The notes beneath the pieces are model-generated. The model saw only the letters and a list, made by a program, of their open reading frames with translations. It searched no databases and was not told the origin of the DNA. The translations under genes and the position numbers were made by a program. From Marinobacterium mangrovicola (lineage in GTDB: Bacteria > Pseudomonadota > Gammaproteobacteria > Pseudomonadales > Balneatricaceae): DNA of 64,000 nt. The DNA is taken from contig NZ_SMFU01000007.1 in assembly GCF_004339595.1 (NCBI RefSeq), positions 310,001 to 374,000 of the forward strand. Direction: 5' to 3'. Below are positions 1 to 64,000 of this stretch, piece by piece. Within the stretch, counting starts at the first letter, position 1. Each line of letters opens with the position of its first letter.

Positions 1-7
1 AAACGTA

Positions 8-205
8 ATGATCCGTCAGAACGAAGGCAAAATGACGTTGTACGTTGCCAAGAAGGACCAGGAAGATGAGATCTCTTCCATCGAATTTACTTCAGATGAC
101 AGCTGGGGTGGCACTATCGAACTGACCGATGGTACCCGCTACTACATCGATCCGCTCGATGCTCCGCCCAAGCTGCCGATCACCCTGCGCGCCAAGCGCG
201 GATAA
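8..205 (+). CDS. nifT: NifT/FixU family protein
   Basis: Small protein of about 65 residues in the NifT/FixU family. Its role in nitrogen fixation is poorly defined, and it normally sits directly after nifHDK. Seen: the family pattern of an N-terminal MIRQN, a central WGG (residues 33-35) and a C-terminal LPIT-x-RAKR. The reading frame is open to the left edge, through codons for N and V before this ATG. Homologues commonly begin M-x-V-M-I-R, so the true start may lie a few codons outside the window. It is followed 13 bp later by nifY, the order found in Azotobacter vinelandii (nifHDKTY). The nifHDK genes are therefore expected immediately to the left (inference). Confidence 0.85.
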   Translation: MIRQNEGKMTLYVAKKDQEDEISSIEFTSDDSWGGTIELTDGTRYYIDPLDAPPKLPITLRAKRG

Positions 206-218
206 AGAGGACAGTGCC

Positions 219-935
219 ATGGCAGATAAACTTTCCCCCGAAGTTGCTCTGCGTATCGGGCTTGCCGCCCGGGCGCTTCCCGACACCGACCCCAAACGCC
301 TTATGACCGTGCTGGTCTCGGCGCTGGGTCTGCCGATCACACCGACCAAGCTGGGCCGGCTTAAGGTAGCCAAGCTGAAAGCGGCGGCCAATGAAGAGCT
401 TGCCGAGATCGATACGGCGCACCTGAAAGCCGCGCTTAATCTGCTCAAAGGCATAGGTGTTAATGTTGAGGCTGGCGAAGAATCGTTGCCCGAGACCCAA
501 TCCTATGCGGAAGGTGATATGCCGGGCTCTATCCGCATTGCCTGTGCATCCAATCATGACACCCGAATAGATGGCCACTTCGGCTCCTGTGCCCGTTTTC
601 TGATCTATCAGGTATCCGACGCTGAAGTTCGGCTGGTGGATATTCGCAGTGCAGGGAAGACGCCAGATGAAGAGGACAAAAACATCTATCGGGCCGGCCT
701 GATCGAAGATTGTCAGCTGCTCTACACCGTCTCCATCGGTGGTCCCGCTGCCGCCAAAGTGGTGCGTGCCGGTCTGCATCCGGTGAAGCTGCCCGATGGC
801 GGTGAGGCCTCCGAGCTGATGGTTGAGCTTATGGGTGTCATCGGAAACAACCCGCCGCCCTGGCTCGCCAAGGTGATGGGGGTTGATGCCGAAGAACGTA
901 TCCGTTTCCGCCAGGACGAGGAGGAGTTCGCATGA
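219..935 (+). CDS. nifY: NifY/NafY-type dinitrogenase cofactor-binding protein
   Basis: Protein of 238 residues. An N-terminal helical domain (about 1-95) precedes a NifX/NifB-type iron-molybdenum cofactor binding domain (about 105-215). The C-terminal domain carries the family motif DGHFGSC, in which the His and Cys are candidate cofactor contacts. NifY/NafY proteins bind apo-dinitrogenase or FeMo-co and help cofactor insertion. The ATG at 219 is preferred over the longer open frame (upstream ATG at 129): GAGG precedes it, and the longer version would overlap most of nifT. The stop overlaps the next gene by 4 nt, indicating translational coupling. I cannot separate NifY from NafY by eye. Confidence 0.88.
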   Translation: MADKLSPEVALRIGLAARALPDTDPKRLMTVLVSALGLPITPTKLGRLKVAKLKAAANEELAEIDTAHLKAALNLLKGIGVNVEAGEESLPETQSYAEGDMPGSIRIACASNHDTRIDGHFGSCARFLIYQVSDAEVRLVDIRSAGKTPDEEDKNIYRAGLIEDCQLLYTVSIGGPAAAKVVRAGLHPVKLPDGGEASELMVELMGVIGNNPPPWLAKVMGVDAEERIRFRQDEEEFA

Positions 936-1207
936 TCACTGAAACGACTCTTAATGAAATTGCCGAGTTCGCTGCGTCCCAGGTGATGGGTGAGCCGCTG
1001 ATCGCCGATCTGCGCGTTAAATATCCGGACTACCACTTCACCTGGTGCTTTGATGACGATATCGGTGCAACGGCCAAGCCCTGGAAAGAGTACGACACCT
1101 TCAACCTTTACCTGGTGAACTCCAGCGAGCATTGCTCCAAACTCTCCAACGATGCCGAAAACGCATCCGGCGTGGTACTGGCCGAGGTGATTGCGGATGA
1201 CGACTGA
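932..1207 (+). CDS. nifY-associated small protein (DUF6129-like)
   Basis: Protein of 91 residues, acidic, without signal peptide or membrane segment. I recognise it by sequence flavour and position as the small conserved ORF between nifY and the LRV FeS protein in Azotobacter-type clusters (DUF6129). Seen: a central FTWCFDDD motif, FNLYLVN, and single cysteines at about 39 and 68. It overlaps nifY by 4 nt (ATGA) and the following gene by 11 nt, so the three genes are tightly coupled. No function is established; the invariant position suggests a helper for apo-nitrogenase or cofactor handling (inference). Confidence 0.7.
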   Translation: MITETTLNEIAEFAASQVMGEPLIADLRVKYPDYHFTWCFDDDIGATAKPWKEYDTFNLYLVNSSEHCSKLSNDAENASGVVLAEVIADDD

Positions 1208-1940
1208 GCAAGGCGGCGATCTGACTCCGGTCGCTGATTGCCGTTTTTGTCGCTTCAAGGCCGAGCTGCTGCTGTCAGGACGCTGCGTGCCCGGTGATGT
1301 CTGTATCGCTGCGCACAGTGGGCGGCAGATCGACCGTTTTTTGAGGGTTAATCCGCACCTGGCGATCTACTACCTGCAGGACTCCTTCTGGGAGCGTCGT
1401 GCCATCGCCGTCCGTTACGCACCGCTGGATGCTCTCGACAAGCTGATCCGTGATCCTGATGAGGCAGTGCGGCGCGCCGTGGCTTATCGCCTGCCGCGTG
1501 AAAAACTGCTGGCGTTGATCGACGATGATGACCGCGAGGTACGCATCACCGTTGCCGACCGTATTCCGGTGGAGCAGCTCGAGAAACTGGCCGATGATCC
1601 AGACTACCTGGTACGAGCCTATGTCACCCAGCGCCTGCCCCAGGGACGTTTGTTCCGCATGATCCGTGACCCCGACCGGCAGGTACGCAAGCTGGTGGCG
1701 CGGCGCCTGCCCGAAGTCAGTCTGGGGTTGATGATGAATGACCCGGAAGCGGAGATCCGCAGGATAGTCGCCGATCGCCTGGAAGGTGATGCCGTTGTTC
1801 CTATGCTGAAGGACGATGACTGGACCGTTCGCCTGGCGGCAGCGCTGGATGCGCCGCTGGAAGCGTTGGAGAGCCTCAGAAACGACCCGGACCCGGAGGT
1901 TCGGGATCTGGTCAATTCTCGCCTCGGGCCGCAAAATTGA
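1197..1940 (+). CDS. Leucine-rich-repeat-variant [4Fe-4S] protein (LRV)
   Basis: Protein of 247 residues. A small N-terminal cysteine cluster (Cys15, Cys18, Cys30, Cys36) fits one [4Fe-4S] centre. After it come about seven helical repeats of roughly 24 residues with the pattern L-x-x-L-x-x-D-x-D-x-x-V-R-x-x-V-A-x-R-L. This matches the LRV protein of the A. vinelandii nif region, whose structure is a right-handed superhelix of short helices with an N-terminal FeS cluster. The ATG at 1197 is used rather than the TTG at 1191; it overlaps the stop of the preceding gene. Its role in fixation is unknown. A terminator hairpin follows directly, so this is the last gene of the nifT-nifY unit. Confidence 0.85.
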   Translation: MTTEQGGDLTPVADCRFCRFKAELLLSGRCVPGDVCIAAHSGRQIDRFLRVNPHLAIYYLQDSFWERRAIAVRYAPLDALDKLIRDPDEAVRRAVAYRLPREKLLALIDDDDREVRITVADRIPVEQLEKLADDPDYLVRAYVTQRLPQGRLFRMIRDPDRQVRKLVARRLPEVSLGLMMNDPEAEIRRIVADRLEGDAVVPMLKDDDWTVRLAAALDAPLEALESLRNDPDPEVRDLVNSRLGPQN

Positions 1941-1968
1941 AAGAACCCGCGCTCAGGCGGGTTCTTTA
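1940..1968 (+). terminator. Rho-independent terminator after the LRV gene
   Basis: Perfect inverted repeat AAAGAACCCGC / GCGGGTTCTTT with a short loop, starting on the last base of the stop codon. The T-rich arm and following TTTATT resemble an intrinsic terminator. Confidence 0.8.
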
Positions 1969-2056
1969 CGTTTATTCCAGCTCAAGGGCTTCAAGCGACT
2001 GAGGGCGTACAGGGCAGGGGAATCAGATCTCCACTTCAGCCTGATACCATTCCGGA

Positions 2057-2524
2057 TCAGTCGGACTCTTTAGCTCTTATAAACAGTTGGCCTACCTGCA
2101 GGTCCACCACCTCAACCAGCGTTCCCTTGGACAGATCATCCTGGCTGATAAGCTTCCAATCCACACCAGAGAAACGGTAGTTTGCCGGCTGCTGCACAGA
2201 GGTGTCCTCGGGCAGATAAAAGCTGTGTCCGATCAGATCGCTCTTTACCGCTTTGTAATCTGAGGCCGATGTGCGCTGGATTCGCTTGAAAATCGGCCAG
2301 AGAATCAGCCCCGTGAGAACCGTATAGCCCGTTGTCGCAATCAGTGCCCATTTCCAGGTATCCGGTATCCAGCCGAAATACATCGACACTGAAGTCAGGA
2401 GCAGCGCTATGCCGGCAAACAGTAGCACCAGGGTGCTGACTCCCAGAACGCCGACCTCGATTGCGAGCAGAACGATCCCCAGCACAGCCAGGGCTTCGGT
2501 CAGGTAAGTGGCTAAGAACTCCAT
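2057..2524 (-). CDS. NfeD-like membrane protein
   Basis: Protein of 155 residues. Three hydrophobic helices in the first about 85 residues are followed by a soluble beta domain of OB-fold type (about 95-150). This is the short NfeD arrangement (YbbK/YuaF type) that partners SPFH/stomatin proteins in membrane microdomains. Its start overlaps the stop of the upstream SPFH gene by one base, so the two form an operon. They are transcribed opposite to the flanking nif genes. A nitrogen-fixation role is not established; the pair may simply sit between two nif transcription units. Confidence 0.85.
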   Translation of the reverse strand: MEFLATYLTEALAVLGIVLLAIEVGVLGVSTLVLLFAGIALLLTSVSMYFGWIPDTWKWALIATTGYTVLTGLILWPIFKRIQRTSASDYKAVKSDLIGHSFYLPEDTSVQQPANYRFSGVDWKLISQDDLSKGTLVEVVDLQVGQLFIRAKESD

Positions 2525-3471
2525 CAGGCACTCTTGTTGATCTGATTGATGATGGATGTGGCCTGGGCCACCAGCGAGCTGGCGTCGGTGGCATTGTCCG
2601 GCAGGATAACCACGGAGGATTCCTTGGCGATCGCCTGTTTGGCCTCGATCGCCTTGGTGGCCAGGTCCAGCTGTATCGCTTTCTGACCCTCTTCGGTGTT
2701 GGCCTGCTCACCGACTGTTTTCAGCGCCTGGGCCTGGGCATCGGCCACGGCGATGATCGCTTTAGCCTCACCTTCTGCGTTGAGTATTTTCTCGGACTTG
2801 TCCGCTTCCGCCGCGAGCACGATCGCCTGTTTTTCACCCTCGGCGCGGTTGATCGCGGCCTGACGGTCACCTTCGGATTCCAGAATCTGGGCGCGTTTAA
2901 CACGCTCCGCTTTCATCTGTGCTTCCATCGCTTCCATCACCGACTGGGGCGGAATGATGTCCTTGATCTCGTAACGCAGTACCTGGATGCCCCAGGGGCC
3001 GGCGGCTTCATTGATCGAGGTGACGATATTGGTATTCAGCGCATCGCGCTCTTCGAAGGTTTTATCCAGCTCCATCTTCCCCAGTTCGGAACGCATGGTG
3101 GTCTGTGATAGCTGGGTAACTGCAAAGACATAGTCGTCCACGCCGTAGGTGGCTTTGTAGGGGTCGAGCACACGGAAATAGAGCACGCCATCCACATGGA
3201 GTGAGATGTTGTCTTTGGTGATCGCACCCTGCTGTGGAACGTCGACGGCCTGTTCCTTCAGGGAGCGGTCAGCGGCCACCCGATCGATAAAAGGTACCAG
3301 GAAGTTAAGACCCGCTTCTTTAGTGGCCCGGTACTTGCCGAAGCGCTCGATCATGAAGGCCCGGTTCTGGGGCACAAAAATCACCGAAGATTTAAGCAGA
3401 ATCAGGGCAAAGACCAGCAGTGCAACAGGCACAGAGATCAGGTTGTTGAGCAGAAACTCGACGATTTCCAT
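2524..3471 (-). CDS. SPFH/stomatin-like membrane protease-associated protein (QmcA-like)
   Basis: Protein of 315 residues. One N-terminal membrane segment (about 10-30) carries the QNRAFMIERFGKY start of an SPFH/band-7 domain (about 33-200). An Ala/Glu-rich coiled-coil region (about 190-280) follows, with repeated EGEKQA- and EGEAKA-type stretches typical of flotillin/QmcA proteins. These form large oligomers in the inner membrane and modulate proteases or membrane order. It is coupled to the nfeD gene (1-nt overlap). The gene reads away from nifE, with the shared 347-bp region holding the nifE promoter. Length and domain order are normal for the family. Confidence 0.87.
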   Translation of the reverse strand: MEIVEFLLNNLISVPVALLVFALILLKSSVIFVPQNRAFMIERFGKYRATKEAGLNFLVPFIDRVAADRSLKEQAVDVPQQGAITKDNISLHVDGVLYFRVLDPYKATYGVDDYVFAVTQLSQTTMRSELGKMELDKTFEERDALNTNIVTSINEAAGPWGIQVLRYEIKDIIPPQSVMEAMEAQMKAERVKRAQILESEGDRQAAINRAEGEKQAIVLAAEADKSEKILNAEGEAKAIIAVADAQAQALKTVGEQANTEEGQKAIQLDLATKAIEAKQAIAKESSVVILPDNATDASSLVAQATSIINQINKSA

Positions 3472-3668
3472 CGGTAAATCCTTTTATGGGGGTAGTGGAT
3501 ACAACGGAGTGTACGGCGCACTCCTGACCAATAAAAGAAATTCAGCACCTGGGCTGACGGGTGTCAGCTGTGGTTGCGGATATTGAAGCTGAAGTTAGTG
3601 CCAACTTCCTTAGCCGAGCGCTCAGGATGACAGCGGGATGTCAGTAAGCGGAGATTGTCCCGCCGCAT

Positions 3669-3684
3669 TGTCGGCTTTGTAACA
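3669..3684 (+). promoter_or_regulatory. NifA upstream activator sequence for nifE
   Basis: Exact TGT-N10-ACA (TGT CGGCTTTGTA ACA). It lies about 42 bp upstream of the -24 element at 3726, closer than the usual 80-150 bp. In the 347-bp gap between qmcA and nifE it is the one exact match I found. Confidence 0.65.
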
Positions 3685-3708
3685 TCTACTTCCTACAACA
3701 AGCATACA

Positions 3709-3721
3709 AATCAAAGGCTTA
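3709..3721 (+). promoter_or_regulatory. IHF-type site between UAS and nifE promoter
   Basis: AATCAAAGGCTTA matches the IHF consensus WATCAANNNNTTR at every fixed position. It sits between the NifA site and the sigma54 promoter, where IHF bends DNA at nif promoters. Confidence 0.55.
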
Positions 3722-3725
3722 TCCG

Positions 3726-3741
3726 TGGCACATCGGTTGCA
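3726..3741 (+). promoter_or_regulatory. Sigma54 (RpoN) promoter of the nifENX operon
   Basis: TGGCACATCGGTTGCA has GG and GC separated by exactly 10 bp and matches the -24 (TGGCAC) and -12 (TTGCA) elements fully. It lies 78 bp upstream of the nifE ATG. Confidence 0.85.
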
Positions 3742-3818
3742 ACAGGGTTGATGACCATGACTGACAGATGCTTTTGCTTTGTCTGAAAGCCATCAACACC
3801 GTGTAACCGGAGGGTGCC

Positions 3819-5243
3819 ATGAAAGCGAAGGATATTGCTGAGCTGCTGGACGAACCAGCCTGCGAGCATAACAAGAAAGAGAAGTCCGGTTGCGCCAAAC
3901 CCAAGCCTGGTGCGTCTGCCGGTGGTTGTGCTTTTGACGGTGCCCAGATAGCGCTGCTGCCGATCGCCGATGTGGCACATATCGTTCACGGCCCCATCGC
4001 CTGTGCCGGTAGCTCCTGGGATAACCGCGGTACCCGCTCCAGCGGTCCGACACTCTACCGCATCGGTATGACAACGGATCTGACCGAGCAGGATGTGATC
4101 ATGGGACGGGGCGAAAAGCGTCTGTTTCATTCAATCAAGCAGGCGATAGACGGTTATAACCCTTCCGCAATTTTCGTTTACAACACCTGTGTTCCCGCGC
4201 TGATCGGTGACGATGTGGATGCGGTCTGCAAGGCTGCCACCGAGCGCTGGGGTACGCCTGTGGTACCGGTGGATGGTGCCGGTTTCTACGGCACCAAGAA
4301 CCTGGGCAACCGCATTGCCGGGGAGGCGATGTTCAAGCATGTGATCGGCACCCGTGAGCCGGATCCGATTCCCGAGGCTGGGCGCCGTGAAGGTATCAAG
4401 GTGCATGACGTCAATCTGGTGGGCGAGTACAACATCGCCGGTGAGTTCTGGCATGTGCTGCCGCTGCTTGATGAGCTGGGTATCCGCGTGCTCTGTACCC
4501 TGTCTGGCGATGCCCGTTTCCGTGAAGTGCAGACCATGCACCGGGCGGAAGTGACTATGATGGTTTGCTCCAAGGCGATGCTGAATGTGGCACGCAAGAT
4601 GGAAGACAAGTATGGCGTGCCCTGGTTCGAGGGCAGCTTCTACGGCATCACCGACACTTCTCAGGCGCTGCGCGACTTTGCCAAAGCGATCGATGATCCG
4701 GATCTGACCGCACGTACCGAAGCGCTGATCGAAAGGGAAGAGAAGCGCATCCGCGCCGCGCTGGAGCCTTGGCGCGCGCGTCTCGAGGGTAAGCGTGTAC
4801 TGCTTTATACCGGCGGTGTGAAGTCCTGGTCGGTGATCTCGGCGCTACAGGATCTGGGCATGAAGGTGGTCGCTACGGGCACTAAGAAGTCCACCGAAGA
4901 AGACAAGGCACGTATCCGCGAACTCATGGGTGAAGACACCAAGATGATCGAGGAGGGCGGTGCCAAGGAGCTGATTCAGATCGTCCATGACTATAAGGCC
5001 GACATCCTGATTGCCGGTGGTCGTAACCTCTACACCGCATTGAAAGCGCGTATTCCTTTCCTCGATATCAACCAGGAGCGTGAGTTCGGCTACGCCGGCT
5101 ACGAAGGGATGCTGGAGCTGGTGCGTCAGCTGGCGCTGACCATGGAAAGTCCGATCTGGGAAGCGGTGCGCGAGCCTGCACCTTGGGGCGAGCGCTCCGA
5201 CAGCATCGAGCCCCTGCAGCTGGCGGAGGTGAAGCATGGCTAA
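3819..5243 (+). CDS. nifE: Nitrogenase FeMo-cofactor scaffold subunit NifE
   Basis: NifE, 474 residues, normal length. With NifN it forms the NifEN scaffold on which the NifB cofactor is matured to FeMo-co. Seen: cysteines 37, 62 and 124 in the positions that hold the bridging [4Fe-4S] cluster, and Cys250 (TMMVC), which corresponds to the precursor-ligating cysteine of the Azotobacter protein. The [17 protein letters not shown] region is typical of NifE. The ATG follows GGAGG at about 7 nt. The stop overlaps nifN by 8 nt. Expression is expected from the sigma54/NifA promoter at 3726. Confidence 0.96.
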
Positions 5244-6618
5244 GATTCATAAGCGCAAAAAGCCACTGGCGGTCGCGCCGCTCAAGGCCAGCCAGACCAT
5301 GGGTGCCGCTCTGGCATATCTTGGTTTTAACCGCAGTATGCCGCTGATGCATGGCAGTCAGGGCTGTACCGCCTTCGCCAAGGTGTTCTTTGTGCGCCAC
5401 TTCCGTGAGCCGATCCCGCTTCAGACTACAGCTATGGATCAGGTCAGCTCGATCATGGGCGCCGACGACAACATCGTTGAAGCGCTGCGTGCCATTAGCG
5501 ACAAACAGAAACCTGCTTTGATCGGCCTTTGCAGCACAGGTCTTGCTGAAACCCAGGGTTGTGACATGAGCGGTGCTATCGGTCAGTTCCGGCGTAAGCA
5601 CCCGGAGTTCGACAAGGTTGCTGTGGTGGCGGCCAATACGCCGGATTTCAGCGGCTGTTTTGAGACCGGCTATGCCCTGGCGATGAAAGCGATTTTCGAG
5701 GCGCTGGTTCCCGAGTCTTCCCGTGCCGGCCTGCGTCACAAGCAGGTGAACGTGATCTGCGGTACTCATCTGACCCCGGGCGACCTGGAGTTTATCTGCG
5801 ACAGCATAGAAAGCTTTGGCCTGCGTCCGCTGCTGCTCCCAGATCTGTCCACTTCGCTGGATGGCCATCTGCCCACCGAAGAGTTCAACCCGCTTACTAC
5901 TGGCGGTCTCACCCTGGATGAGCTGGCCACCGCCTGCGAAAGCCGCGCGACCCTGGTAGTCGGTACATCGATGCAGGCCGCTGCAGAACTGCTGCAGCAG
6001 CGTACCGGAGTGGAAAATCACGAGTTCCCCCATCTGCACAGCCTGAAACAGGTTGATCGCTGGATGATGACCCTTGCGCAGCTGTCCGGCAACGAGGTGC
6101 CCACGCGTTGGCGCCGCCACCGCAGTCAGCTTCAGGACGCGATGCTCGATACCCACTTTATGCTTGGCCAGCTGCGCGTAGCGATCGCTGCCGACCCGGA
6201 TCTGCTGCTGGCGCTGCATGATCTGGTGGTCAGCATGGGCGGCGAAGTGGTTACGGCGGTGGCACCCGCGAAGGGACCTGCGCTGAAGGAGCTGGCCATG
6301 GAAGAGGTGCAGATCGGTGATCTTGAGGACCTGGAAAATGATGCCAAAGCGGCTCGTGCAGAGCTGCTGATCGGCAACAGCCATCTGGCGGAAACCTCTG
6401 CACGTCTTCACAGGCCGCTGCTGCGCGCAGGCTTCCCTCAGTACGACTATGTGGGTGGATTTCAGCGTGTCTGGTGCGGCTATCGCGGTATCCAGCAGAC
6501 CCTGTTCGATATCTCGAATCTGAAGCTGTCGCAGCATGAAGAGATCGAGCCCTATCACTCGATTTATGCCCAGAAGCGGGATGAAGAACCTGCCCTGAAA
6601 GTGGCTTCGGGAGGCTGA
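5236..6618 (+). CDS. nifN: Nitrogenase FeMo-cofactor scaffold subunit NifN
   Basis: NifN, 460 residues, partner of NifE in the alpha2-beta2 scaffold. Cys44 in GSQGC corresponds to the fourth ligand of the NifEN [4Fe-4S] cluster. The early [16 protein letters not shown] block and the later [12 protein letters not shown] motif are typical of NifN/NifK relatives. It overlaps nifE by 8 nt and is followed one base later by nifX, so stoichiometric translation of the assembly proteins is likely. Length is normal and nothing is missing. Confidence 0.95.
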
Positions 6619-6619
6619 T

Positions 6620-7093
6620 ATGACACCGCTGACGCGACGGCTAGAGGTCGTCGGCAGTGCGGAGGATATAGAAATACTGCGCGTCGCCTTCGCCACCACG
6701 GACCGGGACTACGTCAACCAGCATTTTGGCTCGGCTCGGGCATTCGCGATCTTTTCGGTAGGTGTGGAGAAGAGCCGGCTTTTGTCCGTGTGTGAGTTTT
6801 CCGACCAGACCGAAGAGGACAACGAAGACCGGCTGCCGGCCAAGATCGAGCAGCTCTCGGGCTGTGCAGCGATCTACTGCCGTGCCTGTGGCGCCTCGGC
6901 GGTCAGGCAACTGCTGGCACAGGGCATTCAACCGGTCAGGGTCACCGACGAAACCTCCATCGACGAGCTGTTGGCGGCGTTGCAGGAGGAGTTAAGGGCG
7001 GGGCCCTCGAGCTGGCTGGCCAAGGCGATCCAACGCCAGAGGCTGGGTCCTGAAGCATTCGATTCGATGGAGGCGGAAGGCTGGGACGAGTAG
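6620..7093 (+). CDS. nifX: FeMo-cofactor carrier protein NifX
   Basis: NifX, 157 residues, a single NifX/NafY-type cofactor-binding domain. It binds NifB-co and the VK-cluster and shuttles them to and from NifEN. The QHFGSARAF motif near residue 34 is the family signature. The C-terminal SSWLAKAIQR and AEGWDE are shared with the orphan paralogue at 36448. An RBS (GGGAGG) overlaps the end of nifN. The gene stands in canonical position between nifN and the DUF269 gene. Confidence 0.93.
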   Translation: MTPLTRRLEVVGSAEDIEILRVAFATTDRDYVNQHFGSARAFAIFSVGVEKSRLLSVCEFSDQTEEDNEDRLPAKIEQLSGCAAIYCRACGASAVRQLLAQGIQPVRVTDETSIDELLAALQEELRAGPSSWLAKAIQRQRLGPEAFDSMEAEGWDE

Positions 7094-7127
7094 TTCCGGT
7101 CACGCACCAAAAAACTGGAGAGCAACT

Positions 7128-7595
7128 ATGAGCGAGATGTGTGTAGAAGCCGGCGCTCCGGCGCTGCAAAACCCGTTCGTCAAACAGATGGTGGTTCAAC
7201 TGCGTGCCATGGACAGCTACGGCACCTACGACAACTGGAGCGACGAAAAAGTACTGGATCCTATGATCCTGACCAAAGAGCGCCGTCGCGAGATTCCGGT
7301 GGTGGGTGATCCCGATGAAGTGGTGATGTCTCGCGTAAAGGCATACTACAACGCCATCGCGGTCCGTGTGGAGCAGGAGTGCGGCCTGATGGCAGTGCCG
7401 ATGATCAACCTGACCCATGAAGGCTTTGGTCGCGCACTGATCATGGTCGGCAAGCTGGTGGTGGTCGATAAGGCGTTGCGCGATGTGCATCGCTTTGGCT
7501 TTGACTCCGTCGATAAGCTGGATGCCGAGGGTGAAAAGCTGGTGGTACGCGCCCTGGGCACCATCGAAAAGTTCCGAGCCGCCGCGGAAGATTAA
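7128..7595 (+). CDS. NifX-associated nitrogen fixation protein (DUF269)
   Basis: Protein of 155 residues of the NifX-associated DUF269 family, found almost only in nif clusters directly after nifX. Seen: the family starts NPFVKQMVVQLRAMD and has a central HEGFGRALIMVGKLVVVDKALRD block and a C-terminal LGTIEKFR. No metal-binding cluster is evident. The function is unknown, but constant co-occurrence with NifX suggests a role in cofactor synthesis. GGAG lies 7 nt before the ATG. Confidence 0.92.
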   Translation: MSEMCVEAGAPALQNPFVKQMVVQLRAMDSYGTYDNWSDEKVLDPMILTKERRREIPVVGDPDEVVMSRVKAYYNAIAVRVEQECGLMAVPMINLTHEGFGRALIMVGKLVVVDKALRDVHRFGFDSVDKLDAEGEKLVVRALGTIEKFRAAAED

Positions 7596-7619
7596 TCCAG
7601 TTATACAGGAGGGGGAGAG

Positions 7620-7826
7620 ATGACCGACGAAGAGCTGAAAAAACTGCAGAAGGAAGCGCGTAAAGCCAAGCGTATCGCCACCGAATGTGCTTCTGCCGTC
7701 CATGATGTGGTCGAGGACAGCCTCTGGACCGACTACGAAATACTGCCCGATCTGGCGCAGAAAACTGTCGATGCCTGTCTGGCCTGGAAATCCGCTCAGG
7801 AGAAGCTGGATTCCGTTCAGAGCTGA
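7620..7826 (+). CDS. Nif-cluster helical protein (DUF683/CCE_0567 family)
   Basis: Protein of 68 residues, highly charged and predicted to be all helical. The first half (EELKKLQKEARKAKRIA) looks like a coiled coil. It has the usual family position between the DUF269 gene and fdxB. Cyanobacterial homologues form small helical oligomers; the function is unknown. Single cysteines lie at about residues 23 and 56. A strong GGAGGGGG ribosome site precedes the ATG. Confidence 0.87.
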   Translation: MTDEELKKLQKEARKAKRIATECASAVHDVVEDSLWTDYEILPDLAQKTVDACLAWKSAQEKLDSVQS

Positions 7827-7844
7827 CTCTAGGAGAACCGTGAA

Positions 7845-8156
7845 ATGTCTGCAGAGCTTATTAAAGGGCGCACCCGCGGCGGTGCCGAATGGGTGCCCAG
7901 TTTTATTACCGACCTGAACCAGCAGACCTGCATCGGGTGTGGCCGATGCTACAAGGTCTGCCCGCGTGATGTCTTCGAACTGGTGGATCGCGGCGAGGCC
8001 CTGGCCGACGCCGATGATGACGACTACGACGATTACGATGATGACGATGAAATGAAGGTGATGGCGATCGCCAATGTGGAGGACTGCATCGGTTGCGAAT
8101 CCTGCTTCCGTGTATGTCCGAAACAGTGTCATAGCCACGAACCGGCTGCGGCCTAA
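7845..8156 (+). CDS. fdxB: Nif-specific ferredoxin III, 2[4Fe-4S]
   Basis: Ferredoxin of 103 residues with two CxxCxxCxxxC motifs (Cys29/32/35/39 and Cys81/84/87/91). This fits two [4Fe-4S] clusters of the FdxB/ferredoxin III type in nif operons, where it may donate electrons during cofactor assembly or to nitrogenase. A run of almost only Asp/Tyr/Glu (residues 56-69) separates the two cluster motifs, making the loop strongly acidic. Such an insert is common in FdxB but is long here. GGAG precedes the ATG. It is flanked by the DUF683 and [2Fe-2S] ferredoxin genes. Confidence 0.92.
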   Translation: MSAELIKGRTRGGAEWVPSFITDLNQQTCIGCGRCYKVCPRDVFELVDRGEALADADDDDYDDYDDDDEMKVMAIANVEDCIGCESCFRVCPKQCHSHEPAAA

Positions 8157-8179
8157 CTTACCGAACGAGGAGCAGGATC

Positions 8180-8503
8180 ATGCCAAGACCTCAGGCTCAT
8201 GTATTCGTATGCGGTCAGCAGCGCCCGGAAGGACATCCACGCGGCAGCTGCGGGGCTGTCGGGGCGTCCGTCGTCGCTCAGACCTTTTCCGAGGAGATCG
8301 CCAAGCGCGGCTTGTTCCAGCAGTTTGCGGTTACGCCGACCGGTTGCCTGGGGCCCTGTCACCTGGGCGCCAATGTGCTGGTTTACCCCGGTGGTCATCT
8401 CTATAAAACGGTGAAAGCGGAGGACGTCAACCGGATTATCGATGAGCACTTGCTTGGCGGTAACCCGGTCAGCGAACTGCTTGCCCCGGAAGCTGAGTGG
8501 TAA
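8180..8503 (+). CDS. Thioredoxin-like [2Fe-2S] ferredoxin (Shethna protein I type)
   Basis: Protein of 107 residues, close in pattern to the A. vinelandii [2Fe-2S] protein I and the Clostridium pasteurianum 2Fe ferredoxin. Ligand cysteines are at positions 11, 24, 56 and 60 (VFVC, RGSC, TGCLGPC). The fold is thioredoxin-like. A nitrogenase-related role is supported by conservation in nif clusters and reported interaction of the clostridial protein with nitrogenase. GAGGAG lies 7 nt before the ATG. It is the sixth gene of the nifE operon. Confidence 0.9.
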   Translation: MPRPQAHVFVCGQQRPEGHPRGSCGAVGASVVAQTFSEEIAKRGLFQQFAVTPTGCLGPCHLGANVLVYPGGHLYKTVKAEDVNRIIDEHLLGGNPVSELLAPEAEW

Positions 8504-8527
8504 TCCCAGGCGGTGAGGATCTGAAAG

Positions 8528-8899
8528 ATGGAAACGGCTGCACTGGTTGAACATCACCAAACCTTGCTTGATGCGGCGTGCGTCGCGGCCCGGGAACAAC
8601 TGGAGAAAAGCGGTTTCGATATCGCTATGATCCCCGCGACCGGGCAGTACAGCTTTGAACAGCGCAATGATCCCTTTACCGGGGACGCCACCTTGAACGG
8701 TCGTTGGGCCCTGGAAGGCTCTCAGCGGCGGGCAACGCTGGTCATCAATGCCGACGGATCGCTGCTGCTGGAATGCGACCTGCTTTGTCCTCACCCCGGT
8801 CATGCCGGACGCTGGGCGGAGCAGATCAGCGTATGGGGCAGGGATCCCGATAATCTCAGAGCTGAGGTTGGGCTGCTCGCTGAGCTGGAAGGCTGTTAA
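8528..8899 (+). CDS. Uncharacterised nif-operon protein, 123 aa
   Basis: I do not recognise the family. The protein has 123 residues, no signal peptide or membrane helix, and cysteines at about 18, 80, 84 and 123 (the C-terminal residue). The middle reads like a beta-rich small domain (TLNGRWALEGSQRRATLVI, then LLLECDLLCPHPG). The C-x3-C-P-H-P motif could bind a metal. It lies 24 bp after the ferredoxin gene and 19 bp before the DUF364-like gene, with a GAGG ribosome site. It is therefore almost certainly expressed with nifENX. A gene of similar size follows the ferredoxin in Azotobacter-like clusters (from memory, not checked). Confidence 0.7.
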   Translation: METAALVEHHQTLLDAACVAAREQLEKSGFDIAMIPATGQYSFEQRNDPFTGDATLNGRWALEGSQRRATLVINADGSLLLECDLLCPHPGHAGRWAEQISVWGRDPDNLRAEVGLLAELEGC

Positions 8900-8918
8900 C
8901 GGATCGAAGGAGTGACCT

Positions 8919-9692
8919 TTGCCTGACTCGATTTATAGCTCGTTAACCCGGGAGGCTGAAGCCTGCCCGGGCTTTTACGCACCGGTTGAACGTGTCTGTA
9001 TCGGCCAGGTCTGGACCCTGGTTCAGGTTAAAGGGCAGATCGGCCTGTGCATGACGCCGCAGTCTTACAGCCGAACCCTGAGCTGGTCCGGTGAGCTCTG
9101 CGGCCGCCGGGCCAGTGAGCTGATCGCCTGGCTGCAGAGCTGGCAGCCGTTTGAAACCACCCTGGCGGTGGCGACGTTGAACGCGGTGCTGCGCGGTGGA
9201 GAAAATTACTCCCGTCTGCTGAAAGCAGCTCAGCCACTTGGGGGCGGTAATCTGGCGGTTTTTCGCGCTATGCGCGAGCAACTCGACGATGGCAGGGTCA
9301 GTGTAATCGGTCGTTACCCAGGGCTCGATGAGGTATTGGAGGGTCTGGATTACGTTTGTATTGAACGTAACCCGACAGAGAAAGATCTGCCCGATCAGGC
9401 GGCTGAATCGCTACTGCCGCAGAGTCACTGGGCTTTTGTGACCGCTAGTGCTTTGGCAAACCGCACCCTGCCGCGGCTGCTGCAGCTTTGTCGCGAGCCG
9501 ACAACCCTGCTTATGGGGCCGAGCTTGCCCTGGAGCGGACTGTGGTTCGATCAGGGCTGTGACTACCTGGCCGGTGTGGAAGTAGTGGACGCGGACAAGC
9601 TCTGGAACATCGTCATGGAGGGTGGCGGTGTGCGGATTTTTCAGGGCGGGGTGGCCTATCGGTTGCTGCCTCGGGAAGGTACCAGCGCATGA
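8919..9692 (+). CDS. DUF4213/DUF364 family protein in nif operon
   Basis: Protein of 257 residues beginning at TTG, chosen because GAAGGAG lies 7 nt upstream and no better start exists. The N-terminal about 90 residues resemble the DUF4213 domain (GLCMTPQSY). The rest resembles DUF364, a putative heavy-metal chelation domain with a Rossmann-like core: VIGRYPGLDEVL, ERNPTEKDLPD, TASALANRTLPRLL, GPSLPWSGLWF, GCDYLAGVEVVD. DUF364 genes often neighbour metal-enzyme or molybdate/corrinoid genes. Here the position suggests molybdenum or metal handling for FeMo-co (inference). It overlaps the next gene by 4 nt. Confidence 0.75.
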   Translation: MPDSIYSSLTREAEACPGFYAPVERVCIGQVWTLVQVKGQIGLCMTPQSYSRTLSWSGELCGRRASELIAWLQSWQPFETTLAVATLNAVLRGGENYSRLLKAAQPLGGGNLAVFRAMREQLDDGRVSVIGRYPGLDEVLEGLDYVCIERNPTEKDLPDQAAESLLPQSHWAFVTASALANRTLPRLLQLCREPTTLLMGPSLPWSGLWFDQGCDYLAGVEVVDADKLWNIVMEGGGVRIFQGGVAYRLLPREGTSA

Positions 9693-10099
9693 TGCGGGTG
9701 ATGGTAGTTCATCTGCATGCGCTGAGTGCACGTCTGCATTTCTGGGTGATGGACCGAGAAGGTGGAGCCTCTGCCTGTATGCCGCGCCCTTTATCACCGC
9801 TTTCATCTTTGCATACGGATCATCAGCCGGATACGGCGGTCCCTCACGCGGCGCAGATGATCAAACCTACAGCAGAACTGTTGGGGCTTAACAGTGAACA
9901 GCTCGAGGTGGCGTCACCCCTGCTGGGTTGGGTTGAGGAGCCGGGGCGCTGGACGCCGGTGGCGCTACTGAGAATCGCTGGGGATGATCTACCACCCCTA
10001 GAGGGTGGGCGGTTTATCACACTGCTGGAGCTGCTGCAGGTACCGCTGACCGAACGGCTGTTGATGCGTGCGGCCTACGAAGCGCTGCTTGGTGACTGA
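9689..10099 (+). CDS. Uncharacterised nif-operon protein, 136 aa
   Basis: I do not recognise this protein. It has 136 residues, one cysteine near 30, and no clear signal peptide. Start at the ATG overlapping the TGA of the DUF364-like gene; a second ATG follows at 9692. The C-terminal half (about 65-136) is predicted helical with a conserved-looking GWVEEPGRW and TLLELLQVPLTERLLMRAAYE. It is not NifQ, because it lacks that family's cysteine motif. It is the last gene before the iscA-nifU-nifS promoter region. Confidence 0.6.
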   Translation: MMRVMVVHLHALSARLHFWVMDREGGASACMPRPLSPLSSLHTDHQPDTAVPHAAQMIKPTAELLGLNSEQLEVASPLLGWVEEPGRWTPVALLRIAGDDLPPLEGGRFITLLELLQVPLTERLLMRAAYEALLGD

Positions 10100-10140
10100 A
10101 ATCGAGTCTTTATCCTGATCTGTGTCATTGCGTGGTTGCA

Positions 10141-10156
10141 TGTAGCAAACATGACA
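10141..10156 (+). promoter_or_regulatory. NifA upstream activator sequence for iscA-nifUS
   Basis: Exact TGT-N10-ACA (TGT AGCAAACATG ACA), about 105 bp upstream of the sigma54 promoter at 10262, the usual NifA spacing. Confidence 0.8.
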
Positions 10157-10261
10157 CTGACCCCTTTTCTTGTTCTTACCCATCCGACAAAAGTACACGC
10201 ACATAAGATGAGTGTATTTTTATCTGTATGAAATATATAGAGAAAAGCATAAATATTTCTC

Positions 10262-10277
10262 TGGCACCCCGATTGCA
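10262..10277 (+). promoter_or_regulatory. Sigma54 promoter of iscA-nifU-nifS
   Basis: TGGCACCCCGATTGCA, with GG-N10-GC spacing and full -24 and -12 matches, 40 bp upstream of the iscA ATG. AT-rich DNA between 10200 and 10260 could be the bend region, but no exact IHF site was seen. Confidence 0.85.
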
Positions 10278-10317
10278 CCAGTCATCGTAAGCAACTTGAT
10301 CACGCGAGGAGAAGGCG

Positions 10318-10638
10318 ATGATACAGCTCACAGAAAACGCAATAGGTGCGGTCAGCCGTTTTATTGAATCTGCAGGCAAGCCCATTGCCGGCTTGCGTAT
10401 CAAGGTTGAAGGCGGTGGTTGTTCAGGGCTCCAGTACGGCATGAAGCTGGAGGAGAGCGCTGCGGATGACGATCAGGTGGTCGATATGGGCGGGCTCAAG
10501 ATCCTGGTCGATCCGGCCAGCCAGCCGATGCTTGAAAACGTGACCGTGGACTTTCTCGATGGTCTCGATGGAAGCGGCTTCAAATTTGAAAATCCGAATG
10601 CGACTAACAGCTGCGGCTGCGGCAAATCATTTTCGTAA
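10318..10638 (+). CDS. Nif-type IscA/HesB iron-sulfur carrier
   Basis: A-type FeS carrier of 106 residues. The three family cysteines are present: GGGCSG (Cys39) and the C-terminal SCGCG (Cys99, Cys101). It can receive clusters from NifU and pass them on, or supply iron. Its position directly before nifU and behind a sigma54/NifA promoter identifies it as the nif-specific paralogue (called iscA-nif in Azotobacter). GGAG precedes the ATG at 7 nt. Confidence 0.92.
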   Translation: MIQLTENAIGAVSRFIESAGKPIAGLRIKVEGGGCSGLQYGMKLEESAADDDQVVDMGGLKILVDPASQPMLENVTVDFLDGLDGSGFKFENPNATNSCGCGKSFS

Positions 10639-10675
10639 GGCCTAACCGGCAGAAATCGACTGAGGAGTTCAAGCG

Positions 10676-11584
10676 ATGTGGGATTATTCCGAAAAGGTTA
10701 AAGAACATTTTTACGATCCAAAAAATGCCGGTGCAGTCGAAGGCGCAAACGGGGTCGGTGATGTGGGTTCGATCAGTTGTGGCGATGCGCTGCGTCTGAC
10801 CCTGAAGGTGGAGCCGGAAACCGAGGTGATCCTCGATGCCGGGTTCCAGACATTCGGTTGCGGTTCTGCGATCGCTTCTTCATCCGCACTGACCGAGATG
10901 ATCAAGGGGATGACCCTGGACGATGCGCTGAAGATCAGCAACCAGGATATCGCCGACTACCTTGACGGTCTGCCGCCGGAAAAGATGCACTGCTCGGTCA
11001 TGGGGCGTGAAGCGCTACAGGCTGCGGTCGCCAACTATCGCGGCGAGGTCTGGGAAGACGATCATGAAGAGGGCGCACTGGTCTGCAAGTGCTTCGCCAT
11101 CGATGAAGTGATGATCGAGGACACCATTCGCGCCAACAACCTGCACACCGTTGAAGAGGTGACCAACTACACCAAGGCTGGCGGTGGTTGCTCATCCTGC
11201 CATGAAGGTATCGAGAACATCCTCACCCGCGTGCTGGCTGAAAACGGTGAAACCTTTGTCGCTGGCGGCGCTGCCGTTCCTGCTCCTGCTGCCGCCGCTG
11301 CCAAGGCTCCGGAATCACCTAAGATGGGTACCCTGGCGCGTATTCGCAAGATCGAAGCGGTACTGGATTCCATCCGCCCGGCACTCCAGGCAGATGGCGG
11401 TGATGTGGAGCTGATCGACGTGGATGAGAAGAGCATCTACGTGAACCTGACCGGCGCCTGCACCGGTTGCCAGATGGCAGCCATGACCCTCGGCGGTATT
11501 CAGCAGCGCCTGATCGAAGAGCTTGGCGAGTTCGTCAAGGTCGTGCCGGTCGCCAAGGAATCACTGGTAAGCATGGGGGCCTGA
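10676..11584 (+). CDS. nifU: FeS cluster scaffold protein NifU
   Basis: NifU, 302 residues, with the full three-domain layout. The N-terminal IscU-like scaffold has Cys35, Cys62 and Cys105. The central [2Fe-2S] ferredoxin-like domain has Cys136, Cys138, Cys171 and Cys174. After an Ala/Pro-rich linker (about 197-211) comes the C-terminal Nfu domain with CTGC at 261-264. It builds [4Fe-4S] clusters for nitrogenase Fe protein and for FeMo-co precursors with sulfur from NifS. The gene lies two bases upstream of nifS. Confidence 0.96.
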
Positions 11585-11586
11585 TC

Positions 11587-12795
11587 ATGAGCGATATCTA
11601 CCTCGACAACAACGCAACCACCATGGTCGACCCGGCCGTGTTCGAAGAGATGAAACCCTACTTCTGCGAGCAGTTCGGTAACCCCTCTTCACTGCACAAC
11701 TTCGGCAATAAGGTCGGCTTCGCGCTGAAAAAGGCACGCAAGCAGGTACAGGATCTACTCGGCGCAGAGCATGACTCCGAGATCATCTTTACCTCCTGCG
11801 GAACCGAGTCCGATTCCACCGCGATCCTCTCTGCACTCAAGGCACAGCCGGAGCGCAAGGAGATCATCACTACCGTTGTCGAACACCCGGCCGTGCTGAC
11901 CCTTTGTGAGCATCTGGAAACCGAGGGCTACACCGTTCACTGGCTGGAGGTGGACTCTAAGGGGCGTTTGGACCTCGATAAGTACAAGTCGCTGCTGAGT
12001 GACAAGGTCGCGATCGTCAGCGTGATGTGGGCTAACAACGAAAGCGGCACCCTGTTCCCGGTAGAGGAGATGGCGCAGATGGCGGCGGAAGCCGGTGTCA
12101 TGTTCCATACCGATGCCGTTCAGGCGGTGGGTAAGGTGCCCATCAACCTGAAAGACAGCGCCATCAGTATGCTTTCCCTGTCGGGTCACAAGCTGCATGC
12201 GCCCAAAGGCATTGGTGTGCTCTATCTTCGTCGTGGTGTGCGCTACCGTCCGCTGCTGCGAGGTGGTCACCAGGAGCGTGGTCGTCGTGCGGGTACCGAG
12301 AACGCTGCAGCGATTGTTGGCCTGGGTAAAGCCTGTGAGATGGCTGCTGAGCACATGGAGTTCGAGAACACCCAGGTGAAAGCGATGCGAGACCGCCTGC
12401 AGGAAGGTTTGCTTGCTGCGATTCCACACTGTTTCCCCACCGGGGATCCTGACAATCGTCTGCCGAACACCGCCAGTATCGCGTTTGAATATATCGAGGG
12501 TGAGGCGATCCTGCTGCTGCTGAACAAGGTGGGTATTGCGGCATCTTCCGGTTCTGCCTGTACCTCTGGCTCGCTGGAACCGTCCCACGTGATGCGTGCC
12601 ATGGGGATTCCCTACACCGCTGCCCACGGTACCGTGCGCTTCTCGTTCTCCCGCTATAACACCATGGAAGAGGTAGAGCGGGTAATCGAAGAGGTGCCGG
12701 GGATCGTCGCCAAGCTGCGCAAACTCTCGCCCTACTGGGGTGAGGATGGTCCGGTAGAAAACCCGGGCGAGGCGTTTGCGCCGGTCTATGCCTGA
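11587..12795 (+). CDS. nifS: Nitrogenase-specific cysteine desulfurase NifS
   Basis: NifS, 402 residues, PLP-dependent, converts cysteine to alanine and supplies persulfide sulfur to NifU. Seen: Lys202 in SLSGHK (PLP Schiff base) and Cys325 in SSGSAC (active-site persulfide), the same numbers as in A. vinelandii. The start is the ATG at 11587, right after the nifU stop; an open frame continues 40 codons upstream inside nifU but is not coding. A terminator follows 20 bp after the stop, so nifV, cysE and nifW are not in this transcript, unlike Azotobacter. Confidence 0.96.
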   Translation: MSDIYLDNNATTMVDPAVFEEMKPYFCEQFGNPSSLHNFGNKVGFALKKARKQVQDLLGAEHDSEIIFTSCGTESDSTAILSALKAQPERKEIITTVVEHPAVLTLCEHLETEGYTVHWLEVDSKGRLDLDKYKSLLSDKVAIVSVMWANNESGTLFPVEEMAQMAAEAGVMFHTDAVQAVGKVPINLKDSAISMLSLSGHKLHAPKGIGVLYLRRGVRYRPLLRGGHQERGRRAGTENAAAIVGLGKACEMAAEHMEFENTQVKAMRDRLQEGLLAAIPHCFPTGDPDNRLPNTASIAFEYIEGEAILLLLNKVGIAASSGSACTSGSLEPSHVMRAMGIPYTAAHGTVRFSFSRYNTMEEVERVIEEVPGIVAKLRKLSPYWGEDGPVENPGEAFAPVYA

Positions 12796-12814
12796 TTTGT
12801 CGGCATAGCAACAT

Positions 12815-12843
12815 AAAACGGAGGCCTGGTGCCTCCGTTTTTG
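12815..12843 (+). terminator. Terminator after nifS
   Basis: AAAACGGAGGC, short loop, GCCTCCGTTTTT: a strong GC stem followed by a T-run. It closes the iscA-nifU-nifS unit. Confidence 0.92.
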
Positions 12844-13216
12844 TTCCAGCTTGTGCTCTGCGCTCAGCAAGTCTGGTCTTCCTCCCTAATTATGATTGGA
12901 AATACCCTGAACCTGTATCCGGGTGAATATTCGTACGTATTGTTAACCCCGTTTATCGTTGCGTATGGCTTACACTTATTCGTAACTGCTAAAGCAAGGT
13001 GTTAGCAGGTTCCAGGTGTGAGTTAAACAGCCTGTACAGCCGCTGCTCCAGAGTTAACACGCTGTGCAGTCTGCCCGGTTTCCTTGCTTCTGAACCCCTT
13101 CAGCTCCCAAGCCAACCAGCCCGCACCTTGCCGGGTCGGTGTCTCTGGCGCTGTCCAATAGTTGCCCGGTTGTTACCTGTTCCACGCACAAAAATAACAA
13201 AGTGGAGGTATCTGTC
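12844..13216. other. Intergenic region without recognised gene
   Basis: About 370 bp between the nifS terminator and the flavin oxidase. Codon pattern and homology give no support for the short open frame at 12999-13244. No NifA site, sigma54 promoter or tRNA seen. GTGGAGG at 13202-13208 is the ribosome site of the next gene. Confidence 0.5.
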
Positions 13217-14635
13217 ATGGCTGATAGTCAGGTCCGCTCGCTGAGCGGTACACCAGTCTCGCTCAACGATGAACAACTCGCCGAGATTCAGGGGGCAATC
13301 CATGGGCAGGTAATCTGCCCCGGGGAAGCAGCCTACGATCAGTCGCGGGAAATCTGGAACGCGATGATCGACCGCAAACCCGGCCTGATTCTTGTCTGTT
13401 CCGGCACAGCCGATGTGATGAGTGCTGTGGCCTATGCGCGCAAGCACAATCTGCTCGTGTCTGTGCGTGGTGCCGGACATAACATCGCTGGCAAATCCCT
13501 GTCGGACGGTGCTGTACTGATCGACCTCAGCGCCCTGAAGAGTGTCCGGGTCGATCCCGACGCGAAAACGGTGAAGGTAGGTCCGGGCGCCACCCTGGGC
13601 GATCTGGATCACGAAACCCAGGCCTTTGGCCTTGCCTGTCCAGTGGGTATCAACTCGACCACCGGTGTTGCTGGCCTGACGCTGGGTGGCGGCTTTGGCT
13701 GGCTCAGTCGCAGCTACGGAATGACCGTGGATAACCTGATCTCGGCCGAAATAGTGACGGCAGAGGGCGCGCGGTTGGTCTGTAACGAACAGCAGAACCC
13801 GGATCTGTTCTGGGCGATACGGGGCGGTGGCGGCAACTTTGGCATAGTCACTGAATTTGAGTTTCGCCTGCATGCGGTGGGTCCGATGCTGATGGCCGGG
13901 CCTACGGTCTTTCCCTTTTCCCAGGCCAGGTCGGTGCTTGGCGGCTACCGTGATCTGTGCGCGAAAGCCCCCGACCAACTGACTGTCTGGGCGGTTATCC
14001 GCGATGCGCCACCCTTGCCGTTTCTGGCGGAAGAGGTGCATGGCACCAAGGTTGTGATCATCGTCGGCGTGTACAACGGTGAGCTGAGTGAGGGAGAAAA
14101 GGCCCTGGCGCCGATCCATAAGCTTGGCGATGAACTGGGTAGCGGAATTGGTGCTTATCCCTTTGCCGGTTTCCAGCAGGCTTTTGACCCGTTGTTAACG
14201 CCGGGGGCGCGTAACTACTGGAAGTCGCACAACTTTACCGGCCTGCCTGATGACCTGATCGATATGCTGGTGGATTACGGTGGCCGGCTGCCCAGTAGCC
14301 AGTCAGAGATCTTCGTGGCACAGATGGGCGGTGCGACCAACCGGGTGGATCCCGTGGCTACGGCGTATCCGCACCGGGATACGGAGTTCATCATGAACGT
14401 GCATACCCGTTGGGAGACACCGGATCAGGATAAAAACTGTATCGATTGGGCCAGGGATTTTTACGATGCCACCCGGCCTTTAGCCACGGGAGGTGTATAT
14501 GTGAACTTTATCAGTGAGGGGGAGGATCGTATCGATGGAGCCTACGGCGCCAATTATGACCGCCTGGCTGCGATCAAGGCGCAGATGGACCCGGATAACT
14601 TCTTCCGTGAAAACCAGAATATCAGCCCGAAATAG
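13217..14635 (+). CDS. FAD-linked oxidoreductase, berberine-bridge/VAO type
   Basis: Protein of 472 residues. An N-terminal FAD-binding (PCMH) domain (about 40-215) precedes a substrate domain and a C-terminal BBE segment (YVNFISEGED, then NYDRLAAIKAQMDPDNFFREN). RGAGHN near residue 74 holds the histidine used for 8-alpha-histidyl FAD linkage. LACPVG places a cysteine where bicovalent family members attach the C6 position; many bacterial relatives have Thr here. The substrate is unknown (sugars, alcohols and aromatics are all possible). The ATG at 13217 has GGAGG upstream; the frame's earlier start is not supported. No signal peptide, so cytoplasmic. Confidence 0.85.
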   Translation: MADSQVRSLSGTPVSLNDEQLAEIQGAIHGQVICPGEAAYDQSREIWNAMIDRKPGLILVCSGTADVMSAVAYARKHNLLVSVRGAGHNIAGKSLSDGAVLIDLSALKSVRVDPDAKTVKVGPGATLGDLDHETQAFGLACPVGINSTTGVAGLTLGGGFGWLSRSYGMTVDNLISAEIVTAEGARLVCNEQQNPDLFWAIRGGGGNFGIVTEFEFRLHAVGPMLMAGPTVFPFSQARSVLGGYRDLCAKAPDQLTVWAVIRDAPPLPFLAEEVHGTKVVIIVGVYNGELSEGEKALAPIHKLGDELGSGIGAYPFAGFQQAFDPLLTPGARNYWKSHNFTGLPDDLIDMLVDYGGRLPSSQSEIFVAQMGGATNRVDPVATAYPHRDTEFIMNVHTRWETPDQDKNCIDWARDFYDATRPLATGGVYVNFISEGEDRIDGAYGANYDRLAAIKAQMDPDNFFRENQNISPK

Positions 14636-14675
14636 GCTGGGATGCATGTTGCAGGAGTAGAGTCTTTCAGCGAAT

Positions 14676-14704
14676 CCCCGTGCCTGTTTCAATCGGCACG
14701 GGGG
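14676..14704. terminator. Hairpin between convergent genes
   Basis: CCCCGTGCC and GGCACGGGG form a perfect 9-bp stem with a 10-nt loop, in the gap between the flavin oxidase and the convergent DUF2796 gene. There is no long T-run, so it is a possible bidirectional terminator. Confidence 0.5.
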
Positions 14705-14719
14705 CGTCCAGCAACGGCT

Positions 14720-15280
14720 TCAGGGGATCTGAACAACCGGATTATCGGGGCCAACGGTGACGACTGTCTGATTGAAGCCGGCAATCTTCACGTTCACGCT
14801 CTGCAGCGACGGAAAGTGCTCGAACAGTCGGATCTGGGCGCTGTTGAGCTGGTTCGGGCTATTGCACTGGAAGTGGTAGGTGAAGTTCAGATCCATGTGC
14901 TCGCCATTGCTCTCGTAAACCTTGCCTGGCGACATCTCTTGCAGTGCGCCGCGACCGGCGACCACGGGGTGCTGAGACGGGTAGTAGCGTGTCATGCTGC
15001 AGCCGGCGGCGGCTGGTAGGCCTATCCAGTAGCCGGGGTTACGCATACTGCCCTGCACCTGGCTCAGCTTCGCCTGCTCTTCGGTTGTTGTCGGCAGGTG
15101 GCCAACGCCCAGCATATCGATGCCGGTGGCTCTTACGTAGATCACCAGTTCCTGATCACGCTGCACCAGCTGAACGGTAGCGCTACCGTGGCTGTGGCTG
15201 TTCAGCGGATTCTGAGCATAAACGGGAAGGGCGAGAAGAGCTGCGGTCAGAGCGATGCCGGTCTTCGTTGAACTGCGCAT
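14720..15280 (-). CDS. Periplasmic DUF2796 protein, short-loop (ZrgA-like)
   Basis: Protein of 186 residues with a Sec signal peptide (cleavage near residue 22, VYAQ). The DUF2796 pattern is an N-terminal HSHGSATVQL with repeated His, two cysteines (CSMTRYYPS and FQCNSP) and a C-terminal LFEHFPSLQSVNVKI. It is a clear paralogue of the 18013 gene but lacks the long His-rich loop. DUF2796 proteins such as Vibrio ZrgA are linked to zinc uptake. It could be the second periplasmic component of the system or a degenerate copy. It is separated from the DUF3299 gene by a 156-bp gap with an inverted repeat, so it may have its own promoter. Confidence 0.75.
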   Translation of the reverse strand: MRSSTKTGIALTAALLALPVYAQNPLNSHSHGSATVQLVQRDQELVIYVRATGIDMLGVGHLPTTTEEQAKLSQVQGSMRNPGYWIGLPAAAGCSMTRYYPSQHPVVAGRGALQEMSPGKVYESNGEHMDLNFTYHFQCNSPNQLNSAQIRLFEHFPSLQSVNVKIAGFNQTVVTVGPDNPVVQIP

Positions 15281-15331
15281 GGTTACTCCTTGTCATGGTC
15301 GGACGCCTGACAAGAGTTTATGCAATTGTGA

Positions 15332-15369
15332 CGGGTCTGGCGAATAAAGATATTCGACATCGCCAGACC
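15332..15369. repeat. Nested inverted repeat between zinc-locus genes
   Basis: Outer arms GGTCTGG and CCAGACC flank an inner perfect hairpin CGAATA-AAGA-TATTCG. It lies between the DUF3299 gene and the short DUF2796 gene on their shared minus-strand direction. It could stop or attenuate transcription, or stabilise the upstream mRNA. Confidence 0.5.
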
Positions 15370-15436
15370 TGCGTCAAGTCTCCGGGTCTAGTGAATATGT
15401 TCTATCGGAGGCGCCCAAGTCCGTTCGGCTGGCATA

Positions 15437-16006
15437 TCAGCCCTGGCTCTCTTCGTCTTCCATCTCGTAGGGCTCGATACGGAAAGCCTCCAGCCGGTAG
15501 CCGGCGGTCCCCATTTCGTGTTCAAAGGTATGAACGGTCAGTTTGCCGGTGATCCAGACCGCATCATAGAGGCTGTCTAGTTTGGTGCCGGGCTCGTAAT
15601 GGGTGTCGATAATCTGGTTGGACGGTGGTGGCGGAGTGTGGATGCAGGCGCCGAAGTAGGGGACAAGAAAGAAGCGGTCGACGCGCTGATCCTCACCCTC
15701 CAGCGGCACTACAAAGCCGGGCACACGCACCATTTTGCCGTCCAGCTCCTCGACCACGGGCGCAGAGGCGAGCACCTGCTGCATATGGTCCAGCAGGTCA
15801 CTGGCTTCCTCGGTGTAATCGTCCAGGGCCTCTACATCATCCTGGCTGGTGCCGTAGAGATCTTCGAAGGTGAGATTGTAGTCGGGGGGCATCAGCTCAT
15901 CCCAGGTGATCTCCTGAACCTCTTCCCCGTTCATCTTTTCGGCTTGAACGGGTGATATCAGCAGCAGTGGCATTAGCAGGGCGGCTAGTCGGCACAGTTT
16001 TTTCAT
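15437..16006 (-). CDS. DUF3299 secreted protein of zinc-uptake locus
   Basis: Protein of 189 residues with a signal peptide (about 22 residues, ending VQAEK). The mature part has the DUF3299 pattern: ITWDELMP, GKMVRVPGFVVPLE, FFLVPYFGACIHTPPPPSNQI, and VWITGKLTVHTFEHEMGTAGYRL. The PYFGACIHTPPPPSNQ block with Cys and His is the family signature. It follows the ABC permease by 28 bp on the same strand and is probably periplasmic. The role in zinc acquisition is inferred from the operon and the upstream Zur box. Confidence 0.8.
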   Translation of the reverse strand: MKKLCRLAALLMPLLLISPVQAEKMNGEEVQEITWDELMPPDYNLTFEDLYGTSQDDVEALDDYTEEASDLLDHMQQVLASAPVVEELDGKMVRVPGFVVPLEGEDQRVDRFFLVPYFGACIHTPPPPSNQIIDTHYEPGTKLDSLYDAVWITGKLTVHTFEHEMGTAGYRLEAFRIEPYEMEDEESQG

Positions 16007-16034
16007 CGGGCGCTTCCGTTTGGGGTTCGGACGG

Positions 16035-17288
16035 TCAATTTCTAGGCGTCAGGCCATCGGCAAGTGTATAGCGCCAGGCACGCCAAGCCGGCAGTGTACC
16101 CGCCAGCAGGCCGGCAACAAACACTGCCAGACTGATCCAGCCCAGGGATGTCGGCCAACCCAGTGTCAGGTAGACCCCCAATAGCTGCTGAAGTTTATCG
16201 CCCCCGAAAAACAGTATCGACCAGAGTGCGCCCAGGCCCAGTGCGATTCCGCTCAGGGTTAGCAGTGCGGCTTCAAGCATCACCAGAAAAAGCAGGTGAT
16301 GAGGTGATGCGCCGATGGCACGCAACAGGGCCAGCTCTCGCCGGCGCTGCTCCATGCCGGTCAGCAGCACGCCGAGCATGCCGGTCAAACCCGCTAGTAC
16401 CACGCAGGCGGAGATCGCCAGCATCGCCTGCTCGGCCCTGCCCACCACCTTCCAGAGTTCCTGCAGAGCGACGCCGGGAAGAATCGCCAGCAGTGGCTCA
16501 CCACGGAAATTGTTGATCGCCCGTTGCAGCTGAAACACTGCGGTCTTGGATTTCAGGCCAAGCATGACGGCCGTGATCTCCTTGGGCGTCAGGTCCATCT
16601 CGGCCAGCTGTTGATCACTCACCTTCATCCCCGGCATAGGCACACCGGCGCGCCAGCCCACATGGATGGCGGTGATCGACTCAAGGCTGACAAACAGGGA
16701 GCGGTCCACCGGTGTACCCGTGGGTTCAAGAATGCCGACTACCTTGAACGGCTGATCCTTGTGCTGCGCGAAACTTACATTGCCTAACCCATGTGATACG
16801 ACGATATCGTCACCGAGCCTGTAGCCCAGGCTCTTGGCCACCTCTGCACCGAGCGTCACCTGATGCAGTGCGGTAAAGCCTTCGCCGGCGCTGAAATCGA
16901 GCTGGCGATCGTTGCCATAGCGGTAGCGCTCGAAAAAGGCGCTGCTGGTGCCGACCACGCGAAAGCCGCGGTGAGAGTCGCCCAGAGAGAGCGGTACCGC
17001 CCAGTCAACGGACTTATCGCCGGCGATCGTTTCGTAGCTGGACCAGCGGATATTGTTGGTGGCAGAGCCCAGGTGGAAGACGGAGTAGAGCAGCAGTTCT
17101 ACCTGTCCGGAACGGGCGCCGACGATCAGGTCCGTGCCGGATACCGTATTGAAAAAGCCGTCGCGCATGTCATGGCGGATCTTCTCGACGCCGGCCAGAA
17201 GAGTGACGCTGATCGCGATGGTAAGGACACAAAGCAGTGCCGCGCTTTTGCGGTTTAGCAGACTGCGCCAGGCAAGGCCGATCAGCAT
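16035..17288 (-). CDS. ABC transporter permease, FtsX/MacB type
   Basis: Permease of 417 residues. One N-terminal membrane helix (about 18-38), a large periplasmic domain (about 40-275, MacB-like) and three C-terminal helices (about 290-400) are seen, the FtsX topology. The MEQRRRELALLRAIGAS stretch is the coupling motif of this class. It overlaps the ATPase gene by 7 nt. The class usually performs mechanotransmission rather than classical import, so its role with DUF2796/DUF3299 proteins in zinc uptake is not mechanistically clear. Confidence 0.87.
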   Translation of the reverse strand: MLIGLAWRSLLNRKSAALLCVLTIAISVTLLAGVEKIRHDMRDGFFNTVSGTDLIVGARSGQVELLLYSVFHLGSATNNIRWSSYETIAGDKSVDWAVPLSLGDSHRGFRVVGTSSAFFERYRYGNDRQLDFSAGEGFTALHQVTLGAEVAKSLGYRLGDDIVVSHGLGNVSFAQHKDQPFKVVGILEPTGTPVDRSLFVSLESITAIHVGWRAGVPMPGMKVSDQQLAEMDLTPKEITAVMLGLKSKTAVFQLQRAINNFRGEPLLAILPGVALQELWKVVGRAEQAMLAISACVVLAGLTGMLGVLLTGMEQRRRELALLRAIGASPHHLLFLVMLEAALLTLSGIALGLGALWSILFFGGDKLQQLLGVYLTLGWPTSLGWISLAVFVAGLLAGTLPAWRAWRYTLADGLTPRN

Positions 17289-18016
17289 GTTTCATCCTCC
17301 TGGGTCGGCTGGGCGAGGTGTTCGAGATTCACCGCGCGGTGGAAGTGCTTGGCCAGTCCGCGATCATGGCTGACGAATAGCAGTGCGGCACCGCTGCGCT
17401 CGCATTCGGTCAGCAGTAGCTCGATAAATCGGTCGCGATGGTCGCTGTCCAAAGAGGAGGTTGGCTCGTCGGCGATGATCAGCGGCGGATTACCGATCAG
17501 GGCTCGGCAGGCGGCGACACGTTGCTGCTGGCCGATGGAAAGGGTGGAGGTGGCGCGTTTTTCGCTGCCCACGCTTTCAAGGCCAAGCTCGCCCAGCAAT
17601 CGCAGCGCCTGAGCTTCGACAGAGCCGTCCTGCCGTGCAGCCTGCTTGCGCCGTTGTGCCGAGAAGCGACAGCCCAGCACCACGTTTTCCAGCGGTGAAA
17701 GCCAGGGCAGCAGGTTGAACTGCTGAAAGACGAGGCCAATACGGTTCGCCCGCAGTTGGTCACGCTTGCGCATGGAAAGGCGCTCTAAGGGTTCGCCGCA
17801 GACGCTGATCGAGCCGGTATAGCCGCTTTGAACGCCGGAAATCAGGTTCAGCAGGGTGCTTTTACCGCTGCCGGAAGCGCCCTGAAGAAACAGGCTTTCG
17901 CCCGCTTCCAGGGTCAACCGCGGGATTTCCAATAGTGGCCGTGCCGCCTTCGGCCAGCGAAAGCTCAGTTCACTGATGGAGATGGCGGGCCCATCGCTTT
18001 TAGCTGGATTGCTCAT
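17282..18016 (-). CDS. ABC transporter ATP-binding protein (LolD/MacB class)
   Basis: ATPase of 244 residues. Walker A GASGSGKST (about 40-48), Q-loop VFQQFNLLPW, signature LSIGQQQRVAACRAL, Walker B LIIADEPTSSLD and a switch His in FVSHDRG are all present. It is the energising subunit for the adjacent FtsX-type permease. The start ATG overlaps the stop of the DUF2796 gene by 4 nt, so the ZrgA-like protein, ATPase and permease are translationally coupled. Confidence 0.9.
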   Translation of the reverse strand: MSNPAKSDGPAISISELSFRWPKAARPLLEIPRLTLEAGESLFLQGASGSGKSTLLNLISGVQSGYTGSISVCGEPLERLSMRKRDQLRANRIGLVFQQFNLLPWLSPLENVVLGCRFSAQRRKQAARQDGSVEAQALRLLGELGLESVGSEKRATSTLSIGQQQRVAACRALIGNPPLIIADEPTSSLDSDHRDRFIELLLTECERSGAALLFVSHDRGLAKHFHRAVNLEHLAQPTQEDETC

Positions 18017-18606
18017 GGCATTTTAAGCAGCGTGTTTCCGGCGTTCAGTTCCTGCAGAGACTGACTGGCGCCTATCACTTCGGCGTGCAGGCTGGTCAGG
18101 GCAGGAAAATGGGTAAACAACTTTACCTGGGCCTGATCGAACTGGTCCGGATCAGCACAGAGGAAATGGTATTCATAGGCCAGGTCTCGATGTTCGCTTA
18201 GAACCTGGTCATTATCCTCGTGCTCGTGCTCGTGCTCGTGCTCGTGTTCATGGTCATGGTCATGGTCATGGGCTTCACCCTGTTTGGTCGTCTCCACATG
18301 TTGTCCGAGGGAAACGCGGCTCAGAGAGCAGTTTGCATCGGCGGGTAGTTCGAGCCAGAACTGCGGATCGCGCATGTTGGTGTCGAGATTTTCGACCAGG
18401 GCCTGCTCCTCATCGGTCTGCGGAGCGTGCTCGAAGCCGAGAAGGTTGTATGCCGGGCTGTTCAGATTGATGACCAGCTCCTGATTGTCCAGTACTACCT
18501 GTAACAGTGCTTCGCCATGCACATGGGGGGCGAGAGATTCCTCTGCGAGAGCGCTGCCAGAGGCCGCAATCAGCAGAGGCAAAACGAGTTTGGCGGCGTG
18601 TTTCAT
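18013..18606 (-). CDS. Zinc-related periplasmic protein, DUF2796, His-rich (ZrgA-like)
   Basis: Protein of 197 residues with a signal peptide (about 21 residues, GSALAEE). The DUF2796 domain is interrupted by a metal-binding loop of alternating His with Asp or Glu (about residues 110-132), encoded by tandem hexamers. Two cysteines flank it (ANCSLSR and FLCADP). V. cholerae ZrgA, of this family, belongs to a zinc transport system (recalled). The start is fixed by GGAG 6 nt before ATG; a longer open frame upstream is not supported. It is the first gene of the operon, with a Zur box 47 bp upstream. Confidence 0.87.
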   Translation of the reverse strand: MKHAAKLVLPLLIAASGSALAEESLAPHVHGEALLQVVLDNQELVINLNSPAYNLLGFEHAPQTDEEQALVENLDTNMRDPQFWLELPADANCSLSRVSLGQHVETTKQGEAHDHDHDHEHEHEHEHEHEDNDQVLSEHRDLAYEYHFLCADPDQFDQAQVKLFTHFPALTSLHAEVIGASQSLQELNAGNTLLKMP

Positions 18607-18652
18607 AAGGTCTCCTGTCCTGGGCAAGGTCGGTCCGGTCTTGGATGGGCTG

Positions 18653-18675
18653 AATATGTTATATCGTAACATTTT
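18653..18675 (-). promoter_or_regulatory. Zur box upstream of the zinc locus
   Basis: ATGTTATATCGTAACAT is a palindrome at the core of the 23-bp gammaproteobacterial Zur consensus. By hand 17 of 22 scored positions match. It lies 47-69 bp upstream of the zrgA-like ATG, within the 364-bp gap before the divergent tag gene. Zur repression under zinc sufficiency is expected. Confidence 0.8.
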
Positions 18676-18970
18676 TCTATGCCAGCGCTGCTGATGATCT
18701 GCGTGGCTGCGTTGCACGACAGTGCAAAAGACCTGAAGCCGTTCTGGAAGTTCGAAACAGGCAGTGGGCAGTTGGCAGGTCTGGTATAAAGTCAGGCGGA
18801 TACTGGCGCCGTTCTTGAGCCAAGCCGGCAGCAAGAGGATAAACATGCCGTTCGCCATGTTACTGTCTGAAGGTCAAAAGGTCTGCTAGGTTCCCAGTCT
18901 TAACGCGGTAACACCGGACCGAATAATGAGATCGGTAGTATAAGGTGTGTATTAAAGGTAGGCAGCTAAG

Positions 18971-19588
18971 ATGGAGAGTATCAGCGTGGAAAAGACCGTA
19001 AACGGACCCGATGGCCTGCCGCGATGTGGCTGGTGTGGCCAGGTAGCCGAGTTCTTTCCCTACCACGATCGCGAGTGGGGCTTTCCGGTGGCTGACGATC
19101 AGCGTCTGTTTGAGAAGCTCTGTCTGGAGAGCTTCCAGTCCGGCCTCAGTTGGCGCACGATTCTGGCCAAGCGGGAAAACTTTCGCAGCGCTTTTGCCCG
19201 GTTCGATTTCCACCGTGTAGCGGAGTTTGGTGAGGCGGATGTGGAACGCCTGCTGCAGGATGCCGGCATTATCCGCCACCGTGGCAAGATCGAGGCGGTG
19301 ATCAACAACGCCCGGCGGGCGCTGGAACTGGTTGAAAAAGAGGGGTCCATTGCCGCCTTCGTCTGGAAGTACGAGCCCGAGTCTCAGCCCGAGCCGCAAA
19401 GCCAGACCACTTCGCCGGAATCGGTCGCTCTGTCAAAGGAGCTGAAAAAGCGCGGCTGGAAGTTCGTCGGCCCCACCACCGTTTACTCCTTCATGCAGGC
19501 GATGGGTCTGGTGAACGACCATCTGCATGCCTGCGTCAGCCGTGAACAGATTGATCAGGCGCGCCAGCAGTTCCAGCGACCGGTTTAA
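18971..19588 (+). CDS. tag: DNA-3-methyladenine glycosylase I
   Basis: Tag, 205 residues. It excises 3-methyladenine from alkylated DNA. Seen: the N-terminal CGWC and YHDREWG, the FEKLCLESFQSGLSW block with the active-site region, and a C-terminal MGLVNDHLHAC. The Cys and His residues of the first and last motifs form the family's structural zinc site. Length is slightly above E. coli Tag because of an N-terminal extension. It is divergent from the zinc locus and monocistronic. A weaker start at the next in-frame Met is not available before CGWC. Confidence 0.93.
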   Translation: MESISVEKTVNGPDGLPRCGWCGQVAEFFPYHDREWGFPVADDQRLFEKLCLESFQSGLSWRTILAKRENFRSAFARFDFHRVAEFGEADVERLLQDAGIIRHRGKIEAVINNARRALELVEKEGSIAAFVWKYEPESQPEPQSQTTSPESVALSKELKKRGWKFVGPTTVYSFMQAMGLVNDHLHACVSREQIDQARQQFQRPV

Positions 19589-19802
19589 AGACAATTTAAA
19601 ACGCTAGTTTTAGCTGTCGGCGAACCTTTGCCATCGATTCCTGTCAGGTAAAGGAATCTATCTTCATTTCATGCTTCGCTGAAGCGCTATAGAGCCGTTC
19701 ATAGCAAGCTTAAGTCAGCGGGGCTGTAGTGAGTCCAGGGAGCGCGTGATACCCTTAGCGCGCTTTCAATCTTTGGAGTGAGAACGCTCAAATTATCTGC
19801 TT

Positions 19803-20567
19803 ATGAATTCAGAAACACGTATCAGCGAAGCCCCGCTTTTTCAGTTCAAGAACTCCCGCGTATCACTCAATGAACTGGTACTGCTCGACTATGACGAATC
19901 GCGTCTGAAAGCCGAGCTCGAGCGCCACGCCGCGCGTCTGCCGTCTCTGTTTCGACAGATGCCGGTGTTGCTTAATCTGGAGCGCTTGCCAGCCGACAAG
20001 CCGCTGCCGCCGCTGGACGAGCTGCTGGCGGTTTGTCGTGACAGCGAGCTGAATCCGATCGGTATCCGTGGCAATAGTCGTTATGATGAAGCACTCTGCC
20101 AGAGCTTGGGGCTTTCCTGCTTCGGCGCCGGCGCCCGCACAGAGCGCTCCCGCGATGAAACGGCCACCGAAGTTAAACCCGACCCTGTGGCCGAGCCTCC
20201 CGAAGTTGCGGCATCCACGGAAGTGGTTGAAGAAAGAGGCAGTAAAACCCGTATTCTGACCACACCGGTGCGCTCCGGGCAGCAGGTGTACGTGCAGGGC
20301 GGTGATCTGATCGTGCTGTCATCGGTGGGGGCCGGCGCAGAAGTGATGGCCGATGGCAATATTCATGTTTACGGCCCCTTGCGTGGCCGGGCCATGGCCG
20401 GGGTTAGTGGCGATAGCGGTGCGCGTATCTTCTGTCAAAGTCTGGAAGCTGAACTGATCTCAATAGCCGGTTACTTCAAAGCGTGCGAAGATCTACAAAG
20501 CGAGCATTGGAAGAAACCCGTGCAGGCGTTCCTGTCCGGGACCCGGCTAGATACGGTGCTGTTGTAA
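19803..20567 (+). CDS. minC: Septum site-determining protein MinC
   Basis: MinC, 254 residues. The N-terminal FtsZ-inhibiting domain spans about 10-110. A variable Pro/Glu-rich linker (about 115-150) leads to the C-terminal beta-helix domain (about 153-250) with the RSGQQVYVQGGDLIVL and HVYGPLRGRAMAGV repeats that dimerise and bind MinD. It blocks Z-ring assembly at the poles together with MinD. First gene of minCDE; the 57-bp gap to minD has no terminator. Confidence 0.94.
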   Translation: MNSETRISEAPLFQFKNSRVSLNELVLLDYDESRLKAELERHAARLPSLFRQMPVLLNLERLPADKPLPPLDELLAVCRDSELNPIGIRGNSRYDEALCQSLGLSCFGAGARTERSRDETATEVKPDPVAEPPEVAASTEVVEERGSKTRILTTPVRSGQQVYVQGGDLIVLSSVGAGAEVMADGNIHVYGPLRGRAMAGVSGDSGARIFCQSLEAELISIAGYFKACEDLQSEHWKKPVQAFLSGTRLDTVLL

Positions 20568-20624
20568 CCCATAAATAAAACTGCACCTGAACCTGATTAA
20601 TCCATATGTATGGAAACTGTGTAA

Positions 20625-21437
20625 ATGGCTGAAATTATTGTTGTGACGTCCGGTAAGGGCGGGGTCGGCAAAACGACCAGCAGTGCGGCAATCGGTACTG
20701 GACTGGCCCTGCGCGGGCACAAGACTGTTCTGGTCGATTTCGACGTAGGCCTGCGTAACCTGGACCTGATCATGGGCTGTGAGCGCCGCGTTGTGTTCGA
20801 CCTGGTCAATGTGATCAACAACGAAGCGACACTGAACCAGGCGCTGATCCGGGACAAACGCACCGAAGGGCTTTATATCCTGCCGGCTTCCCAGACACGC
20901 GATAAGGATGCGCTCAACCACGAAGGCGTGGAGCGCGTGCTGAACGAGCTGTCAGAGATGTTCGATTACATCGTCTGTGACTCTCCGGCGGGTATTGAAA
21001 AGGGCGCTCAGCTGGCGCTGTACTTTGCCGATACAGCCATAGTGGTTACTAACCCGGAAGTTAGCTCCGTGCGTGACTCCGACCGTATTCTCGGCGTGCT
21101 GCAGAGCAAGTCACGCAAGGCGGAAAACGGCGAGCAGGTTAAAGAACATCTGCTGCTGACGCGTTACAACCCGGCACGTGTGCAGGCCGGCGAGATGCTC
21201 AGTGTTGAGGATGTGCAGGAGATTCTGGCGATTCCTCTGCTGGGTGTGGTACCCGAGTCCGAAGCCGTGCTTAAAGCGTCGAACCAGGGGCAGCCGGTGG
21301 TATTGGACAGCGAAAGCGATGCCGGCCAGGCGTATATGGATGCGATAGGCCGCTTCCTTGGCGAGGAACGTGAGCACCGCTTCCTCGAAGTACAGCGCAA
21401 GGGATTGTTCAGCCGCGTATTCGGCAGGAAGGGCTAA
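20625..21437 (+). CDS. minD: Septum site-determining ATPase MinD
   Basis: MinD, 270 residues, a ParA-family ATPase with the deviant Walker A motif GKGGVGKTT (about 10-18). The second conserved lysine (Lys11) is present. A C-terminal amphipathic helix (about 254-268, [13 protein letters not shown]) anchors it to the membrane. It recruits MinC and is driven into pole-to-pole oscillation by MinE. Its stop overlaps the minE start by one base. Confidence 0.97.
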
Positions 21438-21691
21438 TGGGTATTCTGAGTTATTTCCGCTCCAAGAAGCAGACCTCGGCCAACGTCGCCAAGGAACGCC
21501 TGCAGGTGCTGGTGGCCTATGAGCGCAACCAGCGTAACCAGCCGGACTATCTGCCACAGATGCAGCAGGAGATTCTCGCGGTGATCTCCCGTTACGTCGA
21601 TATAGATGTCGATGACGTTCAGGTAAACCTGGATGAAAACTGCTCGATCCTGGAGCTGAACGTTACGCTGCCAGAGCACGCCAAAGACTGA
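21437..21691 (+). CDS. minE: Cell division topological specificity factor MinE
   Basis: MinE, 84 residues, normal length. An N-terminal membrane-targeting stretch (LSYFRSKK) and the MinD-contact helix (about 15-30, [13 protein letters not shown]) precede a C-terminal topological domain. It stimulates MinD ATPase and confines MinCD to the poles. Translationally coupled to minD (TAATG). A terminator follows 60 bp downstream. Confidence 0.96.
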
Positions 21692-21752
21692 TCGCACACC
21701 GCTGTGCCGCTGATCGTCTTTGGTGCCGCAGACCCGTTGCTTGCGCTTAAAC

Positions 21753-21788
21753 AAGGCGCGACCTCAAAGCTGAGGCCGCGCTTTTTTT
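21753..21788 (+). terminator. Terminator after minCDE
   Basis: Stem GCGCG-a-CCTCA with TGAGG-c-CGCGC, loop AAGC, followed by seven T. Confidence 0.93.
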
Positions 21789-21916
21789 CGTTACAGCGGC
21801 GGTGTTGTCGCGGTAGACACTGGCGAGGCGTCTATTGCCGGAAAAATGTTCTACTGGTTCGGTTATTGCTTTGATCTTGCCAGTCCTCCCGAGTCTTAGC
21901 GTTCAAGGAGTAGATC

Positions 21917-22312
21917 ATGAACATGGCGAATGAAACCGAAGCACTCTGGCACGCGTTGTTCGATCATTGTGAGTCTGAACGGAGCGGCACCTTCTTTCTG
22001 GCCTGTGCCGACAACAAATCTGGTCAGATTGTCCTGCATAACGGGCAGATATTGGGCCTGACCTATGCCGGCGAGACCGGTGACCAGGCGGTAAAGGCGT
22101 TGAATCTTGCCTCTGCTCTGAGATTTTCCTTCACCGCCGACCTGATTTTCCCGCTGCAGGAGACTCTGTTACCGGAACAGGCCCAGGCGCTGCTGCTTCA
22201 GCTGGGCATTGCCGACTATCAGAACAGCCAGCCGGAAACGGTGGAGCAGCCCAAGGTCAGTGCGCCGCGTCGCTCGGTCCGCATCTATCGTGGCCGTGTC
22301 GTTCAAGGTTAA
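21917..22312 (+). CDS. DUF4388-like protein, 131 aa
   Basis: Protein of 131 residues. Residues about 18-90 resemble the DUF4388/PATAN type fold by pattern: SGTFFLACADNKSGQIVLHNGQILGLTYAGETG, then an AVKALN helix. These domains occur in Myxococcus and Geobacter signalling proteins and in pilus or gliding regulation. The C-terminus is basic (RRSVRIYRGRVVQG). The ATG has AAGGAG upstream. It stands alone between the min terminator and the convergent ast operon. The assignment is a pattern judgement only. Confidence 0.55.
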   Translation: MNMANETEALWHALFDHCESERSGTFFLACADNKSGQIVLHNGQILGLTYAGETGDQAVKALNLASALRFSFTADLIFPLQETLLPEQAQALLLQLGIADYQNSQPETVEQPKVSAPRRSVRIYRGRVVQG

Positions 22313-22340
22313 AGGGGCAGGCTGCTGATTAGCGGGTAGA

Positions 22341-23666
22341 TCAGTTGCGCTGGAACGGGTAAATACTGCTCAGTCCAAGCAGTTGGGTTAGGCTGTCCAG
22401 CGCTTCTCGACCGGTTGTCAGCAGGACCGGATCGGCCAGATCAGCCGGCATCAGCTGTTCGGGGTAGTAGCGTTCTACCCAGTCACGCAGGCTGGCGTAG
22501 AGGCGCTCATCCATCAGTACTGCCGGATTGACGTTGGCCAGTTCACCCTCTGTCAGTACAACTCTTAGGCGCAAACAGGCGGGGCCACCGCCGTTGGCCA
22601 TGCTCTGGCGCAGATCACAGAACTCGATTTGGTCGATTTCCCGACCTTCAAGCTGCTGCAGGTAGCTGTGTACCTTTGGGTTATCGCGGCTCTCCGTTGG
22701 GGCCAGCAGCAGGCTGGAATTGTCCGGCAGGCTGAGTAGCTGGCTGTTGAACAGATAGCTGCTCACCGCATCGGTCACGCTGACCTCAGTGTCGGGAACC
22801 TCAATGCATTTGAATTCATCGCCAAGGCGATGCTTCAGTTTGTCGTAAAGCGCTTGCTGATCAACGAAAGCGCGCTCATGGCAAAATAGCAGGTTGCGAT
22901 CGCAGACAGCGATTACATCGTTATGGAACACGCCCTGGTCGATCACTTGCGGATTCTGCTGCGCATACAGTGCGCACCCTTCCTTCAACTGATGTTTGCG
23001 GTTAATCGCCTGGCAAGCTTCCAGTGTCTGTCGTGCCGGGAAATGCTGAGGAGTCAGCGCTGCACCGCTGGCGCGACCATAGACGAAAAGCTCGATAGCG
23101 CTGTCGCCGTACTCGCGGCACAACCGGTTATGGTTGGCGGCCCCTTCGTCGCCGAAAATCGGGTGCGGTGGCAGTGGGGCGTGATGGGCGAAATGGTCGT
23201 TACCGGGAAAGATCGCCCTGAGCAGTGAGGCGGTGGTATCCGTTTCCAGCGAGCGGTGAAGTTTGCTGATCAGATTTGCGGGTGTGAAGTGAACCCGGCC
23301 ATCAAGGGTATCCGCGCTGGGTGATACGGTGGCGGCATTGGCGCTCCACATGGCAGAGGCGGAGGCGCAGTTATGCAGCAAAAAGGGGGCTTGTTGCGCG
23401 GCATCGGTCAGCACCCGCGCATCGCTACCGTGGAAGCCGAGGCGTCTCAGAGTGGCCAGGTCCGGCCTCTCCTGTGGCGGGATAACGCCCTGCAGCAACC
23501 CCAGCTCGGTGAGCCGTTTCATCTTTGCCAGCCCCTGCAGCGCTGCCTCTTTGGGGTGCGAAACCAGGCCGCGGTGTTTCTCTGAGGCAATATTGCCCAG
23601 GGACAGGCCGGCATAATTATGGGTTGGGCCTACCAGCCCGTCGAAGTTGGCTTCCCGGGCGGTCAT
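22341..23666 (-). CDS. astB: N-succinylarginine dihydrolase
   Basis: AstB, 441 residues. It converts N2-succinylarginine to N2-succinylornithine, CO2 and two ammonia, the second step of the arginine succinyltransferase pathway. It belongs to the amidinotransferase fold, with catalytic Cys in NGGGPACLRL, His in HNDVIAV and acidic residue in GDEGAANHN. Its start overlaps the astD stop by 4 nt. Last gene of the operon astC-M20-astD-astB. No astE follows. Confidence 0.95.
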   Translation of the reverse strand: MTAREANFDGLVGPTHNYAGLSLGNIASEKHRGLVSHPKEAALQGLAKMKRLTELGLLQGVIPPQERPDLATLRRLGFHGSDARVLTDAAQQAPFLLHNCASASAMWSANAATVSPSADTLDGRVHFTPANLISKLHRSLETDTTASLLRAIFPGNDHFAHHAPLPPHPIFGDEGAANHNRLCREYGDSAIELFVYGRASGAALTPQHFPARQTLEACQAINRKHQLKEGCALYAQQNPQVIDQGVFHNDVIAVCDRNLLFCHERAFVDQQALYDKLKHRLGDEFKCIEVPDTEVSVTDAVSSYLFNSQLLSLPDNSSLLLAPTESRDNPKVHSYLQQLEGREIDQIEFCDLRQSMANGGGPACLRLRVVLTEGELANVNPAVLMDERLYASLRDWVERYYPEQLMPADLADPVLLTTGREALDSLTQLLGLSSIYPFQRN

Positions 23667-25153
23667 GGCTGGGGTTCTTCATCTGTGGCCAGGGGGATGC
23701 CGGGTGCGGGTTTCTGTGGCGCCTCCAGCTGCTCTTTCTCCAGCCCGGCCACCGGATAAGCGCAGTAGTCGGCTGCATACCAGGCGCTGGGACGATGGTT
23801 GCCGCTGGCCTTGATGCCGCCAAAGGGGGCGCTGCTGCTGGCACCGGTGAGTTGGCGATTCCAATTGACGATACCGGCGCGGATCCGGTGCCAGAACAGC
23901 TCGTACTGGTCGCGGCTGTCGCTGAACAGCCCCGCAGCCAGGCCGAAGCGAGTCTCATTGGCCAGCTCCAGGGCCATCTCAAAATCGTCATAACGCTGGA
24001 TCTGCAGCATGGGTCCGAAATGTTCCTCATCGGGAAGGATATCGACATTGGTGACATCGATAAGCCCCGGACTCAGCAGCGCATTGCTGGCTTGCTGCCT
24101 TGTCATCGGCAGCAGAATCTGACCGCCCAGCGCATTCAGTTTGGCCTGCGCGCCGAGCATGCGATCCGCCGCTTCGCTGGAGATGAGGCAGCCCATATAG
24201 GGTTGTGGGTCATCATCGTAGAGGCCCAGTTGAATCCGCTCTGTCAGTGCAGTGAGAGTATCAAGAAACGCGTCACCTTCAGTGGTGTTCGGGACAATCA
24301 AGCGTCTGGCACAGGTGCAGCGTTGGCCAGCACTGAGGAAAGCTGACTGCACCGTTTCGTAAGCCGCCGCCTCTAAATTGCTGATCTGGCCGATAATCAG
24401 CGGATTGTTGCCGCCCATCTCCAACGCCAGGATCTTTTCCGGTTGGCCGGCAAACTGCTGATGCAGTTGATGTCCGACGCTACTCGATCCGGTGAAGAGC
24501 AGGCCATCGAGGCCGGGATGTGATGACAGTGCCCGGCCGGCATCACGGCTACCCTGGATCAGGTTGATAACGCCAGCGGGAAGGCCCGCGGCCAGCCAAT
24601 GTTGCAGAGTGAGTTCGGCAAAGCGAGGCGTGAGCTCGCTGGGCTTGAAAACGAGGGTGTTACCGGCGATCAGAGCGGGCACTATGTGTCCGTTGGGCAG
24701 GTGGCCGGGGAAGTTGTAAGGACCAAACACTGCCAGCACGCCATGGGGGCGATGGCGCAGCACCGATTGTGCGTCTCCGAGAGGCTGGTTGGTTTCACCG
24801 GTGCGCTGCGCTGCGGCGCGGATAGATATTTCGATCTTTCCGGTCATCGCCGTAATTTCGGTGCGTGCTTCCCAGAGCGGCTTGCCGGTCTCCTCGCCCA
24901 GCGCCTGGGCGAGGCTCTCCTGGTGGCGCTCCAGCCGCTGGGCGAAGAGGCGGCAGAGCTCAATACGTTCGGTTATGGGCTGGCGTGACCAGTCACGGAA
25001 GGCACGGCGGGCCGCATCAACCGCATCATCGATCTGTCCTGCACTGGCGGCACGTCCCTGCCAGATCACCCGGTTACGCCCCGGGTCCAGTGACTCGAAC
25101 GGATCGCTCTTGCCCGCTATCCAGCGGTTGTCGATCAGTAGATTGCCTGACAT
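23663..25153 (-). CDS. astD: N-succinylglutamate 5-semialdehyde dehydrogenase
   Basis: AstD, 496 residues, NAD-dependent aldehyde dehydrogenase that makes N-succinylglutamate, the fourth step of the Ast pathway. Seen: catalytic Glu in LALEMGGNNP, catalytic Cys in SAGQRCTC and the FNFPGHLPNGH-type cofactor region (YNFPGHLPNGHIVPAL). Length is normal. The gene lies 18 bp after the M20 hydrolase and overlaps astB by 4 nt. Confidence 0.94.
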   Translation of the reverse strand: MSGNLLIDNRWIAGKSDPFESLDPGRNRVIWQGRAASAGQIDDAVDAARRAFRDWSRQPITERIELCRLFAQRLERHQESLAQALGEETGKPLWEARTEITAMTGKIEISIRAAAQRTGETNQPLGDAQSVLRHRPHGVLAVFGPYNFPGHLPNGHIVPALIAGNTLVFKPSELTPRFAELTLQHWLAAGLPAGVINLIQGSRDAGRALSSHPGLDGLLFTGSSSVGHQLHQQFAGQPEKILALEMGGNNPLIIGQISNLEAAAYETVQSAFLSAGQRCTCARRLIVPNTTEGDAFLDTLTALTERIQLGLYDDDPQPYMGCLISSEAADRMLGAQAKLNALGGQILLPMTRQQASNALLSPGLIDVTNVDILPDEEHFGPMLQIQRYDDFEMALELANETRFGLAAGLFSDSRDQYELFWHRIRAGIVNWNRQLTGASSSAPFGGIKASGNHRPSAWYAADYCAYPVAGLEKEQLEAPQKPAPGIPLATDEEPQP

Positions 25154-25171
25154 AACCCTCTCCCTGGCTTA

Positions 25172-26413
25172 TCAGCGATTAAGTTGAGGCCAGAGCTGGT
25201 AGTCCAGCTGGCCTCTGGCTAACGAAAAGAGTAGCAGGGCGGTCAGCTGGGCGCGCCGGCTCAGGCTGTCGACGATCAAAAACTCCTCGCTGCTATGAAT
25301 GCCCCCGCCCTCGGCGCCCAGCGTGTCGATGACCGGAATGCCCTGGGCAGCGATATTGTTGCCGTCGCAGCAGCCACCGGTGGCTGTCCAGCGCACCGGG
25401 ATATCCAGTGCAGAACCGCACTCCGCCAGCAGGGCGGAGAGTTCATGGGCAGCGGGTGTCAGCTGTTTGGGTGGGCGTGTGAAACCGCCGTGAATATGCA
25501 GGGAGAGTCCATTCCGCTCGTTGATCTTTGCACTGAGCAGATTCAACTGTTGCTGAATCCAGTGTTCATCTTCGCGCTTGCGGGTCCGCACGTTAAAGCG
25601 GGCAACGGCCAGGTCGGGTACCTGGTTCAGTGGACCGCCACCATGAAAGCGCGCCGGGTTGATGGTAACGCCCTCGCGCTGGCCGTTCAGGTTGTCCAGG
25701 GCGGAGATAAAGTCACACAGGGCGCGGACCGCGTTGCGACCGCTGCCTATGTCGCGCCCGGCATGAGCCGCGCGGCCACGCATCACCAGGGTGAAATTGC
25801 CGCTGCCCTTGCGTTCGCCGGCAAAGCTGCCATCGGGTAGGGCGGGCTCAAATACCAGTCCGAGCTGGGCCTGGTGTGCAGCCTCGGTGATCAGGATATC
25901 GGAGCAGGGGGAGCCTACCTCCTCATCCGGATTAAAGATCACCGTCCAGCCCAGTTCTCTGGCATAAACACTTCGCTCCAGTGCCATGAGGGCGTGGATC
26001 ATGATGACCAGGCCGCCCTTCATGTCGGTAACGCCCGGCCCACCGAGACGGTTCGCGTTGAGCCAGTTCAGGTTCTGAAACGGATCTTCCGGGGAAAAGA
26101 CCGTGTCCAGATGACCGCAGAGCAGAATCTGCCGCTCTGCCTGAGGGTTTTTGCGCAGACGGATCGCTCGGCCCACCGGTCGGTTGCGGAGTTCACCGCG
26201 TTCATCGATCTCTTCAAGTGGGGGCAGGTCGATGCGTTTCTGCTCCGCCTCCAGCGGCGCGCAGTATTGCAGCAGCCGCTCACCCACGCGATCTATGCCA
26301 TCAACATTCAGCGTGCCGGAGTTGATCAAGGCAAGCTCGGAAGTGGCGTTCAGCATCGCCTGCTGTTGACTGGCTATCCAGTCGAGTTCGTCCTGGTAAG
26401 CGCTCAGGTTCAT
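25172..26413 (-). CDS. M20 family metallohydrolase in ast operon
   Basis: Protein of 413 residues, peptidase family M20 (glutamate carboxypeptidase/ArgE/DapE relatives). Zinc ligands are visible: HLDT (about 99-102), GVTDMKGG (Asp about 130), the DEEVGSP pair (about 166), EPALPDG, and a C-terminal His in GGGIHSSEE. A dimerisation domain lies between about 205 and 310. In most genomes this slot holds astA or astE. M20 enzymes include N-succinyl-amino-acid desuccinylases, so a role as substitute for AstE in releasing succinate from succinylglutamate is plausible (inference). No signal peptide. Confidence 0.85.
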   Translation of the reverse strand: MNLSAYQDELDWIASQQQAMLNATSELALINSGTLNVDGIDRVGERLLQYCAPLEAEQKRIDLPPLEEIDERGELRNRPVGRAIRLRKNPQAERQILLCGHLDTVFSPEDPFQNLNWLNANRLGGPGVTDMKGGLVIMIHALMALERSVYARELGWTVIFNPDEEVGSPCSDILITEAAHQAQLGLVFEPALPDGSFAGERKGSGNFTLVMRGRAAHAGRDIGSGRNAVRALCDFISALDNLNGQREGVTINPARFHGGGPLNQVPDLAVARFNVRTRKREDEHWIQQQLNLLSAKINERNGLSLHIHGGFTRPPKQLTPAAHELSALLAECGSALDIPVRWTATGGCCDGNNIAAQGIPVIDTLGAEGGGIHSSEEFLIVDSLSRRAQLTALLLFSLARGQLDYQLWPQLNR

Positions 26414-26437
26414 CTCAGATACTCCCGTATTGCGCGC

Positions 26438-27670
26438 TCAGCTCCCCGTCGGCCCCTCCGCAACCAGATCGTCCAATGCCCGGTCAAAACGGGTGATCGC
26501 CTCCTGGATGTCGGCGTCCGGAATAATCAGTGAAGGGGTCAGGCGGATCACATCGGGGCCGGCCATCAGCAGCATCAGGCCCTGGTTACGGGTTGCTTCT
26601 AGCACGCGTCGAGCCTGTCCTTTCCAGGTATGGGATAGCTCGGCACCCAACAGAAGACCGCTACCACGGATCTCGCTGAAGAAGCCATGACGCAGATTCA
26701 GTGCGTTCAGCTCGGAACGGAAAAGCTCAGATTTACGTTTCACACCCGCCATGAGCTCCGGATCGTCGAGTGTGTTCATAACGGCCAGCGCCACGGCACA
26801 GGCCAGCGGATTACCGCCGTAGGTAGTGCCGTGGGTGCCTACGCCAAAACTGGCCGCGACTTTCCGGCTGGTCAGCATAGCGCCAATGGGAAAACCACCG
26901 CCCAGCCCCTTGGCAGAGGTAAGAATATCCGGGGTGACGCCGAGTTCCTGATAGGCGTAGAGCGCCCCAGTGCGTCCGGCACCGGTTTGTACCTCATCGA
27001 ATATCAGCAGCGCGTTGTGGCGATCACAGAGGGTACGGGCCAGTTGCGCGAACTCGGCTTTGGCGGGGATAACGCCGCCTTCGCCTAATACCGGTTCCAT
27101 GACAACGGCGCAGGTTTTATCGCTGACGGCACGTTCCAGCGCCGCAACGTCATTGTATGGCAGGTGGGTGATGCCAGCAGGTACAGGCTCAAATCCCTGA
27201 CGGTACTTCAGCTGACCGCCGACACTGACGGTGAACAGTGTACGACCATGAAAGCTGCCGTTGAACGAGATGATTTCGTGTTTACCGCTGTCGTGGCCGG
27301 CATGATCATACGCATACTTACGTGCCAGCTTGAATGCTGCTTCATTGGCTTCGGCGCCGGAGTTGGCGAAGAACACCTGCTCGGCAAAGGTCAGTTCGGT
27401 AAGCCGGTTCGCCAATGCAAGTGCGGGTTCGTTGGTGAACACATTGCTCAGGTGCCAGACGCGGTCGGCCTGCTCCTGCAGTGCCTGCATCAGCGCCGGG
27501 TGTCGGTGTCCCAGACAGTTTACGGCGATACCGCCGGCCAGATCGACATACTCTCGGCCCTGTTGATCCCAGAGCCGGGAACCCTCTCCCCGCACCGGAA
27601 TGAGATCCGCGGGTGCATAGCAAGGCACCATGACCTGGTCGAAAGTTGCCCTGGAAATCTGATCGCTCAT
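26438..27670 (-). CDS. astC: Succinylornithine/acetylornithine aminotransferase
   Basis: Class III PLP aminotransferase of 410 residues. PLP lysine in [23 protein letters not shown] and [12 protein letters not shown] motifs are present. AstC and ArgD are close paralogues that use both substrates. The presence of astD and astB downstream favours the catabolic name. The start at 27670 (MSDQIS) has AGAGG upstream; the open frame extends a further 29 codons but with no ribosome site. First gene of the operon. Confidence 0.9.
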
Positions 27671-27893
27671 GTTAGACCTCTTATTTGAGCTGTCCTTACA
27701 TGAGTATGAACGCGAAGTGGTATTCGTCCAGAATGGCGCGCATCGGCGATGCATCATTTGGCTGACGGAGCGGACGTTGATGCTTACATGGTGAACACAA
27801 TGTTGCTGTTGGCTTTAATCAAACTGTCACATAAATGTCGATTTTTGGCGTTAGAATTCGCCGCGCAATATTTAATTCAACTGAGGTTATCCA

Positions 27894-28172
27894 ATGAAGT
27901 TGAGCAAGGGTGATAAAGGAATCGTCGGCTGGTGGGTCGATCGCCAGTTTGCCAACAATCCGCTGTTCCCCGAAAAGTGCATCGCCGAGAAGGATGATGG
28001 CAAACCCGGAGTTAGCAAGAAACATGTAAAGGCCTATAAGGATTGGTGCAAAACCTCCTCGAAGCGTTCCCAGATTGAGGAGTGGATCGACAAGTGGCTC
28101 AGTAAATCTGAGCGCAAGGCGTTGAAGCAGGCTGTCGAGAAAAAAGAAAAAGAAGAGCCGACAGAGAGCTGA
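27894..28172 (+). CDS. Small basic protein, 92 aa, unknown
   Basis: I do not recognise the family. Protein of 92 residues with many Lys and Trp: GIVGWWVDRQF near the N-terminus, a helical central part and a Lys/Glu-rich C-terminal tail (about 70-92). Two cysteines near 29 and 52. GAGG precedes the ATG at about 8 nt. The divergent position relative to astC and good ribosome site support a real gene. Confidence 0.6.
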   Translation: MKLSKGDKGIVGWWVDRQFANNPLFPEKCIAEKDDGKPGVSKKHVKAYKDWCKTSSKRSQIEEWIDKWLSKSERKALKQAVEKKEKEEPTES

Positions 28173-28191
28173 TCCCTGGATCTGTTTTTCG

Positions 28192-28217
28192 ACCTGCGAT
28201 CAGCCAGATCGCAGGTG
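28192..28217. repeat. Perfect inverted repeat after the 92-aa gene
   Basis: ACCTGCGATC and GATCGCAGGT form a 10-bp stem with a 6-nt loop, 20 bp after the stop. No T-run follows on either strand, so it may be a processing or 3'-end-protecting hairpin rather than a classic terminator. Confidence 0.55.
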
Positions 28218-28380
28218 CCATTAGCTAGCCGGTGGTGGCCAGTGCACCCCAGAAACTGATAGATATCAGTTAGACGCAACAATTCCTCCTATCCCCCTTT
28301 TAAATGCTTGCATCAGAATAGTCTTTATAAGATATCTCTCCTTAATGTGTCTTTCTTTAAGTACAGTGAGGTATCTGCAG

Positions 28381-30120
28381 ATGGCTTCAGCTCCAGTCTA
28401 CGTGCGCGGTTTTCGATACCGGGTCGGTAAATCTATCGAGAGCCTGTTGTCGAAATGTGGCATGCGGACGCTCGGTGCACAGTTTCTGTTTTCCTATCTC
28501 ATCAGCCTTGCCTTGATTCTATTGCTTGCAGCCTATGCCTGGATTTCTCTGGATCAGCAGCAGAGCAGTCTGGTCGGTGCCAGCGCGGAACTGCGTGAGA
28601 CGCTGGCGCTAGAAACTGTTTCACCTCAGGCGTTACAGCTGGTTTTTGAACACCAGGCCGGGTTACTGGCACAACAGGCAGCTTTCACCGATCAGGCGCA
28701 ACTGATGGTGGTGCTCGTGACTGCAGTACTTTTGCTACTGGTGATTTGCGGTCGTGTGTTTGGCCTGACCGTAATGATGCGTCAGGTATCCAATCTGCGC
28801 GATCACCTGCGTCTGCTCAGCAAACATGACTTTTCGACCCCTATAGAAGTGGATAATCCGGATAACGAGATCGGCCAGAACTACACCGCTTACAACGATA
28901 TTGTTCTACAGATCGGCCGCTTGCTGCATGCGGTCACCATGACCTCGAGCCGGGTCAACACCACGGCCGACCAGGTGATCTCTACCCTGGGTGATACCAA
29001 CCGTGGTGTGCGTGAGCAGCAGTCCTCTATCGAGCAGGTGGCGACGGCGATCAATGAGATGGCGGCAACCGTGCAGGAGGTCGCCAGGAATGCTGCCCAT
29101 GCGGCGGAAGCGGTGGAACAGGCCAGCAGCTCAGCGGGCGAAGGTCAGTCGTTAATGCGTCACACCGTCAGCAGTATTGATGATGTGGTGGCGACCGTGG
29201 ACGCTTCCAGTGAGGTGATTGGCGCTTTGGCCGAGGATTCCGGGGAAGTATCCAAGATCCTTGGCACGATTACCGGCATCGCCGAGCAGACTAACCTGCT
29301 CGCGCTGAATGCGGCTATTGAAGCGGCAAGGGCCGGAGAGCAGGGGCGCGGCTTTGCAGTGGTGGCCGATGAGGTGCGTTCACTGGCGCAGCGTACTCAG
29401 GAGTCTGTGGCCAGTATCCGTGAGATCGTCGAGCGTCTTGAGAAAGGTGCCAGCTCCGCAGTGGCTTCGATGGAGAAAACCCGCACCGCTGCGAGCCGCA
29501 CTGCCGAGGATGCCGGGCGCACCCATGAGGCGCTGGAGGTGATCGTCGGTTCCATGTCTGTGGTGGTTGATATGAACAACCAGATCGCCGCCGCTGCCGA
29601 AGAGCAGAGCGAGGTGGCTCAGGATATGGATCGCAATATTTTGAGTATCTCGGATGGTTCGCGCCGCACGGCGGTGTTTGCGGAGCAGACCGTGGATGCC
29701 ACCGGCAATATTACCGGGCATATCCATAAGCTGATGGAGGAGCTCGCCCGGTTCAAGACCAGTGTCAACGGTGTCGACCTGAGCGCGGCCAAGGCGGCAC
29801 ATCTCAACTGGAAGGTGCGGTTGCGGCGTTTCCTGGATGGCCAGGCCAGCCTTAAGCGTGAGGAGGCCGTATCGCATCATGACTGCGCATTCGGCAAGTG
29901 GTATTACGCGGAAGGGCTGGAAAAATACGCCGATATTGAAGAGATGAGGGCGATCGAAAAGCCCCATGAAGAGCTGCACGCGCTGGTGCGGGAGGCTATA
30001 GATCGGGTTGCAAAAGGTGAGCGTGGTGGAGCCGAAGCGATTTACGATCAGGTGTCGCTGATTTCCGCACAGATAGTGGCCCGCCTGAACACCATTGAGG
30101 ATCGTGTCCAGGCGGGCTGA
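28381..30120 (+). CDS. Methyl-accepting chemotaxis protein with C-terminal CZB zinc domain
   Basis: Protein of 579 residues from the ATG at 28381 (GAGGT upstream; an ATG 36 bp earlier is possible). Two membrane helices (about 32-55 and 105-128) enclose only about 50 periplasmic residues. The cytoplasmic signalling domain holds the hairpin [20 protein letters not shown] and [17 protein letters not shown]. The last about 110 residues form a CZB (chemoreceptor zinc-binding) domain with His in AAHLNW, HHDC and KPHEELH, the usual three His and one Cys. CZB domains sense zinc or hypochlorous acid. The tiny periplasmic part suggests cytoplasmic sensing through CZB. Confidence 0.9.
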
Positions 30121-30151
30121 AGTGCCCGGCGCTCACTATTCAGTTGAGCAG

Positions 30152-32428
30152 TCAGTCCTTGACCACGTCAACGAAGTAACGCTCTTCGCCATCGATGGTT
30201 TCACGCACGAGACCGTGGACATCGGTTTCGAAGCCCGGGAAGCGTGAGTTGAAGTCGCGGGCGAACTTCAGGTAATCAATGATGGTGCTGTTGAAGCGCT
30301 CACCCGGCACCAGCAGAGGGATGCCTGGCGGGTAGGGGGTCACCAGCATCGCGGTGACACGGCCTTCCAGTTCATCGATCGACACCCGTTCCACGTCACG
30401 ATGTGCCATCTTCGCCCAGGCATCGGCCGGTGTCATCGCCGGTTCGATGTTGGAGAGGTACATGTCAGTGGTGATCCGCGCCACATTGTACTCCTTGTAC
30501 ACGTTGTGGATGGCGCTACACAGGTCACGCAGGCCGACGCGTTCATACTGCGGGAACTTGGCGGCAAATTCCGGCATAACACGCCACATCGGCAGGTTAT
30601 GGTCGTAATCGTCCTTGAACTGCTGGAGTTCGGTCACCATGGAGTTCCAGCGGCCTTTGGTGATGCCGATGGTGAACATGATGAAGAACGAGTAGAGCCC
30701 GGTCTTTTCGATAATGATGCCGTGCTCAGCCAGGTATTTGCTGACGATGGCGGCGGGAATGCCGTCATCGGCAAATTCGCCGTCCAGATCCAGCCCCGGG
30801 GTGATGATGGTGGACTTGATCGGGTCGAGCATATTGAAACCGGACTCGATCTTGCCGAAACCGTGCCAGGTGTCATCCTCATGGATAACCCAGTCGTCAC
30901 GATCGCCGACGCCTTCGTCCGACTTCGGTGCCGGTCCCCAGACCTTGAACCACCAGTCATCCTTGCCGAACTCGGCGTCCACCTTGAGCATGGCACGGCG
31001 GAATTCGATCGCTTCGTGCAGTGACTCTTCGACGAGCGCCTTACCGCCCGGAGGCTCCATCATTGCAGCTGCCACATCGCAGGAAGCGATGATGGAATAC
31101 TGCGGGCTGGTGGACGAATGCATCAGATAGGACTCGTTGAAGCGGTGCGTATCCAGCTTACGGTTGGTGCCGTCCTGCACAAGAATCTGTGATGCCTGGG
31201 ACAGGCCCGCCAGTAGCTTGTGGGTCGATTGGGTCGCGAACACCAGGGTCTCGTCGGAGCGTGGGCGTCCCTCGCCGATGGCGTGCATGTTGCGGTAGAA
31301 CGGGTGGAAGGTGGCGTGCGGCAGCCAGGCTTCATCAAAGTGCAGCGTATCGATGCTGTTGCCGAGCATTCCCTTGATGGTTTCCACGTTGTAGAGGATG
31401 CCGTCGTAGGTGCTCTGGGTGATCGTCAGAATACGCGGCTTTTTGTTCTTTGCTTCGCGGGCAAAGGGGTTGGCCTCGATCTTCTTGCGGATGGTTTCCG
31501 GATCGAACTCGCTTTTCGGGATCGGACCGATAATGCCGTAGTGGTTGCGGGTCGGCATCAGGAATACCGGTACCGCACCGGTCATGATAATCGAGTGCAG
31601 AATCGATTTATGGCAGTTACGGTCGACCACCACGATATCGCCCGGCGCCACGGTAGAGTGCCAGACCACCTTGTTGGAGGTCGAGGTGCCGTTGGTGACG
31701 AAGAACAGGTGGTCGCTGTTGAAAATACGTGCCGCGTTCGCTTCGCTGCTGGAGACAGGACCGGTGTGATCGAGCAGCTGGCCCAGCTCATCGACGGCGT
31801 TGCAGACGTCGGCACGCAGCATGTTTTCACCGAAGAACTGGTGGAACATCTGGCCCACCGGGCTTTTCAGAAACGCGACGCCACCGGAGTGCCCCGGGCA
31901 GTGCCAGGAGTAGGAGGAATCACTGGCATAGTCCATCAGCGCACGGAAGAAGGGCGGTGCCAGGTTTTCCAGATATTTGCGCGCCTCGCGAATGATGTGG
32001 CGGGCGACAAACTCCGGTGTGTCCTCGAACATATGGATGAAGCCGTGCAGCTCGCGCAGAATATCGTTGGGGATATGGCGCGAAGTGCGGGTTTCGCCGT
32101 AGAGGAAAATCGGAATATCGTTATTGCGCTTGCGCACTTCGACGATGAAATCGCGTACCGACTTCAGCGCAATGCTGATGTCCTCGTCGGTACCGCCGCC
32201 GAACTCTTCATCGTCGATGGAAAGGATAAAACAGGAGGCACGGCTGGCCTGCTGAGCGAAGGAGGTGAGGTCGCCGTAGCTGGTAAAGCCGACTACCTCC
32301 ATACCCTCATTTTTTATGGCCTCGGCCAGGTCGCGAACGCCGGAGCCCGAGATGTTCTCGGCACGAAAATCTTCATCGATGATGACAACGGGGAAACGAA
32401 ATTTCATCCACTTTGCCTGTATCTGCAT
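30152..32428 (-). CDS. Orn/Lys/Arg decarboxylase (Pseudomonas LdcA type)
   Basis: Fold-type I PLP decarboxylase of 758 residues, close in pattern to P. aeruginosa LdcA (lysine/arginine/ornithine decarboxylase). An N-terminal wing (receiver-like) domain (about 10-140), a large PLP domain with the PLP lysine in FATQSTHKLL, and the C-terminal domain (about 600-758) are present. It yields cadaverine, agmatine or putrescine; the substrate cannot be decided by eye. Start is uncertain: the first Met (32428) lacks a clear ribosome site, and the Met at 32407, before KFRFPVVI, fits homologues better. Confidence 0.88.
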   Translation of the reverse strand: MQIQAKWMKFRFPVVIIDEDFRAENISGSGVRDLAEAIKNEGMEVVGFTSYGDLTSFAQQASRASCFILSIDDEEFGGGTDEDISIALKSVRDFIVEVRKRNNDIPIFLYGETRTSRHIPNDILRELHGFIHMFEDTPEFVARHIIREARKYLENLAPPFFRALMDYASDSSYSWHCPGHSGGVAFLKSPVGQMFHQFFGENMLRADVCNAVDELGQLLDHTGPVSSSEANAARIFNSDHLFFVTNGTSTSNKVVWHSTVAPGDIVVVDRNCHKSILHSIIMTGAVPVFLMPTRNHYGIIGPIPKSEFDPETIRKKIEANPFAREAKNKKPRILTITQSTYDGILYNVETIKGMLGNSIDTLHFDEAWLPHATFHPFYRNMHAIGEGRPRSDETLVFATQSTHKLLAGLSQASQILVQDGTNRKLDTHRFNESYLMHSSTSPQYSIIASCDVAAAMMEPPGGKALVEESLHEAIEFRRAMLKVDAEFGKDDWWFKVWGPAPKSDEGVGDRDDWVIHEDDTWHGFGKIESGFNMLDPIKSTIITPGLDLDGEFADDGIPAAIVSKYLAEHGIIIEKTGLYSFFIMFTIGITKGRWNSMVTELQQFKDDYDHNLPMWRVMPEFAAKFPQYERVGLRDLCSAIHNVYKEYNVARITTDMYLSNIEPAMTPADAWAKMAHRDVERVSIDELEGRVTAMLVTPYPPGIPLLVPGERFNSTIIDYLKFARDFNSRFPGFETDVHGLVRETIDGEERYFVDVVKD

Positions 32429-32519
32429 ATGAGTTGATTGCTGCCCGAGGCCCCTTTCAGCGGGGGGGTGGCACGCGCGGACTAGTGTAACAGCGCGTTA
32501 GTGAAGTATAAATGAAATC

Positions 32520-32535
32520 TACCTATCGGTAGGTA
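32520..32535. promoter_or_regulatory. Near-perfect palindrome between divergent genes
   Basis: TACCTATCGGTAGGTA: arms of 8 bp with one mismatch. It lies between the decarboxylase and subtilase starts and abuts a TTGACA element at 32536. The ACC-N-GGT style is that of many TetR-family operators, but no regulator gene is near. Confidence 0.4.
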
Positions 32536-32650
32536 TTGACACTGAACTATGCTGAAAGCGGATGATTGAGCATCAGCTGCAGCCAGATGTCTCGATCTCC
32601 AGGGTTTGCCCCTGTTCAATAACAAAAACTAGACAGTATGAGAGGCCGGT

Positions 32651-34294
32651 ATGAATGTTGTTGCTCGGCTGGTAAGTGTGTTTTTACTGGGATGTTCCAC
32701 CCTTGCCTTTGCCGCTCCTGAGCGAGCTGCCGCGGAAAATGCCAAAGCGCCCTTTATCCGAGGGCAGATCGTCGTCGATGAAGATTCCAAGCGATATCCC
32801 CGTTCAGAGGTGATCAAGTATTTGCCCTTGTCCGGATTGACCGTACTTGCGGTCGAGCCGGGGGAAGAGCTTGCCGCACTGGCGCGGGAGCGGCGTCTGG
32901 GCCGTAAGGCGATGCTCAATACGCGGGTGCAGGCGTTTGCCGCAACGAATGACCCCTTTGCTTCCTACCAATGGAATATGGAGCGCATCCAGGCTCAAAC
33001 CGCTTGGGAGGTATCTACGGGAGCGGGGATTGTTGTAGCGGTTCTCGATACCGGCCTGAATCCCGGAGGGGCAGATGGGATCGGCTGCGTGGTTAATCCG
33101 CCGGACAACGATATCGTCAACCAGGACAGTGATGCGTTCGATGGTAACGGTCATGGCACGCATGTCAGCGGAACTATCGCCCAGAAAACCAATAATGCGG
33201 TGGGTGTCGTGGGGCTCGCATACGGTGCCTGCATTCTGCCGGTGAAGGTGCTGAGTGACTCAGGTTCCGGTGGTATGGCCGATATCGCCGAGGGCATCCG
33301 TTACGCGGTGGATAATGGCGCCAAGGTAATCAATATGAGCCTTGGGGTGAGTGCCCGCGCCCGCATTACCGGCGACCCCATCGTCGATCCCGCGCTGGAA
33401 TATGCGTTTACGAACAATGTGGTGGTGGTTGCCGCCGCCGGAAACGACGGCTTTAAACGCAATGTTTCCTACCCGGCCATAAACGCCAATACCATCGCCG
33501 TGGGCGCCACTGGCTACGATGATGCTATCGCTCCTTACTCTAATCAGGGCGCCGGCCTCAATATTGTTGCGCCTGGCGGTAACAATAATCAGGATCTGAA
33601 CGCGGACGGGTTTGCCGATGGCATTCTCCAGGAGGTTTACTCTGGTACGGAGTGGGGTTACTACTTTTACCAGGGTACATCCATGGCTTCGCCCCATGTA
33701 GCGGCTGCGGCCGCTATTCTGCTTGCAGACGAGCCGAATCTGAGTCCGTCGCAGGTGCTCGACAGGCTGCGCGGCTCGGCTCTGGATCTTGGTGCCAGGG
33801 GGTATGATTCCACCTTTGGCGATGGTCTGATTCAGGTCGCTGATGCACTCGGAGGTGGTTCCAGTGTGTCCGGTAACAGCGCTCCTCAGGCTCTGTTTGA
33901 ATACGCTTGCGTGGACCTGCGATGTGAGTTCACCTCCACCTCGCAAGATTACGATGGCAGTATCGTTGAGTACGCCTGGGATTTTGGTGATGGTGCTACC
34001 GATAACGTTGCTGCGCCCAGCCACGACTATTCGGCGGCGGATAGCTACGATGTCAGGTTGACGGTACTGGATAACGAGGGTGCTTCTGACTCCGTCGTAC
34101 AGACAGTGCTTGTGGTTAATCCAAGTGCGGGCTGTATCGATGCGGATGGAGATGGTTACTGCTCTGTAGCCACCGGCGGTGGTGATTGTGATGACACCAC
34201 TTCCGATATCTACCCCGGACACCCCGATAAGGGTGGTCGTTGGGGCCGGGATGGTCTCGATAATGACTGCGACGGGGAGCCGGATAACGGCTGA
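32651..34294 (+). CDS. Secreted subtilisin-like serine protease with PKD and MopE-type tail
   Basis: Protein of 547 residues with a signal peptide (about 21 residues). A short propeptide-like stretch (to about 100) precedes an S8 catalytic domain (about 105-400) with Asp133 (VLDTG), His168 (GHGTH), oxyanion Asn265 (AGND) and Ser344 (GTSMASP). A PKD domain follows (about 408-490, DYDGSIVEYAWDFGDG). The last about 50 residues are Asp/Gly-rich (DADGDGYC, GGDCDD, DGLDNDCDG), as in MopE-like metal-binding motifs. An exported, calcium-dependent protease is likely. A terminator follows. Confidence 0.88.
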   Translation: MNVVARLVSVFLLGCSTLAFAAPERAAAENAKAPFIRGQIVVDEDSKRYPRSEVIKYLPLSGLTVLAVEPGEELAALARERRLGRKAMLNTRVQAFAATNDPFASYQWNMERIQAQTAWEVSTGAGIVVAVLDTGLNPGGADGIGCVVNPPDNDIVNQDSDAFDGNGHGTHVSGTIAQKTNNAVGVVGLAYGACILPVKVLSDSGSGGMADIAEGIRYAVDNGAKVINMSLGVSARARITGDPIVDPALEYAFTNNVVVVAAAGNDGFKRNVSYPAINANTIAVGATGYDDAIAPYSNQGAGLNIVAPGGNNNQDLNADGFADGILQEVYSGTEWGYYFYQGTSMASPHVAAAAAILLADEPNLSPSQVLDRLRGSALDLGARGYDSTFGDGLIQVADALGGGSSVSGNSAPQALFEYACVDLRCEFTSTSQDYDGSIVEYAWDFGDGATDNVAAPSHDYSAADSYDVRLTVLDNEGASDSVVQTVLVVNPSAGCIDADGDGYCSVATGGGDCDDTTSDIYPGHPDKGGRWGRDGLDNDCDGEPDNG

Positions 34295-34356
34295 TCAGGT
34301 CTCGTTGTCGGGCTTAGCGGCTCTCATCCAAGTGGCTCTAATTTAATGGTTCTCTC

Positions 34357-34388
34357 AAAACGCCGGGGTTTGTGCTTCGGCGTTTTTT
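34357..34388 (+). terminator. Terminator after the subtilase gene
   Basis: AAAACGCCG and CGGCGTTTT arms with a 12-nt loop, followed by further T. Confidence 0.88.
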
Positions 34389-34505
34389 ATTTCTGCAAAA
34401 AGCCCTTGTCGACAGTGACAGTCAGGCGTCACAAGCTAAGCTTTAAGCAACAGGCCGTCAGGCCAATTTACCGCCCAAAACAATAAGAAACCGGAGGGCG
34501 CCGTG

Positions 34506-36215
34506 ATGATGGGCAGTATCAATCCCTATGCAACTTCCTACTCTACCTTGCCGGCGGGGTTGAACCGCTGGGCTTACGCCAACCTCGTTGATTTCTTCGA
34601 GCGCACCTGCGCCCGCTACGCCGATAAACCCGCGTTCACCAGTTTTGGCCGTACTCTCAGCTATGCCGAGCTAGAGCGTCTTTCAGCTTCCTTTGCCGTC
34701 TATATCCAGCGTCATACCGACCTTAGTCCCGGTGACCGTATCGCTATCCAGCTGCCCAACCTGATTCAGTATCCGGTAGTGCTGTTCGGTGCACTGCGGG
34801 CCGGTCTGGTGGTAGTCAATACCAATCCGCTTTATACCGCTGAAGAGATGGCGCATCAGTTCGCCGATTCCGGCGCCCGTGCGCTGGTGATTCACAAAAG
34901 CATGGCGCATAAGGCAGAGGCGATACTGGAGCGCACCCAGCTAAACCATCTTTTTGTTACTCAGGTGGGCGATCTGCACGGCTTTGTAAAACGCACACTG
35001 CTTAATGCGGCGATCAAGTACATCAAACACCTTGAGCCGGACTTTTATCTGCCGGGCGCGCTGGGGCTGAGGGATGTGCTGCTTGAGCACCTGGGTGAAA
35101 GGCCGACACCGGTAAAACCGGGCCTGCACGATCTGGCAGTGCTGCAGTACACCGGCGGCACCACCGGTGTTGCCAAGGGCGCGATGCTGACTCAGGGAAA
35201 CCTGCTCGCCAACCTGATGCAGGGCTACGACTTCATTAACAGCCAAGGCAGTGGCTGGGCGGAGAACGTGCTGCTGCCGCTGCCGCTCTACCATATCTAT
35301 GCCTTTACCGTATCGCAGATCATCATGGCCTCGGGCGGACACTGCGTGTTGGTGGCCAATCCTCGCGATATAGATTCCCTGGTGCGGGAAATAGCGCACT
35401 GGCCGATGACGGCGTTTATGGGGCTGAATACGCTGTTTAACGCTCTGTGTAACCGCGAGACCTTCAGGCAGCTGGACTTCAGTCGCCTGGAGCTGACCTT
35501 GTCGGGTGGCATGGCGCTGACACGGGACGCGGCCAATCGCTGGGAGAAGGTGACCGGCTGCCCGATCATGGAGGCTTATGGTTTGACCGAAGCGTCCCCG
35601 GCGGTGGCGATCAACCCGCGTCATGCGATTCAGCCGGGTACTATCGGACTGGCTCTGCCGCATACCGAAGTTAAAGTGGTGGATGAAGAGGGCCGGCAGG
35701 TGGCCGATGGCGTGCCCGGTATGCTCTGTGTGCGTGGGCCGCAGGTGATGGCAGGTTACTGGCAGCGTGAGGAGGAGACCCACGAGACGATCACCGATGA
35801 CGGTTGGTTGAAGACCGGTGATATCGCCGTACAGCAGAGTGACGGTTACCTGCGTATCGTCGACCGGGCCAAAGATCTGATCATCGTCTCCGGGTTTAAT
35901 GTGTATCCCAACGAAGTGGAGGATGTGGTCTGTGCACATCCTGAGGTCGTCGAATGCGCCGCCATCGGTGTGCCCGATCCTGACAGTGGCGAACGGGTGA
36001 AGCTCTTTGTGGTGAGTAACTCTGCATCGCTTGACCGTGCGGCTATCCGGGAGTGGTGCCGCCGCCATCTGACCGCGTACAAGGTACCGCGGGAGGTGGA
36101 GCTGGTCACAGAGCTGCCCAAGTCACCGGTGGGTAAGGTGATCCGCCGCCATCTGCGTGATGCCCCGCCTGCGGCGGATACGACCGGTACCACTGAAAGT
36201 CGCCGCAGCGCCTGA
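34506..36215 (+). CDS. Long-chain fatty acid-CoA ligase (FadD-like)
   Basis: AMP-forming acyl-CoA synthetase of 569 residues from the ATG at 34506 (GGAGG about 8 nt upstream; a GTG at 34503 and an ATG at 34509 are alternatives). Motifs: P-loop YTGGTTGVAKGA, MEAYGLTEASP (A5), GDIAVQQSDGYLRIVDRAKD (A7/A8) and the C-terminal catalytic lysine in SPVGKVIRR. It activates fatty acids for beta-oxidation or lipid synthesis. Monocistronic: flanked by the subtilase terminator and the nifX-paralogue promoter. A short Thr/Ser-rich tail ends the protein. Confidence 0.92.
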   Translation: MMGSINPYATSYSTLPAGLNRWAYANLVDFFERTCARYADKPAFTSFGRTLSYAELERLSASFAVYIQRHTDLSPGDRIAIQLPNLIQYPVVLFGALRAGLVVVNTNPLYTAEEMAHQFADSGARALVIHKSMAHKAEAILERTQLNHLFVTQVGDLHGFVKRTLLNAAIKYIKHLEPDFYLPGALGLRDVLLEHLGERPTPVKPGLHDLAVLQYTGGTTGVAKGAMLTQGNLLANLMQGYDFINSQGSGWAENVLLPLPLYHIYAFTVSQIIMASGGHCVLVANPRDIDSLVREIAHWPMTAFMGLNTLFNALCNRETFRQLDFSRLELTLSGGMALTRDAANRWEKVTGCPIMEAYGLTEASPAVAINPRHAIQPGTIGLALPHTEVKVVDEEGRQVADGVPGMLCVRGPQVMAGYWQREEETHETITDDGWLKTGDIAVQQSDGYLRIVDRAKDLIIVSGFNVYPNEVEDVVCAHPEVVECAAIGVPDPDSGERVKLFVVSNSASLDRAAIREWCRRHLTAYKVPREVELVTELPKSPVGKVIRRHLRDAPPAADTTGTTESRRSA

Positions 36216-36241
36216 GCATCCAGACGGACCGGTCGCCGGAT

Positions 36242-36257
36242 TGTCGTCTTTGCGACA
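36242..36257 (+). promoter_or_regulatory. Putative NifA UAS for the orphan nifX paralogue
   Basis: Exact TGT-N10-ACA (TGT CGTCTTTGCG ACA), itself inside a TTGTCG/CGACAA palindrome, 95 bp upstream of the sigma54-like element at 36351. Confidence 0.6.
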
Positions 36258-36350
36258 ACTCTGGGGCCGGTGCCGGTTTGACTTCTCTCCTTGTGCATGC
36301 CCGGTGCTGTAACTCGCTGAATTCTAGCTTCTTATCTCGGGGCTTTCGTC

Positions 36351-36366
36351 TGGTGTGGCGTTTGCA
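36351..36366 (+). promoter_or_regulatory. Putative sigma54 promoter for the orphan nifX paralogue
   Basis: TGGTGTGGCGTTTGCA: GG-N10-GC spacing and a perfect -12 TTGCA, but a weak -24 (TGGTGT instead of TGGCAC). It lies 82 bp before the ATG at 36448. Confidence 0.5.
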
Positions 36367-36447
36367 ATGCTGGTGTAAACGGGTTGGTCGAGCAGCCCGT
36401 ACACCCGCCTCCGGCCAGTGTCGGAAGCCCTCTGCTAGGAGATAGAT

Positions 36448-36927
36448 ATGAGCACAGATATCAGCTTCCAGTGCGTGGCCGATGCGGTCAGTGATCCTCA
36501 GGCACTGATTGTGGCCTTCGCGTCCCAGGATGGAGAGATGGTGGACCAGCACTTTGGCTCCGCCCAAGCGTTTTATACTTGGGCGATAACCGCAGAGAGT
36601 GCCGAGCTGATCGCCAGTCATGATTTTGGCTATGAGAAAAAGGACGGTAACGAAGACAAGCTCAAACCGAAGATGGCCTGGCTGGTGGGTGCCGATGTGG
36701 TCTATTGCGGCTCAATAGGCGGTTCGGCCACTCGCCAGCTGGTGACCCTGGGCATTAACCCGATCAAGGTGAAGGGCGGTCCGGATGTGGAGGAGCTTGT
36801 TGAGTCGCTGCAGGCAGATCTGGCCAGTGACTCCCCGGAATTCTGGCTGGCGAATATCCTCAAGCGCAAGGCGGGTGGCGGTGATGACCGCTTTGACCTG
36901 ATGGAAGATGAGGGCTGGGAAGGCTGA
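36448..36927 (+). CDS. Orphan NifX paralogue (FeMo-cofactor binding domain)
   Basis: Protein of 159 residues, a single NifX/NafY-type domain. It shares with NifX at 6620 the motifs QHFGSAxAF, GNEDKLxxK versus DNEDRLPAK, GxSAxRQL-type region, a fixed SxxWLA and C-terminal EGWE. It lies 29 kb from the nif cluster, between fadD and an AEC transporter. GGAG precedes the ATG. It carries a putative NifA/sigma54 control region, so it is likely induced with nif. Alternatively it may belong to the broader NifX/NifB-like family with a non-nitrogenase role; the upstream sites argue against this. Confidence 0.85.
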   Translation: MSTDISFQCVADAVSDPQALIVAFASQDGEMVDQHFGSAQAFYTWAITAESAELIASHDFGYEKKDGNEDKLKPKMAWLVGADVVYCGSIGGSATRQLVTLGINPIKVKGGPDVEELVESLQADLASDSPEFWLANILKRKAGGGDDRFDLMEDEGWEG

Positions 36928-37098
36928 AATACGGTCGGTATAGGCGCATAATGCAGAGCTTGTGACGCCGCCCTGACGGCGTGGAGGAACGGGCCGAGGT
37001 GCCGGTCTATGCGGGCTGGCGCTTTGCCTGGCCCAGATACAACTCGTTATCCCGTAGTTCCTCCTCTGTTGTTCAGCCTGTAAGGATACACCCACCCC

Positions 37099-37983
37099 AT
37101 GTTCCAAGCCTTCCTCGTCCCGATTCTGCCGGTCATTCTGATCGCCGCTTTAGGCGCACTGCTCAGCCGCAAAACTGAATGGCTCAATAATCCCTCCCTG
37201 GGCGCCATGGTCACCAATATTGGCCTGCCCGCGCTTTTGCTGCATTCACTGCTGAGCATGGAGATGGACCTCTCTGGCATGGGGCGGATTCTGCTGGCGA
37301 TGGTGGCGACTCTGGCCTTGTCTGCGCTGATTACCTGGCCGGTGCTGCGACTTTGCGGCCAGTCGGTGCGGCGCTATCTCTCGGTCCTGGTCAACCCGAA
37401 TACGGGCAACCTGGGAATACCGGTCTCCTACGCGCTGCTCGGCGAGGACGCGCTGGCGGTGGCGGTAGTGGTGTCATCGGTGGTGACCATCAGCCATTTC
37501 ACCCTGGGTGTGTCGGTGATGTCGGGCAGCTTTGCGCCGCGTCAGCTGCTGCGCAACGCACCGGCGCTGGCGCTGGTACTGGCCGCTGTGTTGCTGGGTT
37601 TTGAGGTGCAACCACCGGAGTTTGTGATGCGCACCCTGGATATGGTGGGTGGGATGACCCTGCCGATCATGCTGCTGTTGCTGGGGCGTTCGCTGGCGGC
37701 TTTGAAGCTTGGGCGCTCTACTCAGTGGACGCCGTTGCTGCTGATGTCGGCCTATCGCCCGCTGGTCGGGCTGATCAGTGCGCTGGCAGTGATCTGGCTG
37801 CTGAGGCTCAATGAGCTGGATGCGCGGGTGCTGATGATTCAGGCGGTGATGCCGGTGGCAGTGATCAGTTATATCCTGACCGTGCGTTACGAAGGACCCA
37901 CCGAACGGGTGGCAGGTTTGATTCTGCTATCGATGCCGGCCTCCTTTGTGGTGGTCGGCATCCTGGCCCATTTCTGGTTGTAG
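37099..37983 (+). CDS. AEC (auxin efflux carrier) family transporter
   Basis: Integral membrane protein of 294 residues with about ten hydrophobic helices in two halves, the AEC/BASS layout. The conserved NTGNLGIPVSY stretch (about 100-110) is the family's substrate-site motif. Bacterial members export or import dicarboxylates or amino acids; the substrate here is unknown. The gene follows the nifX paralogue by 171 bp and converges on the lipoprotein gene. Confidence 0.87.
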   Translation: MFQAFLVPILPVILIAALGALLSRKTEWLNNPSLGAMVTNIGLPALLLHSLLSMEMDLSGMGRILLAMVATLALSALITWPVLRLCGQSVRRYLSVLVNPNTGNLGIPVSYALLGEDALAVAVVVSSVVTISHFTLGVSVMSGSFAPRQLLRNAPALALVLAAVLLGFEVQPPEFVMRTLDMVGGMTLPIMLLLLGRSLAALKLGRSTQWTPLLLMSAYRPLVGLISALAVIWLLRLNELDARVLMIQAVMPVAVISYILTVRYEGPTERVAGLILLSMPASFVVVGILAHFWL

Positions 37984-37997
37984 CTTGCTGGAGGGCG

Positions 37998-38558
37998 TTA
38001 CTTGATGATGATCAGGTCGCGCTTTTGCTCGATCTCTTCGATACGTGCCTGGGTCGCTTCGATAAACGCCTGGCCGGCGGCAATGCGGGCCTCGTTTTCA
38101 TCGTCAAACTGAAGGAATGCACGGGTCATCGCCGAACGGCGACGGTCAAGCCAGGCATTCTGCTCCGTGAGCTCCTTGACCCGGGCATCACGGGGCAGGA
38201 AGTCGAGCATATCCTGGAACAGGACAAACAGCTGGGTATCGTACAGGTAAGCAACGCTGGAGAGCGTTTCATTGCGCGCTTCGGGGGAGGATTCTGCGGC
38301 GAACTGGCTTTCCAGTTGTGCCAGCGGTTGTTCCAGGTCCGGGAACCAGTCCAGCTCTTCGCTCAGGCCGCGGGCGATCTTTTCGTTGCGACTCAGCTCC
38401 GGCTTTTTCGTCTCTTTCTCTACTTCGGCAGCGCGCGGGGTTACGGGCGCGTCGGATTCTTCACCGCCCATAAACGGCATGGGGATGGACTCGCAGCCGG
38501 CGAGCATTAACGTGGCAAAAGCGACGGAAAGGCCGCGGGCCCGGGTGAATACGCGCAT
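37998..38558 (-). CDS. Lipoprotein of unknown function
   Basis: Protein of 186 residues with a lipobox LAGC at about residues 20-23, so a lipid-anchored envelope protein. The mature part is hydrophilic and mostly helical, with Glu/Lys-rich stretches. Its C-terminal half (about 120-180) resembles the helical LprI/DUF1311-like pattern only loosely. The residue after Cys is Glu, which does not signal inner-membrane retention in the usual Asp rule. I do not recognise a function. Confidence 0.7.
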   Translation of the reverse strand: MRVFTRARGLSVAFATLMLAGCESIPMPFMGGEESDAPVTPRAAEVEKETKKPELSRNEKIARGLSEELDWFPDLEQPLAQLESQFAAESSPEARNETLSSVAYLYDTQLFVLFQDMLDFLPRDARVKELTEQNAWLDRRRSAMTRAFLQFDDENEARIAAGQAFIEATQARIEEIEQKRDLIIIK

Positions 38559-38611
38559 TCCTTGTTTCCCTGTCAGATGAGTTGAGGGGCCATTCTAACC
38601 GAGGCCCGGGC

Positions 38612-38639
38612 AAGAGGCATCCCGCAGGGGATGCCTCTT
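38612..38639. terminator. Hairpin downstream of the TonB receptor gene
   Basis: AAGAGGCATCCC and GGGATGCCTCTT arms with a 4-nt loop, 20 bp past the receptor's stop on the minus strand. The stem is very stable, but there is no T-run of six or more. Confidence 0.65.
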
Positions 38640-38659
38640 CAGGGAGCAGGTCGCGCCGA

Positions 38660-40786
38660 TCAGTACTTCCAGCTCACACTCAGGCTGGCGTTGCGGGGCT
38701 CGCCGTAGTAGCTCTGCGTGCTGTACAGCGAGTTCAGGTACTTCTCATCTGTCAGGTTTTTCAGATTCAACTGGGCGCTGAGATTTTCGCTGAAACGGTA
38801 GGAGGCCATCAGATCCACCAGGGCGTAGGCGTCCTGGGTGGTGGTGATGCCGGCAGCCTGTTCGCGCTTGATATCGTCCTGCCACCTGACACTGGCGCCC
38901 ATCTTCATCTGTGGCAGGGCGGCGGGCTGATAGGTGGTGGCCAGTTTCAGCTGGCGTGCCGGAATGAAGGTGCGTATTGCGTCGCCCTGATCATCCTCGA
39001 TCTGTACGTAGGTAAAACCGGCGGTGGCGTGCCAGCGTGGCGCCAGTTCACCGGCCAGGGTGAGCTCAAAGCCGCGGCTCTCGGTGTCTTCACCCACGTA
39101 GAAAGTGGTGTTGTCGGCGCGGCGGCCACCGGAGGTCGCCAGGTCCGACTGTTTCGCGGTGAACAGGGCGGCGCCGGTCTCCAGTTTGCCATCCAGCCAG
39201 GTGCTTTTCAGGCCGACTTCATAGGCATCGCCCATGACCGGGTCGAGACGTGAGCCGGCTTCATCGGTTTCGCTCTGAGGACGGAAAATCTCGGTGTAGC
39301 TGGCGTAAACCGAATGGCGCTCGGTCAGGTCATACACCAGCCCGGCGTAGGGTGTCAGTTCACTGTCGCCGCGGTCTTGGTTTGCGCTGTAGGCGTCGCC
39401 TTTGGTGCGCAGGGATGTGTAGCGCGCGCCACCGATCAGGTTCAGCTGATCGGTCAGGCTGAAGCGGCCGGCGGCGTATACGCTGCGGGTCCAGTCTTTC
39501 CAGCTGCTGGCTGACTGTCTGGCATCAAAGCTGGGCTTTGGATAGTTGCCGTCCCACCTATCGCCCCAGTCGAGAGGGGTGCCTATACCCTGGCCGAAGT
39601 TGTTTAACTGAGATGACTCGGTTGAAGACCAGCTGGCGCCAAGCACGGCTTCATGTTCTCTGCCGCCCAGTGAAAAACCACCGCTGGCATAGACATCGCC
39701 CAGCAGCTGTTCGTCATCCTGCTCGTGGCGCGAGGGATAGGCGTAAGGTCCGGACTCGTTCGCGGCATTCGGCGTACCGGCGACATAGAAAAGGGCGTCG
39801 TCGGTCCTGCTCTCGATATAGCTCAGGTTCGCTTTCAGCTGCCAGCCGTTGGCGAAGCGTTGCTGCAGCTCCACAAAAGTCTCTTCACGGGTGTTATCCA
39901 GATAAGCCCAGTCGGTCGCGGTACTGGTGGAAACGTCATAGTCGGTGGCGGAACCGTCGGTGTAGAACAGCGGCAGGGCTCCCCAGAGCGGAGCATCCGG
40001 CTGAACGGTCTGGCGGCTGTGGCCGATGGTGAGTAGCGTGGAGTCGGTCAGGTCGGCTTCAACAACGCCATAAAACAGGTTGTTTTCACGGCTGTAGCGG
40101 TCCAGGTAAGAGTCGCCGGCGTCGTGGGCACCCACCAGTCGGCCGCGCACCGTTCCCGCTTTGTTCAGGGCCCCGCTGACATCGGCGTCGATGCGGCGAT
40201 TATCCCAGCTGCCGTAGCGCGCATTGACCTGCGCCTGAAACTCTTCGGTGGGGCGTTTGCGCACGTAGTTGACCGTGGCCGACGGTGAGCCGGTGCCGGT
40301 CATCAGGCCGTTGGCGCCGCGCAGCACTTCGATACGGTCGTACATGGCGGTGTCCATATCGCCGTAGAGCAGGTCATAGGTAAACGGCAGGCCGAGACCA
40401 TCCTGCTGAAAGTTCTGGATATCGAAACCACGGGCAGTGAAGGTAGCGCGGTCGGTTTCCACCCTTTCAACGGTGACGCCAGGGGTGGCATCCAGCACCT
40501 CCTTGGCGCCATCCAGACCAAAGTCGTCCATCTGCTGACGGGTAACCGTGGTGACGGTCTGCGGAGTTTCCTTCGCCGTCAGTTGCAGCCGCGTGGCGGC
40601 AGCGGAAGACTCTGATCTGTAGGTGTTCTCGGTACTCTGACCGCCATCGATCGCGGTATCGCTTATCTGCAGAGTGTCCAGGGCGACGTGATCCTGCTGA
40701 TCGGCAGCCTGGGTATAGGGTGCGTGGATCAGTGCTGCGATGGCTAGGGTGAGGGCTGAGACCGGGAAAGAGGGATGTATCTTCAT
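38660..40786 (-). CDS. TonB-dependent ferric siderophore receptor (FhuE/FpvA class)
   Basis: Outer-membrane receptor of 708 residues. Signal peptide (about 28 residues), then a plug domain (about 70-175, ETPQTVTTVTRQQMDD, VLRGANGLMTGTGSPSATVN) and a beta-barrel to a C-terminal aromatic residue (WKY). It lacks the N-terminal STN signalling domain, so no sigma/anti-sigma partner is expected. Neighbouring FhuBCDF genes point to hydroxamate siderophores such as ferrichrome, coprogen or rhodotorulate (inference). A Fur box lies upstream at 40810. Confidence 0.9.
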   Translation of the reverse strand: MKIHPSFPVSALTLAIAALIHAPYTQAADQQDHVALDTLQISDTAIDGGQSTENTYRSESSAAATRLQLTAKETPQTVTTVTRQQMDDFGLDGAKEVLDATPGVTVERVETDRATFTARGFDIQNFQQDGLGLPFTYDLLYGDMDTAMYDRIEVLRGANGLMTGTGSPSATVNYVRKRPTEEFQAQVNARYGSWDNRRIDADVSGALNKAGTVRGRLVGAHDAGDSYLDRYSRENNLFYGVVEADLTDSTLLTIGHSRQTVQPDAPLWGALPLFYTDGSATDYDVSTSTATDWAYLDNTREETFVELQQRFANGWQLKANLSYIESRTDDALFYVAGTPNAANESGPYAYPSRHEQDDEQLLGDVYASGGFSLGGREHEAVLGASWSSTESSQLNNFGQGIGTPLDWGDRWDGNYPKPSFDARQSASSWKDWTRSVYAAGRFSLTDQLNLIGGARYTSLRTKGDAYSANQDRGDSELTPYAGLVYDLTERHSVYASYTEIFRPQSETDEAGSRLDPVMGDAYEVGLKSTWLDGKLETGAALFTAKQSDLATSGGRRADNTTFYVGEDTESRGFELTLAGELAPRWHATAGFTYVQIEDDQGDAIRTFIPARQLKLATTYQPAALPQMKMGASVRWQDDIKREQAAGITTTQDAYALVDLMASYRFSENLSAQLNLKNLTDEKYLNSLYSTQSYYGEPRNASLSVSWKY

Positions 40787-40809
40787 TATAGCGTCCTGCT
40801 AATAATAGA

Positions 40810-40828
40810 GTTAATGATTATCATTTAT
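40810..40828 (-). promoter_or_regulatory. Fur box upstream of the TonB receptor
   Basis: On the minus strand the centre ATGATAATCATTA equals 13 bp of the 19-bp Fur consensus. It lies about 25-45 bp upstream of the receptor ATG. Confidence 0.8.
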
Positions 40829-40924
40829 TTTGTTGACTTGTTGTTATTGTTTGTCCGTAACCTGCGTTGTTGCAGGGTTACGAATTACGAATCACGCGTT
40901 AACGTTAAGAGTTAAAGAGTCGGG

Positions 40925-42742
<1,818 letters not shown>

Positions 42743-42792
42743 CAGGGCCGTATCCTTGCTGGCTCTACCCTTGGGGCTTATTTATCCGGTGC

Positions 42793-44760
42793 TCAGGCGC
42801 TGGCAAAGCGCCGCCGGGAGAGCAGATAAACAAAGTAGCTGCCGCCGATAATCGAGGTCAGCGACCCCACCGGCAGGGTGCTGGGCGGGATCAGCGTGCG
42901 GCTCAGTGCCTCTGACAGCAGCATCACGCCGCTGCCGATCAGGGCCGCATAAAGCAGGTGCTGACGCACGCCGCGGGCACCAAGCAGTGATGCCAGGTGC
43001 GGTGCCAGCAGGCCGATAAAGGCGATGGGTCCCACCAGGGCGGTGACCAGTGCGCAGACCAGGCCGACCACGGCGAGCAGAGCGGTGCGCGCGGCGCCGG
43101 TGGCCAGGCCACGGCCACGGGCCACGGTTTCACTGATGCTGAGCAGCGTCAGCGCGCGCTCGCCAAACAGCGTGATTCCCAGGCAGAACATGCAGCCGAT
43201 AAATAGCATCAGGGCTTTATCGCCGGTCACCAGGTAAGTGGCACCCTGCATCCAGCTGAGCAGGGCAAAGGCGCGGTCGCCGCCCTGGGTCATCACCAGT
43301 TGCAGGCAGGCTTCCATCAGTGCTGCCAGCGAGATACCGATCATTGCGAGCCGGCCGGGAGAGAACTGCTGGCGGGCGTTAAGCAGTAGAAGCAGAGCCA
43401 GTACGCCGAGGCTGCCGGCCAGCGCGTTAGCGATCATGCTCGGGCTATTGATCACCTGGCCACTGACCGCGCCGATAATAATCGCCAGCGTCGCACCGGC
43501 AGAGATGCCGAGAATATCGGGGCTGGCCAGCGGGTTGCGGATCAGTCGCTGCAGGATCACTCCGGCCACGGCAAGGCCGGTACCGGCAGACAGGGCGGTG
43601 AGTATGCCGGGCCAGCGCAGCTGCCAGATAATCGGTTCCGGCACTGCCAGCATCCAGCCATCCTGGAGGTGATCGAGAAAGATCGCGCCGGCGCCGCTGA
43701 CCAGCCCAAACAGGATCAGCAGGGGCAGGGTGAAGCGCCCTGGTTCACGCTGAATACTCCAGGGTTTCTCTTCGATCTGTCCGCCTTCACCCTTGCGCAG
43801 CAGCCACACCAGCATTGGCGCACCGATCAGTGCCGCGGTAGCGCCGCTGGGGACCAGAATGCCGCCCTGGGAGGCGAACATCGCCAGGCTGTCGGTGGCG
43901 GTGAGCAGCAGTGCACCCAGCAGCGGAGACATGGCCAGTTCCGAGCCCGCCCTGCGCATGCCGGCGATGCGTGCCAGGTTCGGCGTCAACAGGCCGATAA
44001 AGCCAACGATACCGGCGGCAGCGACGGCAACCGCGCTGTACCAAAGGGCCAGCAGCAGGAACAGGGCAAAAATCGGCAGCAGGTTCATGCCACGTGCCCG
44101 TGCACCCTGCTCGCCAAGGCGCAGCAGCGTCAGCACTCTGGGCGCCAGGAACAGCAGCGGCAGCGGCCACAACAGACGCGGTAGCAACCAGATCACCTTG
44201 TCCCAGCTCACCTGCGCCAGGTCGCCAGAGCTCCAGACAAACAGCGGCTGGGCGTATTGGTCGTTCAGCAGAATCAGCGCTGCGGCAATGGCCGCGAAAA
44301 GCAGGTTGATCGCCATGCCGGAGAGCACAATCGGTAAGCCGGAAAATCCCAGGCGACCGGCGAGCAGAAAGACGATCACCGTGGTGGTACCCGCACCGAT
44401 CAGCGCGGCAAGATCGCGATGTTCGCTGGCGAACTGCGGCGCCAGTAGCGTCAAAATGAGCAGGGAGAGCCAGGCGCCGGAAGAGGTACCAAGAGTCATC
44501 GGTGACAGCAGTCGGTTTTGCGTCAGCTGCTGTAGCAGGGAGCCCGCCAGTCCCAGCGTTGCGCCGATAATCAGCGCCATGCACAGGCGCGGCAGGGCCG
44601 ATTGTAGAAACTGAAAGTCCTGAGGCGTTTCGGCCTTGGCGCCAAACAGGAGGTTGACCTGTTGGCCGGCTGAAATTTCGGAGCCCAGCCAGAGGTGAAG
44701 CAGCGCGGCCAGAATCAATGCGCAGGGCAGGAACAGTGCGCGGGTTAAAGAGCAGTTCAT
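42793..44760 (-). CDS. fhuB: Fe3+-hydroxamate ABC permease, fused FhuB type
   Basis: Protein of 655 residues made of two tandem FecCD-type permease halves of about 320 residues each, with some 20 hydrophobic helices in total. This duplicated, single-chain layout is typical of FhuB. Each half contains the LGxxxGAxLxxL motif (LGTSSGAWLSLL and LGISAGATLAII). It imports ferric hydroxamates from FhuD across the inner membrane with FhuC. Start overlaps the fhuD-like stop by 4 nt. Confidence 0.93.
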   Translation of the reverse strand: MNCSLTRALFLPCALILAALLHLWLGSEISAGQQVNLLFGAKAETPQDFQFLQSALPRLCMALIIGATLGLAGSLLQQLTQNRLLSPMTLGTSSGAWLSLLILTLLAPQFASEHRDLAALIGAGTTTVIVFLLAGRLGFSGLPIVLSGMAINLLFAAIAAALILLNDQYAQPLFVWSSGDLAQVSWDKVIWLLPRLLWPLPLLFLAPRVLTLLRLGEQGARARGMNLLPIFALFLLLALWYSAVAVAAAGIVGFIGLLTPNLARIAGMRRAGSELAMSPLLGALLLTATDSLAMFASQGGILVPSGATAALIGAPMLVWLLRKGEGGQIEEKPWSIQREPGRFTLPLLILFGLVSGAGAIFLDHLQDGWMLAVPEPIIWQLRWPGILTALSAGTGLAVAGVILQRLIRNPLASPDILGISAGATLAIIIGAVSGQVINSPSMIANALAGSLGVLALLLLLNARQQFSPGRLAMIGISLAALMEACLQLVMTQGGDRAFALLSWMQGATYLVTGDKALMLFIGCMFCLGITLFGERALTLLSISETVARGRGLATGAARTALLAVVGLVCALVTALVGPIAFIGLLAPHLASLLGARGVRQHLLYAALIGSGVMLLSEALSRTLIPPSTLPVGSLTSIIGGSYFVYLLSRRRFASA

Positions 44761-45683
44761 GGCTTGGCCTCCGGCGCATCGGTCGGTAGCTCAAGTAGCG
44801 CCTTGGTGAGTTTCTCGGCCATGTAGTAACGGGATGATATGCCGCCGTAGCTCCAGGCCGGTTCCACTGAGCCCTGACGCCGGGCGTTGGCGAATGGCAT
44901 CGCCTCCCAGAACGGCAGGTTGAACAGCTTGTCTTCAAGCGGGAAGGGTTCTATCTGCAGCAGTACGCCTTCCACCTCGGTCAGCTGGGTCATGGGACGC
45001 AGCCCCACGCCCCAGGTTGAGGCTGGCAATGAAATCGACTCTTTCAGCCCAAGGGCGCTCAGTGCCGCATGGACCATGGAGTTGCTGTCGTGGATGTAGA
45101 CATGGGACAGGTTGGTCAGGCGCACGACATCGACGCTGGGCGGTTCACCGTTGAAGTGTTCGTTTACCTGCTGGCGCAGTGCGTTCAGTTTTGCTTTCTG
45201 CTTTTCCAGCTTCTGCAATGCCAGCTCTTCGCGATCAAACAGACGTGCGAGCTTAATAAAAGTGCTGCGGGCGCTTTCCTCGTTATCGTGATCGGCGTGG
45301 AAGTCATCGAAATAGAGCACCGGCGCGATCAGTTTGAGCTTTTGCAGCATGGCGCCCTGAGTTGAGCCGATGATGATCAGGTCCGGCTTCAGACGCGCGA
45401 TCCGTTCCAGACTCGGCTGGTGTCTTACGCCCACGTCCGCGACCTTTTCGGGCAGCGCCGGTTGCGCAACCCAGGTGTTGTAGCCACTGGTGTCGGCGAT
45501 GGCCAGCGGCGTGATATCCAGTTCGACCAGGTTTTCGACATTGTTCCAGCTCAGCGCGATAACCCGTTGCGGCGTCTTATCGAAGTGGTGGACGCCGGTG
45601 CTGTCGGTGATTTCGATTGCGAGGCTGGCTCGGCTCAGCGTCAGTAACAGTGCGAACAGACATAGAGAGAGCGCGGACTTCAT
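44757..45683 (-). CDS. fhuD: Periplasmic iron-siderophore binding protein (FhuD-like)
   Basis: Class III substrate-binding protein of 308 residues with a signal peptide (about 22 residues). Seen: ITDSTGVHHFDKTPQRVIALSW near the start of the mature part, VGVRHQPSLERIARLKPDLIIIG, and a long inter-lobe helix (about 150-175). The family binds ferric hydroxamate in the periplasm. Overlap with fhuB supports co-translation. FhuD is preferred over FepB or FecB because of the fused FhuB neighbour. Confidence 0.87.
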   Translation of the reverse strand: MKSALSLCLFALLLTLSRASLAIEITDSTGVHHFDKTPQRVIALSWNNVENLVELDITPLAIADTSGYNTWVAQPALPEKVADVGVRHQPSLERIARLKPDLIIIGSTQGAMLQKLKLIAPVLYFDDFHADHDNEESARSTFIKLARLFDREELALQKLEKQKAKLNALRQQVNEHFNGEPPSVDVVRLTNLSHVYIHDSNSMVHAALSALGLKESISLPASTWGVGLRPMTQLTEVEGVLLQIEPFPLEDKLFNLPFWEAMPFANARRQGSVEPAWSYGGISSRYYMAEKLTKALLELPTDAPEAKP

Positions 45684-45733
45684 CGTATTCCTTGTAGCTC
45701 CTTGTAAAACAAACAGTCGCGGTGGGAGATGGT

Positions 45734-46501
45734 TCAGGCGATCACCGCCACGGGAGCTTCCTGTTCCGGGTGTTGCAGCAGGCGGATGGGGATGCTGTAA
45801 AGCTCGCTGAGCGCGGCTTCATCCTGAATCTCTGCCGGGCTGCCCTGGAAGGCGACTTTGCCCTGCTTAAGGCCGACGATGTGATCGGCAAAACGCAGTG
45901 CCATGTTGAGGTCATGCAGGATCAGAATGACGCCGCGCTGGCGTTCACGGTTGAGCCGCTTCAGCAGTGCCAGCAGGTCATACTGGTGGCACAGGTCCAG
46001 GGCTGAGGTAGGTTCATCGAGCAGCAGCAGCGGAGCGTTCTGCGCCAGTAGCATCGAAACCCAGGCGCGCTGACGTTCGCCACCGGAGAGCTGGTCCACC
46101 AGGGTGTCGCGGTACTGACTGATATCGGTATCTTGCAGCGCCTCGGTGACGCTTACCTGGTCCTCCTGCTGCCAGCGACCGATCAGGCCGCGCCAGGGGA
46201 AGCGGCCCAGTTTGACCAGTTCGGTAACCGTGAGGCCCGAGGTGCCGGGCAGGCGCTGCGGCATAAATGCGGCGCTTCGGGCGAACTGTCTGGCGCCGTA
46301 GCTTTCCAGCTTTTTGCCATGCAGGCTTATCTGGCCTTCGGTGGGGCGGTTCTGCTGTGCCAGCAGGTTCATCATCGTCGACTTGCCGGAGCCGTTGTGG
46401 CCGAGGATAACCGTCACCCGGTCGGTGGGGAGCTCGAGGCTATCCAGATCGAGAACGGTACGCTCGCCGTGGCGCACCCTGATATTTTCGAGCTTATACA
46501 T
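45734..46501 (-). CDS. fhuC: Iron-siderophore ABC ATPase (FhuC-like)
   Basis: ATPase of 255 residues with Walker A GHNGSGKST (about 34-42), Q-loop FMPQRL, signature LSGGERQRAW, Walker B LLLDEPTSALD and HDLNMALRFAD after the switch His. These are FepC/FhuC/BtuD traits. It energises FhuB. Its start overlaps the fhuF-like stop by 8 nt; 50 bp separate it from fhuD. Confidence 0.9.
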   Translation of the reverse strand: MYKLENIRVRHGERTVLDLDSLELPTDRVTVILGHNGSGKSTMMNLLAQQNRPTEGQISLHGKKLESYGARQFARSAAFMPQRLPGTSGLTVTELVKLGRFPWRGLIGRWQQEDQVSVTEALQDTDISQYRDTLVDQLSGGERQRAWVSMLLAQNAPLLLLDEPTSALDLCHQYDLLALLKRLNRERQRGVILILHDLNMALRFADHIVGLKQGKVAFQGSPAEIQDEAALSELYSIPIRLLQHPEQEAPVAVIA

Positions 46502-47294
46502 CGGTGTTCCATTCCTGACGTAACTGATTGATCCGGCGCTGGCGCGGAATACGTGGACAGGTGGGGCAGGGCTCTGCCGATTGACAGCGGAAGTACTGGC
46601 AGCAGGTCTTGCGGTCCAGTGCGAGCACTTCCCGATCCTGCTGTAGCGGAATACTCATCAGCCGGCTGGCGTTTTCGAGATTCAGCGCGCTCAGCCACTG
46701 CGAGGCCAGTTCCGTGATATTGAGATCCTGACCCTGCTGCCACTGCAGCAGGCAGCCTAGAATACGGTCAGCCAGCAGGCCTTCGCCGAGGCGGCGTTTG
46801 AACGCCCTGGATTCGAGTCGCGCAAAGATAGGCTCGAGGTAGGCCTGTAGCAGACCTGCCTGGCGTTCAATTAATGAGCCTTGCGGCGGAGCCGGCGGTA
46901 TCAGGCTACGAATGCGATAACCGTAAACGCCCTCGGAGCGCTGTTGCTGTTCCAGCCCAGCGAGTGGAAGTTCGCTGTGCAAGCGGTGCACGGCAAGCAG
47001 TGACAGCACGGCAGGTTGCCAGCTGAGCGTCGACCAGGCGTAGGCATGCCAGTAGTGAGGGCCCGCCTCGGGGTTCTGCTGTTCGGCGATGACCAGTAGA
47101 TCGCTGATGCAGTTGTCCAGGTCTGCACTGCCGACCCAGCGTGCGTCTGGGTCCTGCTTGTTTAATAGCGGTGTCAGACCGGGCAGAAAGCGTTGATACT
47201 CGGTATTAAGCTGAGCGAGCAGAGAGCTGGCGTCGAGAGTGGTTGCGGCGGAAGCGGGGGATTTGCTCCCGAGACTCTTTTGATCGATTGCCAC
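46494..47294 (-). CDS. fhuF: Ferric siderophore reductase, FhuF-type [2Fe-2S]
   Basis: Protein of 266 residues with an N-terminal all-helical FhuF domain and a C-terminal cysteine motif CCQYFRC then CPTC (about residues 229-248). Such C-C-x10-C-x2-C motifs bind a [2Fe-2S] cluster in FhuF, which reduces ferric iron from ferrioxamine-type siderophores in the cytoplasm. It is the first gene of the fhuFCDB operon, 170 bp below a Fur box. Confidence 0.85.
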   Translation of the reverse strand: MAIDQKSLGSKSPASAATTLDASSLLAQLNTEYQRFLPGLTPLLNKQDPDARWVGSADLDNCISDLLVIAEQQNPEAGPHYWHAYAWSTLSWQPAVLSLLAVHRLHSELPLAGLEQQQRSEGVYGYRIRSLIPPAPPQGSLIERQAGLLQAYLEPIFARLESRAFKRRLGEGLLADRILGCLLQWQQGQDLNITELASQWLSALNLENASRLMSIPLQQDREVLALDRKTCCQYFRCQSAEPCPTCPRIPRQRRINQLRQEWNTDV

Positions 47295-47331
47295 TGCTTG
47301 CCTCCCTGACGACTGATGATCTAATGACTTA

Positions 47332-47443
47332 TTCCAGCGATTTGTTCCGCGATCTATCCAGCGATCTATCTAGCAACAAACAGAACCAATGGAGCCGGGA
47401 TCTGCGCTGACAATCGCCTATCAACCAATCGCTTATCAACAAA
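47332..47443. repeat. Short tandem direct repeats upstream of fhuF
   Basis: About 3.5 imperfect 12-13 bp units around CCAGCGATCTA occupy 47332-47377. Two 15-bp units, CAATCGCCTATCAAC and CAATCGCTTATCAAC, occupy 47411-47440. They lie between the fhuF start and the Fur box, so probably in its 5' leader. Confidence 0.5.
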
Positions 47444-47467
47444 TAAGAATCTACTAATAATCTAAGA

Positions 47468-47486
47468 GATAATTATTCTCATTTAT
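47468..47486 (-). promoter_or_regulatory. Fur box upstream of fhuF
   Basis: GATAATTATTCTCATTTAT matches GATAAT and TCATT of the 19-bp Fur consensus. Positioned between fhuF (minus) and purE (plus). Confidence 0.75.
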
Positions 47487-47507
47487 TCTTTCCTATAGCG
47501 AAGGTCT

Positions 47508-47523
47508 GGTCAACCGTTTGCGA
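47508..47523 (+). promoter_or_regulatory. PurR-like operator upstream of purE
   Basis: GGTCAACCGTTTGCGA shares the central CAA-N-CG-N-TT-N-C of the PurR consensus but misses the outer bases. It lies 158 bp before purE. Confidence 0.25.
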
Positions 47524-47680
47524 CCTGATCTTGCTGCAAGCCTCCTTATTCGGGCGATGGCTTGCTATAATCCCCCGCCTTCGTTGGCAAGCGTCTTATT
47601 ACCTGACCCGAACGCTTGTCCCTTTGCGTGCAGTCGAGGCCTGGCCCGTCTGCCGAATAGTGTTGTGACAGGAGACACAA

Positions 47681-48169
47681 ATGGGTGCAAAAGTTGCGAT
47701 CGTGATGGGATCGCGCTCGGACTGGCCGACCATGGAAGAAGCCGCAGGGATCCTCGATACCCTGGGCGTGGCTTATCACACCGAGGTCGTTTCGGCTCAT
47801 CGTACGCCGGATAAAATGTTCGACTTTGCCGAACATGCCGCCGAGAACGGGTTCAAGGTCATCATCGCCGGTGCCGGCGGTGCGGCTCACCTGCCGGGCA
47901 TGATCGCCGCCAAAACGCTGTTGCCGGTGCTGGGTGTTCCGGTGCAGAGCAAGGCGCTGAGCGGTAAAGACAGTCTGCTGTCTATCGTGCAGATGCCGCG
48001 GGGTATTCCGGTGGGCACCCTGGCCATAGGCGGTGCTGGTGCGTTCAATGCTGGCCTGATGGCTGCGCAGATGCTGGCGGTTGAAGATGCCGAGCTGTGC
48101 AAGCGTATCGGTGACTGGCGCCGAGAGCAGACCCAGACCGTGCTCGATAACCCCGATCCCCGTGACTAA
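47681..48169 (+). CDS. purE: N5-carboxyaminoimidazole ribonucleotide mutase
   Basis: PurE, class I, 162 residues. Converts N5-CAIR to CAIR in purine synthesis. Seen: the P-loop-like GSRSDWPTM (about 10-18), SAHRTPDKM (with the catalytic His) and [11 protein letters not shown]. The ATG follows GACAGGAGACAC. It precedes purK by 15 bp in the usual order. Confidence 0.95.
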
Positions 48170-48184
48170 CTGATTGCAGGTTTA

Positions 48185-49249
48185 ATGATGTTGCCAAGAA
48201 TTGTCGTGGCCGGTAACGGTCAGTTGGGCCAGATGCTGCAGCAGGCTGGCGCACCGATGCAGTTGAAGGTGATGCCGGTTGAGCCCAACCAGGATATCGA
48301 AGTCGCCCTGCATGCGGATGATGTGATCACCGTCGAGGTCGAGCACTGGCCCGACACGGTCACCGGTCTGCAGTTGAAGAACCATCCCAACTTCCGTAAC
48401 GCCTCTGCGCTGCACGCGGTGATTGACCGTCAGCGTCAGAAGAGCCTGCTGGATCAGCTGCAGGTGCCGACCGCTCCCTGGGTTGATCTGGACAGCGAAG
48501 CGAGCCTTACCGAAAAGCTCGAAAGCCTGGGTGAGCGTGCCGTCGTTAAACGTCGTCGTGGCGGTTATGACGGTCGTGGCCAGTGGCGCTGGCAGCGCGG
48601 TGGTGAGGTTGAAGCCGAGTGGGCGGAAACCTGCATCGCTGAAGCGATGATCCCGTTCAGTCACGAGGTGTCTCTGGTAGGCGCCCGTAACGCCAAGGGC
48701 GAGAAGGTGTTCTATCCGCTGACCCGCAACTGGCATGAGAACGGTATCCTGCGTGCCAGCGTGGCCGGCCTGGATGTTCCGCAGGAGCAGCAGGACAGCG
48801 CTGAAGAGTGGCTGAGCCGCATCATGGACGACCAGAACTACATCGGCGTTATGGCGATGGAGTGCTTTGTCGTGGACGGCCAACTGCTGGTCAATGAACT
48901 GGCGCCGCGGGTTCACAACTCCGGTCACTGGACCCAGGAAGGCGCGACTATCAGCCAGTTTGAGCTGCATCTGCGGGCGCTGGCGGAGCTGCCGCTGATC
49001 AAGCCTGAGATCAAGGGCGTATCGGTGATGTACAACCTGCTGGGCCGCACCTGGAAAACCGAGTGGCTCGGTATCGATGGCGTGCATGTTCACTGGTATG
49101 GCAAATCCCTGCGTCCGGGACGCAAGGTCGGTCATGTGAATATCAATCGCCCGACCCTGGCTCAGCTTGAAGAAAGTCTGAAGGCTCTGAAAGAGCTGGT
49201 GGACGATGAAGATCGGATCGCGTTCGACTGGAGTCTCGAGCAGCTCTGA
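48185..49249 (+). CDS. purK: N5-carboxyaminoimidazole ribonucleotide synthase
   Basis: PurK, 354 residues, ATP-grasp enzyme making N5-CAIR from AIR, bicarbonate and ATP. Seen: N-terminal VAGNGQLGQML (pre-ATP-grasp), ATP-site VKRRRGGYDGRGQW and NELAPRVHNSGHWT near the C-terminal metal site. Length is normal. Followed by a leader with a manganese riboswitch for the next gene. Confidence 0.95.
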   Translation: MMLPRIVVAGNGQLGQMLQQAGAPMQLKVMPVEPNQDIEVALHADDVITVEVEHWPDTVTGLQLKNHPNFRNASALHAVIDRQRQKSLLDQLQVPTAPWVDLDSEASLTEKLESLGERAVVKRRRGGYDGRGQWRWQRGGEVEAEWAETCIAEAMIPFSHEVSLVGARNAKGEKVFYPLTRNWHENGILRASVAGLDVPQEQQDSAEEWLSRIMDDQNYIGVMAMECFVVDGQLLVNELAPRVHNSGHWTQEGATISQFELHLRALAELPLIKPEIKGVSVMYNLLGRTWKTEWLGIDGVHVHWYGKSLRPGRKVGHVNINRPTLAQLEESLKALKELVDDEDRIAFDWSLEQL

Positions 49250-49335
49250 TTCTCTACAGTAATACTTGCCAGTCCGCCCTTTGCACTTGTTCGGCTCTTG
49301 TTCGGTGCGGGGCAGGCTGGTAGTATTGCCCGCGC

Positions 49336-49456
49336 TCTTGGGGGAGTAGTCTGCTTTCCGGTTCCCAGCCGGTGAGCGTCACTGTCAACATAATTGAGCC
49401 TCAATGCTCATGGCAGTGACAACCGTACGTAGCCGGCGGTTTGACGAGACCTAAGA
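49336..49456 (+). ncRNA. yybP-ykoY manganese riboswitch aptamer
   Basis: The conserved elements are in order: GGGGGAGTAG near the 5' end, TGTCAACATAAT, a CACTG/CAGTG stem pair, then ACGAGACC at the 3' end. The P1 helix is formed by TCTTGGG (49336-49342) with CCTAAGA (49450-49456), 7 bp with one G-U. The class binds Mn2+ and commonly controls UPF0016/MntP type exporters, as is the case here. Confidence 0.9.
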
Positions 49457-49519
49457 CACAGCATGCTGCTCTAGGCGGGCCAGCGTGATTGTGTCTTATG
49501 GTTTATGCCCGCCTGGAAG
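49452..49519 (+). promoter_or_regulatory. Riboswitch expression platform with alternative helices
   Basis: TAAGACACA (49452-49460) can pair with TGTGTCTTA (49490-49498), 9 bp, and shares bases with P1. TCTAGGCGGGC (49470-49480) can pair with GCCCGCCTGGA (49507-49517), 11 bp with one G-U, covering the GGA of the ribosome site. The last two helices cross and exclude each other. Translational control is thus likely; the polarity is not decided here. Confidence 0.65.
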
Positions 49520-49526
49520 TCTGTCA

Positions 49527-50090
49527 ATGGAAGCTTTTCTCTCTTCTACTCTTGCGGTTGCTATCGCCGAAATCGGTGATAAAACGCAGCTGCTTACTCT
49601 CTTTCTCGTTGCTCGTTTCCCGGCGCAGCGGATGGCCATTATTCTCGGTATTCTGATCTCTACCCTGGTTAACCATGGTATCTCAGCCTGGTTTGGCGCC
49701 TGGCTTGTGGAATGGATCCCGCAAAACTGGGTTCCCTGGATTATCGGTTTGAGCTTTATCGCCGTGGGTCTCTGGGTGCTGGTACCGGACAAGGATGATG
49801 AAGAGGAGGGCGGTGCTCTCAAATATGGTGCTTTCATTGCGACCTGTATTCTCTTCTTTATCGCCGAGATTGGTGACAAAACCCAGATTGCTACGGTGAT
49901 TCTCGCGGCACGCTACGAAGATGCATTGCTGGCGGTAGTGGCTGGCACGACCCTGGGCATGTTGCTCGCCAATGTCCCGGTGGCCTGGTTCGGTGGCTGG
50001 TTGATGCAGAAGATACCGCTGCACTGGGTCCGCTGGAGTGCCTGCGGACTGTTCGTGTTGCTTGGGGTGGCTTCCCTGACGCAGTTATGA
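49527..50090 (+). CDS. UPF0016/GDT1 family manganese exporter
   Basis: Membrane protein of 187 residues with six hydrophobic helices in two repeats. Each repeat holds the signature EIGDKTQ (about residues 15-21 and 112-118), whose acidic residues bind the transported ion. Bacterial members (MneA/Mnx) export Mn2+. The ATG at 49527 with GGAAG upstream is preferred over a GTG 42 bp earlier, because the latter lies in the expression platform. The manganese riboswitch supports the substrate. Confidence 0.92.
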   Translation: MEAFLSSTLAVAIAEIGDKTQLLTLFLVARFPAQRMAIILGILISTLVNHGISAWFGAWLVEWIPQNWVPWIIGLSFIAVGLWVLVPDKDDEEEGGALKYGAFIATCILFFIAEIGDKTQIATVILAARYEDALLAVVAGTTLGMLLANVPVAWFGGWLMQKIPLHWVRWSACGLFVLLGVASLTQL

Positions 50091-50195
50091 AACAGTTATA
50101 AAACAGATTTGATATAGATCGGATGAACTTTGTTGATTCCGGTGACTCTATGAAAGGAATACGCTCCAGATCGGCCCGCTAGGAGGATAAGAGTC

Positions 50196-50477
50196 TTGAA
50201 GGCCCTGGTTTCACTTGTTGTGCTTACTTTCTCTCTGCTCGCAGGAGTAGAGGAAAGCTCGGCTAATGGAGCCGTAAGCCAACAGTTGGCCATCTGTGAC
50301 TCATCCTCCCTGGTTGATCTGGCGCTGACGCCTGCCAGTGGCGATGCTGTCTGCCCTGCAGCAGTATCGTTGCTTGCGCCTTTAACGCCCTTTATCGGGG
50401 TGGCTCCCTCTAGCCAGCATTGCGCTGGTCGCATAGAAACAACCCGTCATATTCGCGCCCCTCCTGCACTGTTCTGA
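50196..50477 (+). CDS. Putative small secreted protein, 93 aa
   Basis: Protein of 93 residues from a TTG start with a strong AGGAGG 9 nt upstream. The first about 23 residues look like a signal peptide (LVVLTFSLLAGVEESSANG). Three cysteines (about 34, 53, 76) could form disulfides. Family not recognised. A weak hairpin with T-run (50511-50529) follows. The good ribosome site is the main support. Confidence 0.45.
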   Translation: MKALVSLVVLTFSLLAGVEESSANGAVSQQLAICDSSSLVDLALTPASGDAVCPAAVSLLAPLTPFIGVAPSSQHCAGRIETTRHIRAPPALF

Positions 50478-50556
50478 CCCCGCTTTAACTTTACTTACAT
50501 GTTAGCAACGTCCTGTCGGCAGGAGGGTTTTCTCGTGCCGGTGTCAGGGAGGTCAG

Positions 50557-50877
50557 ATGATTACTGCAGTGAATTTTCGTCACGGTATCGATAACCCGGC
50601 TGCGATGCAGCGTATTCAGAGTCGTTTGGATCGAATTGCATCAAAAACCAGTCAGGCTCGCCGTATCGAAGTGGTGCTCGACCGCATCGCTTATGACGGT
50701 AGTCCCGCCTGCAACTATGAGTGCCATATCTCTTTTCGCGGCAAGGAAAAGAAGAATCTGGATATCCGTGCCGACAAACGGCATCCGGATATGGCCATCG
50801 ATGATGCCTTTGATCGTCTCAATATGGCGCTTAGCGGAAGTCTGAATCGTCGTAACCGTAAGCGTCGTGCTGGCTGA
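50557..50877 (+). CDS. HPF/RaiA-like ribosome-associated protein
   Basis: Protein of 106 residues, basic, similar in pattern to the S30AE/HPF fold: beta-alpha-beta start (VNFRHGIDNPAAMQRIQSRL), strand pairs (RRIEVVLDRI and YECHISFRGK), then LDIRADKRHPDMAIDDAFDRL, the C-terminal helix with the conserved DAFDRL. HPF proteins bind the 30S decoding region in stationary phase. The Arg/Lys-rich tail fits rRNA binding. AGGGAGG precedes the ATG. Confidence 0.7.
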   Translation: MITAVNFRHGIDNPAAMQRIQSRLDRIASKTSQARRIEVVLDRIAYDGSPACNYECHISFRGKEKKNLDIRADKRHPDMAIDDAFDRLNMALSGSLNRRNRKRRAG

Positions 50878-50922
50878 CTTGAATCGTTTTTACCTGGCCC
50901 TACTTAAAGGAGGGAAGCAGGT

Positions 50923-52296
50923 ATGACTGAGGAATCTGTTATGAAAAAAAGAGTGTGGTTAGGTGCGTTCGCACTTTGTTCGGCGCTGGCGTTGAACGCT
51001 AACGCGGCGCTGCCAATAAGTGATTCTCAGGGTGAGCAGCTGCCTTCGCTGTCACCGATGTTGAAGGAGGTGAATCCTGCGGTGGTGAACATCGCAACCT
51101 TCTCGACACAGAAGGTGTATAACCCTCTCCTCAATGACCCGTTTTTCCGGCGCTTCTTTAATGTGCCGGAGCAGCAGGCGCGCCCTCAGCAACAGCGCCG
51201 CCAGGCCAGTGCGGGTTCCGGTGTGATCGTGGATGCTGGTGAAGGCACCATCGTGACCAACTACCACGTTATCAAGGGGGCTGATGAGATTGAGGTTTCG
51301 CTGGTAGATGGGCGCAACTTTGACGCGAAGCTGGTTGGGGCTGATCCGGAAGTGGATATCGCTGTGCTGCATATCGAAGCGGATGACCTTACTGATCTGC
51401 CGATCAGTAACTCGGATAAGCTCGATGTGGGCGATTTTGTCGTTGCCATCGGTAACCCCTTTGGGCTCGGCCAGACGATAACCACGGGCGTGGTCAGTGC
51501 CTTGGGGCGCACCGGGCTAGGCATCGAGGGGTATGAGAACTTTATCCAGACCGATGCTTCCATCAACCCGGGTAACTCCGGTGGCGCGCTGGTTAATCTG
51601 AATGGTGAGCTGATCGGTATCAATACGGCGATCATCGCACCGGGCGGCGGTAACGTGGGTATAGGTTTTGCGATCCCTACCAACATGATGCGTCGTGTGG
51701 CTGATCAGATTCTCGATCACGGCGAAGTGACTCGTGGCCAGATCGGCGTGGCGATCCAGGATATTACTCCGGAGCTGCAGGAGGCGTTCGACCTGGAGAA
51801 CGGGCAGAAAGGTGTGCTGGTGACCGAGGTGCTGGAAGACTCCGAGGCAGAAGAGGCTGGTCTGAAGTCAGGTGATGTGATCCTTTCCGTCGATGGCAAG
51901 GAAACTCCGAACGCCGGCCAACTGCGTCACCGTATCGCCTTCTCTGGCATCGGTAACGCCGTGGAGCTGGAAATTATTCGCGATGGCGATCCGATGACTG
52001 TTGATGTCAAAGTAGGGCAGTCCACCTCCAAGTCGGGTGATGTGCGTCTGCATAAGCTGCTTAAGGGCATAGGTGTGGCCAACTCTCCAGATGGTGAAGG
52101 GGTGGTGATCACTGATGTGGATCCCCAGTCTCGCGCCGCTGCGGCGGGCTTGCGCTCCGATGACGTGATTCTGAGCGTTAACCGCAGCAAGGTGAATACC
52201 GTTGCCGATCTGGATCAGGTGCTGTCTCGGGTCGATGACAAGCTGTTGCTGCAGATTCGTCGTGGCCGTGGTGTGTTCTACCTGGTGCTGCGTTAA
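50923..52296 (+). CDS. DegP/DegQ-type periplasmic serine protease
   Basis: Protein of 457 residues with signal peptide (cleavage near residue 29, NANA). Catalytic triad His115 (TNYHVIKG), Asp145 (VDIAVL) and Ser219 (NPGNSGGAL), then two PDZ domains (about 265-355 and 365-457). Quality-control protease/chaperone of the HtrA family. The ATG at 50923 has GGAGGG 8 nt upstream; an internal Met7 is possible. A terminator follows the stop. Confidence 0.94.
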   Translation: MTEESVMKKRVWLGAFALCSALALNANAALPISDSQGEQLPSLSPMLKEVNPAVVNIATFSTQKVYNPLLNDPFFRRFFNVPEQQARPQQQRRQASAGSGVIVDAGEGTIVTNYHVIKGADEIEVSLVDGRNFDAKLVGADPEVDIAVLHIEADDLTDLPISNSDKLDVGDFVVAIGNPFGLGQTITTGVVSALGRTGLGIEGYENFIQTDASINPGNSGGALVNLNGELIGINTAIIAPGGGNVGIGFAIPTNMMRRVADQILDHGEVTRGQIGVAIQDITPELQEAFDLENGQKGVLVTEVLEDSEAEEAGLKSGDVILSVDGKETPNAGQLRHRIAFSGIGNAVELEIIRDGDPMTVDVKVGQSTSKSGDVRLHKLLKGIGVANSPDGEGVVITDVDPQSRAAAAGLRSDDVILSVNRSKVNTVADLDQVLSRVDDKLLLQIRRGRGVFYLVLR

Positions 52297-52318
52297 GCGC
52301 GGTTTCTGCTGATCGATC

Positions 52319-52350
52319 CAAGGGCTGCCTTTGAGGGTGGCCCTTTTTTA
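52319..52350 (+). terminator. Terminator after the degP-like gene
   Basis: AAGGGC and GCCCTT arms around a 14-nt region with inner pairing, followed by TTTTTTA. Confidence 0.8.
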
Positions 52351-52409
52351 TGTTTGGTAGTTCATGTTTGGTGGGAAAGCCGCGCTGCTATGGTTGGCTT
52401 GGCGCAGAA

Positions 52410-52589
52410 ACAACAAAGCCCCGCGGTTAGGCGAGGCTTTGTCGTGAAATTTAATGGTGGTGAGGGGTGGATTGTTCCCCTTCGGGCCGCCGTGCGTTGC
52501 ACGACGTCGTCTCGCGCGCTCTTGGCGATTATGTCGCTCGGCTCGAACCACCTTCGGCGATTCTCATCCATCCTTGGTTTTGCGTAGAT
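52410..52589 (-). repeat. tRNA-Tyr downstream repeat, unit 3 (distal)
   Basis: 180-bp unit. On the minus strand it contains a structured middle, the last 19 nt of tRNA-Tyr at 52455-52473, then a terminator-like hairpin (ACAAAGCC and GGCTTTGT arms) at about 52412-52443. It is the furthest copy from the tRNA. Confidence 0.9.
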
Positions 52590-52769
52590 ACAACAGAGCC
52601 CCGCGGTTAGGCGAGGCTTTGTCGTGAAAATCAATGGTGGTGAGGGGTGGATTGTTCCCCTTCGGGCCGTCGTGCGTTGCACGACGTCGTCTCGCGCGCT
52701 CTTGGCGATTATGTCGCTCGGCTCGAACCACCTTCGGTGATTCTCATCCACCCTTGGCTTTGCGCAGAA
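52590..52769 (-). repeat. tRNA-Tyr downstream repeat, unit 2
   Basis: 180-bp unit. tRNA 3'-end copy at 52635-52653; hairpin at about 52592-52623 with base changes in the arm (CAGAGCC for CAAAGCC). Period to unit 3 is exactly 180 bp. Confidence 0.9.
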
Positions 52770-52938
52770 ACAACAAAGCCTCGCGATTAGGCGAGGCTTT
52801 GTCGTGAAATTCAATGGTGGTGAGGGGTGGATTGTTCCCCTTCGGGCCGTCGTGCGTTGCACGACGTCGTCTCGCGCCGTCGGCGCTCGGCTCGAACCAC
52901 CTTCGGTGTTTCTCATCCACCCTTGGCTTTGCGTAGAA
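52770..52938 (-). repeat. tRNA-Tyr downstream repeat, unit 1 (proximal)
   Basis: 169-bp unit, 11 bp shorter than the others by replacement of a hairpin segment. tRNA 3'-end copy at 52815-52833; hairpin at about 52772-52803. Confidence 0.9.
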
Positions 52939-52972
52939 ACAACAAAGCCCCGCGATTAGGCGAGGCTTTGTT
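52939..52972 (-). terminator. Terminator directly after tRNA-Tyr
   Basis: Minus strand: ACAAAGCC and GGCTTTGT arms with CGC/GCG inner pairs, then TTGTTT. The same hairpin closes each of the three downstream repeat units. Confidence 0.85.
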
Positions 52973-52983
52973 GTGAAAATTAA

Positions 52984-53067
52984 TGGTGGTGAGGGGTGGA
53001 TTCGAACCACCGAAGCTTGCGCGTCAGATTTACAGTCTGATCCCTTTGGCCACTCGGGAACCCCACC
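52984..53067 (-). tRNA. tRNA-Tyr (GTA)
   Basis: 84-nt class II tRNA with encoded CCA. Acceptor GGTGGGG/CCTCACC, anticodon loop CTGTAAATC (GTA), long variable arm and T-loop GGTTCGAATCC are visible on the minus strand. It is the only tRNA in the window. Three tRNA-end repeats follow it downstream. Confidence 0.97.
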
Positions 53068-53078
53068 AGCGGCCGCGT

Positions 53079-53107
53079 ATAATAGAGATCTCGTCGGGGG
53101 CTGTAAA
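53079..53107 (-). promoter_or_regulatory. Sigma70 promoter of tRNA-Tyr
   Basis: Minus strand: -35 TTTACA (53102-53107), 17-bp spacer, -10 TATTAT (53079-53084), then a GC-rich discriminator typical of stable-RNA promoters. Confidence 0.8.
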
Positions 53108-53279
53108 GTGTTCATTGGGTGCATTTGGCCATTTTTTTGATATGCATGATGCGCGCAAAAATTCCTGCTGGAATGAAAAAAATTCTTCTGTATCCTGCAC
53201 ACCCGCTTAGGCCCCGTAACGCTGGGGCTGCCGCCGTTTTGGCTGTAGTGAGAGCGACAAAACCGCACAATTTCAACTC

Positions 53280-53307
53280 TTGAAATAAAGCGTCTTCGCA
53301 CTATATT
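53280..53307 (+). promoter_or_regulatory. Sigma70 promoter of nrdA
   Basis: TTGAAA (53280-53285), 16-bp spacer, TATATT (53302-53307). The -10 lies inside the first NrdR box. Confidence 0.65.
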
Positions 53308-53313
53308 TAGTGC
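53298..53313 (+). promoter_or_regulatory. NrdR box 1
   Basis: GCACTATATTTAGTGC, palindromic 16-mer of the ACAC-WATAT-GTGT type. Confidence 0.85.
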
Positions 53314-53328
53314 CCATGCGCGAACGCG

Positions 53329-53344
53329 ACACTAGATATTGTGT
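53329..53344 (+). promoter_or_regulatory. NrdR box 2
   Basis: ACACTAGATATTGTGT. Centre-to-centre distance to box 1 is 31 bp, about three helical turns, the usual NrdR tandem spacing. Confidence 0.88.
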
Positions 53345-53474
53345 TTTGGTGAAGTTTTAACCAAAGGTTCACAGTTCGCAATATTTGTACCAAAGAACAC
53401 AACATCTGCCGGGGCTTCAGCACGGAACTGACCCGGGCGGAATTCTCCAGGCTTTGTATTGAGGGATGGGCTAG

Positions 53475-55739
53475 ATGCAGCAAGATCTGATGGTAACCAA
53501 ACGTGACGGGCGGCGTGAATCGATCGATCTTGAGAAGATTCACCGGGTCATTATCTGGGCCGCTGAAGGGTTGGAAAATGTTTCGGTTTCTCAGGTTGAG
53601 CTCAAGGCTCACCTTCAGTTCTACGATGGCATCAAGACCTCCGATATCCATGAAACGCTGATCAAGTCTGCGGCGGACCTTATCTCCGAAGAGGCGCCGG
53701 ACTATCAGTATCTGGCTGCACGCCTGGCGATTTTCCATCTGCGTAAGCGCGCGTTCGGCACCTTTGAACCGCCGCACCTGTATGACCACGTGGTTAAACT
53801 GGTGGAAGACAAGCGTTACGACCAGCATCTGCTGACCGATTACACGCGTGAAGAGTTCGATGAACTCAACGACTACCTCGAGCACGGCCGCGACATGAAC
53901 TTCAGCTACGCGGCAGTTAAGCAGCTTGAAGGCAAGTACCTGGTGCAGAACCGTGTGTCAGGTGATGTCTATGAAAGCCCGCAGCTGCTCTACATGCTGG
54001 TATCTGCGTGCCTGTTCTCCGGCTATGACAAAGAAAGTCGTCTTGATTACGTCAAACGCTTCTATGACGCGACCTCTGAATTCAAGCTGTCTCTGCCGAC
54101 CCCGATCATGGCTGGCGTGCGTACGCCCACCCGTCAGTTCAGCTCCTGCGTACTGATCGAAACTGATGACAGCCTGGATTCCATCAACGCCACTGCGGCG
54201 GCGATCGTCAAATACGTATCGCAGCGCGCCGGTATCGGTATTAATGCTGGCCGCATCCGTGCTCTGGGCAGCCCGATCCGTAACGGTGAAGCGTTCCACA
54301 CCGGTTGCATCCCGTTCTACAAACATTTCCAGACCGCGGTTAAGTCCTGCTCCCAGGGCGGTGTGCGCGGTGGTGCAGCGACGCTGTTCTACCCGATCTG
54401 GCACCTGGAAGTTGAATCTCTGCTGGTGCTGAAGAACAACCGTGGTGTTGAAGAGAACCGTGTTCGTCACATCGATTACGGTGTGCAGATCAACAAGCTG
54501 ATGTACACCCGCATGATCAAGGGCGAAAACATCACTCTGTTTAGCCCGCACGACGTGCCGGGCCTGTACGACGCATTCTTTGCTGATCAGGAAGAGTTCG
54601 AGCGCCTGTACGTGCAGTACGAACAGGATCCGAGCATCCGCAAGAAGACCATCAAGGCGGTTGAGCTGTTCGGTCTGATGGCTTCTGAGCGTGCCTCTAC
54701 TGGTCGTATCTACGTGCAGAACGTGGACCACTGCAACACCCACAGCCCGTTCGACCCGAAAGTGGCGCCGGTGAAGCAGTCCAACCTCTGTCTCGAGATC
54801 GCGCTGCCGACCAAGCCGTTGAAGGATGTGAACGATCCCGAAGGTGAGATCGCGCTCTGCACTCTGTCTGCCTTTAACCTGGGCGCACTGGCAAATCTGG
54901 ATGAGCTGGAAAACCTCTCCGATCTAATCGTGCGCGCGCTCGACAGTCTGTTGGATTACCAGGACTATCCGGTGCCGGCCGCCTATAACGCCACCATGGG
55001 TCGTCGCACCCTGGGCGTGGGCGTGACCAACTTTGCCTACTACCTGGCCAAGCATGGTGTGCGCTACTCCGATGGCTCTGCCAACGGTCTGGTGCATCGC
55101 ACCTTCGAAGCGATTCAGTACTACCTGCTGAAGGCTTCCAACCAGCTGGCGAAAGAGAAGGGTCCTTGCCCGAAATTCAATGAAACGACCTACGCTCAGG
55201 GTCTGTTGCCGATCGACACCTACAAGCGTGACGTGGACAGCTTCTGCGAAGAGCCGCTGCATTATTTCTGGGAAACCCTGCGCGAAGATATCCGTGAGTT
55301 CGGTCTGCGCAACAGCACCCTGACGGCGCTGATGCCCTGCGAAACCTCCTCGCAGATCACCAACTCCACCAACGGTATCGAGCCGCCGCGCGGTTTCGTA
55401 TCGGTGAAGTCCAGCAAGGACGGCATCATGAAGCAGGTGGTGCCAGAGTATCTGGAGCTCAAGGACGACTATGAGCTGCTCTGGTCAATTCCGAACAACG
55501 ATGGTTACCTGCAGCTGGTAGGTATCATGCAGAAGTTCGTCGATCAGTCGATCTCGGCCAACACCAACTACGACCCGACCAAGTTCACGGGTGAGAAGGT
55601 GCCGATGAAGCAGCTGCTGAAAGACCTGCTGACCGCTTACAAGTACGGCGTGAAGACTCTCTACTACCATAACACCCGCGACGGCGCGAAAGACTCGCAC
55701 GACGATATCGGGTGTGAAGGTGGCGCCTGCAAGCTGTAA
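53475..55739 (+). CDS. nrdA: Ribonucleoside-diphosphate reductase alpha subunit, class Ia
   Basis: NrdA, 754 residues. N-terminal ATP-cone (about 5-90) for dATP control, catalytic barrel with FSSCVLIETDD and NLCLEIALP (the redox cysteine pair), and the C-terminal tail GCEGGACKL with the shuttle cysteines. Reduces NDPs to dNDPs with NrdB. Preceded by two NrdR boxes overlapping its promoter. A strong hairpin separates it from nrdB. Confidence 0.96.
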   Translation: MQQDLMVTKRDGRRESIDLEKIHRVIIWAAEGLENVSVSQVELKAHLQFYDGIKTSDIHETLIKSAADLISEEAPDYQYLAARLAIFHLRKRAFGTFEPPHLYDHVVKLVEDKRYDQHLLTDYTREEFDELNDYLEHGRDMNFSYAAVKQLEGKYLVQNRVSGDVYESPQLLYMLVSACLFSGYDKESRLDYVKRFYDATSEFKLSLPTPIMAGVRTPTRQFSSCVLIETDDSLDSINATAAAIVKYVSQRAGIGINAGRIRALGSPIRNGEAFHTGCIPFYKHFQTAVKSCSQGGVRGGAATLFYPIWHLEVESLLVLKNNRGVEENRVRHIDYGVQINKLMYTRMIKGENITLFSPHDVPGLYDAFFADQEEFERLYVQYEQDPSIRKKTIKAVELFGLMASERASTGRIYVQNVDHCNTHSPFDPKVAPVKQSNLCLEIALPTKPLKDVNDPEGEIALCTLSAFNLGALANLDELENLSDLIVRALDSLLDYQDYPVPAAYNATMGRRTLGVGVTNFAYYLAKHGVRYSDGSANGLVHRTFEAIQYYLLKASNQLAKEKGPCPKFNETTYAQGLLPIDTYKRDVDSFCEEPLHYFWETLREDIREFGLRNSTLTALMPCETSSQITNSTNGIEPPRGFVSVKSSKDGIMKQVVPEYLELKDDYELLWSIPNNDGYLQLVGIMQKFVDQSISANTNYDPTKFTGEKVPMKQLLKDLLTAYKYGVKTLYYHNTRDGAKDSHDDIGCEGGACKL

Positions 55740-55771
55740 CTGCCGCTTCCGTCACGTAGAAACCTATTTAT

Positions 55772-55795
55772 CTCCTCCCGCGCTTGCGGGAGGAG
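55772..55795 (+). repeat. Strong hairpin between nrdA and nrdB
   Basis: Ten-bp perfect stem CTCCTCCCGC / GCGGGAGGAG with GCTT loop, 32 bp after nrdA. There is only a short T stretch behind it (CCTATTTC), so it may attenuate or protect the nrdA mRNA while allowing nrdB expression. Confidence 0.7.
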
Positions 55796-55827
55796 CCTAT
55801 TTCGCTATTGCATTCAGGATAGATTGA

Positions 55828-56958
55828 ATGGCCTACTCAACTTTCAGTCATAGCGATCACGATGCGACTCGTGAGCCGATGTTTTTTGGTCGTAGTGTTA
55901 ACGTCGCCCGTTACGACAAGCAGAAATACCCCATCTTCGAAAAGCTGATCGAGAAGCAGCTGTCTTTCTTCTGGCGTCCGGAAGAGGTCGATCTGAGTAC
56001 CGACCGTAAGGACTTTCAGAAGATGCCTGAGCATGAGAAGCACATCTTCCTGAGCAACCTGAAGTATCAGACGCTGCTGGATTCGGTGCAGGGGCGCTCG
56101 CCGAACGTGGCGTTTCTGCCGATCGTCTCTCTGCCGGAGCTGGAAACCTGGTTCGAGACCTGGGCGTTCAGTGAGACGATTCACAGCCGCTCCTACACCC
56201 ACATTATTCGCAACATCGTCAACGAGCCGTCCTCGGTGTTTGACGAGATCGTGACGAATGAAATGATCATCCGCCGTGCGGAGTCAGTGACCAAGCTCTA
56301 CGACGAGCTGATAGAGCTGACCAATCTTTACACCGTGCACGGTGAAGGTATTCACGATGTGGATGGGCGCAAGGTTGATACTTCGCTGTATAACCTCAAA
56401 CGCGCGCTCTACCTGACCATGGTGTCGGTAAACGTGCTGGAAGCGATCCGCTTCTACGTCAGCTTTGCCTGCTCCTTTGCGTTTGCTGAGCGTGCGATCA
56501 TGGAGGGTAACGCCAAGATCATTCGCTTGATCGCGCGGGACGAGGCTCTGCATCTGACCGGCACCCAGCATATTCTGAATCTGATGAAGTCAGGTAATGA
56601 TGACCCGGACTTCAAGCAGATCGCGGCAGAGTGTGAAGATGACGTTTACCGTATCTTCAAGGAAGCGGCGCAGCAGGAGAAGGACTGGGCAGAGTACCTG
56701 TTCAGCGAAGGCTCCATGATCGGTCTGAACGCTCGTATCCTTGGTGATTACGTGGAGTACATTACCAATGTGCGTATGAAGGCGCTGGGGCTGAAAGAGG
56801 CCTTTGAGCCGCGCCAGAATCCGCTGCCCTGGATGAACGCCTGGTTGATCAGTGACAACGTCCAGGTGGCGCCTCAGGAAGCTGAAATCAGTTCTTATCT
56901 GGTGGGTCAGATCGACAACGATGTCGACTCCGACGACTTTGATGGTTTCGATCTGTAA
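55828..56958 (+). CDS. nrdB: Ribonucleoside-diphosphate reductase beta subunit
   Basis: NrdB, 376 residues, carries the diiron-tyrosyl radical. Iron-ligand helices: the [16 protein letters not shown] region, [11 protein letters not shown] and [13 protein letters not shown]. Usual length. Followed 12 bp later by a [2Fe-2S] ferredoxin. Confidence 0.96.
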
Positions 56959-56970
56959 AGGCCGGTTCCC

Positions 56971-57237
56971 ATGTCTGGTATCCCGCGAATAAAGGTCAGT
57001 AATTTCCACACCTTCTTTTACCAGTACGAGTTTTCTCTGCTGGATGCGCTGGAAGCCCAGGAGATTCCGGCGCCTTACAACTGCCGCGGTGGTTACTGCG
57101 GCTGTTGTAAGGTGCGCCTGATCGATGGCGAAGTGGAATATGTCCAGGACAGTCTTGTTGATCTGGACGATGATGAAATCCTCACCTGCTGTTGTCGCCC
57201 GGCAACGCATATCGAGATCGAAATGCCCGACTCCTGA
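56971..57237 (+). CDS. [2Fe-2S] ferredoxin for NrdB maintenance (YfaE-like)
   Basis: Plant-type ferredoxin of 88 residues with CRGGYCGCC (about residues 39-47) and a fourth ligand in the LTCCCRP segment. In E. coli YfaE is encoded after nrdB and reduces the diiron site for cofactor assembly. Same position here. The stop codon is part of a hairpin (57225-57244). Confidence 0.9.
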   Translation: MSGIPRIKVSNFHTFFYQYEFSLLDALEAQEIPAPYNCRGGYCGCCKVRLIDGEVEYVQDSLVDLDDDEILTCCCRPATHIEIEMPDS

Positions 57238-57247
57238 GTCGGGCTTT
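57225..57247 (+). terminator. Hairpin overlapping the end of the ferredoxin gene
   Basis: GCCCGAC and GTCGGGC arms with a 6-nt loop, then TTTGA. It lies partly inside the coding region. Confidence 0.65.
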
Positions 57248-57892
57248 GATCCCGGTCACCACCTTCTTTTTTCCCCGGCTGATTGCTCCTGTTTGGTTGT
57301 CAGGTCGTTGACTTTTTCACAAGCACCTGGTCTCAGGCGGGAGTGCTGTGAGTGAATTTTAATAAGCCCTCTGGATCTATCTTTTATTTCATAACTTATT
57401 GAAAATAAAGGGTTATAGTTTTTTGGTCTATTTTTCTGCAATCTGCTGAAGTGCAGTAACCATGCTGGCTGGCGTCATCTCTCCAGAATTTGTCCACCAA
57501 TCTATCAACAGAATCTGTGAGTAACATAGAGCTTCATTTCTGTGCGCTGGAAATCACTAAAACAGGGCCTTTATGACCCTGTTTCTGGCAGGTTTTGAGG
57601 GCTCGGGTTTGGCTGCACCGTTATGGATGCGCTGAGGTTCTGCTCTAGTGCGCTTCGGTGGGCGGGGGTGGTGTTTATCCACTGCTGTGAAACAACTTGA
57701 TAAATAGTTCGTGTCAAGCCTTGATTTTTATATTTTATTTGTGTTTTATTTATCTAAATCAATGGCTTAAAGTAGCCTGTTCAATAAAAAACCATTTTGT
57801 AAAAAAGCCAGCAGGCATGCCTGCTGAGGCTGTTTTATCAGTGGTTGCTCACAGTTTTATCCACAGTATCTGGGTATAACTCACCGCTTCAA
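57248..57892. other. AT-rich 645-bp gap without recognised gene
   Basis: Low-GC compared with both sides. It holds a hairpin AAACAGGG/CCCTGTTT (57559-57583), a perfect DnaA-box sequence TTATCCACA (57857-57865) and a one-mismatch copy (57675-57683). Two short open frames (57256-57441 minus, 57697-57879 plus) have no ribosome site or recognisable product. No tRNA seen. Confidence 0.5.
57802..57831 (-). terminator. Terminator of nth (minus strand)
   Basis: Stem GCCAGCAGG / CCTGCTGAGGC with CATG loop, and TTTTTT directly after it on the minus strand, about 60 bp past the nth stop. Confidence 0.85.
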
Positions 57893-58531
57893 TCAGGCGT
57901 ATTCACTCTTCTCTTTGAATTCACACAGATCTTCGATGGTGCATGCCCCGCAGCGTGGCTTGCGTGCCGTGCAGACGTAGCGGCCATGCAGAATCAGCCA
58001 GTGATGGGCGTCGTGCAGAAATTCCTTGGGGACAAACCGCAGCAGCTTCTTTTCCACCTCCAGTACAGTCTTGCCGGGCGCGATGCGGGTACGGTTGGAG
58101 ACGCGGAATATATGCGTATCCACGGCCATGGTCGGCTGTCCAAAAGCGGTGTTGAGGACCACGTTGGCGGTTTTGCGGCCGACACCGGGTAGTTTCTCCA
58201 GAGCCTCTCGGGTTTCCGGTACTTCTCCGCCGTGCTCCTCCAGCAGGATGCGGCAGGTTTTGATGACGTTTTCCGCTTTGCTGTTAAACAGGCCGATGGT
58301 CTTGATGTAGGACTTGAGGCCGTCAACACCCAGATCGAGGATCGTCTGGGGCGTATTAGCCACGGGGAAGAGCTTGGCTGTGGCTTTATTCACGCCCACG
58401 TCGGTAGCCTGGGCCGAGAGAGTAACTGCCACCAGCAGCTCAAATGGGGTGCTGTAGGCGAGTTCTGTGGTTGGGTTCGGGTTGGCGTCCCGCAGGCGGG
58501 AAAATATCTGATAGCGTTTTTCGGCGTTCAT
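57893..58531 (-). CDS. nth: Endonuclease III
   Basis: Nth, 212 residues. DNA glycosylase/AP-lyase for oxidised pyrimidines. Seen: helix-hairpin-helix LPGVGRKTANVVLN with catalytic Lys, catalytic Asp in MAVDTHIFRVSNR, and a [4Fe-4S] motif C-x6-C-x2-C-x5-C (CTARKPRCGACTIEDLC). In many gammaproteobacteria it follows rnfE directly; here two signalling genes intervene. Confidence 0.96.
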   Translation of the reverse strand: MNAEKRYQIFSRLRDANPNPTTELAYSTPFELLVAVTLSAQATDVGVNKATAKLFPVANTPQTILDLGVDGLKSYIKTIGLFNSKAENVIKTCRILLEEHGGEVPETREALEKLPGVGRKTANVVLNTAFGQPTMAVDTHIFRVSNRTRIAPGKTVLEVEKKLLRFVPKEFLHDAHHWLILHGRYVCTARKPRCGACTIEDLCEFKEKSEYA

Positions 58532-58557
58532 CTAACGTTACTGGCTATGGCGAAAGG

Positions 58558-59517
58558 TTAGAGCAGGGTGGTTTGGTCGCGACCCTGAAGTTTGGACTGA
58601 TAGAGTGCCTGATCAGCCCGCCTTAGCCAATGGTCGTGGTCTGAATCATCCGCTGAGGCCTGTGCAATGCCGAGACTGATGGTAAAGACAAAGCTTTGTT
58701 CGCGGTACACGATCTCCAGAGCCTGTACGGCGAGCCGCAGCCGCTCTGCGAGCACTTCCGCCTGGTAGTCGGCCGTGTCTGGGAGCAGGATGGCGAACTC
58801 TTCGCCGCCGTATCGCCCGGCTATGTCGGTGGAGCGAATATGGTTCTGAATCAGGCTGGAAAGCGCCCTGATCGCTTTATCGCCCGCAGGGTGGCCATAG
58901 GTGTCGTTGATCTTTTTGAAGTGATCTATGTCCAGCATGATCAGGCAGCTGGGCTGGCCGCTACGCAGAAAACGGTTGTATTCGCGCTCCAGGCACTCTT
59001 CCCAGTAGCCGCGGTTGTTCAGCCCGGTCAGGCGATCGGTGCGGCTGAGGCTCTGCAGCTCTTCGTTTGCCTTGGCCAGGCGTTGGTGGCTGATCGCTGC
59101 ATCGGTCATATCGTAAATAATGATGCCGATATGGGTGACCGTTCCTTCCGGGTTGGTCAGCGGTATCAGTGTCACATTCTGATACATCTGCTTGGTCTTA
59201 CCGGTGAACGGGCGGTCGGGTTTGAAGTTGAACAGGCAGGTGCGCTCCTGCCAGGTGATAAACGACCGGTTGCGCAGCATGAAAACCGACTGCATCTTAC
59301 CTTTCAGCCATTTTTCCGGTAGCTCGGCGAACAGTGAAAAAATTGACTGAGTCAGTACGCCAGACTCATCCATCCCCGAGTGGTTGACCATGAAACGGTT
59401 CCAGAGTTGAACCCGGTAGTCACGGTCGAGTACTACCAGTCCTACATCCAGGTTTTGCAGCAGCTCTGTATGCCAGTGAAACTTATCGATTGCGGAAGCG
59501 TTACGTGGATCGCTCAT
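58558..59517 (-). CDS. PAS-GGDEF diguanylate cyclase
   Basis: Protein of 319 residues. PAS-like sensor domain (about 15-135) followed by a GGDEF domain (about 150-315) with the active-site motif GGEEF and an inhibitory I-site RSTD five residues before it. It synthesises cyclic di-GMP from two GTP and is probably product-inhibited. No membrane segment. Its start shares a base with the REC-CheC stop, so the two are co-translated and may form one pathway. Confidence 0.92.
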   Translation of the reverse strand: MSDPRNASAIDKFHWHTELLQNLDVGLVVLDRDYRVQLWNRFMVNHSGMDESGVLTQSIFSLFAELPEKWLKGKMQSVFMLRNRSFITWQERTCLFNFKPDRPFTGKTKQMYQNVTLIPLTNPEGTVTHIGIIIYDMTDAAISHQRLAKANEELQSLSRTDRLTGLNNRGYWEECLEREYNRFLRSGQPSCLIMLDIDHFKKINDTYGHPAGDKAIRALSSLIQNHIRSTDIAGRYGGEEFAILLPDTADYQAEVLAERLRLAVQALEIVYREQSFVFTISLGIAQASADDSDHDHWLRRADQALYQSKLQGRDQTTLL

Positions 59518-60524
59518 TAGAGGTGCTTGGTCCGTTCGTGGAGTGCCGCAAGGGAATCTTCGGTAAACAGCAGCAACAGGTTGCAGCTGATATCGTAGCC
59601 TTCAACCCGGTAGCCCAACTCAATGGTCAGAGTTTGCTGCCAACGTTCGAGCTCGGCAGAGGGCGGGAGATCGCAGTGTGAGCCTAGAATAACGGGCGGT
59701 CCCTGGCTGAAGTGGACCTGGATCTGGTCGCCCAGTGCGCCCAGGTAGGCGCTGATCAGAACATTGGCGATATCCATCAACAGCTCGCGTTTGAGCTGTG
59801 GTGTCATGTCGCCGTCGAGCTGCATCAATTTGGCCATGTCCTCGAGGCTGTGCTGGTCGAACACGAGCATCGCTTCTCCGGCAATCCCGGCGCCGAGAAA
59901 TCCCTGGCAGAGTGTATCAGCGCTACCGCTCTCGATCCGTACCTGCTCCAGCAGGGCGGAGATTTCCTCGCCCTCAATCAGGCGGACGCGGGGTACTGGA
60001 AGCTGCACGAAAACCCCAAGTAACTGCGCGAGCCGCTCAGCTGCAGAGCCCAGGGCGATGTTGGAGAGCTCCTGGTAGTAGTCCTGAAGCTGGAGGGATT
60101 GGTCAAAGCCTGAAGTGGGAAGTGCCGAAAGCTCTTTATGGGAGGGTTCTAGTTCGTCCAAAATACCGTAGGAGGCGAGAGCTTCGCGCACCGCATCTTT
60201 GTCGATCGGCTTGCGAATAAAGCCGATAGCGCCGAGGTCTAGAACTCTTTTCCGGGCTTGGGGCTGGATATCACCGGAGACGACAATGACGATGCAGGGC
60301 AGGTCCTGGGCGCGGATACGCTCCAGGGTCTGGTAACCATCCATGATCGGCATGTTCAGGTCGAGGAACAGCAGGTGGGCCTTGCCGGCGCGGGCAGCCT
60401 CTATTGCCTCCAGGCCATGAGATGCCTCGGTGACACTCAGATTCCACTCCGCAAGCGAGCGGCCCATCTGTTTGCGCGCCAGCGGGGAATCATCACAGAT
60501 TACTACAGGTATCGGGGCGCTCAC
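59517..60524 (-). CDS. Response regulator with REC and CheC-like phosphatase domain
   Basis: Protein of 335 residues. REC domain (about 5-120) with acidic pocket DD (11-12), phospho-acceptor Asp55 and switch Lys in IRKPID. A CheC/CheX-like domain follows (about 145-330) with two E/D-x2-N type motifs (ELSN and DIAN), which in CheC dephosphorylate CheY-P. It may act on its own REC or on other receivers. Coupled to the GGDEF gene downstream. Confidence 0.87.
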   Translation of the reverse strand: MSAPIPVVICDDSPLARKQMGRSLAEWNLSVTEASHGLEAIEAARAGKAHLLFLDLNMPIMDGYQTLERIRAQDLPCIVIVVSGDIQPQARKRVLDLGAIGFIRKPIDKDAVREALASYGILDELEPSHKELSALPTSGFDQSLQLQDYYQELSNIALGSAAERLAQLLGVFVQLPVPRVRLIEGEEISALLEQVRIESGSADTLCQGFLGAGIAGEAMLVFDQHSLEDMAKLMQLDGDMTPQLKRELLMDIANVLISAYLGALGDQIQVHFSQGPPVILGSHCDLPPSAELERWQQTLTIELGYRVEGYDISCNLLLLFTEDSLAALHERTKHL

Positions 60525-60660
60525 CGGGACTCCTTAGGGTGTGCATGGCCGTAAAACCGGTTAGTTAGCGTCTCTGTGACTGTGCTTTAAATGTCACTTC
60601 CTTGAGACGCTATTGGAATGCTGTAGGCATTTGAATCGATTCTGGTCCTGTGGTCAACCG

Positions 60661-61368
60661 TTAGCCCGTTACTCGGACACGTTTACTGCCAGATTCTGAT
60701 GCATCGACCAGCGGGATCTGCTTGCGGCGCTTTTCCGCCCGCGCATCAATCACGTTCTTCAGTGCGATCAGCAGACCCAGGCCGACGAAGGCGCCGGGCG
60801 GCAGAATCGCAAACAGGAAGCCGTCGTAGTTGTCCGCCAGGGTGATAGTCCAGTTGCGAGCGCTTTCACCAAACAGCAGGTGCATGTTGGAGAAGATAGC
60901 GCCGGTGCCAAGGACTTCGCGAATAGCACCCAGCAGCACCAGCACGCAGGTAAAACCGGTGCTCATCATAAACCCGTCGACCACCGAGGCCGATACCGGG
61001 TTTTTGGCGGCGAAGGCGTCGGCACGACCCATGATCACGCAGTTAGTCACGATCAGTGGGATAAAAATCCCCAGAATCAGGTACAGCTCGTAGGTGAATG
61101 CCTGCATTAGCAGTTCGATAGCGGTCACGAACGAGGCGATGATCATAACAAAAATCGGCAGACGAACCGTTTCCGGTACCAGGCGTCGGAACAGTGATAC
61201 CGTGAGGTTAGAGCTGGTCAGTACCAGGGTGCTGGCCACGCCCAGGCCGATGGCGTTAACCACCGAGCTGGTGACTGCGAGCAGCGGGCAGAGACCGAGC
61301 AGCTGTACCAGTGCCGGGTTGTTGTGCCAGAGGCCGTTCAGGGTGATCTTGCGATAATCGACGCTCAT
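60661..61368 (-). CDS. rnfE: Rnf complex membrane subunit RnfE/RsxE
   Basis: RnfE, 235 residues, about six membrane helices. Part of the Rnf Na+/H+-pumping NADH:ferredoxin oxidoreductase (RsxE in the SoxR-reducing complex). Seen: [16 protein letters not shown] and [11 protein letters not shown] motifs. Overlaps rnfG by 4 nt. A 136-bp gap separates it from the REC-CheC gene. Confidence 0.94.
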
Positions 61369-62021
61369 GATGCATTGCTCCCTTGTTGTCCGGCAGATTC
61401 GGTAGCCGGTGTGAGCAGGCGTGCCTTGTGGGCACGAAAGTATTGGATGGCGCGTCCGGTGGCATTGACCACCGCCCGTGGCGTGATGGTCGCGCCGGTG
61501 AACTGGTCAAACTGACCGCCATCTTTCTGTACCGCCCAGCTGTCGTCGCCGGGTCCGGTCTGGGTCTTGCCGACAAAGTCGTCCAGCCAGTTTGACTTGG
61601 AGGGTTCGATCTTGTCGCCGAGTCCCGGTGTTTCCTTGTGCGACAGTACGCGTACGCCAGCCACTGTATCGTCGCGGTTTATGCCCACCAGCAGATGGAT
61701 ATCACCGCTGTAGCCGTCCGGTGCGACCACCGGCATGATCACGGTCTGTACCTCGCCATCAACGATCGCCTGCCAGGCTTCGCGCGGCTGTGCCAGGTCC
61801 AGTTCCGGTGCGTCGAACGGGATGCGGTGCTCGTGCAGCTGGTCATCGACGGAGCGCGGCACGATCTCGTACAGGGCACGGGCTTCCGCCTGCGCAATAT
61901 TGGCGGCAATGCGGTCGCTGGTGGCCACCTGGGTGACCGCAATAACGCCAGCGGTGACTACCGCGAATACGGCGATACCCAGAGTGCTGCGACGCAGGGC
62001 GGCAAACATCTCTGTATTCAT
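61365..62021 (-). CDS. rnfG: Rnf complex flavoprotein subunit RnfG/RsxG
   Basis: RnfG, 218 residues. One N-terminal membrane anchor (about 12-32) and a periplasmic FMN-binding domain with the covalent-flavin threonine in FTGATIT (about 170-176). Carries electrons within the Rnf complex. Overlaps rnfE and rnfD by 4 nt each. Confidence 0.94.
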
Positions 62022-63076
62022 TGGCTCTTTCCTTTCGTGCCGCGGTTTGCCTTCTTATGGCCGTAGGTACGCGGCTGAGTGTACTGGTCGATAAAGGGCG
62101 CGCAGAGGTTCATCAGTAGCACCGAGAATGCCACTGCGTCGGGATAGTTGCCCCAGGTGCGGATGATATAGATCATCACGCCGATCAGTGCGCCGTAGAT
62201 GATCTTGCCGCGGTTGCTGGTGGCGGACGATACCGGGTCGGTGACGATAAAAAATGCACCCAGCATGGTGGCGCCCACGCCCAGATGTACGATTGGGCTG
62301 ACGTAGTTATCCGGATCGAAACCGTAGAACATGCTCGCCATCAGGAACAGCGCGATCAGCATCGACAGCGGAGCATGCCAGGTGAAGATCTTGCGTGATA
62401 GCAGGAAAATACCACCCATGAACCAGGCCGCACTGATGGCGTACCAGGCCGCGACACCGTTCACCAGCACGTCCGACTGGCGCCAGAGCTCTTCGGTGGT
62501 GAGGCCGGCACGGTGCTTGAGCACATCCAGTGGTGTGGCGCCGGTGAAGGAGTCGTACCACTGCTGTTCCACGCTGCCAAAGATCACCTGCAGGGTGTCG
62601 AGGAAGCCGGCTACATGCCAGCCTTCGCCGTTCTGGGTGATCGGTGCGGTCCAGCGGGTCATCTCTACAGGGAAGGAGACCAGCAGCAGTGCATAGGCCA
62701 CCATGGCCGGGTTGAACGGGTTGTTGCCCAGCCCGCCATAGAGCTGCTTGGCGATAACGATGGCGAAGAATATGCCGGTCGCTGTCACCCACCAGGCGGA
62801 GAAGGGCGGAATCGCCACGGCCACCAGTACGGCGGTGACCAGCGCACTGCCATCCGACAGGAAAAAGCCCACGGGGCGTTTGCGCAGCTTCAGCACGGCG
62901 GCTTCAAACAGCAGTGCCAGCACCGAGGCAAGCACGATCTGGATCAGCGTACCCCAGCCGAAAAATACCGTCATCGCAAGGATGCCGGGCAGGGTGGCCA
63001 GCAGCACCAGGCGCATTACATTGGCGGTGCTGTTGGCTTTGGATACGTGAGGCGAACTCAGGTGTATCAGTGCCAT
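62018..63076 (-). CDS. rnfD: Rnf complex membrane flavoprotein RnfD/RsxD
   Basis: RnfD, 352 residues, about ten membrane helices. The covalent-FMN threonine lies in FTGATPLDVLK (about 185). NPFNPAMVAYALLLVSFP is the NqrB/RnfD family motif. Part of the ion-translocating Rnf core. The gene begins 28 bp after rnfC. Confidence 0.94.
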   Translation of the reverse strand: MALIHLSSPHVSKANSTANVMRLVLLATLPGILAMTVFFGWGTLIQIVLASVLALLFEAAVLKLRKRPVGFFLSDGSALVTAVLVAVAIPPFSAWWVTATGIFFAIVIAKQLYGGLGNNPFNPAMVAYALLLVSFPVEMTRWTAPITQNGEGWHVAGFLDTLQVIFGSVEQQWYDSFTGATPLDVLKHRAGLTTEELWRQSDVLVNGVAAWYAISAAWFMGGIFLLSRKIFTWHAPLSMLIALFLMASMFYGFDPDNYVSPIVHLGVGATMLGAFFIVTDPVSSATSNRGKIIYGALIGVMIYIIRTWGNYPDAVAFSVLLMNLCAPFIDQYTQPRTYGHKKANRGTKGKSQ

Positions 63077-63104
63077 CGGTCAGAGTTCCTGTGGCAGAAA
63101 AAGG

Positions 63105-64000
63105 TTAGTCATACTGGCTCAGCGTCTTGTGCAGTTCGTCGGATTTGGCCTTTGCCGCGACCAGTTCCTGTTCGATCTGCTCGCGTTCGTCGTCGGCTTC
63201 GGCCTTCTTCAGCGCGCGCTCACCCTTGGTGATCGCGGCTTTGGCCATAGCGGCGTCGATACGCAGTTGCTTAAGGTCGATGCCCGCCTGGGCCGCAGCG
63301 TCCATCTTGGCTTTCTCGACCTTGTTGAACGCTTCGGTGGCTTCATCGAAACGTTTTTTCAGATCGTCGACATCCGCTTGCAGTGCTGAGCGCTCGTCAT
63401 CGCTTTCTGCGGCTTCCAGTGCGGCTTCGGCTTTCTTAAGCTTGGTGCGCATGATCGACACCTGCTGTTTCAGCGCCTTGGCGTCCAGCGCCGGCTCGGC
63501 GGCAGGCTCGGGCTTGGCCGGTGCTTCTGTCTTTTCGGCTGTCTCGGCGGGTTGCGCTGCTTCAAAGGCTTTCTGCGCCTCGTCCGCTTTGTTCTCCAGT
63601 GTTTCCACCGTGGCGCGCAGTTTGTCGATGCCGTCCAGGCCTTTGTCTTCCGCGTTTTTCAGCGCATCCTGGGCTTTTTTAAGCTTGGTGCGGGCAACGG
63701 CTGCAGCTACTTTCAACTGCTTCAGCTCGGCGTTGCCGCCCTCGGAGGGCGCGGGGGAGCCGGCCTCAAGTGCCTTCTCGGCGGCTTCCGCCTTGCTACG
63801 CGCATCGTTCAGCGCCTGCTCAAGCTCCGCCAGGCCTTCGCTATTGCCGGCGGCGGCTTCGTCAAACGCCTTCTGTGCCTTCTTCAGTTTGGTGCGCGCC
63901 ACAGCGGCGGCTGTCTTCAGTTGCTTGATGTCTGGAGTAGCCTGCTCGGTGGCTTCTTCCTTGGGTTTGGCGGCTGCAGCCTTGCGTGCTTCCTGAGCCT
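63105..64000 (-). CDS. rnfC: Rnf complex FeS/NADH subunit RnfC, C-terminal repeat part (cut by edge)
   Basis: Open frame from the right edge to a stop at 63105. Only the C-terminal extension is inside the window; the catalytic N-terminal NADH/FMN/[4Fe-4S] part lies to the right. About four degenerate repeats of K-x-L-K/R-x-x-A-x-A-x-A/R-T-K-L-K-K-A, highly Ala/Lys/Glu-rich and helical, are visible. Such tails are known in gammaproteobacterial RnfC and vary in length. A GTG at 63902 is an internal Val codon, not a start. Confidence 0.88.
   Translation of the reverse strand, partial: AQEARKAAAAKPKEEATEQATPDIKQLKTAAAVARTKLKKAQKAFDEAAAGNSEGLAELEQALNDARSKAEAAEKALEAGSPAPSEGGNAELKQLKVAAAVARTKLKKAQDALKNAEDKGLDGIDKLRATVETLENKADEAQKAFEAAQPAETAEKTEAPAKPEPAAEPALDAKALKQQVSIMRTKLKKAEAALEAAESDDERSALQADVDDLKKRFDEATEAFNKVEKAKMDAAAQAGIDLKQLRIDAAMAKAAITKGERALKKAEADDEREQIEQELVAAKAKSDELHKTLSQYD

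Follow-up and report, generated by a model that had tools for sequence, protein, structure and literature searches.

What are the three repeats that follow the only tRNA gene of a 64-kb stretch of Marinobacterium mangrovicola DNA (hereafter the window), and why does each of them end in a copy of the end of that tRNA? The question matters beyond this locus: according to PMC8144298, tRNA-linked repeats (TLRs) were first described in 1978 and are still without a known function. ARAGORN placed the sole tRNA of the window, tRNA-Tyr(GTA), at 52984–53067 on the minus strand. Its 19-nt tail, AATCCACCCCTCACCACCA, lies at 52984–53002 and recurs exactly at 52815–52833, 52635–52653 and 52455–52473, with spacings of 169, 180 and 180 bp; a sequence check thus bore out the arrangement given in a preliminary description of this DNA made from the letters alone. 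The chance of meeting one given 19-mer within 600 positions is about 2 × 10−9. Tandem Repeats Finder described the stretch 52394–53002 as 3.4 copies of period 180 with 92% matches. The same hairpin had been reported after the tRNA and after each copy, and four near-identical hairpins were indeed found there. Because only one of the four passed a consensus terminator scan (minus strand, 52618–52597), we call them terminator-like. The array comprises the following features.

53079–53107, minus strand: promoter-like site TTTACA-17-TATTAT upstream of tRNA-Tyr, a consensus match only
52984–53067, minus strand: tRNA-Tyr(GTA) with encoded CCA; the split copies derive from its last 28 nt (GGTGGTTCGAATCCACCCCTCACCACCA)
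52940–52969, minus strand: terminator-like hairpin 3′ of tRNA-Tyr, rejected by the consensus terminator scan
52815–52937, minus strand: RtT/TLR unit 1 (RF00391, 55.6 bits)
52915–52922, minus strand: P1 5′ strand of unit 1, GGGTGGAT, pairing with ATCCACCC of the tail copy
52892–52901, minus strand: X of unit 1, GGTGGTTCGA, the first 10 nt of the split tRNA copy and also the P2 3′ strand
52833–52891, minus strand: core of unit 1, 59 nt, hairpins P3–P5, of the type without P6
52815–52832, minus strand: Y of unit 1, ATCCACCCCTCACCACCA, the remaining 18 nt of the split tRNA copy
52771–52800, minus strand: terminator-like hairpin 3′ of unit 1
52635–52768, minus strand: RtT/TLR unit 2 (RF00391, 55.1 bits)
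52653–52722, minus strand: core of unit 2, 70 nt, with X at 52723–52732, Y at 52635–52652 and the P1 5′ strand at 52746–52753
52591–52620, minus strand: terminator-like hairpin 3′ of unit 2, where the scan accepts a terminator at 52618–52597
52455–52588, minus strand: RtT/TLR unit 3 (RF00391, 48.7 bits)
52473–52542, minus strand: core of unit 3, 70 nt, with X at 52543–52552 and Y at 52455–52472
52566–52573, minus strand: P1 5′ strand of unit 3, GGATGGAT, one base different from GGGTGGAT
52411–52440, minus strand: terminator-like hairpin 3′ of unit 3, the end of the array

Read along the minus strand, each unit consists of a 5′ strand, GA, a hairpin P2 whose 3′ side is X, the core, Y and the terminator-like hairpin. 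Joined together, X and Y give the gapless last 28 nt of tRNA-Tyr in all three units. The copy is broken at the T-loop, after the T-loop A (GGTGGTTCGA|ATCCACCCCTCACCACCA), and the gap is filled by a hairpin core of 59–70 nt. The 19-nt block that had first been taken as the copied part is exact as far as it goes, but the real copy is 28 nt long and is divided 10 + 18. In the fold predicted for 52815–52983, which covers unit 1 and the preceding hairpin, P1 is formed by the 5′ strand of the unit paired with ATCCACCC of Y; the z-score was −4.6, and none of 200 shuffled sequences was as stable.

A new member of the RtT family

All three units exceeded the curated cut-off (45 bits) of RF00391, the Rfam family RtT. 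They stand in tandem behind tRNA-Tyr as RtT units do, and, like E. coli TLRs, which share 18–19 nt of the 3′ end of the upstream stable RNA, all three match their gene over 19 of 19 nt. We therefore assign the array to the RtT/tRNA-linked-repeat family as a new member; the family itself is already known, and the new part is the reading of unit anatomy across targets. The preliminary description had rightly seen the likeness to the E. coli tyrT repeats, calling the array independent or distantly related, with a body sequence that need not be related. The distant relationship stands. An independent origin of the unit body is rejected on the RF00391 scores, and the body is related; under a second model, R1, the E. 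coli K-12 tyrT/tyrV units, four in number, also reached 109–114 bits. The 55 units behind R1, all linked to a tRNA or tmRNA, include window unit 1, an overlap with which the 81.1 bits of that unit have to be read. An assembly artefact, named in the same description as a case that would overturn it, is unlikely, as arrays of this kind recur in other genomes at corresponding places.

The E. coli RtT units (tyrT/tyrV, rttR; ordered tyrT-unit-tyrV-three units in K-12, L218) resemble those of the window in their place behind tRNA-Tyr, unit length, 19-nt tail copy and core hairpins, whereas the window core lacks P6. The Rfam outer stem fits the window units, but in the two of them compared several inner Rfam pairs are non-standard; our alignment favours P2 as GAACC..GGTTC and a P6 with tandem G-A, and a passage on RtT in PMC7657543 agrees with the tandem G-A. 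E. coli TLRs, including rrA, rrB and rrF behind 5S, have in common with our units the 18–19 nt of 3′-end identity and the one to several tandem copies (PMC8144298). Beyond these, the units studied here follow nine kinds of gene including tmRNA, occur in a family outside the class, and carry a tail copy that is split and longer; the accessible TLR account in PMC8144298 makes no mention of tmRNA-linked units.

RF00391 matched 21 of the 57 genomes of relatives that were searched and, in wider sets, 39 of 293 at the level of the order, 66 of 369 at that of the class and 47 of 398 at that of the phylum, with the own genome counted each time and 24 of the last 47 coming from one family outside the class; these counts rest on strict filters by which weak matches are lost. 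With R1 we obtained 300 matches in 203 fetched loci and studied the 280 that reached at least 30 bits, 269 of them distinct. Left out were 32 distinct units that could not be parsed into X, core and Y and, for P6, 89 of 227 distinct cores (138 used). The upstream gene in the 186 gene-linked loci was tRNA-Ser (66), Tyr (35), Gln (31), Arg (23), Lys (15), Pro (5), tmRNA (5), Val (4) or Glu (2), and in 181 of them the first unit began no more than 75 nt from the gene end on the same strand; having been picked by family matches, these loci show where units sit, not what fraction of tRNAs has units. Of the five tmRNA units, L138 and L161 retain 18 nt of the tail of the tmRNA and the other three only part of it. 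Short units behind tRNA-Lys at four loci met in the P5–P6 pattern scan described below (L325, L332, L340, L356; GTGAAGGATAACGTTGC...), without P2 and P3, represent a minimal form of the family. In E. coli, the tyrV-rttR stretch was matched in 5375 of 5426 genomes, in 4683 over at least 80% of its length (the query includes the tRNA). A search of phages gave no match, and a plasmid search gave one weak match covering 16% of the query.

M. mangrovicola shares its genus with Marinobacterium lacunae AK27 (G002), 600 bases of whose locus were found unchanged in NZ_JMQN01000036.1 (L275). Within the M. mangrovicola genome, R1 gave five matches with E no higher than 1, all of them behind a tRNA or what reads as a tRNA remnant. 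A unit behind tRNA-Ser scored 43.5 bits with RF00391, below the cut-off, and 66.3 bits with R1. At this locus (L053, 587–1000), an extra partial copy of the tRNA-Ser 3′ end lies between the tRNA and the unit, perhaps a remnant of an integrated element. No unit was found at the second tRNA-Tyr of the genome. A decayed unit (R1, 26.1 bits; L448, contig 3 near 585889) follows a tRNA-Arg remnant and is preceded by the same 41-nt tRNA-Arg end as a locus in another genome (L037, 2448–8221; G034 contig 149). There, an insert separates a tRNA-Arg with a first RtT unit from a 41-nt copy of the tRNA end, which stands at the right end of the insert and precedes two more units. The insert holds an ORF for a UvrD-like helicase (Pfam) along with ORFs that have no Pfam match, and no integrase was seen in it; it looks like an integrative element carrying a unit.

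Unit ends and unit cores

Across the family, the outer parts of a unit track the upstream gene, while the core is alike across gene kinds. The tail copy was identical to the upstream gene at 18 of 18 positions in 159 of 239 distinct units and at 16 or more in 190. Mean tail identity was 16.4 of 18 with the own gene versus 11.2 with genes of other isotypes (239 units), and X matched the own gene for at least 8 nt in 62% of 217 units versus 20% for other isotypes; since the sequences are related by descent, such isotype controls overstate independence. The 5′ strand (P1) likewise pairs better with the own gene than with other isotypes, over two T-loop bases, the T-stem and three acceptor positions, a complementarity that is partly forced because the partner of P1 is the gene's own tail. 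Watson-Crick pairing at T-stem positions 3 and 4 was 0.81 and 0.74 with the own gene versus 0.51 and 0.44 with others, and at acceptor positions 1–3 it was 0.69, 0.61 and 0.51 versus 0.33, 0.31 and 0.24, falling to about background beyond.

The copy begins sharply at the T-loop: among 167 first units, identity was 0.01–0.04 at positions −5 to −2 and 0.78 at −1, and then 0.83–1.00 through the tail, the value of 1.00 at positions 0 and 1 arising by construction as the anchor requires AT. It fell after the CCA in the same units, from 0.86 at the last A to 0.74 just after and about 0.60 four bases on. For the cores, the nearest neighbour of 218 units with a known gene belonged to the same isotype in 131 cases and to another in 87. 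In one genus (g90), two tRNA-Arg units of one genome (G227) carry a core nearly equal to that of a tRNA-Ser unit in another (G163), so that their ends are Arg-like and their core is Ser-like; a different kind of core is present in the tRNA-Arg unit that G163 also has and in two units of G072, from another genus of the same family. Units of tRNA-Ser and tRNA-Arg have apparently exchanged a core in this genus. The unit in G207 is cut off after its P1 strand.

Evidence that the units act as RNA is mixed. In a MAFFT alignment of 55 units (A1), a structure with P1, P2, P4, P5 and P6 gave 86.7% paired cells versus 73.6 after shuffling, 196 changes on both sides versus 69.1, and a covariation of 0.346 versus 0.152; none of 500 shuffles was as high, and slid versions reached at most 0.125. 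Covariation was strongest in P1, P4 and P6; RNAalifold alone returned 12 pairs only. Tandem G-A, with GA on both sides, was present in P2 in 42 of 55 rows and in P6 in 33 of 55. Counts of G-U against A-C mismatches differed between helices: 16 to 3 in P2, 7 to 0 at the outer pair of P6 (138 parsed cores) and 17 to 3 in 167 hairpins with C(GNA)G loops, as against 3 to 3 at the inner P6 pairs, 13 to 24 in other core hairpins, 50 to 46 in P1 and 10 to 11 in P4. Over all core hairpins the count was 30 to 27, and in a tRNA/tmRNA control of 146 genes it was 14 to 5. Since some helices prefer G-U and others do not, selection on the units at the RNA level is supported only in part. Among triloops, 178 of 312 were GNA, and among tetraloops 24 of 123 were GNRA.

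Similar cores outside tRNA tails

Cores without a tRNA also exist elsewhere, a fact that could not be detected from the window letters on which the preliminary description relied. The P5–P6 pattern GGCCCGNAGGGYGAG..CGARTMATCC, run once over the species genomes collection, gave at least 119 stretches; GGCCCGNAGGGYGAG is absent from the M. mangrovicola genome. The matches listed comprised 116 units in 80 loci, of which 81 lay within 1.5 kb behind a tRNA, 62 of these with 17 of 17 tail positions; among the same listed matches, 35 units had no upstream tRNA in the available piece, some because the piece ends. We read 18 loci of this last kind, and 11 contained palindromic repeats built as TCAT[T/C]C...GGA|core|ATCCA, with such cores in Thiohalobacter, Sedimenticola, Stenotrophobium, a Rhodanobacteraceae genome and others. 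A loose palindrome pattern (36 rows) was discarded, as some rows were enterobacterial tRNA-Arg units, and replaced by the strict form TCATTCC...GGA|ATCCA, of which the fetched loci hold 23 distinct cases; eight of the 23 palindromes also occur identical and uninterrupted in a fetched locus. The P5–P6 pattern, with which palindrome cases were first met, requires ATCC after the core and thereby partly builds in the right-hand palindrome target. A second pattern, inspected in its 30 fetched loci, was free of this bias; many of its matches were chance occurrences in coding DNA. When tested on 19 palindrome sources, which stand for 18 distinct places, R1 matched every one (E 3 × 10−8 to 9 × 10−3 over 127 kb); these sources had been chosen because the pattern occurs in them or, for three, because R1 itself had found them.

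These palindromes, TCATTCC..GGAATCCA with cores similar to those of the units, recall BIME/REP repeats, for which a likeness to rtT has been reported in Enterobacteria, with rtT-like attenuators before gatY, rbfA and cvpA (PMC2965389); the section consulted has no description of the GGA|ATCC split or of the T-loop parallel. Unlike BIME/REP repeats, the window units are not dispersed, and units elsewhere in the M. mangrovicola genome do not lie scattered in intergenic DNA away from RNA genes.

A similar core was also found in rrB, the 5S tail repeat of E. coli (R1, E 3.4 × 10−4). The core in rrnB is preceded by GAGTAGGA, which resembles the part of 5S that leads up to the copied block, GAGTAGGGA|ACTGCCAGGCAT; no clear P1 could be made out by eye in this repeat. 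Whole tRNA copies are split as well. ARAGORN, run on the joined flanks of 237 parsed units and 177 pattern cores, called tRNAs at 33 joins, and 17 were rejected as artefacts in which the join fell within or across the end of an intact tRNA. The 16 that remained after inspection are split at GGTTCGA|ATCC (one at GGTTTGA) and comprise 12 tRNA-Lys and one tRNA-Tyr of Photorhabdus and one case each in G540, G440 and G627; one of the 16 has an odd anticodon (L180). Outside these, three tandem tRNA-Gln copies (L192) and partial copies at L160, L186 and L191 were recognized by eye. So were two tRNA-Ser pseudo-copies just upstream of the intact gene (L098, L166), in which the core sits in the D-arm at GGCTGA|A; ARAGORN made no call on these joined copies, whose ends are decayed. 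In the pseudo-copy of L166 (524–602), a further hairpin insert of another kind seems to lie ahead of the D-arm core. Three Photorhabdus loci (L274, L248, L254) consist of arrays of core-split tRNA-Lys copies whose 5′ parts vary and whose tails are intact in nearly all. Joined flanks without target-site duplication give back a tRNA tail in the window, a tRNA in the 16 split copies and an existing palindrome in eight of the 23 strict cases. An open-access literature search with sequence strings returned no title on such a cassette.

Origin of the units

The reading that we favour, with evenly balanced confidence, is that the window units are RtT RNAs: tRNA tail copies that would have been split by a dispersing, RNA-structured cassette, transcribed by read-through and released in a tRNA-like manner. 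The promoter of the tRNA most likely drives the array, and read-through past the hairpin after the tRNA would yield a longer transcript. Because the unit tail is the tRNA tail, the tRNA 3′-end machinery could then free each unit with a tRNA-like CCA end, and the 5′ strand, complementary to the tail copy, may close the whole as a branched RNA. The core would be a small cassette, kept in tandem behind a strong RNA gene and able to sit after ...GA in structured sequences with no duplication of the target site; its sites would be tail copies and whole copies of tRNAs, the 5S tail copy and dispersed palindromes. Cores would move between loci partly by exchange between units of different tRNAs, and also with integrative elements that use the same tRNA.

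This cassette reading builds on the several kinds of target and on the joins without duplication. Against it, whole-tRNA splits could instead arise by recombination at bases shared by tRNA and unit, 13 of the 16 split tRNAs come from Photorhabdus, the right-hand palindrome target is partly built into the P5–P6 pattern, and the mismatches over all core hairpins (30 G-U, 27 A-C) are not RNA-like. Nor did a link to transposases emerge: seven genomes, six of them with R1 matches, gave 40 Y1_Tnp matches, and no core lies in any of the 30 loci fetched from these. Tentatively, and with somewhat less than even confidence, we propose that RtT/TLR units, the E. coli rrnB terminator spacer and the dispersed palindromes carry one mobile RNA-structured cassette, inserted precisely after ...GA. 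It would be mostly 54–83 nt long, enter hairpin-forming genes without target duplication, and have as targets the T-loop or D-arm of tRNAs, the tmRNA T-loop, the 3′ end of 5S rRNA and the stems of intergenic palindromes. If true, this would be a minimal mobile element parasitising structural RNA genes, and a relic of it would lie in the much-cloned T1-T2 region of rrnB. If a dispersing cassette did split tRNA tails to give the units, tail identity gets a reason, and the origin of the units can be tested by comparing filled and empty sites.

The units could instead be dedicated small RNA genes of tRNA operons in which the tail copy serves as a 3′ processing signal and the likeness to palindromes is secondary or convergent. 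That the units are a family of small RNAs in this genome is plausible, and the covariation, which no shuffle equalled, the excess of G-U over A-C at the P6 outer pair, in P2 and in C(GNA)G-loop hairpins, the fall of tail identity after CCA and the near-constant presence of tyrV-rttR in E. coli (5375 of 5426 genomes, tRNA in the query) are in keeping with it. So are reports on E. coli relatives in PMC8144298: they are transcribed, and RrB is processed and binds CsrA and Hfq, its repeated 5S tail being, as Stenum et al. suggest, recognised by RNase E. The same source gives TLRs no known function and records the retraction of an earlier claim that the tyrT repeat acts in starvation. With a patchy occurrence (21 of 57 relatives, 66 of 369 class genomes, own genome counted in both), no G-U preference in inner P6, P1, P4 or other hairpins, and the cores in palindromes and tRNA copies left unexplained, we consider dedicated small RNA genes a possible but doubtful account. 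Backup terminators, repeated hairpins that would insulate a strongly transcribed tRNA gene, might be read from the four hairpins of the window and from the many first units in which the tail copy runs into the post-CCA stretch. Such terminators would need neither the conserved core nor its pairs, one of four hairpins passed the terminator scan, and for 73 of 153 first units the 55 nt that follow the gene and the 55 nt that follow the unit have no stretch above 8 nt in common, making this explanation distinctly improbable.

Two further accounts invoke mobile DNA. Integrative elements that target tRNAs leave a similar mark, a copy that starts sharply at the T-loop and runs to CCA and often past it, and the units might be the debris of such attachment sites at the tRNA 3′ end: the insert of about 5.5 kb in tRNA-Arg (L037) carries a unit behind the restored tRNA, and in the own genome this 41-nt piece recurs ahead of a decayed unit (L448). 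What sets the window array apart from such elements is the core between the halves, tandem units of about 180 bp and, on reading the ORFs beside it, no integrase; none was seen in L037 either, and attachment sites explain neither the T-loop start of the copy nor a core common to isotypes, so that we judge this origin improbable. An element acting as single-stranded DNA through GNA-triloop hairpins and moved by an HUH (Y1) transposase would agree with the predominance of GNA triloops (178 of 312) over GNRA tetraloops (24 of 123), with G-U being no commoner than A-C over all core hairpins (30 and 27) and with joins that, as in IS200/IS605 and RAYT systems, show no target duplication. Such a DNA-hairpin element was not kept, being very improbable indeed given the excess of G-U over A-C in C(GNA)G loops (17 to 3), P2 (16 to 3) and the P6 outer pair (7 to 0).

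Apart from the array, the window contains a match to the yybP-ykoY manganese riboswitch at 49329–49512 on the plus strand (47.2 bits; cut-off 45). It reaches into the ORF at 49485–50090, whose translation, by eye, resembles a UPF0016-type membrane protein.
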